From Pseudomonadota bacterium (GTDB lineage: Bacteria > Pseudomonadota > Gammaproteobacteria > Acidiferrobacterales > UBA6901), in the NCBI GenBank assembly GCA_021819085.1, contig JAKASJ010000024.1, positions 1 to 44,633 of the forward strand: 44,633 bases of DNA, given 5' to 3'. The notes beneath the pieces are model-generated. The model did no database searches. It saw only the letters and a list, made by a program, of their open reading frames with translations, and was not told where the DNA came from. Position 1 is the first letter of the stretch, and every line of letters starts with the position of its first letter. The position numbers were made by a program, and so were the translations under genes. Positions 1 through 44,633 of the stretch are shown one piece after another.

Positions 1-2
1 CT

Positions 3-89
3 TTCGAATGGAAATTCACGCGCCATGACCTTGAGGTGCTTCTCTCTAAAATCCAGGCGCACGAGCAAATGCTCGCCCAGGCTGCGTGA
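3..89 (+). pseudogene. C-terminal tail of an IS630-type transposase (enters from outside the window)
   Basis: The frame is open from the window edge and ends at a TGA at 87-89. Its 28 residues begin [17 protein letters not shown], which resembles the WKFT..DL tail common at the C-terminus of IS630/Tc1-type DDE transposases. Only this tail is visible, so it is unknown whether the gene is intact upstream. The non-coding sequence after it runs to a TA-containing stretch near 121-126, which is where the neighbouring IS1634-type transposase stops looking like its family. IS630 elements insert at TA, so this is probably the right end of the IS630 copy. The family call rests on a short motif and is moderate at best. 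Confidence 0.45.
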
Positions 90-1827
90 GCAAATACGTC
101 ACCGAATTTATGGGCCAGGGTACTAAGCGATCCAGGAGTGCCGCCTGCGCGGGATCGGGTTGCGTGATGCAGCGAAGGCGCACCTCCCCGAGTTCTTGTG
201 TGGGCAAGATGACATCATGGGCATGGATGCGCGCCATCTCCTCAAGCAACGTGCGCGGCGAATGCCCAAGCCCCGCGCGGGCCTGCCAGCACTCGAGCGT
301 CTTCCACAGCACGAAGGCGAGGAAGCAGACGAGGATATGCGCCTGCACCCGATCCGCGCGCTGGTGCCAGATCGGGCGAATGCTGAGATCCCCTTTCTGG
401 ATACGGAAGGCCGCTTCGGCCTGGGTGAGCTGGATATACGCCTTCCAGAGTTTCTCGTCATCCCAGTCGGTGACGTTCGAGCGCAGGAGATACGTGCCCT
501 CCGAGAGCGCCGCCCACTGATCGAACGCCTCGTTGACGGATACCGTGAGCGCACACCCCGCCGGGGTGTCGGTGGGTTTCAGCGCAATGGCAAAGCGTGC
601 CGCGGCGCGCTGGTTGCGCTCGAGGATGCGCCCGATCTGGCGGTTGAGCGTGTCTGGATTCAACCGCTTCTGGGATTTACTGATTCGGGTCTTGAGCTTC
701 TCAAGCGCCGCCTCGATGCGGCGGGCGAACTTCTCATGCATCGCTTTCTCTTTCTCGACGCGATCACGTGAGCGGCAGAGGATGAAGATCTCCTTGTCTC
801 CTTCGGGCGCTGCCAGCAGCTTCACTTCGATGCCTTCGCGGATCTCGCGCCAACAGGTCTTATCGGTGAGCGCGGCTTCCCATTTCTTTAACTCTGACTT
901 GGGCGTGCCCAGGATGTAGCGCCGTCCGGTCTGCTTCAGCCACGCCACATTCTCGGCGCTGACCATCCCGCGGTCCATGCACCACACTTTGCCGATGGCC
1001 CCATGGCGGCGCTCCATGGTCTCAACGATCTGTTGCACGGTCGTGGAATCATGCGTGTTGCCGGGGAACACCTCGTAGCCCAGGGGGAAACCATCGAATG
1101 TGACGATGAGGGCAATGCAGACCTGCTTGCAGTCGCCGCGATGGTCGCGCGAATAGCCGCGTTGGGCCTGGGGGTTGCCTTCGGCCTTGCCTTCGAAATA
1201 GGTCGAGGTGACGTCATATAGGAGGATCTCGTTTTCGACGGCGAAGAGCTCGCCGTGGCGCTTCGACAGATGCGCCTCGAGCGCCGCTTTGTGCGGGAGT
1301 AGTGCATCGAGCGCGCGGTAGAGCCGGTCCTTGTTGACGAGCGATTCGTTCAATTGCAACAGATCAGGCAGGGCGGTGCGCCGGTACCAGTCCTCGGCAA
1401 TATGCAGCTCGCTCGAGGGTTCGCAGAGGCGGGCCGCGACCAGGACCGCCACGATTTTCTCCCACGGCACTTCTTCTTTGCCGCCCGGAATATGCGCGCG
1501 GCAAAACTCATCGAGTCGACAGGCACGCCATAACGTCAACGCCAGATAGACATTGCCAAACTGCCGGCCGTGCTCCACGCGCACGCCTTTCAGATGCACG
1601 GCGAGCGTGCGATCGTCGGCACCGTCGTTGAATAGATCGGCCTGCTCGGGTTCCCCGATCAGGGAGCGGGCGAGCGCACGCGCCCGCAGGCGTCCGGCGC
1701 GATCAAGTTCGCCCAAATGGGCGACGGTCTGTTGAATGACTCGTCGGCCGATGCGCACCGAGCGCACCAGGCGCCAGGTGCGGTGAACCTTGCCGTCTTT
1801 CTTTCTGGTCGTGTGGCGCAGGTACAT
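46..1827 (-). CDS. IS1634-family (IS4-like DDE) transposase, C-terminus probably replaced by flanking DNA
   Basis: A 593-residue transposase. The expected catalytic acids are visible: Asp205 in [12 protein letters not shown], Asp285 in CMDRGMVS, and Glu471 in [20 protein letters not shown] followed by the hydrophobic C-terminal segment ([16 protein letters not shown]) usual in this family. The N-terminal region [21 protein letters not shown] is the normal start. Family-like sequence runs to about residue 568 (ALLDRL); the last 25 residues look unrelated and are read from the adjoining IS630-type end, so the frame is chimeric at its tail. I could not find convincing terminal inverted repeats or a target duplication. 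The catalytic core looks intact, but the copy may not be mobile. Confidence 0.85.
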
Positions 1828-2194
1828 GCGCTACATCAAAACGGAAGTGGCTCAAAAAGCCAAGGGGCAAGGTCGGCACTACACGCGCTTTTCGAGTCTA
1901 CGGAAGAGGTAAGTGGCTGATGCTATTGGGAACGGGTTTGGGAGTATTGGGAAAACTGGGTGCCAACTGCGCATGGGCTAGGCTGCATGTGCGAGGCCTG
2001 CGTGCGCAGGCGAGCTCAGGGCCTGCCCCGCAAACGGTCGCGGCCGTATTCATGTTGTGGCATGCGCCATTCACACGGTTCCGCACACCGTCATATTTGC
2101 AGCCTGCGCGCCCCGACATAATGTGACCGGATCCGAAATCGCGGTGATGGTCAGCCCACTGCCGCTGGTGCGCGCTGCTGCACTTAGTGCGGCA
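1828..2194. other. Gap between the IS1634-type transposase and moeB
   Basis: These 367 bases hold no frame I can relate to a known protein. The first part should contain the outer end of the IS element, upstream of its transposase, but I could not place an inverted repeat by eye. Confidence 0.4.
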
Positions 2195-2935
2195 TCAGCC
2201 GCACACGGGGCAGGTCGGATCCTTGCGCAGCCGGACGCTGCGCCATTCCATGGTCAGGGCGTCCAGGAGCAGCAACCGACCTGCCAGCGACTCACCGATA
2301 TCGAGCAGTACCTTCAGCGTCTCCGTCGCCTGAATGCTGCCGACGATCCCAGGCACGGGGGCGAGTACCCCGTTCTCCGAGCAGGTTTCTTCCAGCTCGT
2401 CCACATCCTTGTACAGACAGCGGTAGCAGGGACTGTCCGGGTGATCCGTCCGGAATACGGCGATCTGGCCCTCCATGCGGATCACGGCCCCCGAAATCAG
2501 CGGCTTCCTGTGCTTGACGCAGGCACGATTGAGGGCAAAGCGTGTGGCAAAGTTGTCGCTGGCGTCGACGCAGGCGTCGGCCAGACGGACCTCTCGGTCG
2601 AGAGCATCCGGGTCCAGCCGCGCATCGATGGTCGTGACCTCCACATCCGGATTGAGGGCTGCGAGGGCATGGCGGGCGGAGCGGACTTTCTGCTGACCGA
2701 TGGTAGCGGTCGTGTGGACGATCTGGCGCTGCAGGTTCGAAAGTTCCACCCGATCATGGTCGACGATGACAAGCTGGCCGACACCACTCGCGGCAAGATA
2801 CAGCACGGCCGGCGAGCCCAGTCCGCCAAGGCCGATGATCAGCACACGCGAGCCAAGCAGCTTCTGCTGTCCTTCGAAACCTATTTGCGGCAGCAGGATA
2901 TGGCGGCTGTAGCGGAGCAGTTGATTGTCGTCCAT
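2195..2935 (-). CDS. moeB: MoeB/ThiF-type sulfur-carrier adenylyltransferase
   Basis: E1-like enzyme of 246 residues that adenylates the C-terminal glycine of a small sulfur carrier (MoaD or ThiS type) in molybdopterin or thiazole synthesis. The glycine-rich ATP loop is GLGGLGS at 35-41, followed by the family motif DHDRVELSNLQRQ (59-71), Lys83 and Asp127 in DASDNF. Cys185 in ETCSENGVLAP is at the position of the reactive cysteine. Two CxxC pairs (170/173 and 242/245) would bind the structural zinc. The open frame runs upstream to 3175, but the low-complexity extension is not family-like, and MDDNQLLRYSRHILLP is the normal MoeB/HesA start, so I place the start at 2935. It lies last in the hemA-prfA-prmC-moeB run. 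MoeB and ThiF cannot be separated from sequence alone; gene order favours the moeB label. Confidence 0.88.
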   Translation of the reverse strand: MDDNQLLRYSRHILLPQIGFEGQQKLLGSRVLIIGLGGLGSPAVLYLAASGVGQLVIVDHDRVELSNLQRQIVHTTATIGQQKVRSARHALAALNPDVEVTTIDARLDPDALDREVRLADACVDASDNFATRFALNRACVKHRKPLISGAVIRMEGQIAVFRTDHPDSPCYRCLYKDVDELEETCSENGVLAPVPGIVGSIQATETLKVLLDIGESLAGRLLLLDALTMEWRSVRLRKDPTCPVCG

Positions 2936-3204
2936 GGCCTGGATTCTATCAGACCATGCCGCTACGGATGACATCAGGGGAAGAGCCGTCGCCCTTCGTC
3001 GACGGGCGGCCGTGAACGACAGAAAAGCGCCTGAGCGACGGACCCGACTCGACGGCCCAAGAGGTGGCACTTTGAAAGAACCCCCTGTTCTTTCGGCCGT
3101 GTGCGGCTGTCGGGGTGACAGTGGCGGGTGCTGGCTTCTGCGGCAACTACGAGGCAGGCTGGATGAACTCGGCATCTTCCCGATGCAGATCGCCCGTGGA
3201 CGTC

Positions 3205-4050
3205 TCAGCCGTCTTCCGCCCGCCGGCCGGCGATGATGCGAGCGTGCCCGGCGAAGTCCAGGTAAGACGCGCAGTCGTGGTATCCAGCCAGGACGAACAT
3301 TTCCCTGACCGCCTGGGCCTGATCGTAGCCATGCTCAAGCAGTAGCCAGCCACCGGGCTTGAGGTGATCCTGTGCGCCGGTGGCGATCTCGCGGATTGCC
3401 GCAAGACCGTCGGTTCCGGCACGCAGCGCAATTCCTGGCTCGAAGCGAACGTCGCCGGCGTCGAGATGCGGGTCGCCATCACGGATGTATGGCGGGTTAC
3501 TGACGAGCAGATCGAAGCGCTCTCCGGCTAGTGCCGCAAGCCAGTGTCCCTCGCGAAAAGTCACATGGACGATGCCGTGACTGCGGGCGTTATCGCGGGC
3601 GACGGTGAGCGCTGCAGGCGATACATCGGTCGCGATCAGCCGACAGGCGGGTCGTTCGCGGGCCAGCGCCAGGGCGACTGCGCCGCTGCCGGTACCGAGG
3701 TCTGCGACATCCCATGGGGTCTGCGCAGGAATGCGGGCCAGTGCCAGCTCGACCAGAAGTTCGGTCTCCGGACGCGGTATCAGGGTCTGGGCCGTGACCT
3801 TCAGGTCGAGCGACCAGAATTCACGCCTGCCGGTCAAATACGCGATCGGTTCCCCTCTTGCGCGCCGCCTCACAAGCGCGTCGAGCTGCCTCAGCTGCTC
3901 CGGATTCAGGGTATCCGGGCCGTGTGTCACCAGTCCCGCACGATCCAGTCCACAGACGTGCATCGCGAGCGCCTCGACGTCTGCACGCGCCGATGGTGAC
4001 AGCGGTGCCAGTTCGGTGCCGGCATGCGTCAAATACTCGCTTAGCGACAT
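3205..4050 (-). CDS. prmC: Peptide chain release factor N5-glutamine methyltransferase
   Basis: PrmC (HemK) uses S-adenosylmethionine to methylate the glutamine of the GGQ loop in release factors 1 and 2. The 281-residue product has the N-terminal substrate domain, the linker IPRPETELLVE (91-101), the SAM loop DLGTGSG (117-123) and the catalytic NPPY (185-188). It begins 12 bases after the stop of prfA, which encodes its substrate, a conserved and functionally sensible arrangement. A TTG two codons upstream (4056) is an alternative start; neither start has a good ribosome site, so translation may be coupled to prfA. Confidence 0.95.
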   Translation of the reverse strand: MSLSEYLTHAGTELAPLSPSARADVEALAMHVCGLDRAGLVTHGPDTLNPEQLRQLDALVRRRARGEPIAYLTGRREFWSLDLKVTAQTLIPRPETELLVELALARIPAQTPWDVADLGTGSGAVALALARERPACRLIATDVSPAALTVARDNARSHGIVHVTFREGHWLAALAGERFDLLVSNPPYIRDGDPHLDAGDVRFEPGIALRAGTDGLAAIREIATGAQDHLKPGGWLLLEHGYDQAQAVREMFVLAGYHDCASYLDFAGHARIIAGRRAEDG

Positions 4051-4062
4051 TGCCAAGGCTGC

Positions 4063-5145
4063 TCAGCTGCCGAGAGCCGCGAGCGATTCGGCCTGGTCCT
4101 CGGCCACGATCGGGTCGATGAGGTCGTCGAGGTCGCCATTGAGGATCTGATCGAGCTTGTAGAGACTCAGGTTGATGCGATGATCGGTTACGCGGCCCTG
4201 GGCGAAGTTGTAGGTACGGATGCGTTCCGAACGGTCGCCGCTGCCGATCAGGCTTCTGCGCGCGGCAGCCTCCTGTTCCCGCTGCTTCCGTCTCTCGGCA
4301 TCGAGCAGACGTGCACCTAGGATGGCCATCGCACGCGCGCGGTTCTTGTGCTGGGAACGCTCATCCTGACATTCAACCACGATGCCGCTGGGAAGGTGGG
4401 TTATGCGGATGGCGGAGTCGGTCTTGTTTACATGCTGACCGCCGGCGCCGGAGGAGCGATAAGTGTCGATCTTCAGGTCCGCGGAATTGAGCTTTACGCT
4501 TTCGACCTCGTCCGGTTCGGGAAGGATCGCTACCGTGCAGGCCGAGGTATGAATGCGGCCTTGCGCTTCGGTGGCTGGAACGCGCTGCACGCGGTGGCCG
4601 CCGGACTCGAATTTCAGGCGCGAATAGGCCCCCTGTCCGGTTACGCGCGCAATGATCTCCTTGTAGCCTCCATGTTCTCCGGGACTGGAACTAACCACCT
4701 CCATGCCCCACCCGCGCCGCGTCGCGTACGCGCTGTACATGCGGAACAGGTCTCCGGCGAACAGCGCCGCCTCGTCTCCGCCGGTGCCGGCGCGGATCTC
4801 GAGAAAGACGTTGCGGCTGTCGTTAGGATCCTTTGGTAAAAGCAGTTTCTGCAGCTGCTGTTCAAGGCCTGTGATTACGGCGGCCAGGCGAGTACTTTCC
4901 TCCTCAGCCATGGTCCGCATGCCACTGTCCTTGTCCTGGCTCAGCGCCTGCGCCGCTTCCAGGTCAGACCGGGCCGTGCGGTACTCGCGATATAGCCTGA
5001 CCACCGGAAGTATTTCCGCGTGCTCCATCGCCAGCACACGAAATCGGTTCTGATTGGCGATCACCTCAGGGTCGGACAGCATGGCGCTGATTTCCTCCAG
5101 CCTCAGATCGAGACCCTCCAGCTTCGACTGGATCGACGGATTCAT
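4063..5145 (-). CDS. prfA: Peptide chain release factor 1
   Basis: RF1 recognises UAA and UAG in the ribosomal A site and triggers hydrolysis of the peptidyl-tRNA ester. The 360-residue length is normal. The codon-reading tripeptide PAT is at 190-192 within [18 protein letters not shown], which separates RF1 from RF2 (SPF). The catalytic GGQ is at 235-237 in [17 protein letters not shown]. It lies between hemA and prmC on the same strand, 27 bases after the hemA stop and 12 bases before prmC, consistent with one transcript. Confidence 0.97.
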
Positions 5146-5172
5146 TCAGGGCGAAACCGTATCAGGCGGGGT

Positions 5173-6435
5173 TCAGTCATCATCGCCCAGGTTGAAAAGC
5201 TTGCGCGCCGCATGTAGCAGGTCGGCATTGCCTTCATGGTCGGCCTGCCTGAGCGCAGAGGTCGGGGCGTGGGTGAACTTGTTGGTCAGCGCCCGTGCTA
5301 GATGAGCAAGGATGCGGTCAGGGTCATCACCCTGCGCGAGGCGCTGCTGCGCGCGCCGCAGCTCGGCTTCACGCACCATCTCCGCATTCTCGCGCAGGGC
5401 CCGGATCGTTGGTACCGAATCGAGGGATTTTACCCATTGCATGAAGCCGACGACCTGCAGGTCTATGATTTTCTCGGCTTCCTTGGCGGCCTCCTGGCGA
5501 GACTGCAGATTTTCCTGTACCACCTGCTGGAGATCATCGACGGTGTAAAGGTACACGTCATCGAGCTTGCTGACTTCCGGTTCGATATCGCGTGGCACCG
5601 CGATGTCGACCATGAAGATGGGACGATGCTTGCGTATGCGCAGGGCACGCTCCACGGCGCCTTTGCCGAGAATCGGCAGCTGGCTGGCGGTTGAAGAAAT
5701 CACTATGTCCGCCTCGCTTAGACGCTCGGGCATTTCCGCCAGCGTGATGGCTTCACCGCCGCCCAGTCCGGCCACTGCCTGTGCCCGTTCCAGGGTGCGA
5801 TTGGCGACGATCATGTGCTTGACCCCCTGTTCCCTGAGGTGCCGCGCGACGAGCTCAATGGTTTCCCCTGCGCCTATCAGCAGTACCGTCTGCTCGGAAA
5901 GACGGTTGAATATGCGGCGTGCCAGACTGACTGCCGCATACGCCACAGATACGGCGCTGACACCGATCGCGGTGTCGGTACGCACCTGTTTTGCCACCGC
6001 GAAGGTCTGTTGAAACATCCGGTTCAGTATCTTGCCAGTGGCTCCAGCCCTGTGCGCAAGGGCAAAGGCCTCCTTCATCTGACCCAGTATCTGCGGTTCA
6101 CCGAGCACCATTGAATCGAGTCCCGAGGCGACTCGGAACGCGTGTTTGACCGCGGAGCTGCCCGGGTGCACATACAGGTGCGAGCGGATCGTTGCTGCCG
6201 GCAGTTTGTGGTACTCGCAAAACCAGTCGAGCGCACGGTTGTTGTCGCTTTTGTCGATCTGGCAGTACAGCTCCGTACGATTGCAGGTCGAAAGAATTGC
6301 CGCCTCGCTTACACCGCCGTGGCGGGTCAGATCGTGCAGTGCCTCGGGCAGGTGTTCGGGCGCGAATGCGGCTTCCTCGCGGACCGAAAGTGGCGCGGTC
6401 CTGTGGTTCAGTCCGAACGCGACAAGGCGATGCAT
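5173..6435 (-). CDS. hemA: Glutamyl-tRNA reductase
   Basis: First committed step of C5-pathway tetrapyrrole synthesis: NADPH-dependent reduction of glutamyl-tRNA(Glu) to glutamate-1-semialdehyde. The start MHRLVAFGLNHRTAPLSVRE gives 420 residues, close to the usual 418. The catalytic cysteine is Cys51 in STCNRTELYC; the nucleotide loop is LLIGAGETIELV around 186-196; the C-terminal dimerisation helices follow. The open frame extends 57 codons upstream, but that extension is not family-like. It heads hemA-prfA-prmC. In many gammaproteobacteria hemA is divergent from lolB; here the divergence is kept but a CstA-family gene and a TPR lipoprotein gene lie between. Confidence 0.96.
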   Translation of the reverse strand: MHRLVAFGLNHRTAPLSVREEAAFAPEHLPEALHDLTRHGGVSEAAILSTCNRTELYCQIDKSDNNRALDWFCEYHKLPAATIRSHLYVHPGSSAVKHAFRVASGLDSMVLGEPQILGQMKEAFALAHRAGATGKILNRMFQQTFAVAKQVRTDTAIGVSAVSVAYAAVSLARRIFNRLSEQTVLLIGAGETIELVARHLREQGVKHMIVANRTLERAQAVAGLGGGEAITLAEMPERLSEADIVISSTASQLPILGKGAVERALRIRKHRPIFMVDIAVPRDIEPEVSKLDDVYLYTVDDLQQVVQENLQSRQEAAKEAEKIIDLQVVGFMQWVKSLDSVPTIRALRENAEMVREAELRRAQQRLAQGDDPDRILAHLARALTNKFTHAPTSALRQADHEGNADLLHAARKLFNLGDDD

Positions 6436-6670
6436 GGGTTCAGCCACATTTCCGGATTGGACGAAGTAGTCTTGATCGGGCACCAGATCTAAATATAGGC
6501 ACCCCGCGGGCCAGTTACCGGCGCAGCGCCGGTTCGCGCCTTCAGTTCCCGCCGGTTTCTGGGCGCAACAAGCCATGAAAACCCGTATTTTCCGGTTTCC
6601 TGGCAAAAAAGTCCACGACGTTGCCGTGGAGCCGAGGTCAGGGTTGTCCTCAGGTATGGCGGGTACGGCG

Positions 6671-8365
6671 TCAGACCCTCTGTCCGGACAGGGATTTGTA
6701 CAGGGCGGCTCCCGTCCGCCATATCACCGCGGCCAGCGCGAGTATCAGAACGAGGCAGGTCCCGATCATCCCCCACCGGCGTGCCGACCAGTTCGAGACC
6801 AGCTCTAAACCCAGCGCCCAGACGCCCACGCCGAGCACGAACAGCAGGGGCGCAAGGACGAGTGACAGCGGGCGATTCCGCCGCGCCAGAGCGAGAACCG
6901 TAATCGCCAGCCACGCCGCAGCAACGGTCAAGCCTGCGGATCCGAACAGCTGCCAGTATTCCAGGATATGCTCCTGGCTGGCCTGGGCCGCCAGCGCCGC
7001 TGCCAGGATTGCGCCGAGCCCAACGATGCGGCTCGTGGCCTTTGTGGGCAAAGCATCGGCCTGCGCCATCTCCCCGAGAGTGTAGCGTTGAATGCGGATC
7101 CCGGTAATGAGGGTCGTCGTGCTCAGACACATTAGCATCAGTGCCCCAAGCGACCTGGAAAACGTGTCGCTGATGCCCAAGTCGTGCCCGAACACAGCAA
7201 AGCCGTCGATATAGATCCGAAGGATTCGGCTTAAATGGTTCACGCTGCCCCAGCTGCCATAGGCTTGCGTCCACGCGTGCTGGCTGGGGAAGGCGCCGGA
7301 TGCGATGAGGATTGCGCTTAGCGCAATCAGCGCATCGGCAATCGCACTGCCATAGCCGACGCGGCGTACGTCATTCTTGCCGGCAAGCTGACGCGCGCCG
7401 ATACCGCTGGCAACGAGTGCATGCCAGCTGCCAATGGCCCCGGAAGTGACGGTGACGAACAGCCACGGCAGGACCCCGGGAGCCTTGCTGGGAGTGTAAA
7501 AGGCGGGGGCTGCCAGCATTGGATGCGCAATCATGACCGCAATGAACAGAATCAGCAGGATCATTGCCAGGAGACCCGTGCTCAATAATCCGTAGGGAAA
7601 CGCGATCTTCCATGGAGGCTGATGCGCGCTGTACCAGGCGAAAGCGAATGCCAGGACAATCCATATGACCGGCGCATCCAGTGTCAGCGCTCTGTTGGCG
7701 CCCGATTGGATCTGCAGCCGACCAACCAGCTCGATCGGCATTCCGCGAAACAGCCACAATGCCAGAAGGCCCGCTGCGAGCGCGATCAGAGTGCCAGGCA
7801 CAATTCCGAATCCGGGGTGCCGACGCACAAACAGGCCGAAGACAAAGGCGATTGCCCCCTGCAACAAAAACGGTATGGCGCTTGCCGGGTACGCGACCAG
7901 CACCTCGGCGACCGCAAGCGCCATGATTGCATTGACTAGAATGGAAAGCGCTGCAAGCAGCGCCAGTATCAGTGTTCCGGCGCTGCGTCCGGCGAGGTCC
8001 CGGGCCTGACTGGCCTGAGTTGCGCCGCCGTGCTGGCGGGAGAGCCACAGACTTCCCATGGCATAGGTGCCGGCAGCAACAACGCTTCCGACCACCACCC
8101 ACAGGAATACTGGTATCCACCCCCAGGCCACAGCCAGTGTTGTGCCGATGATGGTAACGGCCGCTGCCAGAGAACCGATATGCTGTGCAAACGGCATATA
8201 CCTGGCGCTTGACGTCGGGTCGCCCCTGTCCGTGGCCGCCGCGACCGGTGTACTATAATCGGCATCCGAACGGAAAACCCGTACCGCCAGGAACTTAGAG
8301 AAGAAACGATAGCCGAACGCAAATACGACGAGTGCGGCCAAGAGCACGAACACGGAATTGATCAT
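6671..8365 (-). CDS. CstA-family membrane carrier (peptide/pyruvate type)
   Basis: Multi-spanning inner-membrane protein of 564 residues, about 14 or more hydrophobic segments. It starts MINSVFVLLAALVVFAFGYR, like CstA, and has the family stretch GAIGSWHALVASGIGARQL followed by a GYG segment (GYGSAIADALIAL), matching the SGFHALVSSGTT region of CstA/BtsT. Members studied in enterobacteria import pyruvate or peptides. It is shorter than E. coli CstA (about 700 residues), as are many family members. The start at 8365 is chosen over the upstream in-frame codons because the extension is Arg-rich and unlike the family. It sits 235 bases upstream of hemA on the same strand, probably as a separate transcript. 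Substrate is unknown. Confidence 0.88.
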   Translation of the reverse strand: MINSVFVLLAALVVFAFGYRFFSKFLAVRVFRSDADYSTPVAAATDRGDPTSSARYMPFAQHIGSLAAAVTIIGTTLAVAWGWIPVFLWVVVGSVVAAGTYAMGSLWLSRQHGGATQASQARDLAGRSAGTLILALLAALSILVNAIMALAVAEVLVAYPASAIPFLLQGAIAFVFGLFVRRHPGFGIVPGTLIALAAGLLALWLFRGMPIELVGRLQIQSGANRALTLDAPVIWIVLAFAFAWYSAHQPPWKIAFPYGLLSTGLLAMILLILFIAVMIAHPMLAAPAFYTPSKAPGVLPWLFVTVTSGAIGSWHALVASGIGARQLAGKNDVRRVGYGSAIADALIALSAILIASGAFPSQHAWTQAYGSWGSVNHLSRILRIYIDGFAVFGHDLGISDTFSRSLGALMLMCLSTTTLITGIRIQRYTLGEMAQADALPTKATSRIVGLGAILAAALAAQASQEHILEYWQLFGSAGLTVAAAWLAITVLALARRNRPLSLVLAPLLFVLGVGVWALGLELVSNWSARRWGMIGTCLVLILALAAVIWRTGAALYKSLSGQRV

Positions 8366-8471
8366 GGGGTGCAGGCGCGGGTTTCTGGCGCGAGACCTTC
8401 TTATATAATACCCAGGCCGCATACGCAAATCTTCCCGCCGCCAGGACGAATTGGCGCAATGCTAAGGATGT

Positions 8472-8501
8472 TTGTTTCGTTGATCGGCCTGGTTGTATCT
8501 T
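8472..8501 (+). promoter_or_regulatory. Possible sigma-70 promoter of the TPR lipoprotein-lolB-ispE run
   Basis: TTGTTT (8472-8477), an 18-base spacer and TATCTT (8496-8501) lie 41 bases before the ATG at 8543, whose ribosome site is GGAGA. A stronger-looking TATAAT at 8404-8409 has no matching -35. Weak call from base pattern only. Confidence 0.3.
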
Positions 8502-8542
8502 CGTTAACGAATTGGCAAGGCGAGAATCGCCGGAGACTCTAG

Positions 8543-10276
8543 ATGAACAAATCCCCGTATCTTTGGCTGCTGGGTGCGGTGTGCCTGGGCCTGTCGGCGT
8601 GCGCGAGTGTGACGCCGCAGCCTGTTGCCGAGGCAACGGTTCCGGTAAAGCCCGCGCCTGCCCCTGCCCCCGCCCCCTTGCCAAAAGTGGCGCTGACGCC
8701 GAATGTCCTTTACGAATTGCTGCTGGGCGAGATAGCCGGGCAGCGTGGCCATCTCAATGTGGCTGTGCGGGAATTTACGCGCGCAGCGACAGAGACGCGT
8801 GACCCGCGGGTCGCGGAGCGCGCTACCCTGGTGAGCCTTTATGCGCATCGCCCCAAGGAAGCAGAAGAGGCCGGGAAGCTGTGGGCGAAACTGCAGCCGG
8901 ACAGCATTGAGGCGCACGAAGCGCTCGCGACAGTGATGATGGATTCCGGCAGGATGCCCGAGGCGCAGGTGCAGCTCCAGAAGATCCTGGAGCTGTCGCC
9001 GGGAAATGATCTGGGCGAGGCGTACCTGCGCATCGCAGCCGTGATGGATCGGGTTCCCGACCACGCCGAGGCGCTGCAGGTCATGCAGTCCCTCGCACGA
9101 CTGCACCCCAAGCTGCCGGAAGCGCAGTTCGCTGTGGCCAGCCTGGCGGCGCGCAACAGAGACGCGACAGTCGCGGTCCGGGCCATCGACCGTGCGCTGC
9201 AACTGCGGCCGAGCTGGGAAGAAGCCGCCCTGTTCAAGATGCGCATACTTGCCCTGCAGAAGAGTCCGCAGCGGGTTCTGACCTTCAGTCGCAAGTTTCT
9301 GCATTCCTATCCGCACGCGACGAACTTCAGGATCAATTACGCACGGTATCTGGTTCACATCCAGAGCTGGAACATGGCGCTGAAGCAGTTCATGCGCGTC
9401 GTTGCCGAGAATCCGAATAATCCCGACGCCGTATATGCGACCGGGCTTCTTGCCCTGCAGACCAATCAAAACGATCTGGCCCGCAAGTACCTCGAGCGTG
9501 ACCTCAAGCTGCAGCCCGACAACAACCAGGCGCGCATTTACCTCGGTGAAATCGCCGAGCAGAGCAAGCACTATAAGGAGGCCGCCCGCTGGTATCGCCA
9601 GGTTCCGGCGGGAAGCCATTATTTCGAGGCACAGACGCGCTTGGGCGTGGTGATGTCCAAAGAGGGCAGGCTCGACGATGCACTGTCGCAATTGAATCAG
9701 TTGCATCCCGGATCGGTCGGGCAGCAGGTCCAGCTCGCGCTCATCGAGGGGCAAATGCTGCGCCGCGCGAAGCGGTACAGGCAGGCCGACGAAGTTCTCA
9801 GCGCCGCTCTCAAAAGTCAGCCCAACAATATCGATTTGCTGTATGCGCGCGCGCTTGTTGAGATCAAGCTGAACAGGCTGGACCTGCATGAGGCGGATCT
9901 GCGCAAGATCCTGAAGGAGGATCCGACGAATGCCGACGCATTGAACGCGCTCGGATACACGCTCGCCAACCGCACCAATCGCTACGATGAGGCGCTGTCC
10001 CTGGTTCAGAAGGCGCTGGCATTGCGTCCCGACGATCCCTATATCATGGACAGCATGGGCTGGGTTCAGTACCGGCTTGGCCACGACGCCGAGGCGGTAA
10101 AGTATCTGCGTGCCGCGCTCAAGAAGCGCCAGGATCCCGAGATTTCGGCGCATCTAGGGGAAGTGCTATGGGCCATGGGCCGGAAGACCGAGGCTGAGTC
10201 GGTCTGGAGCCGCGCCCTGAAGGCGGCGCCCGGTAACCGGAAGCTCCTGAGCGTTATCAAGAAGTTCAAGCCGTGA
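8543..10276 (+). CDS. Tetratricopeptide-repeat lipoprotein upstream of lolB
   Basis: A 577-residue protein with a lipoprotein signal (MNKSPYLWLLGAVCLGLSAC, lipidation at Cys20), then an Ala/Pro linker (about 30-48) and roughly a dozen degenerate TPR units to the end. Clear examples are NPDAVYATGLLALQTNQND, DADALNAL-type helices near 470, and MDSMGWVQYRLGHDAEAVKY. TPR lipoproteins are usually anchored in the outer membrane facing the periplasm and act as scaffolds. Its TGA overlaps the GTG start of lolB by two bases, so the two are translationally coupled. A TPR gene just before lolB is a common arrangement in proteobacteria, but no defined role is known to me. An SD (GGAGA) precedes the ATG. 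Confidence 0.88.
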   Translation: MNKSPYLWLLGAVCLGLSACASVTPQPVAEATVPVKPAPAPAPAPLPKVALTPNVLYELLLGEIAGQRGHLNVAVREFTRAATETRDPRVAERATLVSLYAHRPKEAEEAGKLWAKLQPDSIEAHEALATVMMDSGRMPEAQVQLQKILELSPGNDLGEAYLRIAAVMDRVPDHAEALQVMQSLARLHPKLPEAQFAVASLAARNRDATVAVRAIDRALQLRPSWEEAALFKMRILALQKSPQRVLTFSRKFLHSYPHATNFRINYARYLVHIQSWNMALKQFMRVVAENPNNPDAVYATGLLALQTNQNDLARKYLERDLKLQPDNNQARIYLGEIAEQSKHYKEAARWYRQVPAGSHYFEAQTRLGVVMSKEGRLDDALSQLNQLHPGSVGQQVQLALIEGQMLRRAKRYRQADEVLSAALKSQPNNIDLLYARALVEIKLNRLDLHEADLRKILKEDPTNADALNALGYTLANRTNRYDEALSLVQKALALRPDDPYIMDSMGWVQYRLGHDAEAVKYLRAALKKRQDPEISAHLGEVLWAMGRKTEAESVWSRALKAAPGNRKLLSVIKKFKP

Positions 10277-10926
10277 GGATATGGTTTTTCGCAGCCGTTG
10301 CGCTGTTGCTTGCCGGCTGCGCCACTGCGCCGCCACAGGCACTGGTGGGCAATCCGGCGCTTGCATGGCAGGGACGCGTGGCGGAGCTTTCCCCTCTCCG
10401 GACCTGGGACGTAAGTGGTCGGCTGGCGCTGCGCACAGCTCATCACGGCGGGGAAGTATCGCTTCGCTGGGTGAGGAGCAATCGCCGCTACACCATCGAC
10501 CTCAGCGGACCTCTCGGCCACGGTCTGGTTCAGTTGCAGCAGCGCAGCAGCGGTGCGCGTCTGGAGGACGCCCACAGGCATGTTTATCACGCCGCCAACG
10601 CCGAGAGGCTTCTGTTCAGAACGACCGGCTGGCGCGTGCCGCTCGACGGCCTGGCCTACTGGATCCGCGGCCTGCCCGTGCCGGGAGTACCGCATGAACA
10701 GAATCTGGATGGCGCCGGACTCCTGCGACAGCTTCGTCAATTGGGCTGGAACATCAAGTTTCTTGCCTATGCGCGTTATGGTCGCTACGTTCTTCCCCGC
10801 GATATCCAGCTGATACGGCTCGCATCAGGGCAGCCAGACCATGCAACAGGTGCGGCGCGGGACGGCGCAAGGTTCCGCCCGATCGAGGCCCGGTTGGTGA
10901 TCGAGCGCTGGGCCTATTTGAGGTGA
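10273..10926 (+). CDS. lolB: Outer-membrane lipoprotein LolB
   Basis: LolB receives lipoproteins from periplasmic LolA and inserts them in the inner leaflet of the outer membrane; it is itself a lipoprotein. The 217-residue product has a short signal ending LLLAGC (lipidation at Cys16). The mature part shows WDVSGRLALRTAHHGGEVSLRW, DLSGPLGHG and a LAYWIRGLPVPG segment, as in LolB. It starts with GTG overlapping the upstream stop and ends 18 bases before ispE. The order lolB-ispE-prs opposite hemA is conserved in gammaproteobacteria. Confidence 0.93.
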   Translation: MRIWFFAAVALLLAGCATAPPQALVGNPALAWQGRVAELSPLRTWDVSGRLALRTAHHGGEVSLRWVRSNRRYTIDLSGPLGHGLVQLQQRSSGARLEDAHRHVYHAANAERLLFRTTGWRVPLDGLAYWIRGLPVPGVPHEQNLDGAGLLRQLRQLGWNIKFLAYARYGRYVLPRDIQLIRLASGQPDHATGAARDGARFRPIEARLVIERWAYLR

Positions 10927-10944
10927 CGCCGCAGCAAGGACACC

Positions 10945-11817
10945 ATGATCTCCGCGAATCTCGAAAGCTGGCCGGCACCGGCGAAACTCAACCTGTTTCT
11001 GCATATTACCGGTCGTCGTCCGGACGGCTACCATTCACTGCAGACCGTCTTTCAGTTTCTCGACTATTCCGATGAGCTGGCATTTGACGTGACCGGGGAC
11101 AGGCGCGTCAGCCGGCCCACGGCAATTCCGGGAGTGCCTGAGGATGCGGATTTGTGCGTGCGCGCGGCCCGCTCTCTGCAGACCGTAGCCGGCGTCGGGC
11201 GCGGGGCCATCATTCATGTCGTCAAACGCATTCCGCAGGGAGGTGGACTGGGAGGGGGGAGTTCCGACGCAGCCACGACCCTGCTCGCACTCAACCGGCT
11301 GTGGAATCTCGGGTTGCCGCTTGCCGACCTGACAGCACTGGCCCTGAAACTGGGGGCGGATGTGCCGGTGTTCGTCCAGGGGCATGCCGCCTGGGGCGAA
11401 GGAATCGGCGAGGCGCTCGCACCCATCAGCCTCGCAGAGCCCTGGTACGTGGTTCTTGCCCCCCCTGTGCACGTATCCACTCAGGCGGTATTTGCCAAGT
11501 TCGATCGCGACGCCGCGGCGCAATTGACACGCTACAGCCAGCCCATCACAATACGCGATTTTCACGCAGGTCGTGCGCGCAACGACCTCGAACCGGTGGT
11601 GCGTCGGCTGTACCCCCAGGTCGATAAGGCCTTGACATGGCTCGGAAAATTCGGAGATGCACGCATGACGGGTTCCGGGTCCTGTGTCTATCTGGCGACG
11701 ACCGGTCCGGACCAGGCCATGGACATCGTTGCCCGCTGTCCGCAGGATTGCGCGAAGGGTTTCGTCGCACGCGGAATAAATGAGCACCCAGTTCACCGCC
11801 GGTACGGCGACGTTTGA
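10945..11817 (+). CDS. ispE: 4-diphosphocytidyl-2-C-methyl-D-erythritol kinase
   Basis: GHMP kinase of the MEP pathway for isoprenoid precursors; it phosphorylates the 2-hydroxyl of CDP-methylerythritol. The 290-residue product has the substrate motif PAPAKLNLFLHITGRRPDGYH (Lys14 catalytic), the ATP loop PQGGGLGGGSSDAATT (97-112) and GADVPVF with the catalytic Asp139. An AAGGA ribosome site precedes the ATG. Its stop at 11815-11817 is only two bases before tRNA-Gln, so the tRNA must be processed from the lolB-ispE transcript or use a promoter inside ispE. Confidence 0.96.
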   Translation: MISANLESWPAPAKLNLFLHITGRRPDGYHSLQTVFQFLDYSDELAFDVTGDRRVSRPTAIPGVPEDADLCVRAARSLQTVAGVGRGAIIHVVKRIPQGGGLGGGSSDAATTLLALNRLWNLGLPLADLTALALKLGADVPVFVQGHAAWGEGIGEALAPISLAEPWYVVLAPPVHVSTQAVFAKFDRDAAAQLTRYSQPITIRDFHAGRARNDLEPVVRRLYPQVDKALTWLGKFGDARMTGSGSCVYLATTGPDQAMDIVARCPQDCAKGFVARGINEHPVHRRYGDV

Positions 11818-11819
11818 TT

Positions 11820-11894
11820 TGGGGTGTCGCCAAGCGGTAAGGCACCGGATTTTGATTCCGGCATTCCCAGGTTCGAATCCTGGCACCCCAGCCA
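11820..11894 (+). tRNA. tRNA-Gln(TTG)
   Basis: The 75-base gene folds with a 7-bp acceptor stem (TGGGGTG with CACCCCA), a D arm, an anticodon stem CCGGA/TCCGG and the T arm GGTTCGAATCC. The anticodon TTG is at 11852-11854. The discriminator is G and CCA is encoded (11892-11894). It lies between ispE and prs, a position conserved in many proteobacteria. Confidence 0.97.
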
Positions 11895-12081
11895 ATTTCC
11901 GGAAGAAAGGATTCGGAGTGTTGTCCGGGCGGGGCTCGGCACGACGGCGCAGCAGGCAGGCCGCCTGCCCGCAGCGATTCAGCGTCGTGGTTCAGCGAGC
12001 AGGGCAGGCCGGCTGCGCCACTAACGGCAGCCCGACGGCCTGAATCCGGATCCACGCAGAGACGTATTAGCGGAGAAGCAA

Positions 12082-13032
12082 GTGTCGCTAGACAACATGG
12101 TGGTATTCACCGGGAACGCCAACCCGGCGCTGGCGGAGCGGGTGGTTCACCACCTCGGCATTCCGCTGGGCAAGGTGCACGTCGGCCGCTTCAGCGACGG
12201 CGAGACGCTGGTCGAGATCATGGAGAATGTGCGCGGACGAGACGTCTTCGTGCTTCAGCCGACCTGCGCGCCGAGCAATGACAATTTGATGGAACTCTTG
12301 GTGATGATGGATGCGGTCAAGCGTGCATCAGCACGGCGGGTGACCGCTGTTATGCCCTATTACGGATATGCGCGCCAGGACCGGCGGCCGCGTACGGCGC
12401 GTGTCGCGATCACTGCCAAAGTAGTTGCGGACATGATCACGGTTGCAGGCGCCAACCGCGTACTGACAATGGATCTGCATGCCGACCAGATCCAGGGATT
12501 TTTCAATATCCCGACGGACAATATTTATGCTGCCCCGGTATTGCTGGGTGAAATCTGGCGCAACAAGTACCAGGACCTGCTGGTGATTTCACCGGACGTC
12601 GGAGGCGTTGTGCGTGCCCGTGCCATGGCCAAGCACCTCGAGGCGGGTCTCGCGATCATCGACAAACGCCGGCCGCGTCCCAATGAGGCAAAGGTGATGA
12701 ACATCATTGGCGAGGTCGAGGGACATACCTGCGTTCTGATGGACGACCTGGTCGATACCGCCAACACCCTGTGCGAGGCCGCCGCGGCGCTGAAGGACCA
12801 CGGTGCCGTGAGAGTGGTGGCCTACTGCACGCACGCCGTGCTGTCGGGTCCTGCGGTCGAGCGCATCGAGAATTCGCAGCTCGACGAACTGGTTGTCACG
12901 GATACCATACCGTTGCGCCCGGAAGCCAAGGCCTGTCGTCGTATCCGCCAGCTTACCGTCGCTGAACTTCTGGCCGAGACCATGCGTCGCATAGCCAACG
13001 ATGACTCGGTAAGCTCGCTGTTCATGGATTAG
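12082..13032 (+). CDS. prs: Ribose-phosphate pyrophosphokinase
   Basis: Makes PRPP from ribose 5-phosphate and ATP for nucleotide, histidine and tryptophan synthesis. The 316-residue product has the family features in order: [20 protein letters not shown] (37-56), [13 protein letters not shown] (92-104), [12 protein letters not shown] (130-141), [11 protein letters not shown] (170-180), the flexible-loop lysine in DKRRPRP (194-200) and the PRPP-binding loop [14 protein letters not shown] (218-231). That loop has AN where E. coli has GG, a variation I believe occurs in other proteobacteria. The start is GTG, with GGAGAAG a few bases upstream. It follows tRNA-Gln by 187 bases, a stretch that contains a small hairpin (GGCAGG-CCG-CCTGCC at 11955-11969). 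Confidence 0.97.
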
Positions 13033-13199
13033 CGGAGCGCGGAGCGGACCTTCTGGATTCACATGCGTCGATCGGCATGGGATTGCCAGGCATAGGGGAA
13101 TTGACGCCGCGAGCGCTGGCAGGTTTAGTTGCAGTTCCGGTTCCGGGCGAAACTGGCGTCTGAACGTCGGGTGCGCGTTTCACCCGGAATCTTGTAATT

Positions 13200-13214
13200 A
13201 GGTTCGCCGAACCT
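13200..13214. repeat. Perfect inverted repeat in the rplY leader
   Basis: AGGTTCG-C-CGAACCT is a 7+1+7 palindrome, 46 bases before the rplY start. It is directly preceded by the AT-rich TTGTAATTA. It could be a protein-binding dyad at the promoter or a short leader hairpin; the one-base loop makes a DNA site more likely. Confidence 0.4.
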
Positions 13215-13260
13215 GGTCGCGGGGGAGGCGAAATGTGCTACAAACACTGGAGAATGAACC

Positions 13261-13956
13261 ATGGCAAAATTTGAACTGAACGCAGAGCTGCGCGATGCGA
13301 AAGGTACGGGTGCGAGCCGCCGCCTTCGCAATGCCGGCAAGATTCCCGCAGTCATGTACGGAGCCGGCAAAGAGCCGGCAATGCTTGCACTCGATCACGC
13401 TTCGCTGTTCCACCAGGTGTCGAACGAGTCGTTCTACACGTCCATTCTGACCGTGAACGTTGGCGGCCAGAAGGAACAGGCCGTGCTGCGCGATATCCAG
13501 ATGCATCCGTTCAAGCCGCGCATACAGCATATGGATCTGCAGCGTATCAGTGCGACCGAAAAGCTGCATATGCTTGTTCCACTGCATTTCATTAACCAGG
13601 ACATTGCGCCTGGCGTCAAGTTGCAGGGAGGCATTGTCGCGCACCTGATGACCGAAGTGGACGTAACCTGTCTGCCGCACCAGCTTCCGGAATATCTCAC
13701 TGTCGACCTTTCCAACCTCAACCTCGGCCAGTCTGTGCACCTGACCGATGTTCCATTGCCGGAAGGGGTTTCGATTACCAGCCTCGGGCATGGCGGAGCC
13801 GATCTGGCGGTGGCTACGATTACGGTTGTGCGCGCGACCGTTGAGGCGGAAGCTGAGGTGGCTGCTGCCGCAGCGGCTCCGGCCGAGGGCGCAACCGCTG
13901 CCGGCGGAGCGCCGGCAGCCCCCGCAGCGGAGGCGGGAAAGAAGGAATCCAAGTAA
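13261..13956 (+). CDS. rplY: 50S ribosomal protein L25, long (CTC/TL5) form
   Basis: Binds 5S rRNA in the large subunit. The 231-residue product has the L25 domain (about 1-90, starting MAKFELNAELRDAKGTGASRRLRNAGKIPAV and including QHMDLQRISATEKLHMLVPL), the second TL5/CTC domain (about 95-190, LPEYLTVDLSNLNLGQSVHLTDV) and an Ala/Glu/Pro-rich tail (about 192-231). GGAGA lies 8 bases before the ATG. It sits between prs and pth as in many proteobacteria. Confidence 0.95.
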   Translation: MAKFELNAELRDAKGTGASRRLRNAGKIPAVMYGAGKEPAMLALDHASLFHQVSNESFYTSILTVNVGGQKEQAVLRDIQMHPFKPRIQHMDLQRISATEKLHMLVPLHFINQDIAPGVKLQGGIVAHLMTEVDVTCLPHQLPEYLTVDLSNLNLGQSVHLTDVPLPEGVSITSLGHGGADLAVATITVVRATVEAEAEVAAAAAAPAEGATAAGGAPAAPAAEAGKKESK

Positions 13957-13983
13957 CCGCGGGCGTGCCGCGTCAGGCAGGGT

Positions 13984-14574
13984 ATGCTGATGGTGGGCGA
14001 GGTGTCTCTCATCGCAGGTCTCGGCAACCCGGGCGCGGAATACGCCGGTACGCGCCACAATGCCGGTTTTCGGTTCGTCGATGCTGTACTCGCCGAGTTC
14101 GGTGGCAGTCTGCGCCCGGAGGGACGATTCTCCGGGCGTGCCGCCCGGATCGCCATCGGCGATCGCGAGATCTGGCTGCTCGAGCCGGACACTTTCATGA
14201 ACCACAGCGGAGAGGCGGTATCGCGCCTTGCGCATTACTACAAGATCCCGACCGAGAATATACTCATCGTTCACGATGAGATGGACCTGGCCCCGGGGAC
14301 GGTGCGCTTAAAGCGGGGTGGGGGCGATGGCGGTCATAACGGTGTGGCCGATATCGCTGAAAAGCTCGGGGCGCGGGAGTTTCTGCGTTTGCGCATAGGC
14401 ATAGGGCGGCCCGCGAGCAGTGCGCAGGTCGTCTCGTACGTACTTCGCAGAGCGCCGCTCGCTGAGCAGGAATTGATCGATGCCGCGATCCACGACGCCC
14501 TTGGGCATGTCGAGGAAATTGTGCATGGCCACGCGCAGAAAGCAATGAATGCCCTGCATACGCATACGCGCTAG
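13984..14574 (+). CDS. pth: Peptidyl-tRNA hydrolase
   Basis: Cleaves peptidyl-tRNA released by ribosome drop-off and recycles tRNA. The 196-residue product has the active-site segments IAGLGNPGAEYAGTRHNAG (catalytic His25), FMNHSGEAV, and LIVHDEMDLAPGTVRLKRGGG with GGHNG. The first ATG (13984) is used here; a second ATG two codons on and a GTG at 13999 are also possible because the homology begins at SLIAGLGNPG. It lies 28 bases after rplY and 11 bases before ychF, likely one transcript. Confidence 0.95.
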   Translation: MLMVGEVSLIAGLGNPGAEYAGTRHNAGFRFVDAVLAEFGGSLRPEGRFSGRAARIAIGDREIWLLEPDTFMNHSGEAVSRLAHYYKIPTENILIVHDEMDLAPGTVRLKRGGGDGGHNGVADIAEKLGAREFLRLRIGIGRPASSAQVVSYVLRRAPLAEQELIDAAIHDALGHVEEIVHGHAQKAMNALHTHTR

Positions 14575-14584
14575 GTAGCTCAGA

Positions 14585-15676
14585 ATGGGAATCAAATGCG
14601 GTATTGTCGGATTGCCGAATGTCGGCAAGTCCACATTGTTCAATGCGCTCACCCAGGCGGGTATCCAGGCCGAGAACTACCCGTTCTGCACCATCGATCC
14701 GAACATCGGTATTGTCGAGGTTCCTGACCCGCGCCTAGCGCGCCTCGCGGACATCGCCAACCCCGAAAAGACCGTGCCTGCAACCATCGAGTTTGTGGAT
14801 ATTGCCGGGCTCGTGGCCGGTGCATCCAAGGGTGAAGGCTTGGGCAACAAGTTTCTCGCGCATATTCGCGAAGTCGACGCGATAGCGCATGTGGTGCGCT
14901 GTTTTGAAGACGAGAACATCGTACATGTGCGAGGCCATATCGATCCTCTGGCCGATGTTGAGGTCATCAATACGGAACTTGCGCTCGCGGATCTGGAGAC
15001 AGTCGAGAAGGCGCAGGTACGCACCGAGAAGGGCGCCAAAAGCGGCAACAAGGATGAGATTCGTCTGCGCGAACTGCTTGCGCAGGTGCGCGCACACCTG
15101 AATGACGGTGCGCCGGTACGCTCCATGAGGCTGGGAGACGCTGAGCAGAAGCTGATTCGGCCACTGTGCCTGCTCACTCACAAGCCTCTTATGTATATTG
15201 CCAACGTTGCCGAGGACGGATTTCAGGACAATCCCCTGCTGGATGCAGTCGAAAAACGCGCGCTAAGCGAAGGTTCGGTGGTAGTTCCTATCTGTGCTGC
15301 GATCGAGGCCGAGCTGGCGGGAATGAACGCTGACGAAAAGCGTGAGTTCCTCAGGGAAATGGGACTGGATGAGCCGGGACTGAACCGCGTCATCCGCGCC
15401 GCGTACGCCCTGCTCGGGCTTCAGACATATTTCACCGCGGGGCCTAAGGAGGTGCGTGCCTGGACTGTGCGCGTGGGTGCGACGGCACCCCAGGCTGCCG
15501 GCGTCATACACTCGGATTTTGAGCGCGGATTTATCCGCGCTGAAGTGGTGGCCTACGAAGATTATATCCACCACCGCGGCGAGCACGGGGCGAAGGAAGC
15601 CGGCCGTTTCCGCCTGGAAGGCAAGGATTATGTTGTGCACGACGGGGATGTCATGCACTTCCGCTTTAACGTGTAA
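14585..15676 (+). CDS. ychF: Redox-responsive ATPase/GTPase YchF (Obg family)
   Basis: P-loop NTPase of the Obg/OLA1 group that binds ribosomes and prefers ATP; linked to oxidative-stress responses in other bacteria. The 363-residue length is standard. P-loop [14 protein letters not shown] (9-22), switch [27 protein letters not shown] in place of the usual G4 motif, and a C-terminal TGS-type domain with [32 protein letters not shown]. The end [11 protein letters not shown] is typical. It follows pth by 10 bases. Confidence 0.96.
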
Positions 15677-15725
15677 TCGGGTGCGCGGTGCAACGCCGAG
15701 GCCCTTGAATTTTGGCACGTACCAC

Positions 15726-15755
15726 TTGTGCCCTATGCGTAGAATCTTGTATCTT
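15726..15755 (+). promoter_or_regulatory. Likely promoter of tRNA-Met
   Basis: TTGTGC (15726-15731), an 18-base spacer and TATCTT (15750-15755) put the start of transcription near 15762, just before the tRNA at 15769. An overlapping TAGAAT at 15740-15745 is a less well-placed -10. Confidence 0.4.
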
Positions 15756-15768
15756 ATGCGGCCCTCTT

Positions 15769-15845
15769 GGCTATGTAGCTCAGCTGGTTAGAGCGCGGCA
15801 CTCATAATGCTGAGGTCGGTGGTTCGAGCCCACCCATAGCCACCA
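15769..15845 (+). tRNA. tRNA-Met(CAT), elongator type
   Basis: The 77-base gene has a fully paired acceptor stem (GGCTATG with CATAGCC), a D arm AGCTCAGCTGGTTAGAGC, the anticodon loop CTCATAA with CAT at 15803-15805, T arm GGTTCGAGCC, discriminator A and encoded CCA (15843-15845). A paired first position and an anticodon stem lacking three G:C pairs before the loop argue against initiator tRNA. A tRNA-Ile2 (lysidine-modified CAT) is the alternative; I favour elongator Met. Confidence 0.9.
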
Positions 15846-15850
15846 ATCAT

Positions 15851-16246
15851 TCACAATTCACATAGAGTAGGGGTGGGTGAAGCAACAGCGGATGCTTTTT
15901 TCATTCGAGCCTCTCCTCTTCCGATTTCAGCCCTGGTCATGCCGGCAAGTCCGGTATGGACATGTTGAGACCTTTCCCGTGTTGCATTGCCCGAACTCCA
16001 CGGCTGCCCGTGTGCGGTACGGTTGCGCGCGTCGCCGCAGACGCACCTATCCCGGGTGAATGCGTTTACTGGCCCAGACCCGGTGCGGTGCGCCCGGCGC
16101 CCTCGTATACGCATGGTCTGGATCGCGTGTACCAGTTCGGTTCGCAAGATGCGTCCGTTGTGGTTCCGGTCAATCCGGCTGAAGTAGGGCGCGAGTATTG
16201 GAATGTTCGCGGCCAGCTCTGCGCACGAAAGGTGCGCCATCACCAT
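15851..16246 (-). pseudogene. Remnant carrying one EF-hand calcium-binding loop
   Basis: The minus-strand frame starting at 16246 contains PILAPYFSRIDRNHNGRILRTELVHAI. Within it, DRNHNGRILRTE is a complete 12-position EF-hand loop: Asp1, Asn3, Asn5, Gly6, Ile8, Glu12, flanked by helix-like segments. Upstream the frame stops at 16286-16288, and there is no ribosome site or signal peptide. After about residue 50 the sequence becomes Arg/Thr-rich and unlike a folded protein. I read it as an EF-hand fragment from a decayed secreted or periplasmic protein. A short functional protein from the ATG at 16246 is possible but less likely. Confidence 0.4.
15879..15901 (+). terminator. Possible weak intrinsic terminator after tRNA-Met
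   Basis: AAGCA (15880-15884), an 8-base loop and TGCTT (15893-15897) are followed by four further T. The stem is only 5 bp plus a G-T wobble, so the call is tentative. Confidence 0.35.
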
Positions 16247-16384
16247 AGGGAAATGCAGACGAGTTGAAGTTGGTGCAGGCCCCGGTCAACATGAGTTGAG
16301 GCGGTGGAGGTTTCCACTGGGAATGTGATTGTCGAAGTCACTAACCGGCAGAAGGAGCCGCTCAACCCTGCAGCAGAATAGTGA

Positions 16385-16621
16385 CAAGACATCGTCAGTT
16401 CTCGGGAAATCGGTGTTGGACTAGAGGTACAGATTGACCTGCGCACCCGCGAAGTCACCCAGCAGGCCGTCGAAGCGGAACTGGCACAAATTGCTCGAAC
16501 AGCACGAAATCCCGAGGACTTCCAACGGGAACCGCGCCGTCGCGTGCAGCGGTTTCCTGCCCAGCCGCGCAGTACCGACCCCGGTCAGTCATGCGGCCGT
16601 GCAGATGCCAAAGGTCTGTGA
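16385..16621 (+). pseudogene. Open frame without a start codon, likely a gene fragment of unknown type
   Basis: Between stop codons at 16382-16384 and 16619-16621 the frame reads VQIDLRTREVTQQAVEAEL and then AQIARTARNPEDFQREPR, charged and helix-like with codon choice similar to real genes here. It has no ATG, GTG or TTG at its head. I do not recognise the family. Together with the EF-hand remnant on the other strand it marks 15.85-16.67 kb as decayed DNA. Confidence 0.25.
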
Positions 16622-16675
16622 TCGCTCTGGCTCGGACGTGAAGTTCAATTCGGCGGCCGTTGCCTACACCCTAAA

Positions 16676-17848
16676 TCAGGCGCGCAGGGCCGGAGGCTCT
16701 GCGGCGCTGCGACCCGCTGAATGCTGTAGACGTGCAATCACTTCCTTGAGCGCATTCACGAAAAGGACCACATTCTTCATGCTGCTTGTCTGTCCCATGA
16801 GTCCGACCCGGAAGATGCGTCCGGCAAGGGCGCCGAGGCCCGCTCCGATCTCCAGGTTGTAGTCCGAAAGGAGCAGCTGTCGGACCTTGGCCTCGTCAAT
16901 ATTGGCAGGTACGGCGATCGCATTGAGCTGGGGCAGACGCGAATCCTCGCGAACGATGAACTTCAGCCCGAGCGCTTCGACGCCGGCGCGCAATGCATGA
17001 TAATTCTTTTCATGGCGGGCCCAGGCGTTTTCCAGGCCTTCCTCTTGCAGCATGACAAGCGCCTCGTGCAGGCCGTAGAGTGCGTTGACCGGTGCGGTGT
17101 GGTGATAGGTGCGCTTGTTGGATCCACCCCAGTATCCCATTACCAGCGTAAGATCCAGGAACCAGCTTGGTACCGGCGACTTGCGCCGCTTGATCTTCTC
17201 GATCGCGCGCTCGTTCAAGCTCACGGGCGAAAGCCCCGGCGTGCAGGACAAGCATTTCTGGGAGCCGGAGTAGATCGCGTCGATACCCCATTCATCGACT
17301 TTCATCGGGATCCCGCCAAGCGAGGTTACGGCGTCGACGATGGTCAGGCAATCGTGCCGGTGCGCGATCTCGACCAGGGTCTTCGCATCCGAGCGTGCAC
17401 CGGTAGAGGTCTCGGCATGCACAAAGGCGACGAGCCTGGCGTCGCCATGGCTCCTGAGGGTATCTTCAAGCTTATTTGGGTCTACCGGATCACCCCAGGC
17501 GTTCTCGACGAGAATCGGAACGCCGCCGAGACGGTCAACGTTTTCCTTCATGCGTCCACCGAAGACGCCGTTTACGCATACCACCACCTTGTCCCCGGGT
17601 TCGACCAGGTTGACGAAGCAGGTTTCCATGCCGGCGGAACCAGGCGCAGATACTGGCATCGTCAGATGGTTACGGGTCTGAAAGGCATACTGAAGCATGG
17701 CCTTGACCTCATCCATCATCCCTACGAACGCGGGATCGAGATGGCCGATCGTGGGCCTGGCCATGGCGGCCAATACGCGCGGATGCACATCCGAAGGGCC
17801 GGGCCCCATCAAGGTACGCATTGGCGGATTGAAGGATCTAATGGACAT
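16676..17848 (-). CDS. Alanine/serine-glyoxylate aminotransferase (class V, PLP)
   Basis: Class-V PLP aminotransferase of 390 residues. It begins NPPMRTLMGPGPSDVHPRVL, the usual head of alanine-glyoxylate/serine-pyruvate aminotransferases. Other marks are SAPGSAGMETC (67-77), HAETSTGA (144-151), DAVTSLGGIP (172-181) and the PLP lysine Lys198 in SGSQKCLS. It would turn glyoxylate into glycine using alanine or serine. It lies directly downstream of glcF on the same strand (60 bases), so the likely job is to consume the glyoxylate made by glycolate oxidase. It also has a strong promoter of its own (17899-17928), so its level may be set apart from the glc genes. The exact amino donor cannot be read from sequence. 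Confidence 0.92.
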   Translation of the reverse strand: MSIRSFNPPMRTLMGPGPSDVHPRVLAAMARPTIGHLDPAFVGMMDEVKAMLQYAFQTRNHLTMPVSAPGSAGMETCFVNLVEPGDKVVVCVNGVFGGRMKENVDRLGGVPILVENAWGDPVDPNKLEDTLRSHGDARLVAFVHAETSTGARSDAKTLVEIAHRHDCLTIVDAVTSLGGIPMKVDEWGIDAIYSGSQKCLSCTPGLSPVSLNERAIEKIKRRKSPVPSWFLDLTLVMGYWGGSNKRTYHHTAPVNALYGLHEALVMLQEEGLENAWARHEKNYHALRAGVEALGLKFIVREDSRLPQLNAIAVPANIDEAKVRQLLLSDYNLEIGAGLGALAGRIFRVGLMGQTSSMKNVVLFVNALKEVIARLQHSAGRSAAEPPALRA

Positions 17849-17898
17849 GGCTGATCTCGGTTCTTTGGGAAAGTTCGTAGAAGATAGGAATTATACTC

Positions 17899-17928
17899 AT
17901 TATAATATTTAAGGATCGACCTTTTCAA
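17899..17928 (-). promoter_or_regulatory. Strong sigma-70-like promoter of the aminotransferase gene
   Basis: On the minus strand, TTGAAA (17923-17928), an 18-base spacer and a perfect TATAAT (17899-17904). The -35 lies inside the last codons of glcF. A second TATAAT at 17890-17895 follows. Transcription would begin about 44 bases before the ATG at 17848. The local AT run (17888-17911) stands out from the GC-rich surroundings. Confidence 0.6.
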
Positions 17929-19177
17929 TTGGCGCCTTCCCGGTGCTCAGGCCGGCAACGGATGTGCCGGGATCCAGCAGCTCTATCCAATGCTTTACCG
18001 GAATGGAGGAATGTGACTGCAGGTGCGTGAGGCAGCCGATATTGGCCGTGCCTATCGCAGCAGGCTGCCCCGATTCGAGTGCCGAAATTCTCTGGTGCAG
18101 CAACCGCTGCGAAAGCTGCGGCTGAAGCAGGGAGTAAGTGCCGGCCGATCCACAGCACAGGTGCGCGTCCGGGACCGGTGTGAGCTCGAATCCGGCGTCC
18201 TTGAGTATCGATTCAACAACGCCGGACAGCTTCTGTCCGTGCTGAAGCGAACACGGAGAATGAAAGGCGATGCGTGCAGTGGCCTTGTCCGTCCGGATCA
18301 AGGTGGCGCGATCCTCCTTCTCCAGCGCTTCGCTGATGTCCAGAGCCATGGCCGATACCCGGGCGGCACGTTCGGCGTAGGCCGGATCCCCGCGAAGCAG
18401 GTGCCCGTAGTCTTTCACCATCACCCCGCATCCGCTTGCATTGACGACGATTGCCTCCGCTCCCGTTTCAACGTGTGGCCACCAGGCGTCGATGTTGCGG
18501 CGCGCAAACTCGAGTCCATTCTCCTGGGCGCCGAGATGATAGCTCAATGCGCCGCAGCATCCGCCCCCGATAGTGCGCACGAGGCTGATGCCGAGACGGT
18601 CGAGGACGCGGGCCGTGGCAGCATCAATATTCGGAGCGATCGAAGCCTGCACGCAGCCGCCAAGTGCCAGCATCCTGCGGTCATGCGAGGATTGCGGCCA
18701 GGGTGCCGGAGGCTGACGCGGCGGAATCGAGCGGCGCAATGCCGGCGGCATAAGGATGCGCAGCGTCTGTGCCAGCCGCAGCACCAAGGTAAAGCGTCGC
18801 TCGTAGGGAATGACCGCACACAGCAGGCGCCGCTTGACCCGTTCTCTCAGTGGCCGGCGCACGCGCTGCTCGACGACAGCGCGACCGATGTCGAGCAGCC
18901 GTCCGTAACCCACGCCCGAAGGGCAGGTTGTCTCGCAGGCACGGCAGGAGAGGCAGCGGTCCAGATGCAGTTGTGTGCGATGGCTGACGGCTGTGCCCTC
19001 CAGTGCCTGCTTGATCAGGTAGATACGCCCGCGCGGACTGTCCAGTTCGTCGCCGAGAAGCCCGTACGTAGGGCAGGTCGCAGCGCAGAAACCGCAATGC
19101 ACGCAGGCACGCAGTATCGACTCGGCCTCCTGGCCGTGCGGTGTGCTGCGGAATGTGTCCGTCAGGGTGGTTTGCAT
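17909..19177 (-). CDS. glcF: Glycolate oxidase iron-sulfur subunit
   Basis: Electron-transfer subunit of the membrane-associated glycolate dehydrogenase GlcDEF. The 422-residue product has two ferredoxin-like 4Fe-4S motifs, CVHCGFCAATCP (25-36) and CLSCRACETTCP (75-86), followed by the two CCG-type domains (GGCCGALSYHLGAQ and HLCCGSAGTYSLLQP), giving the layout expected for GlcF. MQTTLTDTFRST is the family start; an upstream in-frame codon at 19228 would add 17 residues unlike the family. It follows glcE by 69 bases, with a perfect hairpin in between. Confidence 0.94.
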   Translation of the reverse strand: MQTTLTDTFRSTPHGQEAESILRACVHCGFCAATCPTYGLLGDELDSPRGRIYLIKQALEGTAVSHRTQLHLDRCLSCRACETTCPSGVGYGRLLDIGRAVVEQRVRRPLRERVKRRLLCAVIPYERRFTLVLRLAQTLRILMPPALRRSIPPRQPPAPWPQSSHDRRMLALGGCVQASIAPNIDAATARVLDRLGISLVRTIGGGCCGALSYHLGAQENGLEFARRNIDAWWPHVETGAEAIVVNASGCGVMVKDYGHLLRGDPAYAERAARVSAMALDISEALEKEDRATLIRTDKATARIAFHSPCSLQHGQKLSGVVESILKDAGFELTPVPDAHLCCGSAGTYSLLQPQLSQRLLHQRISALESGQPAAIGTANIGCLTHLQSHSSIPVKHWIELLDPGTSVAGLSTGKAPIEKVDP

Positions 19178-19210
19178 GGGTGCTATATTTTTCGTGCCGG
19201 ATAGTGGGGT

Positions 19211-19238
19211 GCCCGATTTAACTGGCATTGCATCGGGC
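19211..19238. repeat. Perfect hairpin between glcE and glcF
   Basis: GCCCGAT (19211-19217) and ATCGGGC (19232-19238) flank a 14-base loop in the 69-base glcE-glcF gap. No T-run follows on the minus strand, so it is more likely an mRNA-processing or stability element than a terminator. Confidence 0.4.
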
Positions 19239-19246
19239 GGTGTGGC

Positions 19247-20314
19247 TCACAGGTTAGAGTACATCCTGCCTGGGTTGAAGATGTGCTTCGGATCCATTGC
19301 GTTCTTGATCCGTCGGTGCAGGCGGAAAAGTTCAGGTGCCAGCGGATGAAAAATCTCTCCGCCGCGGTCACCACCCCGAAAAAGTGTGGCATGTCCGCCG
19401 CAGTCAGCGGCTGCGCGGCGTATGGTTGCCGCATCTGCGTCGCTTTTCAGCCAGCGCTGTGCGCCGCCCCAGTCGATAAGCCATTTGCCAGATAGGTCCA
19501 GGGGTGGTTGTGCCGGTGGTACCGCTATGCGCCAAAGCGGCAGTGGCCCGTCGAAAAAGGCATGGCGCTGCTCGCGCAGTGCCTGCCAGAATTCATGTGC
19601 GTTGGCCAGGACCTCGCCCCCAATCTTGTCGTGCGCTGCACGTACGGCCGAGCCAGCCCCGCACAGACGCACGTACAGGCGGTCGCCGTCGTAGCAGCAG
19701 CCGGACAGTGGCAGCGAGCGGCGTGCCCAGATGTTCATGACTTCGATCGCTTCGTCTGGAGTGCGGTGCTGCACCAGTGTCAACTCCGTAGCCGGGCGCG
19801 GCAACACTTTGAGTGAGATCTCCAGCAGGACACCTAGTGTGCCCAGAGCGCCGACCATGAGCCGTGCGACATCGTAGCCCGCAACGTTTTTCATCACCTG
19901 GCCGCCGAAACTCAGAATCTCCCCCTGTCCGTTGATAAGCTTTACCCCCAGCACAAAGTCTCGTGCGGCGCCCGCATAAGGCCGCCGTGGTCCGGAAAGC
20001 CCGGTCGCGATAGCTCCGCCGAGCGTAGCTGACTGTCCCAGATGCGGTGGCTCGAATGCCAGCATCTGATTTCTTTCCGCCAGCACGGCTTCGACCTGCT
20101 TCAGCGGCGTCCCGGCGCGCGCGGTGAGCACGAGTTCGCAGGCATCATAGCTCACGATACCCCGGTGCGAGTGTGCAGCAAGACACGTACCCGATGTGGC
20201 ACGGCCATAGAATGACTTACTGCCGCCGCCACTGATCTGCAGGGGTTCCCCGGAATGCATCGCAGCGCACACCAGCGCCCGCAGTTCCTTGCTGCTATCG
20301 TACGCGTCGTTCAT
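19247..20314 (-). CDS. glcE: Glycolate oxidase FAD-binding subunit
   Basis: FAD-linked subunit of GlcDEF, 355 residues. The N-terminal half is a PCMH-type FAD domain with SGGGSKSFYGRATSG, SYDACELVLTARAGTPL, QSATLGGAIATGLSGPRRP and KNVAGYDVARLMVGALGTLGV; the C-terminus DRGGEIFHPLAPELFRLHRRIKNAMDP and HIFNPGRMY is typical. It begins 30 bases after glcD and is followed by glcF. Confidence 0.94.
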   Translation of the reverse strand: MNDAYDSSKELRALVCAAMHSGEPLQISGGGSKSFYGRATSGTCLAAHSHRGIVSYDACELVLTARAGTPLKQVEAVLAERNQMLAFEPPHLGQSATLGGAIATGLSGPRRPYAGAARDFVLGVKLINGQGEILSFGGQVMKNVAGYDVARLMVGALGTLGVLLEISLKVLPRPATELTLVQHRTPDEAIEVMNIWARRSLPLSGCCYDGDRLYVRLCGAGSAVRAAHDKIGGEVLANAHEFWQALREQRHAFFDGPLPLWRIAVPPAQPPLDLSGKWLIDWGGAQRWLKSDADAATIRRAAADCGGHATLFRGGDRGGEIFHPLAPELFRLHRRIKNAMDPKHIFNPGRMYSNL

Positions 20315-20344
20315 GGTGCGCTCGGACTGTAATCGGCCATCACA

Positions 20345-21829
20345 TCAGAAGCGCTCGAGGTCGGGAAACGGCAGATTGCCGCCGTGTACGTGCATGGCCC
20401 CGTGCTCGGCACAGCGCTGTAGCGTTGGCACCGCCTTGCCCGGGTTGAGCAATTCGTCGGGATCGAATGCGTGCTTCAGCGCATGGAACTGTGCGAGTGC
20501 GGATGCCGGAAACTGCATGCACATCTGATTGATTTTTTCGACGCCGACGCCATGTTCGCCGGTGATGGTGCCGCCGACCGTGACGCAAAGCTCCAGTATT
20601 CTGCCGCCGAGTTGTTCTACGCGGCCGAGGTCTCCCGGCTTGCTTGCGTCGTACAGAATCAGAGGGTGAAGATTGCCGTCGCCGGCGTGAAACACATTGG
20701 CGACCGCCAGTCCGGCATCAGCGGACATTTCACCGATGCGCCTGAGCACTTGCGCAAGGTGCTTGCGCGGGATCGTCCCGTCCATGCAGTAATAGTCGGG
20801 CGCAAGTCGTCCGACTGCGGGAAACGCTGCCTTGCGTCCGGCCCAAAAAAGGGTTCGCTCACGCTCGTCCCGGGCAGTGTGCGATTCCGTTGCGCCGCAT
20901 TGTTTCAGAATTTCCCGCACCTGCAGGATTTGCTCGGAGACTTCCTCGTTCACTCCATCCAACTCGCACAGGAGGATTGCTGCAGCGTCTACCGGATAGC
21001 CGGCGTGCACGAACTGTTCGGCTGCACGGATAGCGAGATTGTCCATCATTTCGAGCCCGGCAGGGACGATTCCGGCCGCGATGATCGCGGCCACAGCATT
21101 GCCAGCATTTTCCACGTCGTCGAAGGCCGCAAGCACTACCTGAGCCCGTTCCGGGCGCGGCAGAAGCTTCACGGTAATTTCGACGATCACCCCGAGCAAC
21201 CCTTCGGATCCGGTCATGAATGCAAGCAGATCGTATCCGGGCGCATCCAATGCCGCACCACCGACGGTGATGAGGCTGCCATCCATCGTAACAAATTGCA
21301 GCGACTGGATGTTGTGCACCGTCAGGCCGTACTTGAGACAATGTATGCCCCCGGCGTTTTCCGCAACGTTGCCACCGATGCTGCATGCGATCTGGGACGA
21401 AGGATCGGGAGCGTAATACAGGCCGAGAGGCGCGACCGCCTGGGATATGGCGAGATTGCGCACTCCGGGCTGGACACGCGCGGTGCGGTTGTTCTCGTCA
21501 ATTTCGAGAATGCGGTTGAATTTCGCGAGTGACAGCAAAAGGCCGTTTGGGTCCGGCAGGGCACCGCCGGACAGACCGGTTCCGGCACCGCGCGCCACCA
21601 CCGGCACACCGTGCTCGCGACATGCTGCCAGGGCTGCGCGAACCTGCTCGACGGTTTCAGGAAGCGCGACCAGCATCGGCAGTTCGCGGTAAGCCGAAAG
21701 CCCATCGCATTCGTAGGGGCGCAGATCCTCCTGTTCGGACAGCAGCGCCGCCGCCGGCAACACGCGCCGCAGCACAGCGATGAGTTCGCGCCGCTTGTGC
21801 GGCCGGACATCGATGATGGGGGTCGACAT
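20345..21829 (-). CDS. glcD: Glycolate oxidase catalytic subunit
   Basis: FAD-dependent subunit that oxidises glycolate to glyoxylate, 494 residues. N-terminal FAD domain: YECDGLSAYRELPMLVALPE, VVARGAGTGLSGGALP, ACSIGGNVAENAGGIHCLKYG and DLLAFMTGSEGLLGVIVEIT; the C-terminal domain has NVFHAGDGNLHPLILYD and ITGEHGVGVEKI, then DPDELLNPGK. D-lactate dehydrogenases share this fold, but glcE and glcF next door make glycolate the likely substrate. The start at 21829 is chosen because the 87-codon upstream extension is not family-like and TTGGGAAG precedes the ATG. It is first in glcD-glcE-glcF. Confidence 0.95.
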   Translation of the reverse strand: MSTPIIDVRPHKRRELIAVLRRVLPAAALLSEQEDLRPYECDGLSAYRELPMLVALPETVEQVRAALAACREHGVPVVARGAGTGLSGGALPDPNGLLLSLAKFNRILEIDENNRTARVQPGVRNLAISQAVAPLGLYYAPDPSSQIACSIGGNVAENAGGIHCLKYGLTVHNIQSLQFVTMDGSLITVGGAALDAPGYDLLAFMTGSEGLLGVIVEITVKLLPRPERAQVVLAAFDDVENAGNAVAAIIAAGIVPAGLEMMDNLAIRAAEQFVHAGYPVDAAAILLCELDGVNEEVSEQILQVREILKQCGATESHTARDERERTLFWAGRKAAFPAVGRLAPDYYCMDGTIPRKHLAQVLRRIGEMSADAGLAVANVFHAGDGNLHPLILYDASKPGDLGRVEQLGGRILELCVTVGGTITGEHGVGVEKINQMCMQFPASALAQFHALKHAFDPDELLNPGKAVPTLQRCAEHGAMHVHGGNLPFPDLERF

Positions 21830-21910
21830 GGCAACTTCCCAAGTGGAATTGCGATCAGTAAAACACGACGGCGCCTGTCGGCCAAGTATCGCGCGTGATG
21901 TGCACGACCG

Positions 21911-21942
21911 GCAGATCGGCAGTGCGCACCGGCCGATCCTGC
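21911..21942. repeat. Inverted repeat upstream of glcD
   Basis: GCAGATCGGC (21911-21920) pairs with GCCGATCCTGC (21932-21942) with one bulged base and an 11-base loop. It lies about 82 bases before the glcD start and could be an operator or a leader hairpin. The rest of 21830-22278 shows no recognisable gene. Confidence 0.35.
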
Positions 21943-22278
21943 GAGCGGTGCCCGTGTCCCGGTCTGTGCTTGGTGTGCAGCGGGCGGTAACCCGGAAGTC
22001 GATCTGAACGTCGTAGAATACACAATTCTCAAGGGCCCATTGGGGGGAACGGGGGAATCGGTTTGCGTCTGACGCAGTCCGGACCGCCAACCACTCGCCC
22101 GTACACGGCCCAGAATGGAAAAAAATCCCGAATCAGGCAGAGCGTCCGAAGTTCAACGGCGCACATTGCCAGAGGAAGGGATGGATTGTGCCAGCCATGC
22201 CCCCCGGCGTAATCCGGTGATTTCCGGCACCGATTCCAGGCCCATTTTTCGGTCGGCTGTGAATAGAAATGGGAATGA

Positions 22279-22308
22279 TTGACAACTGCAACACGGTTGC
22301 CTTAACAT
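22279..22308 (+). promoter_or_regulatory. Promoter with internal dyad, for the cupredoxin-FTR1 operon
   Basis: A perfect TTGACA (22279-22284), an 18-base spacer and TAACAT (22303-22308). The spacer holds a perfect inverted repeat GCAAC-ACG-GTTGC (22288-22300). A dyad inside the spacer is what MerR-type activators and many repressors bind. No regulator gene lies beside it. Confidence 0.5.
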
Positions 22309-22309
22309 T

Positions 22310-22328
22310 ACAAATAACAATCATTCGC
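22310..22328 (+). promoter_or_regulatory. Fur-box-like site
   Basis: The 19 bases match the classical Fur box (GATAATGATAATCATTATC) at 12 of 19 positions, including AATCATT. It directly follows the -10 of the promoter ahead of an iron-type permease operon, the right place for iron repression. Confidence 0.4.
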
Positions 22329-22351
22329 ATATAGATGAAGATCTGACTTCA

Positions 22352-22702
22352 ATGAATATTTTGCTGAATCGTGTGTTTCCGGCCGTCCTGGCAGGGCTTG
22401 TTCTGTGTGGCAGTGCCCTGGCAGACGCGCCCAAGATCTCTCTTACCATCAAGGGCCAGAGATTTACACCCGACCAGATCCAGGTGCCGGCGCACACAAA
22501 AGTTGAAATTCTGGTTAAAAACGAGGACCGGTTTCCCGCGGAATTCGAGAGTGCCGACATGTCACGAGAGGTAGTGGTGCCAGGTACCAGCACGGTGAGT
22601 GTATTTGTCGGGCCGTTGTCGCCGGGCCGATACAACTTTTTCAATGACTTCAATCATGCGGCCCAAGGGTGGGTAGTCAGTACACCGCAGCCGTCCAAAT
22701 AG
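22352..22702 (+). CDS. Periplasmic cupredoxin-fold protein paired with FTR1
   Basis: A 116-residue exported protein: signal peptide with probable cleavage SALA|DAPK after residue 24, then a single cupredoxin domain (KISLTIKGQRFTPDQIQVPA, VKNEDRFPAEFESADMSREV, PLSPGRYNFFNDF). It lacks the cysteine of a type-1 copper site in the usual C-terminal loop; such cupredoxin domains, as in EfeO and the partners of FTR1 permeases, are thought to handle iron or oxidise it at the periplasmic face. It is first in the operon, and the FTR1 GTG start lies 17 bases beyond its stop. Function is inferred from the partner. Confidence 0.8.
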   Translation: MNILLNRVFPAVLAGLVLCGSALADAPKISLTIKGQRFTPDQIQVPAHTKVEILVKNEDRFPAEFESADMSREVVVPGTSTVSVFVGPLSPGRYNFFNDFNHAAQGWVVSTPQPSK

Positions 22703-22719
22703 CCGACCAGGAGGCCGCC

Positions 22720-23580
22720 GTGTTTGCCGCTGCTGTTATCGTATTCCGGGAAGTTCTCGAAGCCGCACTGATCATTTCCATCGTGCTCGGCGCCAGCCGG
22801 GGCGTCGCCGCGCGTGGCCGCTGGGTTGCTGCCGGTATCGTTGCAGGGATTGCCGGTGCCTGCACCGTCGCCGCTTTCGCGGATGTGATCGCCGGATCTT
22901 TCTCCAATGCTGGCCAACCGCTGCTCAATGCCGGGATTCTGCTCGCAGCGGTTTTGACGCTGTCCTGGCATAACATCTGGATGGCGAAGCACGGCCGTGC
23001 GCTGGCCACACAGGTAAAGGCGCTAGGCCATGACGTACAAACCGGTAGCAAGCCGCTGACAGCACTGATGGTGATCACGCTGACTGCCGTGATGCGCGAG
23101 GGGTCGGAAATCGTACTGTTTCTGTGGGCAATCGCTGCCGGCGGCGCCACCCGACTCGATATGTTGAGCGGCAGCGTCATCGGGCTCATGGCCGGCAGCC
23201 TGGTGGGTGTGCTGCTTTACCGCGGATTGCTGTCCATCCCGCTGCGCCACTTTTTCGGCGTTACCAGCTGGCTCATCCTGTTGCTCACAGCGGGACTTGC
23301 CTCCGAAGCGGCGGCCTTCCTCAACCAGGCGGGGCTGCTGCCCTCCCTGGGCCAGGGCCTGTGGAACAGCTCCGCGATCCTGAGCCAGGAGAGCGCGTTC
23401 GGGCAGTTGCTGCATATCCTTGCCGGCTACACGGCGCGGCCTTCCGGAATACAGCTCGTGTTTTATTTCACCACGCTGCTGGGGGTGTTTACGCTCATGC
23501 GCGTTGTCGGCCGGTCCATGCGTGTCGGCAGATCGCAGACTGTGCAGAAGGCCGAAGCCGTCAGTCAGCTTCCCCGATAA
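22720..23580 (+). CDS. FTR1-family high-affinity iron permease
   Basis: Seven-span inner-membrane iron permease, 286 residues. Both REXXE iron-binding motifs of the family are present: REVLE (10-14) in the first helix and REGSE (126-130) in the fourth. The start is GTG at 22720, set by an excellent ribosome site (AGGAGG, 5 bases before); the upstream in-frame codon at 22669 overlaps the cupredoxin gene and would spoil the first helix. It is second in cupredoxin-FTR1-outer-membrane protein. It resembles EfeU, but no EfeO or EfeB gene follows, so I leave the symbol blank. Confidence 0.92.
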   Translation: MFAAAVIVFREVLEAALIISIVLGASRGVAARGRWVAAGIVAGIAGACTVAAFADVIAGSFSNAGQPLLNAGILLAAVLTLSWHNIWMAKHGRALATQVKALGHDVQTGSKPLTALMVITLTAVMREGSEIVLFLWAIAAGGATRLDMLSGSVIGLMAGSLVGVLLYRGLLSIPLRHFFGVTSWLILLLTAGLASEAAAFLNQAGLLPSLGQGLWNSSAILSQESAFGQLLHILAGYTARPSGIQLVFYFTTLLGVFTLMRVVGRSMRVGRSQTVQKAEAVSQLPR

Positions 23581-23590
23581 GAGAAGTCAC

Positions 23591-24415
23591 ATGTTTGGTT
23601 CATTGGGATCTTCCCCAAGGGAATTTTTTGTGCCGAAAATAGCTGAAACCGGAACCGGGTCAGTGCGGACTGTCTCCCGTGCGGGGGCAGAAGGGCGTCC
23701 CGGTCGCTGCACGATAGGCGCGCTGTGCCTGGGCATCATATTCGCCTGCAATATGGCGCATGCCGATGATCTCGTTGTGTACTCGCCTCATGTCGTGCAG
23801 GGCCAGTCGGAATTCGAATTCAGGGGAGACGTGATCCAGGACAGCTCTGCGGCCGTGAACAACACCAGCAACTACCAGGTTTCCGTGGCCCACGCCTTCA
23901 ACAGCTGGTGGCGACCGGAGTTCTATCTGGCGGAATACCGGCATACGCCGGAGACGGGACAGCAGTCGCAGGGCTACGAGTTCGAGAACGTCTTCCAGCT
24001 TGCACCGACCGGTGAATACTGGGCCGATGCCGGCTTTCTCGCGTCCTATCATCACGCGCCCGGCGGACAGCCTGATGACGTCGAGTTTGGCCCACTGTTC
24101 GAACGCAGAGACCGGCGTCTGGTCAATGTTCTGAACCTCATCTGGGAGAAACAGGTGGGCGCCGGGGCGACCAGGGAATATGCGTTCCGTGCCGCATACA
24201 GCCTGCGCTACCAGTGGAAAGCCGCGTTGCAGCCGGGCTTCGAGACATACCTCCGTCCCCACGATCACGCGTATCAGGCTGGTCCGGTTGTGTACGGGGA
24301 GATCGCTAGCCGCGAAGGCAATGAGCTTGAATACAGCACTGGTGTGGTTCTTGGCATGAATCGCGATGCGCCGGATGCAACATGGCTGCTGCGCATGGAA
24401 TACGAGTTCTTCTGA
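23591..24415 (+). CDS. Predicted outer-membrane beta-barrel protein, third gene of the FTR1 operon
   Basis: A 274-residue protein I cannot assign to a named family. It has an unusually long polar N-terminus (about 40 residues), a hydrophobic core (TIGALCLGIIFACN) and a probable signal cleavage AHA|DD after residue 58. The mature part alternates polar and aromatic residues (YQVSVAHAFNSWWRPEFYLAEY, YEFENVFQLAPTGEYWADAGFL) and ends WLLRMEYEFF: a terminal phenylalanine after alternating strands is the outer-membrane insertion signal. GAGAAG precedes the ATG, which lies 10 bases after the FTR1 stop, so it is cotranscribed. A role in passing or sensing metal at the outer membrane is inference. Confidence 0.75.
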   Translation: MFGSLGSSPREFFVPKIAETGTGSVRTVSRAGAEGRPGRCTIGALCLGIIFACNMAHADDLVVYSPHVVQGQSEFEFRGDVIQDSSAAVNNTSNYQVSVAHAFNSWWRPEFYLAEYRHTPETGQQSQGYEFENVFQLAPTGEYWADAGFLASYHHAPGGQPDDVEFGPLFERRDRRLVNVLNLIWEKQVGAGATREYAFRAAYSLRYQWKAALQPGFETYLRPHDHAYQAGPVVYGEIASREGNELEYSTGVVLGMNRDAPDATWLLRMEYEFF

Positions 24416-24632
24416 GTTTTGCAGCGGGCAGTCTGGTTCATCGGGCTAGCACCTCCCCTGCTATCGTTGCGCGTCCTGATTGGTACGACCGGCTCGGCGC
24501 TGGCCCGGATTGCAAAAACGCGCAGTACCTAAAGGAGGGCACGGACGTGCGGTTTGTTTCCGCGTGCCAATGACTCCCTGGACCTGCGCAGGCCTTTCAG
24601 GGGTGGACGAGCGTCTGTGATGCTGGCCCGGT

Positions 24633-25670
24633 TCATGGCGCAGGAGTCGAATAGCGCGAATGGATCGTGTCGATGGCGGCCAGTGTCTCGGCGTCCAGCT
24701 GGACGTTTACGCTGTCGATGTTGCGTTGAAGCTGTCCCATGCTCGTGGCGCCGATGATCGTCGAGCGAACGAACCAGCGTTGGCGCACGAAGCTGAGGGC
24801 CATCTGGTCGAGAGCAAGTCCCCGCTGTGCGGCGAGTTCGAGGTAGTCGGCGACCGCGAGCGCTACAGCTGGACGACGGTTTCTCGGTTGAAATTCCGGA
24901 AACAGGGTGAAACGGGCGCCGAGAGGCTGGGCGTCATTAAGATATTTACCGGAAAGCACGCCGCCGGCAAGCGGGCTGTAAGCGAGCAACGGCACGTTTT
25001 CGCGGTAACTCGCCTCGGCGAGATCCAGATCGAATTGGCGGCTTACCAGATTGTAGACATTCTGGATCGACACCGGTGTCGGTAGCCCGTGCTGGCGGGC
25101 CAGCATCGTGAACTGACATATACCCCATGCGCTTTCGTTTGACAGACCGTAATGACGGATCTTGCCGGCGCGCATCAGTTCGGCCATGGTCTCGATCTGC
25201 TCGAGGATAGGCACGGTCGGCCTCTCCTCACGAGGGTCAAAGGCGCTGGCACCGAAAATCTGCACGTTGCGGTCAGGCCAGTGAATCTGATACAGATCGA
25301 TATAGTCGGTCTGCAGGCGTTGCAAGCTGTCGTGTACGGCTTCGAGGATGTTGGTACGCGCGACCGCCGTGCGCCCGCCCCGTAGCCAGTCACGGCGTCC
25401 GGGGCCGGCGATCTTGCTTGCGATGATCAGCTTGTCGCGCGCCTGGCGCCGCAGCCACGTCCCCAGATAGCGCTCAGTGCGACAGGCGGTCTCCGCGCAT
25501 GGAGGGACTGGGTACATCTCGGCGGTATCGATGTAATTGATGCCGCGACTCAGCGCGTAGTCGAGCTGTTCGTGAGCGTCGCTTTCGGTATTTTGCTCAC
25601 CCCAGGTCATGGTGCCGAGGCAGATCTCGGAAACCCGCAGGTCAGTACCGCCAATCTGGTTGTAGCGCAT
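24633..25670 (-). CDS. NADP(H)-dependent aldo/keto reductase, Tas-like
   Basis: TIM-barrel oxidoreductase of 345 residues, the length of E. coli Tas (346), and collinear with it: MRYNQIGGTDLRVSEICLGT, TWGEQNTESDAHEQLDYAL. The catalytic tetrad is visible: Asp48 (YIDTAE), Tyr53 (EMYPVPP), Lys86 (ASKIAGP) and His130 (YQIHWPDRN). The cofactor end includes STIIGATSMGQLQRNID. GAGGA lies before the ATG at 25670; the upstream frame to 25814 lacks family likeness. It stands alone, facing the FTR1 operon. The natural substrate is unknown. Confidence 0.92.
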   Translation of the reverse strand: MRYNQIGGTDLRVSEICLGTMTWGEQNTESDAHEQLDYALSRGINYIDTAEMYPVPPCAETACRTERYLGTWLRRQARDKLIIASKIAGPGRRDWLRGGRTAVARTNILEAVHDSLQRLQTDYIDLYQIHWPDRNVQIFGASAFDPREERPTVPILEQIETMAELMRAGKIRHYGLSNESAWGICQFTMLARQHGLPTPVSIQNVYNLVSRQFDLDLAEASYRENVPLLAYSPLAGGVLSGKYLNDAQPLGARFTLFPEFQPRNRRPAVALAVADYLELAAQRGLALDQMALSFVRQRWFVRSTIIGATSMGQLQRNIDSVNVQLDAETLAAIDTIHSRYSTPAP

Positions 25671-25877
25671 TGTTGTTTCCTCTTGAATCCAAAAGCACCC
25701 GCAATTGCGGAATGCCTGTCGTGAAGCCGAAAAATTTTCGGCGACCAGCTTAACCAAGCGGTTGCGGCGTGAAAAGGACGATCCGCGCAAAAATTGCGAA
25801 ACGGCTGCGCGCATAGCATGGTGCCGTCCGAATCACGGCCGGCACAAAGTCCGAAGTGGTCGACTTCGGCAGATCTT

Positions 25878-26113
25878 ATGAAAATCGGGTTATCCATGAC
25901 AGGGTCGTATGGTGAAATCCGGATGCGGCCATCCCAAGTCGGCTCTCTGGTGGTCATCAACCAGAGCAAGCAATACCGGCTGCAGGTGGGCGACCTCATT
26001 GAGGCAGTAGCGGACGCTGTATTTGAGCCCGCGAGGACGAATGCTTCGGGCTTCTCGGAACCAATGGCAACGGCAAGTCTGCGGTGCTCAGGCGCATCCG
26101 CGGCTTCTGCTGA
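25878..26113 (+). pseudogene. Frameshifted N-terminal fragment of an ABC-transporter ATPase
   Basis: Two frames joined near 26034-26041 rebuild the start of an ABC ATPase. The first, from the ATG at 25878, gives SLVVINQSKQYRLQVGDLIE then AVADAVFEPAR. The second, shifted, gives ECFGLLGTNGNGKSAVLRRI then a stop at 26111-26113. GTNGNGKS (26057-26080) fits Walker A GxxGxGKS, and the whole matches the common pattern of ...AV..VSFEV..GECFGLLGPNGAGKST.... Nothing like a Q-loop, signature or Walker B follows. Hence a decayed relic, probably of a NodI/CcmA-type exporter ATPase. Confidence 0.6.
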
Positions 26114-26465
26114 GCCGGGTTCTGTAAGCGATCGGAATTCATCGGCCGCGGGATCATCGCTGGGGCCGGCTAGCCCGAATCGGCCTCTCGGACTGGGACA
26201 CCGCTGCGAAGTCCGGTATTGCCGGCCGCTGTCGGTTACCTCATGGCGGATACTGCCGGTCTGGTCAATTCCGGCGTGCCGGTTGCATCAGCTGCAGCCA
26301 CTGGCGATACTTTAAAGTGAATTGCGGAAGCTGTAAGCGGCGGGGAACAGCGAAATGCCACTGGTCAATCTGTCCTCGTGCATCGATCCATCATTAATAT
26401 AATATGTCACTGAAAATCATCCGATCACTGCCCCTAGGGGCCTACCGAAGCTGAAGTTAACGCAT
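26114..26465. other. Gap between the ABC ATPase relic and the DUF3014 gene
   Basis: No intact gene seen. A frame ending at 26320 reads PAAVGYLMADTAGLVNSGVP and could be another scrap of decayed coding DNA. TATAAT at 26398-26403 is a possible -10 for the next gene, without a clear -35. Confidence 0.3.
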
Positions 26466-27263
26466 ATGAAATACGCGATACCCGTGGTGATCATCCTGGT
26501 CCTGGGAGGGTTGGCTGGCGGTTTTTACTATTGGCGGACACACCAGTCGGTGGTAGTGGTCGCGGCGCCCGTGATGCCGCCCGCTCCGGGTGCAGCGCCG
26601 GCAAAGCCGCCGGAATCGAGTATCCACTATCCGGTTCCGAAGCCGGTGGTTCCGGCGGCGAAACCGCTGCCTCCGCTCGGCAAGAGTGATTGGGTGATGA
26701 TGCATGTGCTCACGGGCTTTTTCGGCCGAGGATCGGTCGAAGAGCTGTTTGTTCCCAGGGACATTATCCATCGGTTTGTTGTGCTGGTGGACAGTCTGCC
26801 GCACAGGAAATTGCCCATGCGCTTCCGGCTTTTCAGGCCGGTGGCAGGGCGGTTCCTGGCAAGCGGTCCGGAAGATAGCCCGTTGCTGAGTCCGGACAAT
26901 TACCGGCGCTACACGCCCTACGTGCTGATGGCTCAGGCGGTGAGCAGCCAGACTCTCGTTGCGACTTATATCCGCTTCTATCCCCTTCTTCAGCAGGAAT
27001 ACAAGAGACTCGGATACCCTCACGGTTACTTTAACGACCGCGTGGTGGCGGCAATCGACAACATGCTGGCGACTCCGGATGTTAGCGGGCCGATCAAGCT
27101 GGTCCAGCCTAATGTTCTGTATCAGTTCGCGGATCCAAGGCTCGAAGCGCTGTCGGCCGGACAGAAGGTCCTGTTGCGCATGGGTCCGGAGAATGCTGCC
27201 AGGATCAAGGCGAAGCTCGAGAAGATCCGCAGTGATCTGACCGGCCAGGTATCGAAGCACTAG
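26466..27263 (+). CDS. DUF3014 membrane-anchored protein
   Basis: A 265-residue protein with one N-terminal membrane segment (about 4-23, YAIPVVIILVLGGLAGGFYYW), an Ala/Pro-rich linker (about 34-72) and a periplasmic domain. The domain shows GKSDWVMMHVLTGFFGRGSVEELFVPRDIIHRFVVLVDSLP and FRPVAGRFLASGP, then YTPYVLMAQAVSSQTLVATYIRFYPLLQQEYKRLGYPHGYFNDRVVAAID, the pattern I associate with DUF3014. No biochemical role is established. The gene stands alone; a highly structured stretch follows it. Confidence 0.8.
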   Translation: MKYAIPVVIILVLGGLAGGFYYWRTHQSVVVVAAPVMPPAPGAAPAKPPESSIHYPVPKPVVPAAKPLPPLGKSDWVMMHVLTGFFGRGSVEELFVPRDIIHRFVVLVDSLPHRKLPMRFRLFRPVAGRFLASGPEDSPLLSPDNYRRYTPYVLMAQAVSSQTLVATYIRFYPLLQQEYKRLGYPHGYFNDRVVAAIDNMLATPDVSGPIKLVQPNVLYQFADPRLEALSAGQKVLLRMGPENAARIKAKLEKIRSDLTGQVSKH

Positions 27264-27316
27264 TCTGTTCGCCGGTGCCGGTTTGCAGCGACTGCGGGTG
27301 CACGGCTGCGGCGGTT

Positions 27317-27396
27317 CCGGGGCGCCCCGGGTTCCCCGCCGGGGGGTTGCGATTCGGGGCCACCGAATCGTGGCAATATTCCACGACTTGCCGTGG
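27317..27396. repeat. Cluster of four perfect hairpins
   Basis: Four inverted repeats lie nose to tail: CCGGGGCGCCCCGG (27317-27330), CCCCG-C-CGGGG (27334-27344), CGATTCGG with CCGAATCG over a 5-base loop (27350-27370), and CCACG with CGTGG over a 6-base loop (27381-27396). A fifth, GCAGCA/TGCTGC (27412-27441), has a long loop. They fill the gap between the DUF3014 and TMEM175-type genes. They could be a structured leader of the channel gene, a transcription barrier, or an intergenic repeat element. Confidence 0.5.
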
Positions 27397-27505
27397 CCAT
27401 CGGAAGGCCGGGCAGCAGATGCCTGTTCCGGGAGGTGCTGCAACCATGCGCGGGGAGTTGCCATCCTGATCTTGGGACCTGCGCGGCCAAAAAAAGGGGG
27501 CGGTA

Positions 27506-28090
27506 ATGGGCAAAGTCCGTCTGGAAGCCTTCAGCGATGGTGTGCTCGCCATTATCATCACGATCATGGTCCTGGGGCTGAGAGTACCGCATGGCGAGAA
27601 GCTGTCTGCTCTTAGCCCGCTGCTGCCTGTGTTCCTGAGCTATGTTCTCAGCTTTGTGTATATCGGAATTTATTGGAACAATCATCACCACTTGATGTAC
27701 ACGGTGAAAAAGGTGGGCGGCGGCATCTTGTGGGCCAACCTGCACCTGCTTTTCTGGCTATCGCTCTTTCCGTTCGCCACGGGATGGATGGGGGAAAACC
27801 ACTTTTCACCGCTGCCAACGGCCTTGTACGGATCGGTACTGCTGATGGCGGCGCTGGCCTGGTTGTTCCTGCAGCATTCGATCATTGTCAGCCACGGCGA
27901 GGGCTCGCTGCTTGCGCAGGCCATAGGCGGAGACCTCAAAGGCAAATCGTCGCTGCTTTTCTATGCTGCGGCGATTCCCATAGCCTTCTTTCATCCCTGG
28001 ATCTCCCAGATCTTGTTCGTGTTCGTTGCGCTCCTGTGGCTCATTCCGGATCGCCGCATCGAACGGCTGGTGGCGGAGCGCCGGTTTTGA
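27506..28090 (+). CDS. TMEM175-type (DUF1211) cation channel
   Basis: A 194-residue integral membrane protein with six hydrophobic segments. It begins MGKVRLEAFSDGVLAIIITI, where RxxxFSDG is the hallmark of the TMEM175 family; VYIGIYWNNHHHLMYTVKKVGG is another family stretch. Bacterial members studied so far form tetrameric potassium-selective channels without the classical TVGYG filter. GGGGGCGG precedes the ATG. It converges with the helicase gene, leaving 233 bases (28091-28323) in which I see no gene. Confidence 0.88.
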   Translation: MGKVRLEAFSDGVLAIIITIMVLGLRVPHGEKLSALSPLLPVFLSYVLSFVYIGIYWNNHHHLMYTVKKVGGGILWANLHLLFWLSLFPFATGWMGENHFSPLPTALYGSVLLMAALAWLFLQHSIIVSHGEGSLLAQAIGGDLKGKSSLLFYAAAIPIAFFHPWISQILFVFVALLWLIPDRRIERLVAERRF

Positions 28091-28323
28091 ATGCATTCAA
28101 CAGCGCTGCCGCCCCCGGACCGCAGGACAGCAGCGCCCGTGCTGCGTGTTTCCTGGTTCGGGGACTCCAGCCGGATTGCGACGCCACCGCAAAGACCTAG
28201 CCTGGCCAGGCGCAGTCGGTATCGATGCCCGGTGTTGGGATTTTCGGGTGCGCAGGCTGTAAACGCGGCCGGTGTGGCGGCAGGTCCTCGGCATGAAGCC
28301 CGCACCGGACTGGGATCGGTTCG

Positions 28324-31300
28324 CTAAGCGGAAAACAGAATCTCGAGGTCTTCGGCAGTAAGCGCCGGCGTCTGGCCGGTGTCCTTTCCATAGACCGCAT
28401 CCGCCAGCGCTTGCTTGCGCGACTGGAGTGCGGCGATCTTCTCCTCGACAGTACCCTGTGTGACGAGTTTGTAGACGAACACATTCTTGTCCTGTCCGAT
28501 ACGGTGTGCCCGGTCGCTGGCCTGTCGTTCTACCGCCGGGTTCCACCAGGGATCATAGTGGATCACCGTATCCGCGGCAGTCAGGTTCAGACCAGTGCCG
28601 CCGGCCTTGAGACTGATAAGAAACAGTGGTACGGCGCCGGCCTGAAAGCGATCGACCTGGGCGGCGCGGTCGCGCGTTTCGCCGGTAAGCAGCGCATAGG
28701 GGATCTTGCGCAAAACAAGCTCCTTCTCGATCAGCGCGAGCATGCTCGTAAACTGGGAAAAAAGCAGAACGCGCCGGCCCTCCTCAAGCAGTTCGGGCAG
28801 CATGTCCATGAGAAAATCGAGTTTGGCCGACTTGCCCACCTTTCTGGCGACGTCTAGTTTCACCAGGCGCGGGTCACAGCACACCTGTCTGAGCTTCAGC
28901 AGCGCATCGAGAATGATGATCTGGCTGCGCGCGAGTCCCTTGCGGGCGATTTCCTGCCGAACCTTTTCGTTCATTGAGAGGCGAATGCTCTCGTACAGAT
29001 CGCGTTGCGCCCCTTCGAGATCGACAGTGCGGATAATCTCGGTCTTCGGCGGCAACTCCGTGGCAACCTGTTCCTTCGTGCGTCTCAGCATGAAGGGTGC
29101 GATGCGCCGCGCCAGCGCCGCGCGCCGCGTCTCGTCGCCGTGTTTTTCGATGGGTGTGCGATACAGGCGGCGGAAACGTCGTTCGTCTCCGAGAAGGCCC
29201 GGCATGAGAAAGTGGAAAAGAGACCAGAGTTCCCCCAAGTGGTTCTCCATCGGAGTACCAGTCAGGCACAGCCGCTGGCGGGTCTTCAGGCTGCGTGCGA
29301 TCTGCGCCGCCTTGGCCTTGGGATTCTTTATCGCCTGCGCCTCGTCGAGCACTACAACGTGGTATTCCTGTGCAGCCACGGCCTCCGCATCCCTGGGCAG
29401 CAGAGCGTAGGTAGTGAGTACGAGATCGTGGCCGGCGATGCGGTTGAAGCGGTCATGGCGGGTGCTTCCGTGCAGCGTGAGTACCCTGAGGTCTGGCGTG
29501 AATTGCTGTGCCTCGCGGCACCAGTTGGCCATGAGACTGGTGGGCGCCACGACGAGCGCTGGGCGGTCTAGGCGGCCGGACTCCTTCTCGGACTGAAGGT
29601 AGGCAAGGGTCTGAACAGTCTTACCGAGCCCCATGTCGTCCGCCAGTATCCCGCCAAAGTCGTATTCACGGAGGAACGCGAGCCAGTTCAGTCCCGCGCG
29701 CTGGTATGATCGCAGGTGTGCGCGAAGCCCTGCAGGGGGCATTACTTCCTGTATGCCGTTGAAGTCGTGCAGCTTTTGTGCGAGCGCGCGCAGTTTTTCT
29801 GGTACCGACCACTGCAGCGGAGCGCCAAGACCGGCTTCGAGCGCGCCGAGCACTCCGACCTGCGCGCGCGCGAGCCTGAGACGACCGTTGGCGTCGAGCG
29901 GTGCTTCGTCGTAGAGCTCGATGAGTGCGCTAAGCAGCGTCCGCACGCGTCCATATGGTATCGGCAGCAGACGTCCGTCGGCGAGACGCGCGATTACCTG
30001 GTCGTTGTCGCCGCGCCCGATCAGCGCCTGCCGTCCGAAGCGATGGGACCGCAGCCAATCGACCAGCAGCGGAAGCAGGTTGACGTGCCTGCCGTCCAGT
30101 GAAATACCGAGTTCGAGTCCGAACCAGTCATTGCCGCCTCCGCCGGAGTCAAGAGCGGCGAACCACTCCGCTTCGGATTCGACTACGCGATAGGGATAAT
30201 TGGAATCCATCTCGATGCGCCAGCCCGCCGCCCGCAGTGCCGGCACGCGGTCGAGGCTGAAATGGAGCAGAGCTGCGTCGCGATCATCGTCTTTGTCCAG
30301 AATGAACGCATGCCGCAACCGCTTGGGCAGGGCACCTGGGAAGGGCAGTTCGGCGAGCGGAACGAATCCGCAATCGCCCAGCGTCTCCAGTGCCCGCGCC
30401 TCGACTCTGATGTCCCGTCCGATGCGCAGCAGCTTCCCGCCTTCGACACGGGTACGGTACTCGCCAGCTTCTCCTGCCGCTATGCGTGTGCCGGCATAGT
30501 CGAACGAAAGTACGGCTAGGGAAACATCAAAGTGCGTAACGCCGTGCTGCCATTGATGGACATGGCTGACAGGAAGGCGATCGCTGAAGAGACGCAGAAC
30601 CGGAACCGGTGCCGGACGTTCGATCCCGGCATTTTCAAAAACCAACGGCAGCGCCGGTGAGCCCTCGCTGAAATACCGGCGCAATGCCGCATGTGCCGCC
30701 TCCGCTTCTTCCGGCGCAAGTTCGGGAGCCGTGAAAAGCTCCTCGGCAAAGGTATCCCCGAGACCGGTCTTGAGCGGACCGCATTGCGCGTGCACGCTAT
30801 CCACGAACCACGGCGGATTGACCGGAAGCACATCGTCGATGCCGGGATCCGTCAGACAGATGAGCCGCTGGCGGCCTTCCGGGTCGGTGCGCCAGGCAGG
30901 CGTGCCCGCGCGCGGTTCGCCCGGCACAAGCGGCGGCGTATCCTTGTTTCTCCAGTGACAGCGGCCTGTCGCGATCATGCTTGCGAGCACATGCGCACCG
31001 GCGCTTCCGCGCAACGGATAGGTGCCGAATCCCACACCGCCCTGACCCGTGCGTAACGTCTCGAGCCAGCGCAGCAGGTCGCGGTCAGCTTCCGTTACGA
31101 AGCGGGCATGACTCTGCAGCCCACCGCTCCAGCGTTCTGCTTTGCCGTACCCGCCATTCTTGAGCGGACGCACGAGCAGGATATCCACTGCAGCGCGCGT
31201 CGTATTGCGGAGCCGTTCGAGCTTAAGCAGATACAGGAGCCTTTCCGGGGTTTGCGGCGCTGCTGGGCTTGCAGCGCCGCGTGCCGTGCGGGCCATGGCG

Positions 31301-31674
31301 TCGATCCAGGGCTGCAGCGCAGCGTTTGGCACAGCCTGCGATGATGCCGGACCGAACGTATGTGGATGGTCGTAATGGCCGGTTTCGTCGCTGGCCAGGG
31401 CTTCAAGCAGTATGGCGGCCACGTGCTTACAGTTGTGCGCCATGGGACAGGAGCAATGGCCGCGAATCGTGGGGCGCCCGGTGTGGCCGGGCGTGATTTG
31501 CACTTCCACCGTGTAGGGTCCGGCCGCCGTTCCCTGGACTTGTCCGGAGATGGCAAGTCCACCATCCGATACCTCCATTGCGCGCACGCGAGCCTGGTCC
31601 CGGTATTCCTCTCCGCGAAGGAAAGCGCCGGACGTGAACTGCTGGCGCAGGTCAATTCGCGTGTAAGGGAGCAT
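28324..31674 (-). CDS. SNF2/Swi2-family DNA translocase with SWIM zinc finger
   Basis: A 1116-residue protein. The N-terminus has a SWIM finger, CxC...CxH (Cys74, Cys76, Cys82, His84 in HCSCPMAHNCKHVAA). A long linking region follows, then two RecA-like lobes from about residue 655: motif I LADDMGLGKTVQTL (about 677-690), DEAQ in VVLDEAQAIKNPKAK, LTGTPMENHLGELWSLF, and the C-terminal FSQFTSMLALIEKEL, LISLKAGGTGLNLTAADTVIHYDPWWNPAVE and RAHRIGQDKNVFVYKLV. Such bacterial HepA/RapA-like or SWIM-SNF2 proteins move on double-stranded DNA and may remodel protein-DNA complexes; several belong to defence systems, but nothing beside this gene supports that here. It stands alone. Confidence 0.92.
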   Translation of the reverse strand: MLPYTRIDLRQQFTSGAFLRGEEYRDQARVRAMEVSDGGLAISGQVQGTAAGPYTVEVQITPGHTGRPTIRGHCSCPMAHNCKHVAAILLEALASDETGHYDHPHTFGPASSQAVPNAALQPWIDAMARTARGAASPAAPQTPERLLYLLKLERLRNTTRAAVDILLVRPLKNGGYGKAERWSGGLQSHARFVTEADRDLLRWLETLRTGQGGVGFGTYPLRGSAGAHVLASMIATGRCHWRNKDTPPLVPGEPRAGTPAWRTDPEGRQRLICLTDPGIDDVLPVNPPWFVDSVHAQCGPLKTGLGDTFAEELFTAPELAPEEAEAAHAALRRYFSEGSPALPLVFENAGIERPAPVPVLRLFSDRLPVSHVHQWQHGVTHFDVSLAVLSFDYAGTRIAAGEAGEYRTRVEGGKLLRIGRDIRVEARALETLGDCGFVPLAELPFPGALPKRLRHAFILDKDDDRDAALLHFSLDRVPALRAAGWRIEMDSNYPYRVVESEAEWFAALDSGGGGNDWFGLELGISLDGRHVNLLPLLVDWLRSHRFGRQALIGRGDNDQVIARLADGRLLPIPYGRVRTLLSALIELYDEAPLDANGRLRLARAQVGVLGALEAGLGAPLQWSVPEKLRALAQKLHDFNGIQEVMPPAGLRAHLRSYQRAGLNWLAFLREYDFGGILADDMGLGKTVQTLAYLQSEKESGRLDRPALVVAPTSLMANWCREAQQFTPDLRVLTLHGSTRHDRFNRIAGHDLVLTTYALLPRDAEAVAAQEYHVVVLDEAQAIKNPKAKAAQIARSLKTRQRLCLTGTPMENHLGELWSLFHFLMPGLLGDERRFRRLYRTPIEKHGDETRRAALARRIAPFMLRRTKEQVATELPPKTEIIRTVDLEGAQRDLYESIRLSMNEKVRQEIARKGLARSQIIILDALLKLRQVCCDPRLVKLDVARKVGKSAKLDFLMDMLPELLEEGRRVLLFSQFTSMLALIEKELVLRKIPYALLTGETRDRAAQVDRFQAGAVPLFLISLKAGGTGLNLTAADTVIHYDPWWNPAVERQASDRAHRIGQDKNVFVYKLVTQGTVEEKIAALQSRKQALADAVYGKDTGQTPALTAEDLEILFSA

Positions 31675-32278
31675 CGAGTGTGTCCAGGCCGGTCCTGTGT
31701 GGATCGAAATCCCTGATCTTACCAGAGATGGCGATCACGCCGGGCGACCGCAAACGCGCGCGCAGTCCCGACTGCCCGGGTTTGTTCCGGCCGCACGGCA
31801 AACCGGCGAGTATCGGCCGGACGAAGCAGCCTGGTTTGTTGGCAGATTATCCTCATCGCGCTCTGGCAGCACCGGACGTGAAATTCTCGCTGACTCTTCG
31901 CCAGGAAAAAAGTGCGCGTTGAGTCGTGACGACGCAATTTTTGCTGTCTATCCAATCGGTTTTTGGGTGCAGCATGTCCGCCAACGCCGTCATAGCGGGC
32001 ATGAACCCTCAGGTCGCGGACGCGAGGGCAGCCGTCGAACTGGCAAATCGGCTTGGTGGCCCCACAAAATTCCGGAGGATTTGGCCCATGTGCCAGTAGT
32101 GACAGGGCTGGAAGGAGGCTCTTCCTCAGCGTTAATTGGGTCAGGCTCCGAATCCGGAGCTGTGGCGGATTCAGACGGGGTCTCGAAACTACGGCAGAAG
32201 CGCAGGCCCTCACTCGGCAAATTCTGTGGGCGGTCAGTCGGCCCCCATGGCTTGGTGCACATGCCGGCGCCTTGCAAT
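31675..32278. other. Long gap between the helicase gene and the tetR promoter
   Basis: About 600 bases with no gene I can support. A 41-codon plus-strand frame at 31974-32099 (MSANAVIAGMNPQVADARAA...) reads coding-like, with a LANRLGGPTKFRRI stretch faintly like YdaS/Cro-type helix-turn-helix proteins, but it has no ribosome site and stops early. Confidence 0.3.
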
Positions 32279-32280
32279 TA

Positions 32281-32319
32281 AAACAATTGTTTGATACATA
32301 CGTTTTAAACGTCCATTAT
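32281..32319 (+). promoter_or_regulatory. tetR promoter with two palindromic operator candidates
   Basis: TTGATA (32291-32296), a 17-base spacer and CATTAT (32314-32319) form a good promoter. AAACAATTGTTT (32281-32292) is a perfect 12-base palindrome touching the -35; ACGTTT-T-AAACGT (32300-32312) is a perfect 13-base palindrome within the spacer. Both would let a dimeric repressor block the promoter, so autoregulation by the downstream TetR is the simplest reading. The transcript start would be only about 9 bases before the ATG. Confidence 0.55.
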
Positions 32320-32334
32320 GCGCTACGGCTTGCG

Positions 32335-33024
32335 ATGGTCACGCTTTCAAATGAGCACGAATCGGATACGCGGCAACGGCTTATCGAGGCTGCGGCCGGC
32401 ATGTTTGTCGAACAGGGTTTCAACGCGGCCAAGGTGCGCGACATTGTGGCGCATGCCGGAGCCAACATTGCCGCAGTGAATTATCATTTCGGAAGCAAGG
32501 AAGGGCTTTACGCGGCCGTAATCCAGTACCATTCCGCGCAGGCAATCGAAGTACTGTCTCAGCAAGCCGGCGACGATGGCGGACGCACGCCTGCGGCACG
32601 GTTGCATGATTACGTCCGTACTTTTCTCAAGCGGCTGCTCACGCAGACTCCGCAATTCACCATGAGCAAGCTCGTCGCACGGGAGATGGTCGAGCCCACA
32701 GCGGCATTCGGTCTGATCATCGAAAAGTTTGTCTGGCCCCAGTACCACGCGCTCCAGGCCATTGTCCGCACGATTGCGGGCGAGAAGCTGTCTGAGGAGC
32801 TCGTGCGCCGCTGCTGCCTGAGCATCGTCGGACAATGCCTTTACTACCAGTTTGCGCGTCAGGTCGTGGCGTGTCTGGATCCCGAATTCGGGTACGGTCC
32901 GGCAGATGTCGAGCGCCTGGCAGAGCATGTGGTTGCGTTTTCTCTGGGCGGCATACGCCAGTCGGTGCGAACTCACGCAGGCGAAGCGCAGAAATCGCAT
33001 TCCGGACACGTTAACGACAGATGA
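32335..33024 (+). CDS. TetR/AcrR-family repressor, CecR-like
   Basis: A 229-residue regulator. The N-terminal helix-turn-helix is TRQRLIEAAAGMFVEQGFNAAKVRDIVAHAGANIAAVNYHFGSKEGLYAAVI (about 12-63). The C-terminal ligand domain resembles the CecR (YbiH) group, whose members control drug exporters of the HlyD type. The start at 32335 is chosen because the upstream frame is not TetR-like and the promoter lies just before it; there is no clear ribosome site and the leader is very short. Its stop overlaps the ATG of the nodT-type gene (ATGA), so regulator and pump share a transcript. Confidence 0.9.
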   Translation: MVTLSNEHESDTRQRLIEAAAGMFVEQGFNAAKVRDIVAHAGANIAAVNYHFGSKEGLYAAVIQYHSAQAIEVLSQQAGDDGGRTPAARLHDYVRTFLKRLLTQTPQFTMSKLVAREMVEPTAAFGLIIEKFVWPQYHALQAIVRTIAGEKLSEELVRRCCLSIVGQCLYYQFARQVVACLDPEFGYGPADVERLAEHVVAFSLGGIRQSVRTHAGEAQKSHSGHVNDR

Positions 33025-34514
33025 GACGCTCCAGAGGCTTAGGCTACCGGCTAGCCGGCGTCGCGCTTGTCGCGGCGGTGTCGGCCGTGGCCGGCTGCGC
33101 ATTCGTGCCGTCCCGCAATGTCCAGGCACTGCCTTCGGCAGCATCCTATCCGATGACCAAAAGCGTGACACAGGCGCTGGCATCGCCCGAATTCCGCCGC
33201 GGCCGCTGGCCAGCGGATGACTGGTGGACCGGCTTCGGCGATGCACAACTCGATTCCCTCATCGCCGCAGCGCTCGCGAGGAATCCGGATCTGGATATTG
33301 CCCGGTCACGGCTGATCTTGGCCCGGCAGGCAGTCGCCGTGGCGCGTTCCGGCCTGCTACCGGACCTCGGAGCAAGCGCGTCGGTGACGCGCGAAAAGTT
33401 CAGCGCGAACGGCCTGTTTCCGCCGCCGTTTGCAGGCGCCACCTATAACCAGGGTCAGATTTCCCTCGATTTCGGATATCACCTGGATTTGTGGGGCAGG
33501 GCGCGCGACGAGTTCCGGGCGCGCCTGGGTGAGGCCAGAGCTGCAGCGGCCCAAGCCGCCGAGGCACGGCTCATCATTACGACCGCAGTGGCAAGCGCCT
33601 ACTTCCAGCTGCAGGGAGACCTGGCACGCCTGCAGGTCACCGGTGAGGGGCTTGCACAGCGCAAGGCCTTCGAGCGGTTGGTCAGCCTGCGTGCTGCAAA
33701 CGGGCTGGAAACGCAGCTTGCCGTCAAGCAGGCACAGGCGGATGTCGCGTCGGTCGAAGCGAATATCCTCAGGCTGCAGAATGCCGTGGCCGGCGACAAG
33801 CATGCACTTGCCGCGCTGATTGGGGAGGGCCCGGATGCGGCGAGCAGGATCCAAGCCCCCACCAGCTATTTCGACAGGCCTTTTCCGGTTCCTGCTGGGC
33901 TGTCAGTGGATCTGCTCGCGCGCCGTCCGGACATCATGGTCCGGCGCTGGCAGGTCGAGGCGGCGGCGCAGGAGATCGGTGCAGCGCGCGCCGGATTTTA
34001 TCCGAACATAAGTCTCACCGCCCAGATCGGCAAGCAGAGTGTCGAACTGAGCCAGTTGTTCGATCCGGGCAGTGATTTCGCGCTCGTGGGTCCAGCGATA
34101 CATCTTCCCATTTTTGAAGGCGGGCGCCTGCGTGCGGCGCTCAACGCGCGTTACGCGCAATACGACATCGCGGTCGACCGGTATCGTCGTGCGCTGATCG
34201 GCGCCGCACGCGACGTCGCTGATCGTATGGCAACAGTAGAGTCGGTCACGCAGGAGCTCGCACGGCAGACCGAGGCGCGCCAGGCCAGTGAGGATGCATA
34301 CCATCTCGCGATGCTGCGCTACAGATCCGGACTGACCGATTACCTGACGGTTCTCCTGGTTCAGCAGGACGTACTTCGGCAGCGCGACATCGAGGCGGGG
34401 CTGCGCGCGCAGCGTCTGCAGGCGGTGCTGGCCCTGATCAAGGCATTGGGCGGGGGTTACGGACAAGTCCGCAGGAGTCCCGCATCGTCCGTAAGAATCA
34501 GGAGACAGTCATGA
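33021..34514 (+). CDS. NodT/OprM-family outer-membrane efflux lipoprotein
   Basis: TolC-like outer-membrane channel, 497 residues. Lipoprotein signal with Cys26 in VSAVAGCAFVP. Two OEP repeats follow: DDWWTGFGDAQLDSLIAAALARNPDLDIARSRL near 67-98, YHLDLWGRARDEF, then the second repeat ARRPDIMVRRWQVEAAAQEIGAARAGFYPNISL and LPIFEGGRLRAAL. It would form the outer exit of a tripartite pump with the EmrA- and EmrB-type genes that follow. It overlaps tetR upstream and emrA downstream by four bases each (ATGA). Confidence 0.93.
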   Translation: MRRSRGLGYRLAGVALVAAVSAVAGCAFVPSRNVQALPSAASYPMTKSVTQALASPEFRRGRWPADDWWTGFGDAQLDSLIAAALARNPDLDIARSRLILARQAVAVARSGLLPDLGASASVTREKFSANGLFPPPFAGATYNQGQISLDFGYHLDLWGRARDEFRARLGEARAAAAQAAEARLIITTAVASAYFQLQGDLARLQVTGEGLAQRKAFERLVSLRAANGLETQLAVKQAQADVASVEANILRLQNAVAGDKHALAALIGEGPDAASRIQAPTSYFDRPFPVPAGLSVDLLARRPDIMVRRWQVEAAAQEIGAARAGFYPNISLTAQIGKQSVELSQLFDPGSDFALVGPAIHLPIFEGGRLRAALNARYAQYDIAVDRYRRALIGAARDVADRMATVESVTQELARQTEARQASEDAYHLAMLRYRSGLTDYLTVLLVQQDVLRQRDIEAGLRAQRLQAVLALIKALGGGYGQVRRSPASSVRIRRQS

Positions 34515-35719
34515 GTGACCGCATCGACGACAGCCCGTCGCAGACTGTTGAGACGGGCAGAAACAGCCGGCGCAAGCAGATGCTCTGGCGGCTCGCCACG
34601 GTGTTCGTGCTGCTGGCAGCGGGCTTTGGCGCGTACTGGTGGTTCATAGGCCGGTTTGCCGACACCACTGACGATGCCTATGTCGGCGGCAACGTGGTCG
34701 GGGTAAGCCCTCAGGTCGCTGGCACGGTGGTGGCCATCGATGCGGATACGACCGACCTGGTGCGGCGGGGCCAGCCCCTCGTGGAGCTGGATGACACCGA
34801 TACCCGCATTGCTTTGGATCGGGCGGAGGCCGTTCTGGCTCAAACCGTGCGTCAGGTACGGCAGATGTTCGACAATGTCCGGCGGCTGAGGGCAACGGTC
34901 AGTCTGCGCGAAGTCGAACTTGCCCGCAGCAAGGAGGATCTGGCCCGGCGTGAGACTCTCATCGCATCCCATGCGGTGTCTCGCGAGGATTTCGAGCATG
35001 CAAGGATCGCCTACGAAGGTGCGCAGGCGGCGCTGCGCGTCGCGCAGCATGAACTGCAGTCTGCCCTGGCTCTGGTCAAGGGCTCCACGGTCGAACATCA
35101 CCCGCTCGTCGAGGAGGCCAAGGCCCGCCTGCGCGAAGCCTATGTCGCCTGGGCACGTCACCTGGTGCCGGCGCCCGTCACCGGGTATGTGGCGAAACGC
35201 AGTGCACAGTTGGGGGAGCGTGTCGCACCGGGCATGCTCCTGATGGCAGTTGTGCCCCTCAATGAGATCTGGGTGGACGCCAACTTCAAGGAAGACCAGC
35301 TTTCGGACATTCGCCTGGGGCAGCCTGCAACAATGACCTCAGATCTGTACGGCAGTTCGGTGGTCTACCATGGCAAGGTCCTGGGAATCGGTGCCGGAAC
35401 CGGCAGCTCGTTCGAGCTTCTGCCGCCGCAGAACGCCAGCGGCAACTGGATCAAGATTGTCCAGCGTGTGCCGGTGCGGGTCAGCCTCGATCCGCAGGAA
35501 TTGGTGAAGCATCCACTGCGCATCGGACTGTCCATGAAGGTATCGATCGACATCCATAATCGTTCCGGCGAAACCCTGGCGCGCAGGCCTACCGGAAAGG
35601 TTGTTTACAGTACACCTGTCTACACCGGTAGTACCGCGGGGGCTGAGAGACTGATACTCCGTATCATCAGGGCCAACGACCCTGGTGCTGGGCACATCGC
35701 AGACGGTTTGCGGAGATAG
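34511..35719 (+). CDS. emrA: EmrA/HlyD-family membrane fusion protein
   Basis: Periplasmic adaptor of a tripartite exporter, 402 residues. One N-terminal membrane anchor (about 26-46, LATVFVLLAAGFGAYWWF), then the lipoyl half TDDAYVGGNVVGVSPQVAGTV, a coiled-coil hairpin (about 85-190), the second lipoyl half VPAPVTGYVAKRSAQLGERV, and a beta-barrel domain with ANFKEDQLSDIRLGQPA and KIVQRVPVRVSLDP, a stretch characteristic of EmrA. It overlaps the channel gene by four bases and precedes emrB by three. Confidence 0.93.
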   Translation: MSDRIDDSPSQTVETGRNSRRKQMLWRLATVFVLLAAGFGAYWWFIGRFADTTDDAYVGGNVVGVSPQVAGTVVAIDADTTDLVRRGQPLVELDDTDTRIALDRAEAVLAQTVRQVRQMFDNVRRLRATVSLREVELARSKEDLARRETLIASHAVSREDFEHARIAYEGAQAALRVAQHELQSALALVKGSTVEHHPLVEEAKARLREAYVAWARHLVPAPVTGYVAKRSAQLGERVAPGMLLMAVVPLNEIWVDANFKEDQLSDIRLGQPATMTSDLYGSSVVYHGKVLGIGAGTGSSFELLPPQNASGNWIKIVQRVPVRVSLDPQELVKHPLRIGLSMKVSIDIHNRSGETLARRPTGKVVYSTPVYTGSTAGAERLILRIIRANDPGAGHIADGLRR

Positions 35720-35722
35720 ACC

Positions 35723-37267
35723 ATGCCGGCGCAAATGCAGCCACCGCCGCCGCAGGGGGGTGTTCTGGCGCTTATGACCCTGGCGCTGTCTCTGGGCACG
35801 TTCATGCAGGTGCTGGATACTTCCATTGCCAACGTCTCGATCCCCGCCATCGCCGGCGATCTCGGATCCAGTCCGGACCAGGGAGCCTGGGTCATCACCT
35901 CGTTTGCCGTAAGCAATGCGATCATGTTGCCGCTTACCGGCTGGCTGGCGAGACGGTTCGGGGAGGTGAAGCTGTTTGTAGTGGCCACAACGCTTTTTAC
36001 CATTGCCTCGTGGGCCTGCGGATTGGCCCCCAATCTGCCCACGCTCATCGCGTTCCGTGTCTGTCAGGGCGCTGTGGCGGGTCCCATGATTCCGCTTTCT
36101 CAGAGTCTGCTGCTTGCAAATTATCCGGATCACAAAAAGGGTATGGCGCTGGCGCTTTGGTCCATGACTGTGGTCATTGCGCCGATCTTCGGCCCGATAA
36201 TGGGGGGATGGATAACCGACAATATCAGCTGGCCGTGGATTTTCTACATCAACATTCCAGTCGGGATGTTTTCGGCCTTTGTGACCTGGCAGATCCTGCG
36301 CAAGCGGGAAACGCCCATCGTCAGGCGTCCAATCGATGCCGTTGGCCTAGTTCTGCTGGCCACCGGTGTAGGATCGCTGCAGATTCTGCTCGACAAGGGC
36401 AACGAGCTGGGGTGGTTCGGATCGTCTTTTATCGTCACCCTGGCAGCGATTTCCACCGTCGCGCTCAGCTTCTTCATTGTCTGGGAACTGACCGAGGAAC
36501 ATCCGGTGGTGGATTTGCACCTCTTTCTGAACCGCAACTTTACCGTCGGAGTCATTGCAGTCAGCCTCGGCTATATGACCTTTTTTGGCAACGTGGTCAT
36601 ATTTCCGCTGTGGCTGCAGACTCAGATGAACTATACCGCGACCTGGGCCGGACTGGCGGCGGCTCCCATAGGGTTACTGTCGGTCGTTCTCTCGCCGGTT
36701 GTCGGACGCATTCTCCATCGTGTGGACCTGCGGATCCTGACGACCTTCAGTTTTCTGGTTTTCGCCGGAGTCTCGTTCTGGACGAGCCATTTCAACACTA
36801 ACGTGAGCTACTATGAGCTGTTCATGCCTCGTTTCATACAGGGAATCGGCATGGCGTTCTTTTTCATTCCGCTCGCCAGCATGAGCCTCTCCGGGTTGCG
36901 CGCCGACCAGTTTGCCAGTGCCGCGGGTCTGTCCAACTTTCTGCGCATCCTTGCAGGCAGTTTCGGCACCTCGCTCAGCATCACCCTGTGGGAGCGCCGC
37001 AGCATTCTGCACTATAGCCAGCTTATCGAGCATATTTCGGCGTTCAGCCCGATCAGTGTGCGGGCGCTGCAACACCTGAAGCAGCTTGGTTTGGCAGCTG
37101 GCGGGGCGCTTGATCTTTTGAGCGGATTGGTCACCCAGCAGGCGGTGATGATCGCGACCGACGAGCTGTTCTGGCTCTCGGGCGTGATTTTTCTCGGGCT
37201 TATCGTGGTTGTATGGTTTGCGCGTCCGCCATTTGCGGCGGCGGGTGGTTCAGGCGGAGAGCATTGA
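35723..37267 (+). CDS. emrB: EmrB-type MFS drug exporter (DHA2, 14 spans)
   Basis: Proton-driven exporter of the drug:H+ antiporter-2 group, 514 residues and about 14 membrane segments. Family marks are TFMQVLDTSIANVSIPAI in the first helix (motif D1-like), WVITSFAVSNAIMLPLTGWLARRFGE (motif A), RVCQGAVAGPMIPLSQSLLL (motif B) and APIFGPIMGGWI (motif C, antiporters), with WIFYINIPVG after. Together with NodT and EmrA it forms a complete pump under the upstream TetR. Substrates of such pumps are often hydrophobic toxins or uncouplers; none can be named here. Confidence 0.94.
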   Translation: MPAQMQPPPPQGGVLALMTLALSLGTFMQVLDTSIANVSIPAIAGDLGSSPDQGAWVITSFAVSNAIMLPLTGWLARRFGEVKLFVVATTLFTIASWACGLAPNLPTLIAFRVCQGAVAGPMIPLSQSLLLANYPDHKKGMALALWSMTVVIAPIFGPIMGGWITDNISWPWIFYINIPVGMFSAFVTWQILRKRETPIVRRPIDAVGLVLLATGVGSLQILLDKGNELGWFGSSFIVTLAAISTVALSFFIVWELTEEHPVVDLHLFLNRNFTVGVIAVSLGYMTFFGNVVIFPLWLQTQMNYTATWAGLAAAPIGLLSVVLSPVVGRILHRVDLRILTTFSFLVFAGVSFWTSHFNTNVSYYELFMPRFIQGIGMAFFFIPLASMSLSGLRADQFASAAGLSNFLRILAGSFGTSLSITLWERRSILHYSQLIEHISAFSPISVRALQHLKQLGLAAGGALDLLSGLVTQQAVMIATDELFWLSGVIFLGLIVVVWFARPPFAAAGGSGGEH

Positions 37268-37351
37268 CCGGGCCAGCCTGGACGATACGCGAAACGTAAT
37301 GGCCTGGGAGCGGTCTATAGGAAAACGATATGCGGGATGGGGTCAAGACCG

Positions 37352-37810
37352 ATGATTGAGGCGATAAGACGGTTTCTGGAGGAAAGCCTGCCGGCCGATG
37401 GCCGCAGGACGAAGCACGATGATTTGCAGCTGGCCGCCGCCGCATTGCTTATCGAGGTCATGTCAGCCGATTATCGCGAGGAAGAATCCGAACGCGCGGC
37501 GATTGTGCGCGCAGTCGGCACGTTATTCGGACTCACTCCGCAGGAAGGGACGCGGCTGGTGGATCGGGCCCAGGAGGAGCTGCGTCATGCCACCGACGAC
37601 TACGAGTTCACGTCACAAATCAACCGGGGCTTCTCGGCGCAACAGAAGGAGGCGCTCATGGAGGCACTGTGGCAGGTTGCCTATGCCGACGGTGACATCG
37701 ATATGTACGAACGCCACTATCTGGGCAAGCTCGCGGAGCTTCTCTATATTCCCCGGTCGAGCTTCATCTGTGCCAAGCTGCGTGTCTGCGGCGCGTCTGA
37801 CGGGCGCTAG
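37352..37810 (+). CDS. TerB-like (tellurite-resistance/DUF533-type) helical protein
   Basis: A 152-residue soluble protein with the TerB pattern: an N-terminal helix pair (DDLQLAAAALLIEVMSADYREEESERAAIV), and a second acidic segment EALWQVAYADGDIDMYERHYLGKLAELLYIP near the C-terminus. The paired DxxxxxxE acidic clusters of this family may bind metal. No ter operon partners are nearby, so it is a stand-alone cytosolic member of unknown role. An ATG 15 bases upstream (37337) is an alternative start. It follows the emr operon by 84 bases. Confidence 0.82.
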   Translation: MIEAIRRFLEESLPADGRRTKHDDLQLAAAALLIEVMSADYREEESERAAIVRAVGTLFGLTPQEGTRLVDRAQEELRHATDDYEFTSQINRGFSAQQKEALMEALWQVAYADGDIDMYERHYLGKLAELLYIPRSSFICAKLRVCGASDGR

Positions 37811-37816
37811 CGCCCG
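37801..37816. repeat. Perfect 16-base palindrome across the terB-like stop codon
   Basis: CGGGCGCTAGCGCCCG is self-complementary, with the TAG stop at its centre. It is followed by another GC-rich dyad but no T-run. It may slow polymerase or protect the mRNA end rather than act as a standard terminator. Confidence 0.4.
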
Positions 37817-38424
37817 GCGGCCGGGCTTGGCTGCCTCTTCCGGCGATGCCAGTCGCTCTATCGGTTGCCGGTGCGAACTTCAGTCGCAGGGCTGGACCCC
37901 GTCGGAATTTCGGGCCCGCGACTCCGGAAGCACGCATCGTTTACAGGCGACGCGCCTTTCCGGATGGCGGTCGGACCCCGGGGAGTGACCTCATCCGGGC
38001 ACCGGATGTCCGGTGGACCGCGCTGGACGCGTCAGGGACGTCTCGAGGCATGCAGTTCCTTGTCCGAGTCGGACAAACAGATTCAGCGTAGCGCTGTGCA
38101 CGGAAAACCCGGCACTGCCAGCGTGAAGGCACGATCGTGAACGGGTGGCGTTTCAGAGCCAACCGCGGATCTGCCGGCTTGACCGCATTTTGCTTGCCGG
38201 GCTACCGTATGCAACCGTTGATTGAATGCCGTCCGGGATTCTCTGGGTGCGGGGCAGCGCATCTCGATCACAAACGGCCGTTTTCCGGACCTGAGGACAG
38301 AACCGTAGTCTCACAGGCCAATGTCAGGGATTTTTCGCGCTGGTGTTGAATGTTGCCGCATATCGCTTGGTTTGACGAATCCAGATCCGGGCCCGCAGCC
38401 TCCGCAAACCCGGTGCCGGCGAAT
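37811..38424. other. Gap upstream of dacB with a perfect interrupted palindrome
   Basis: About 600 bases without a gene I can support. TTGTCCGA-G-TCGGACAA (38060-38076) is a flawless 8+1+8 inverted repeat, of the size and shape of a dimeric regulator site. It is about 365 bases before the chosen dacB start. No promoter is obvious close to it. Confidence 0.4.
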
Positions 38425-39885
38425 ATGCCAGTGCGCGTTAATGCGGCGACGCGGGTCGCACGCCTGTTCACGCTGCTCGTTCTCGCTGTTTCCCCGGTCG
38501 TTGGGGCGAAAAGCCTGCCACCCCCGCATCTGCCCGGACCGGTAGCAGCGGCGCTGCGGCGCTACGACATGTCTGCGCGTGGCCTCAGCATCGTAGTCCG
38601 GCCAGTCGATGGTTCCAGGGCGCTGCTGGATTTCAATGCGGAGGTACCACGCAGCCCCGCGTCTACGCTCAAGCTTCTGACCACCCTCGTTTCGCTCGAG
38701 AAACTGGGTCCGGCATACACCTGGAAGACCGCGGCCTATGGAGGCGGGCCTGTGCGTAGCGGGCGACTGGAAGGCAATCTGTACCTAAAGGGCTATGGCA
38801 ACCCCGATCTGGTCATCGAGGATTTCTGGCGTTTTCTGCATGGCCTGCGCGAGTCCGGGATCCGGAGCATCGGTGGAGACCTGGTGCTGGATCGCAGCTA
38901 CTTCGCGCCGGCGACCTCGACGCCGGGGGAATTCGATGGCCATCCCTTGCGTCCGTACAACGTTCTGCCCAGTGCATTGCTGGTGAATTTCCAGGCAGTC
39001 AGGATCCGGTTTTTTCCTCAGCCCCAGCGCCACCGGGTCCGCATCGTCGCTGATCCGCTGCCTGACAGGTTGCGTATCGTCAATCACGTGCGCCTCGTTT
39101 CTGGCCCCTGTTTGGGCGGTGCACGCGGTGTTGCCATGCGCGAGGTGCGCTCGCGCTACGGCAAGCAGGTGATCTTCAGCGGCGATTATGCGGCTGCGTG
39201 CGGGCAGGGCGACCGCTACCGGGTGCTGTCGGATCCCCGTGATTACATAGGCGGCATTTTTCGCGAACTGTGGACGGAAATGGGCGGGCACTTTTCGGGG
39301 CACGTGCGCTTTGGGCGCGTACCACCGTCGGCGCGTCTCCTGTACACGGGACAGTCGCCGCCCCTGGCGGAGGTGATCCGCTCCATCAACAAGTACAGCA
39401 ACAACGTGATGGCGCGCCAGCTTTTGCTTACCCTCGGAGCGAAGTTCGTGCAGACGCCCGGAACCATCGAAGGTGGAGACCAGGTAGTGCGCGCGTGGCT
39501 TTCCGAAAACGGCATGTCATTTCCGGAATTGATCGTAGGCAACGGCTCCGGACTGTCGCGTCGCGCACGGATCTCGGCGGCCCACCTTGCGGACGTGCTG
39601 GTTGCCGCCTACAACGGTCCGGATATGCCCGAGTTCTTTGCCTCGCTTCCCATCCTGTCTGTGGACGGAACCATGAAGGACAGGCTCGACGGCAGCAAGC
39701 TGGCAGGACGTGCGCACCTCAAGACCGGTAGCCTCGATGGCGTGCGCGGCACAGCCGGAATCATGCTCGATTCCAAGGGTCGGCGCATGGTGGTGGTTTG
39801 CCTGCAGAATGACCCGCGCGCCGATACAGCGTCCGGAGAGGCAGTGCAGAATGCGCTGCTCGAATGGATCTATCATCGCCTATGA
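38425..39885 (+). CDS. dacB: D-alanyl-D-alanine carboxypeptidase/endopeptidase (PBP4)
   Basis: Class-C low-molecular-mass penicillin-binding protein that trims and opens peptidoglycan crosslinks. From the ATG at 38425 the product is 486 residues with a signal peptide (RLFTLLVLAVSPVVGA, cleavage near 28). The three active-site motifs are intact: SxxK at Ser80-Lys83 (SPASTLK), SNN at 325-327 (NKYSNNVMARQ), and KTG at 433-435 (LKTGSLDGVRG). The large insert between the first two motifs is typical of PBP4. An ATG at 38350 would place 25 residues before the signal peptide and is less likely. Confidence 0.92.
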   Translation: MPVRVNAATRVARLFTLLVLAVSPVVGAKSLPPPHLPGPVAAALRRYDMSARGLSIVVRPVDGSRALLDFNAEVPRSPASTLKLLTTLVSLEKLGPAYTWKTAAYGGGPVRSGRLEGNLYLKGYGNPDLVIEDFWRFLHGLRESGIRSIGGDLVLDRSYFAPATSTPGEFDGHPLRPYNVLPSALLVNFQAVRIRFFPQPQRHRVRIVADPLPDRLRIVNHVRLVSGPCLGGARGVAMREVRSRYGKQVIFSGDYAAACGQGDRYRVLSDPRDYIGGIFRELWTEMGGHFSGHVRFGRVPPSARLLYTGQSPPLAEVIRSINKYSNNVMARQLLLTLGAKFVQTPGTIEGGDQVVRAWLSENGMSFPELIVGNGSGLSRRARISAAHLADVLVAAYNGPDMPEFFASLPILSVDGTMKDRLDGSKLAGRAHLKTGSLDGVRGTAGIMLDSKGRRMVVVCLQNDPRADTASGEAVQNALLEWIYHRL

Positions 39886-39928
39886 TCCGGCCACGGGCAA
39901 ATCCGGCGGATCTGCACAAGCAGTGCGC

Positions 39929-40306
39929 ATGATGCGCCAGGTACTTGAGGAATCCCGTGTGCATCCCGCGATTCGGGAGAAGATTTCCTCGAATCACCGG
40001 GACCTTGTCGACGCGGTGGCGACGGCGGCGGCGCGCCATCCGGTGGTTATCGTGGGTATGGCACGAAACCCGTTTTGCCGCCGTGCCTGCCGGATGCTCG
40101 ACGAGCGCGGGGTGGCATACGTGTATCTCGAGTATGGAGGCTACTTCAGTCACTGGCGCCGGCGCAATGCCCTGAAGATGTGGACCGGATGGCCAACCTT
40201 TCCGATGGTGTTCGTGCGCGGCCAGCTGGTCGGCGGAGCACAGGACCTCTCTGCGCTGCTCGGTAGCGGCGAGTTCGAGAAGCTGCTCGCAGGCACAGTA
40301 GCGTGA
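39929..40306 (+). CDS. Glutaredoxin-like protein with Asn in place of the first catalytic Cys
   Basis: A thioredoxin-fold protein of 125 residues. The glutaredoxin core is clear: VVIVGMARNPFCRRACRMLDERG (active-site region 39-61), TGWPTFPMVFVRGQLVGGAQDL with the cis-proline (Pro92) and the GG glutathione-binding turn. The usual CPFC or CGFS is NPFC, so the N-terminal nucleophile (position 47) is Asn while Cys50 and a further Cys54 remain. An extra N-terminal helix (about 1-35) precedes the core, as in Grx4-type proteins. Classical dithiol or monothiol chemistry is therefore doubtful; an Fe-S or glutathione-binding role is possible. The start could be GTG at 39923. It lies 43 bases after dacB. 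Confidence 0.82.
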   Translation: MMRQVLEESRVHPAIREKISSNHRDLVDAVATAAARHPVVIVGMARNPFCRRACRMLDERGVAYVYLEYGGYFSHWRRRNALKMWTGWPTFPMVFVRGQLVGGAQDLSALLGSGEFEKLLAGTVA

Positions 40307-40343
40307 TGCCGCCTTGCCTGCGGTGGCCAGGTGCAGACCTGGC

Positions 40344-41210
40344 TCAGCGCACGCGGTTGCGCAGCCGGCCGATCCCCTGCACTTCGCACTCGACCAGATC
40401 TCCCTGCTTGAGAAACTCAGGAGGGTTGCGCACGAAGCCGACGCCGCCCGGTGTCCCAGTGGAAATGATGTCGCCCGGTTCGAGCGGCATGCCGAGTGAC
40501 AGAATCGACAGCACTCTGGCAACGTCGAATACCTGGTAGTGAGTGCTGGAAGACTGCTTGATCTCGCCATTCACCCAGGTCCGCAATTCCAGCGCCTGCG
40601 GATCCGGAATCTCGTCGGCAGTGACGATCACGGGACCCATGGGGCACGTGCCGTCCAGACTTTTGCCGAGGAAGTACTGTTTGTGGCGGAACTGCAGATC
40701 ACGTGCCGAGATGTCGTTTATGACCGTGTAACCGAACACGTGACGCAGCGCGTCCGCGACCGGAATCCGACGGCCACCAATGCCTACGATGACTGCAAGC
40801 TCAACTTCCCAGTCGAGCTGAGTGGTGAGATCCGGATTCCACGGGATATCGCCGTAGGGGCCATTGATGCTGGTTGTGTTTTTGGTGAACACAACCGGAT
40901 GTTCCGGGATTTCCGCAACGCGTGCGCCCGTGCTTTCTCGCACATGGTCGGCGTAATTCCAGCCCAGACACATTATGTTCTTGCGCGGTTGTGGAATCGG
41001 AGCGCAGAGCTCCACCGCAGACAGCGGTACCCGTTCGTCGATTGCGCGATCCGGATCTGACGCCAGTGCCGACCACAGCTCCGGGCCGGCGTCGATCAGT
41101 GCGAGCATCGTCCGTGGCCACCCGTCACGGGCGGAAATCAGGCCGGCGCTATCCCCCGTGACGACCCCGACCCGTTCCGCGCCCCTGTAGCGGCAGCTAA
41201 TGAGGTGCAT
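40344..41210 (-). CDS. Fumarylacetoacetate hydrolase (FAH) family protein
   Basis: A 288-residue member of the FAH superfamily, which covers fumarylpyruvate hydrolases, oxaloacetate decarboxylases/tautomerases and homoprotocatechuate-pathway isomerases. The metal site is visible in QLDWEVELAVIVG (Glu-x-Glu) and the family stretch VFGYTVINDISARDLQ, with IMCLGWNYADHV before and STGTPGGVGFVRNPPEFLKQGD near the end. The N-terminal region SCRYRGAERVGVV is the usual short extra domain. It stands alone between convergent and divergent neighbours. Substrate cannot be assigned. Confidence 0.9.
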   Translation of the reverse strand: MHLISCRYRGAERVGVVTGDSAGLISARDGWPRTMLALIDAGPELWSALASDPDRAIDERVPLSAVELCAPIPQPRKNIMCLGWNYADHVRESTGARVAEIPEHPVVFTKNTTSINGPYGDIPWNPDLTTQLDWEVELAVIVGIGGRRIPVADALRHVFGYTVINDISARDLQFRHKQYFLGKSLDGTCPMGPVIVTADEIPDPQALELRTWVNGEIKQSSSTHYQVFDVARVLSILSLGMPLEPGDIISTGTPGGVGFVRNPPEFLKQGDLVECEVQGIGRLRNRVR

Positions 41211-41582
41211 AAGGCGATTCCAGTGTTGGGGTCTGTAATCATATCAAGCCTGTGCGCAGTGGCCAGTGCCGGCTGCTCCTGTGTGCATTCCGCAGCGGCT
41301 TGCGACGTCTTGCCAGCAAGTGCTGCACGAGAACCGAATGTCGGCGGCTCCCGGCCCGGGTGCTGCGGCTTTGCGGCCATGGAAGTCCTGCCGGCTGATG
41401 GGGTATTTGCGTTGTTCATGCCGCGACGGCAGCAGTCGCACTGCTGTCGTGTCCCGCATTCGAACGGTGTCCAGGCCGATGAAACCGTTGGAAACCGGGA
41501 GTTTCCTCTTCGGGGTCATGGGAGGCGGCCATACATGTCCGTATAATGCGTGGGCAAACCCGCCCTCAGTGACGTCGAAGCT
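41211..41582. other. Divergent gap between the FAH gene and greB
   Basis: A perfect TATAAT at 41542-41547 lies 35 bases before the greB ATG and is its likely -10; the expected -35 position (TGGGAG) is poor, so an activator or another -35 may be involved. A plus-strand frame from a GTG at 41205 encodes a Cys-rich peptide with a signal-like head (SVIISSLCAVASAGCSC), but it overlaps the FAH gene start and is unproven. Confidence 0.35.
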
Positions 41583-42116
41583 ATGAATATGAAACACCGC
41601 ACCGGACACCGCACTGCATCGGACTACATCACTCCCGAGGGATGGAAACGTCTGAACGACGAGCTGGCATGTCTTTGGCGGGTCAAGCGTCCCCAGGTCA
41701 CCCAGGCGGTTGCCGATGCCGCTGCCCTCGGAGACCGCTCGGAAAATGCCGAATACATTTACGGCAAGAAGCAGCTGCGGGAAATTGACCGCCGCATCCG
41801 CTTTCTCGCCAAACGGCTTGACCAGTTGGTCGTGGTGGAGCGCAAGCCTGATAACTGTGCCCGCGTCTACTTCGGGGCATGGGTTCGCCTTGAAGATGAA
41901 ACAGGCGGCATCTGCACCTACCGCATCGTGGGTCCCGATGAATTCGATCCGCAGCAGGGCCTGATCAGCGTGGAGGCACCGCTTGCTCGCGCCCTGATGA
42001 ACAAGACCGAAGGTGACGAGGTTGTCGTCTTGCTGCCGAGCGGCAAGGCGGAGTTTGTGATCACGGAAATCCGCTACGAACCTCCAGGCGTCAGGACAGA
42101 TCGGCATCCGGGATAA
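41583..42116 (+). CDS. greB: Transcription elongation factor GreB
   Basis: Enters the RNA polymerase secondary channel and stimulates cleavage of backtracked transcripts. The 177-residue product matches GreB rather than GreA: YITPEGWKRLNDELACLWRVKRP, ALGDRSENAEYIYGKKQLREIDRRIRFLAKRL (coiled-coil with the acidic tip Asp-Glu pair in GDRSENAEY) and YFGAWVRLEDETGG, YRIVGPDEFDPQQGLISVEAPLARALMNK. It is about 20 residues longer than the E. coli protein, mainly at the two ends. A second ATG two codons later (41589) is possible. Confidence 0.94.
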   Translation: MNMKHRTGHRTASDYITPEGWKRLNDELACLWRVKRPQVTQAVADAAALGDRSENAEYIYGKKQLREIDRRIRFLAKRLDQLVVVERKPDNCARVYFGAWVRLEDETGGICTYRIVGPDEFDPQQGLISVEAPLARALMNKTEGDEVVVLLPSGKAEFVITEIRYEPPGVRTDRHPG

Positions 42117-42146
42117 ATTGCCGTCGGCACGCCGTAGTTCGTCCCA

Positions 42147-42575
42147 TTACCGCATCAATTCGCTCGCCTTTCGGTAGGCGAGCTGAGCGCCGGCCGAATC
42201 GCCGCTCTGTTCCCGTGCCTTGCCTATGATGCGCCAGTCTTGCGACATCAGCGCCTTGTCCGTTCCGGACAAGGCGTTGGCACGCTGTGCGAGCGTCTCT
42301 GCCTGCCGGTATCGGCCCTGGGCAAGGCGCACGCGAGCGAGCGCTTGCCAAAGGCCGGCATTGCGCGGCTCGATGCGCAGTGCGCGCTCGAGTGTCGCGT
42401 CTGCAGCGGAAAGATTGCCAACCCGCCGGTCCTGGCGCGCCGTGTTGAACAGTGATACGACCGCCACATTGCCTGAATCCAAGGAGGACCCGGGAGCCGG
42501 TTGCAGCAAGGTGCAGGCGTTCAGAAGCAGTGCCAGTGCCGAAAGTAGGGGCATCAGTGGACGCAGCGCCCTCAT
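42147..42575 (-). CDS. Small tetratricopeptide-repeat lipoprotein
   Basis: A 142-residue protein with a lipoprotein signal ending LLLNAC (lipidation at Cys21) and two to three TPR-like units (GNLSAADATLERALRIEPRNAGLWQALARVRLAQGRYRQAETLAQRAN). It lies 114 bases after mrcB on the same strand and may be cotranscribed with it. E. coli PBP1b needs an outer-membrane lipoprotein activator, LpoB, but this protein does not look like LpoB; a scaffold role near the cell wall is only a guess. It converges with greB, 30 bases apart. Confidence 0.78.
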   Translation of the reverse strand: MRALRPLMPLLSALALLLNACTLLQPAPGSSLDSGNVAVVSLFNTARQDRRVGNLSAADATLERALRIEPRNAGLWQALARVRLAQGRYRQAETLAQRANALSGTDKALMSQDWRIIGKAREQSGDSAGAQLAYRKASELMR

Positions 42576-42689
42576 CAGGCTTTTCTCCGAGATCCGGCCA
42601 TATCCGATTCTAAAAAGGCTGAGGCATAACTTCCGCGGTAAGTCATCGGACCTCTTGGCTTTCTTTGTGCCTGCTGCAAGACTGCTACG

Positions 42690-44633
42690 TTATATCCCCG
42701 AATGGTGCCCGAACAGTCGCTGGAACCAGGTCTTCAGCACCCTGATAGGCGAGTGGGAGACGCAAGGCGCCGATTGAACCGGCGCCGACCCACGGATGAA
42801 TGGGATCCGGACTGCTCCCCGGCAGCCCGAATCGGCTCGCAGTCCCGTTGCCGGATCAACCCACGCCATGTCAACGTCAGTCGGACGCGGCGGATTCAGT
42901 GGCTCCGGGTCAATCTGGGCCATGGTTTTGCCCCACACGGTCATTGCGCCGGTGGCACCGGTTAAGCCCGTCGGCTTGTCGTCGTCGCGGCCGACCCATA
43001 CCACGGCCACGTGATCGCCGGTGAAGCCGGCGAACCAGCTGTCGCGCAGATCCTGGGTGGTGCCGGTCTTGCCGGCCGCATGCAGATCCGGCGAAATGTA
43101 CTGTGCGAGTCCAGCAGCCGTGCCGTGGTTCACGACGCCCTGAAGGGCATAGGTGAGAAGGTAAACCGGGCCGGGTGGAACAACCTGGGTCACTTTCAGG
43201 GAGAAACGCTGCAGCGGGTGTCCACCGGCATCCAGCACGTCGCGAACCGCGCGCAGCGGCACGCGAAATCCACCGTTCGCCAAGGTCTGGTACATCTGGG
43301 CCACTTCGATCGGCGTCAGGCTGTCGGCTCCGAGAAGACTCGCCTGATACTCCGGCAGGGCGTGCCTGATTCCGAGCTCGTGTATGGTATTCATGACCGC
43401 CGGAAGTCCCAGACTGAGCCCCAGGCGCACGGTGGCGACATTGTAGGAATTGGCGAGTGCCGTAGGTAATGGCACCAGGCCGTGAAAGCGGCGGTCGTAA
43501 TTCCTGGGAGCCCAGATTACCCCTCGGCTCTCCTTGACGGTAAGCGGGGTGTCCTCCAGCAGCGTGGCAAGCGTGTAGCTGCCCGGCTGCTCGAGTGCTG
43601 TGAGGTAGATCGCAGGCTTGATGAGGGATCCTACCGGACGAAAGGCATCCAACGCGCGATCGAATCCCTCGAATTGGGGATCACGTCCTCCCACGATCGC
43701 CTGCACCTCGCCGGTCTGTGAATTGGTGACGACTACCGCACCCTCCAGTGAATCAGCGGGAAGGTGTTGCTCAGTTTCGAGTCGCGCAAGGCGTGTGGTG
43801 AGTGCATGCTCGGCCGCAACCTCTACCTCGGGATCGAGAGTCGTGATGACCCGCAGACCTGCCGAGTGCAGCTCGTTTGCGGGGTAATCGCGCAGCAACT
43901 GGCGGCGCACCAGGTCGAGAAATGCCGGATACGGTGACGCGGACAGAGGTGGCGCCACCGCAATGCCAAGAGGTTCGCGCGTGGCCAGGGCATACTGTGC
44001 TGGAGTAATGTGCCGTTGCTGCAGAAGTTCTTTCAGCACTAGGTTGCGGCGTGCAAGAGCATGGCGAGGGTGCAGACGCGGATCGTAATACGATGGCCCC
44101 CGCACGAGGGCGACAAGCAGCGCCGACTGGGCTAGGTCGATCTGGGACAGCGGCTCATCGAAGTAGAACTTGCTGGCCTCGCCGAAGCCACGTATCGCGT
44201 GATTGCCCTCCTGGCCGAGGTAAACTTCGTTCAGATAGGCTTCCAGGATCTGCTGTTTGGTGTAGTGCAGATTCAGCAGCAGCGCCATGATTACTTCGCT
44301 GAATTTGCGTGTGAGGGTACGTTGCGGACCGAGGAACAGATTTTTGACCAGCTGCTGGGTCAGGGTACTGCCACCCTGCACGCCGCCACCACGAAGCATG
44401 GTCCACAGCGCACGTGCCATGCCGCGAGGGTCTATGCCGTAATTCGTGTAGAAACTGCGATCCTCGACGGAAATGAGGCCGTTGACCAGGTCCGGCGGCG
44501 CCTCGCTGAGCGTGATGAGCTGCCGGTCCGAGCGGTCGGCAGGATAGATCCTGCCTATCAACACCGGATTCAGGCGGGCCAGGTTCACGGGCGCGCCCGT
44601 GGCTAGGTCCTGGAGTGCCGGCATGGTTCCGTC
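42690..44633 (-). CDS. mrcB: Bifunctional penicillin-binding protein 1b, N-terminus outside the window
   Basis: Class-A PBP that polymerises glycan strands and crosslinks them. The frame is open to the window edge; 647 codons are visible, so the cytosolic, membrane and UB2H parts are missing. Glycosyltransferase domain: SVEDRSFYTNYGIDPRGMARA with the catalytic Glu, GGSTLTQQLVKNLFL, and EAYLNEVYLGQ. Transpeptidase domain: SxxK in RPVGSLIKPAIYL, SYN in ALANSYNVATVRLG and KTGTTQDLRDSWFAGFTG. The order and the short C-terminal tail fit PBP1b (MrcB) better than PBP1a, which carries an OB insert. Confidence 0.93.
   Translation of the reverse strand, partial: DGTMPALQDLATGAPVNLARLNPVLIGRIYPADRSDRQLITLSEAPPDLVNGLISVEDRSFYTNYGIDPRGMARALWTMLRGGGVQGGSTLTQQLVKNLFLGPQRTLTRKFSEVIMALLLNLHYTKQQILEAYLNEVYLGQEGNHAIRGFGEASKFYFDEPLSQIDLAQSALLVALVRGPSYYDPRLHPRHALARRNLVLKELLQQRHITPAQYALATREPLGIAVAPPLSASPYPAFLDLVRRQLLRDYPANELHSAGLRVITTLDPEVEVAAEHALTTRLARLETEQHLPADSLEGAVVVTNSQTGEVQAIVGGRDPQFEGFDRALDAFRPVGSLIKPAIYLTALEQPGSYTLATLLEDTPLTVKESRGVIWAPRNYDRRFHGLVPLPTALANSYNVATVRLGLSLGLPAVMNTIHELGIRHALPEYQASLLGADSLTPIEVAQMYQTLANGGFRVPLRAVRDVLDAGGHPLQRFSLKVTQVVPPGPVYLLTYALQGVVNHGTAAGLAQYISPDLHAAGKTGTTQDLRDSWFAGFTGDHVAVVWVGRDDDKPTGLTGATGAMTVWGKTMAQIDPEPLNPPRPTDVDMAWVDPATGLRADSGCRGAVRIPFIRGSAPVQSAPCVSHSPIRVLKTWFQRLFGHHSGI

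Follow-up and report, generated by a model that had tools for sequence, protein, structure and literature searches.

A bacterial glutaredoxin-fold subfamily with asparagine at the position of the catalytic cysteine

Results

The window analyzed here is a stretch of DNA of 44,633 nucleotides, and the feature under study is an open reading frame on its forward strand (39929..40306) that begins with an ATG at 39929, ends with a stop codon at 40304-40306 and encodes a glutaredoxin-fold protein of 125 aa, which we refer to as Asn-type. Its delineation draws on the ORF call, a match to the Pfam glutaredoxin family, the start shared with orthologues and an AlphaFold2 model. Specifically, Met occupies the first column in 79 of the 81 rows of alignment A1, which consists of the window protein and 80 loci, these being the top-ranking 80 among 474 stretches confirmed in a contig scan. 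Upstream, on the same strand, lies a PBP4-type carboxypeptidase gene whose stop codon is found 43 bases before the start of the Asn-type ORF, and the downstream neighbor is a convergent FAA-hydrolase-type gene. In the wider surroundings, penicillin-binding protein genes flank the Asn-type gene (PBP4 type at 38350-39885, forward strand; PBP1b type at 42690-44624, reverse strand). Positions 33021-37267 hold a tripartite EmrAB-type efflux set, comprising an outer membrane factor, an EmrA-like adaptor and an EmrB-like MFS transporter, which is followed by a TerB-family gene (37337-37810).

With respect to fold, the window protein scores 39.4 bits against Pfam Glutaredoxin (PF00462), above the gathering cut-off of 22.9, and this is its sole Pfam match at a threshold of E 0.001. 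The AlphaFold2 model built on A1 has a mean pLDDT of 92.1 and a pTM of 0.84. Its best Foldseek match is zebrafish Grx2 (3uiw, E 3.4e-7), and VIA-align places it on 3rhb (Z 16.1, rmsd 2.3, 99 aligned) and on human Grx2 with glutathione (2fls; Z 15.6, rmsd 3.0, 100 aligned). The genome to which the window belongs (99.98% complete) contains six PF00462 matches including the Asn-type gene, five of them above the cut-off. An ordinary CGFS protein is among these matches, and other glutaredoxins coexist with the Asn-type gene.

The active-site loop, G43-M44-A-R-N47-P48-F-C50, was located by profile alignment and by counts over 142 aligned rows (40055..40078, forward strand). Within the local sequence G43-M-A-R-N47-P-F-C50-R-R-A-C54, codon 47 is AAC (40067-40069), which encodes Asn where glutaredoxins have the nucleophilic Cys, and in the family profile alignment N47 pairs with the first of the active-site cysteines in human glutaredoxin 2 (SKTSCSYC). 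The initial annotation had proposed just such a replacement within a glutaredoxin fold, and the wider comparison bears this out: residue 47 is Asn in 81/81 rows of A1 and in 142/142 rows of a wider set spanning Pseudomonadota and Myxococcota. Gly43 is likewise found in all 142 rows, Met44 in 141 (Leu in one) and Pro48 in 136. The string G-M-x-x-N-P also recurs in 14/14 further loci from the relatives, class and phylum samples, some of which possibly belong to the same genomes as A1. As to whether the NPFC unit is fixed among orthologues, only the Asn is; position 50 is Pro in 62 rows, Val in 44 and Cys in 36, and is never Ser. Members with NPFV or NPMP are among the Cys-free orthologues.

The way these rows were gathered bears on how the counts are to be read. 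The 142-row set combines A1, the Myxococcota-sample loci and a plasmid protein from Loktanella, all scored together; it represents 138 distinct loci, L135-L138 being repeats of A1 loci, and stands apart from a CGFS protein (L196) and a copy with an interrupted frame (L195). The contig scan behind A1 used peptide patterns, one of which contained the Asn motif, and is to that extent biased towards Asn. The search profile also holds an Asn column, where a change is estimated to cost only a few bits. At E 1e-12 in two samples, no Cys-bearing intermediate was found in the gap that separates the lowest-scoring intact member row (121.9 bits) from two CGFS proteins (L128 and L196, about 50 bits), which were the only non-member matches; one interrupted family copy scored 99.7 bits. 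L195 (G863:C12:4934-10254) is a family copy with two in-frame stops in its match, the match in G904 has one, and the other matches of the Myxococcota-sample search have none.

The loss of the nucleophile of a well-known enzyme might suggest a damaged or non-functional copy, or a sequencing error. No orthologue with Cys at position 47 appears among the 142 rows, however, and independent assemblies agree at this codon; with Asn47 in every row, drawn from two phyla, the window copy is neither a mutant nor a misread. Moreover, both Asn codons are in use in the 81-row set (AAC 61, AAT 20), and comparisons with four relatives gave pairwise dN/dS values (NG86) of 0.10, 0.12, 0.15 and 0.17. We consider the chance that damage or error explains the Asn to be negligible, and the family is, judging from its coding sequences, under purifying selection.

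In terms of the remaining cysteines, Cys54 is found in 13/142 rows, and Cys50 and Cys54 occur together in 4/81 rows of A1. The core (residues 36-120) is free of Cys in 95/142 rows, and 49/81 rows of A1 carry no Cys anywhere in the aligned stretch. The CxxxC pair that had been seen in Cys50/Cys54 is therefore a local feature only. A redox sensor or low-activity oxidoreductase acting through these two residues, which the window protein does possess, is very improbable given their scarcity among the other rows. With the core Cys-free in 95 of 142 rows, neither the redox-sensor role nor the Cys-ligated Fe-S role suggested earlier is tenable for the family as a whole. As its nucleophile is missing, the protein would be unable to work as a normal glutaredoxin. 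From the alignment, the function shared by the family cannot consist in thiol-based chemistry or in a Cys-ligated cluster, and the family probably serves a purpose outside ordinary thiol chemistry.

Positions of the glutathione scaffold were mapped onto the family from the scaffold-site residues of ScGrx7 given in passages of PMC5382279, by way of the human glutaredoxin 2 (GLRX2) profile alignment. In this alignment, M44 pairs with Lys and R79 with a helix Gln, T90-F91-P92 matches TVP, and G102-G103-A-x-D106 matches GGATD. The predicted contact positions are kept: R79 in 142 of 142 rows, T90 in 141, P92 in 142, Gly102 and Gly103 in 142 each, and Asp or Glu at 106 in 129, the acidic residue being absent in 13. 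The G102-G103-A-x-D106 turn (40232..40246, forward strand), assigned from the 142-row counts and the human glutaredoxin 2 alignment, has the class I spacing and would by homology contact the gamma-Glu of glutathione. The earlier statement that the cis-proline and GG turn are kept agrees with the TxP loop and GG turn retained in the window protein. The Lys (or Arg) expected in the active-site loop is absent, its place being taken by Met in 141 rows and Leu in one. Passages of PMC7351949 describe this Lys, rarely Arg, as strictly conserved in all glutaredoxins. Among seven class I-like sequences that are readable at this position, five have Thr (L002, L003, L129, L130 and L133), one has Leu (L132) and one has Lys (L004), and the loss is therefore less telling than that wording, as far as those passages go, would imply.

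A family-specific stretch defined by the 142-row counts is the block G70-x-Y72...W76-R-x-R79-x-x-L-K83-M-W85-T-G-W88-P-T90-F-P92 (40136..40204, forward strand), which takes in the helix 76-86, the WP motif and the TxP loop. G70, Y72, W76, R79, K83, W85 and P92 are present in 142/142 rows each, followed by T90 (141), P89 (140) and W88 (139), so that the WxxR..LKMWTGWPTFP region singled out as distinctive in the initial annotation holds across the family. The Gln of WPTFPQ is found in 27 of the 61 rows added after A1. Three Trp residues of the block, W76, W85 and W88, would be expected close to the groove. Preceding the core is an N-terminal extension of residues 1-35 (R..LDE..HPAIR..; 39929..40033, forward strand), with helices predicted at 13-21 and 24-36 from the AlphaFold2 model and the alignments. 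Arg3 and His12 are found in 81/81 rows of A1; in the wider set, His12 is present in 113/142 rows (10 gaps) and Arg3 in 121/142 (21 gaps). The R..LDE..IHPAIR portion (residues 1-20, 39929-39988) is well kept in A1 and degenerate in divergent Myxococcota-sample members, and the extension may be the mark of a subgroup function.

With regard to distribution, member-level scores (at least 183 bits) were obtained in 6/60 genomes of the relatives sample, five of them from the genus of the window and one from elsewhere in its order. The family was found in 7/369 genomes of the class sample and in 5/398 of the phylum sample; the genome of the window is included in each of these three counts. In a further sample, drawn from the phylum to which G804 belongs and taken to be Myxococcota because that genome contains a Polyangiaceae locus, a profile search found the family in 61/160 genomes, every carrier having a single copy. 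The search gave 62 matches, one of which is a CGFS protein; ten were returned as loci, and DNA was taken for the other 52. The family is thus rare in the class of the window and common in the Myxococcota sample. Records of named strains with a member include those of Noviherbaspirillum humi U15, Aquimonas voraii DSM 16957 and Rubrivivax rivuli KYPY4.

As for mobile elements, two patterns specific to the family recovered no member from viral contigs, no relative being among the 34 matches, and phages yielded one weak match, which was 27.7% identical and covered 77% of the query. Among plasmids, 112 records matched, 3 of them with a query coverage of 80% or more, and at least one of the seven matched records that were examined holds a member, from Loktanella salsilacus, with 47.7% identity and the Asn present. 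Other plasmid loci carry different proteins. L129, L130, L131 and L133 are small grxC-type glutaredoxin genes, adjoined by a DUF427 gene in two of the four; L129, L130 and L133 have Thr at the expected glutaredoxin Lys position, and L131 is unreadable there. On Novosphingobium pLA3, L132:601-939 encodes a CEFC glutaredoxin-like domain towards the C-terminal end of an annotated pyridoxal-phosphate dependent enzyme frame, and the sequence W...RRAL..RTGAPTIP in the helix region of this domain is reminiscent of the Asn family.

Clustering of neighboring ORFs revealed no widely shared partner in 133 loci, the largest cluster comprising 14 loci, all from the A1 scan. This clustering took 133 of 137 loci (L159, L177, L186 and L195, which had no member ORF, were left out) with flanks of 2.5 to 5 kb, and rests on mechanical, noisy ORF calls. 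A cruder first pass had given a maximum of 13/95 loci. The clusters follow lineage: an ABC transporter and a TAP-like hydrolase accompany the gene in one group, NnrU and a P-type ATPase in another, and an FAA hydrolase in the relatives of the window. A cluster of 11 loci, 6 of them from the Myxococcota sample, resembles Ser/Thr protein kinases by eye and occurs in scattered positions.

Glutathione synthesis appears to be within the capacity of carriers. All 26 chosen carrier genomes gave a GSH-synthetase ATP-grasp match, the best one in G094 being partial (83.7 bits). In the Myxococcota sample, at a threshold of E 1e-35 that we chose ourselves, GSH-synthetase was matched in 59/61 carriers and 80/99 non-carriers (Fisher p 0.0033, uncorrected for relatedness and completeness). 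The two carriers lacking a match are G824 and G878, and G943 (E 4.7e-44) and G950 (E 1.4e-39) have weaker matches only. GshB is common in any case, including among non-carriers.

Discussion

Taken together, the aligned rows define a bacterial glutaredoxin-fold subfamily in which the position of the catalytic Cys is Asn in every row examined and the second Cys is optional. Since the family has no conserved protein thiol and has kept the scaffold groove, the most plausible role is one in which glutathione or a glutathione adduct is held non-covalently, and we tentatively favor a thiol-independent binding protein of this kind. Such a protein would carry out no thiol chemistry of its own. Glutathione, glutathione disulfide or an adduct would sit in the retained groove formed by Arg79, Thr90-Phe91-Pro92, Gly102-Gly103 and Asp106, and the amide of Asn47, in the direction that we infer for it, would face the sulfur of the ligand in place of a covalent Cys-SG bond. 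The bound ligand could serve either of two uses. The protein might catalyze glutathione-dependent reactions without a cysteine, much like the Nu-class enzymes YfcG and YghU. Alternatively, it might bind or sense in a glutathione-dependent way and present its conserved Trp/Arg/Lys helix to a partner.

Several observations are in keeping with non-covalent glutathione binding, namely the invariance of Asn47 together with a mostly Cys-free core (95 of 142 rows), the glutaredoxin fold with its scaffold positions, and the low dN/dS (0.10-0.17). The presence of just one family copy per carrier (61 genomes), the other glutaredoxins in the window's genome, the GSH-synthetase of carriers and the precedent for disulfide reduction in the YfcG/YghU group count in the same direction. 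Against it stand the loss of the glutathione-contacting Lys, the absence of Asp/Glu106 in 13 rows and the presence of the WP motif. In addition, G70, Y72, W76 and W85 lie outside the listed glutathione contacts and would fit a partner surface equally well.

This last point leads to the main rival, which we regard as a serious possibility: a pseudo-oxidoreductase adaptor, in which the fold has been reused only as a scaffold for binding protein or nucleic acid, the Trp/Arg/Lys helix is the partner surface, and the groove no longer binds glutathione. That the family has neither the catalytic Cys nor the customary Lys speaks for an adaptor, as do several family-specific invariants (G70, Y72, W76 and W85) outside the listed glutathione contacts. 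A precedent of sorts has been suggested in human SH3BGRL3, a member of a family known from animals. According to passages of PMC8356473, SH3BGRL3 resembles glutaredoxins, has no redox active-site sequence and shows no enzymatic activity. The likeness lies in a glutaredoxin-like protein whose redox active-site sequence is missing; in Pfam, the window protein matches PF00462 alone. An adaptor would, however, have little need of the scaffold positions R79, T90, P92 and the GG turn, which are as conserved as any others, and no widely shared neighboring gene (at most 14 of 133 loci) names a partner for it. Sequence alone does not decide between an adaptor and a glutathione-binding protein, the latter being the reading to which we lean.

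Glutaredoxins are defined by one cysteine, and a lineage that is fixed for Asn while keeping the fold and most of the groove is a natural test of what the groove does without thiol exchange. Fold members that have lost the active-site cysteine are already known, and the Asn-fixed family extends these. We found no description of an Asn-fixed glutaredoxin family in the literature searched, most subscription journals lying outside its coverage. Our results suggest that a plain 'glutaredoxin' annotation, as carried by the Loktanella plasmid member, is misleading for Asn-type genes. As named strains carry the family, the question is directly testable.

In relation to known glutaredoxin classes, the family is, by its aligned segments, a mosaic of a class I-length stretch before the active site and a CGFS-like helix and TxP block. 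Its likeness to class I proteins (Grx3, human Grx2) is seen in the best fold matches (3rhb and 2fls), in the short loop before the active site, where M44-x-x-N47 aligns with K-x-x-C of GLRX2, and in the GG-x-x-D spacing. In contrast to class I, the family lacks the nucleophilic Cys of CxxC/S, possesses a WP motif and has Met for Lys; the window protein reaches 37.8 bits against the NCBIfam Grx3 model, where the cut-off is 90.

The likeness to CGFS glutaredoxins (class II, Grx4/GrxD) consists of the Arg-x-x-Leu-Lys-x-aromatic helix, the WPTxP block and the GEL tail, and the two groups are colinear over R..[LI]K.[WYF]..WPTxP. The WP motif before the TxP loop is a class II trait, described in passages of PMC5382279 for Fe-S-binding monothiol glutaredoxins. 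What separates the family from these proteins is Asn for the Cys of the CGFS motif, a position 50 that is never its Ser, the lack of the five-residue loop extension, the GG-A-x-D spacing of class I and the N-terminal extension; the score against the NCBIfam Grx4 model is 39 bits (cut-off 117.1). An Fe-S cluster carrier like the CGFS proteins, in which glutathione together with Asn or further residues would hold the cluster, would agree with the colinear helix and WP block and is nonetheless quite improbable. The Cys ligand is missing in all 142 rows, and M44-x-x-N47 stands in place of the K-x7-C seen in 28/28 CGFS sequences compared, where the five additional residues form the loop that passages of PMC7351949 name as the key determinant of Fe-S function.

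In a tree of 55 rows, the 33 Asn-type rows (32 of the 81 A1 rows, after an identity filter of 72%, and the Loktanella protein) form one side of a branch (99/95). More deeply, the Asn-type rows, 14 CGFS rows and one other glutaredoxin of the window's own genome face the class I rows. As long branches meet here, the bootstrap is unsettled and the root is a midpoint root, deeper placement is unsafe, and we do not claim descent from CGFS proteins. The plant class III protein ROXY9 offers another comparison, since passages of PMC11724882 describe a glutaredoxin-type protein in which glutathione binding is altered and the standard oxidoreductase activity is absent. Unlike the Asn family, ROXY9 retains its active-site cysteines (CCLC) as well as the Lys, according to the same passages. 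ROXY9 is plant-specific.

The comparison with the Nu-class enzymes serves as a working idea only, and differences in architecture are apparent. The Asn family consists of one 125-residue glutaredoxin domain with PF00462 as its only Pfam match. YfcG and YghU are larger, two-domain transferases in which a thioredoxin-type domain is followed by a C-terminal helical domain. The feature common to both sides would be glutathione chemistry in a thioredoxin-type groove: for disulfide reduction in the YfcG/YghU group, passages of PMC3995644 state that a Thr, and not a Cys, contacts the glutathione thiol. By analogy, Asn47 might stand in for the nucleophile and position or activate the bound glutathione itself. 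A single glutaredoxin domain could then catalyze glutathione-dependent reactions without any cysteine, as the glutaredoxin equivalent of the Nu-class enzymes, and in its use of glutathione it would take a natural middle place between the glutaredoxins and the glutathione transferases. We view this more specific proposal as rather unlikely.
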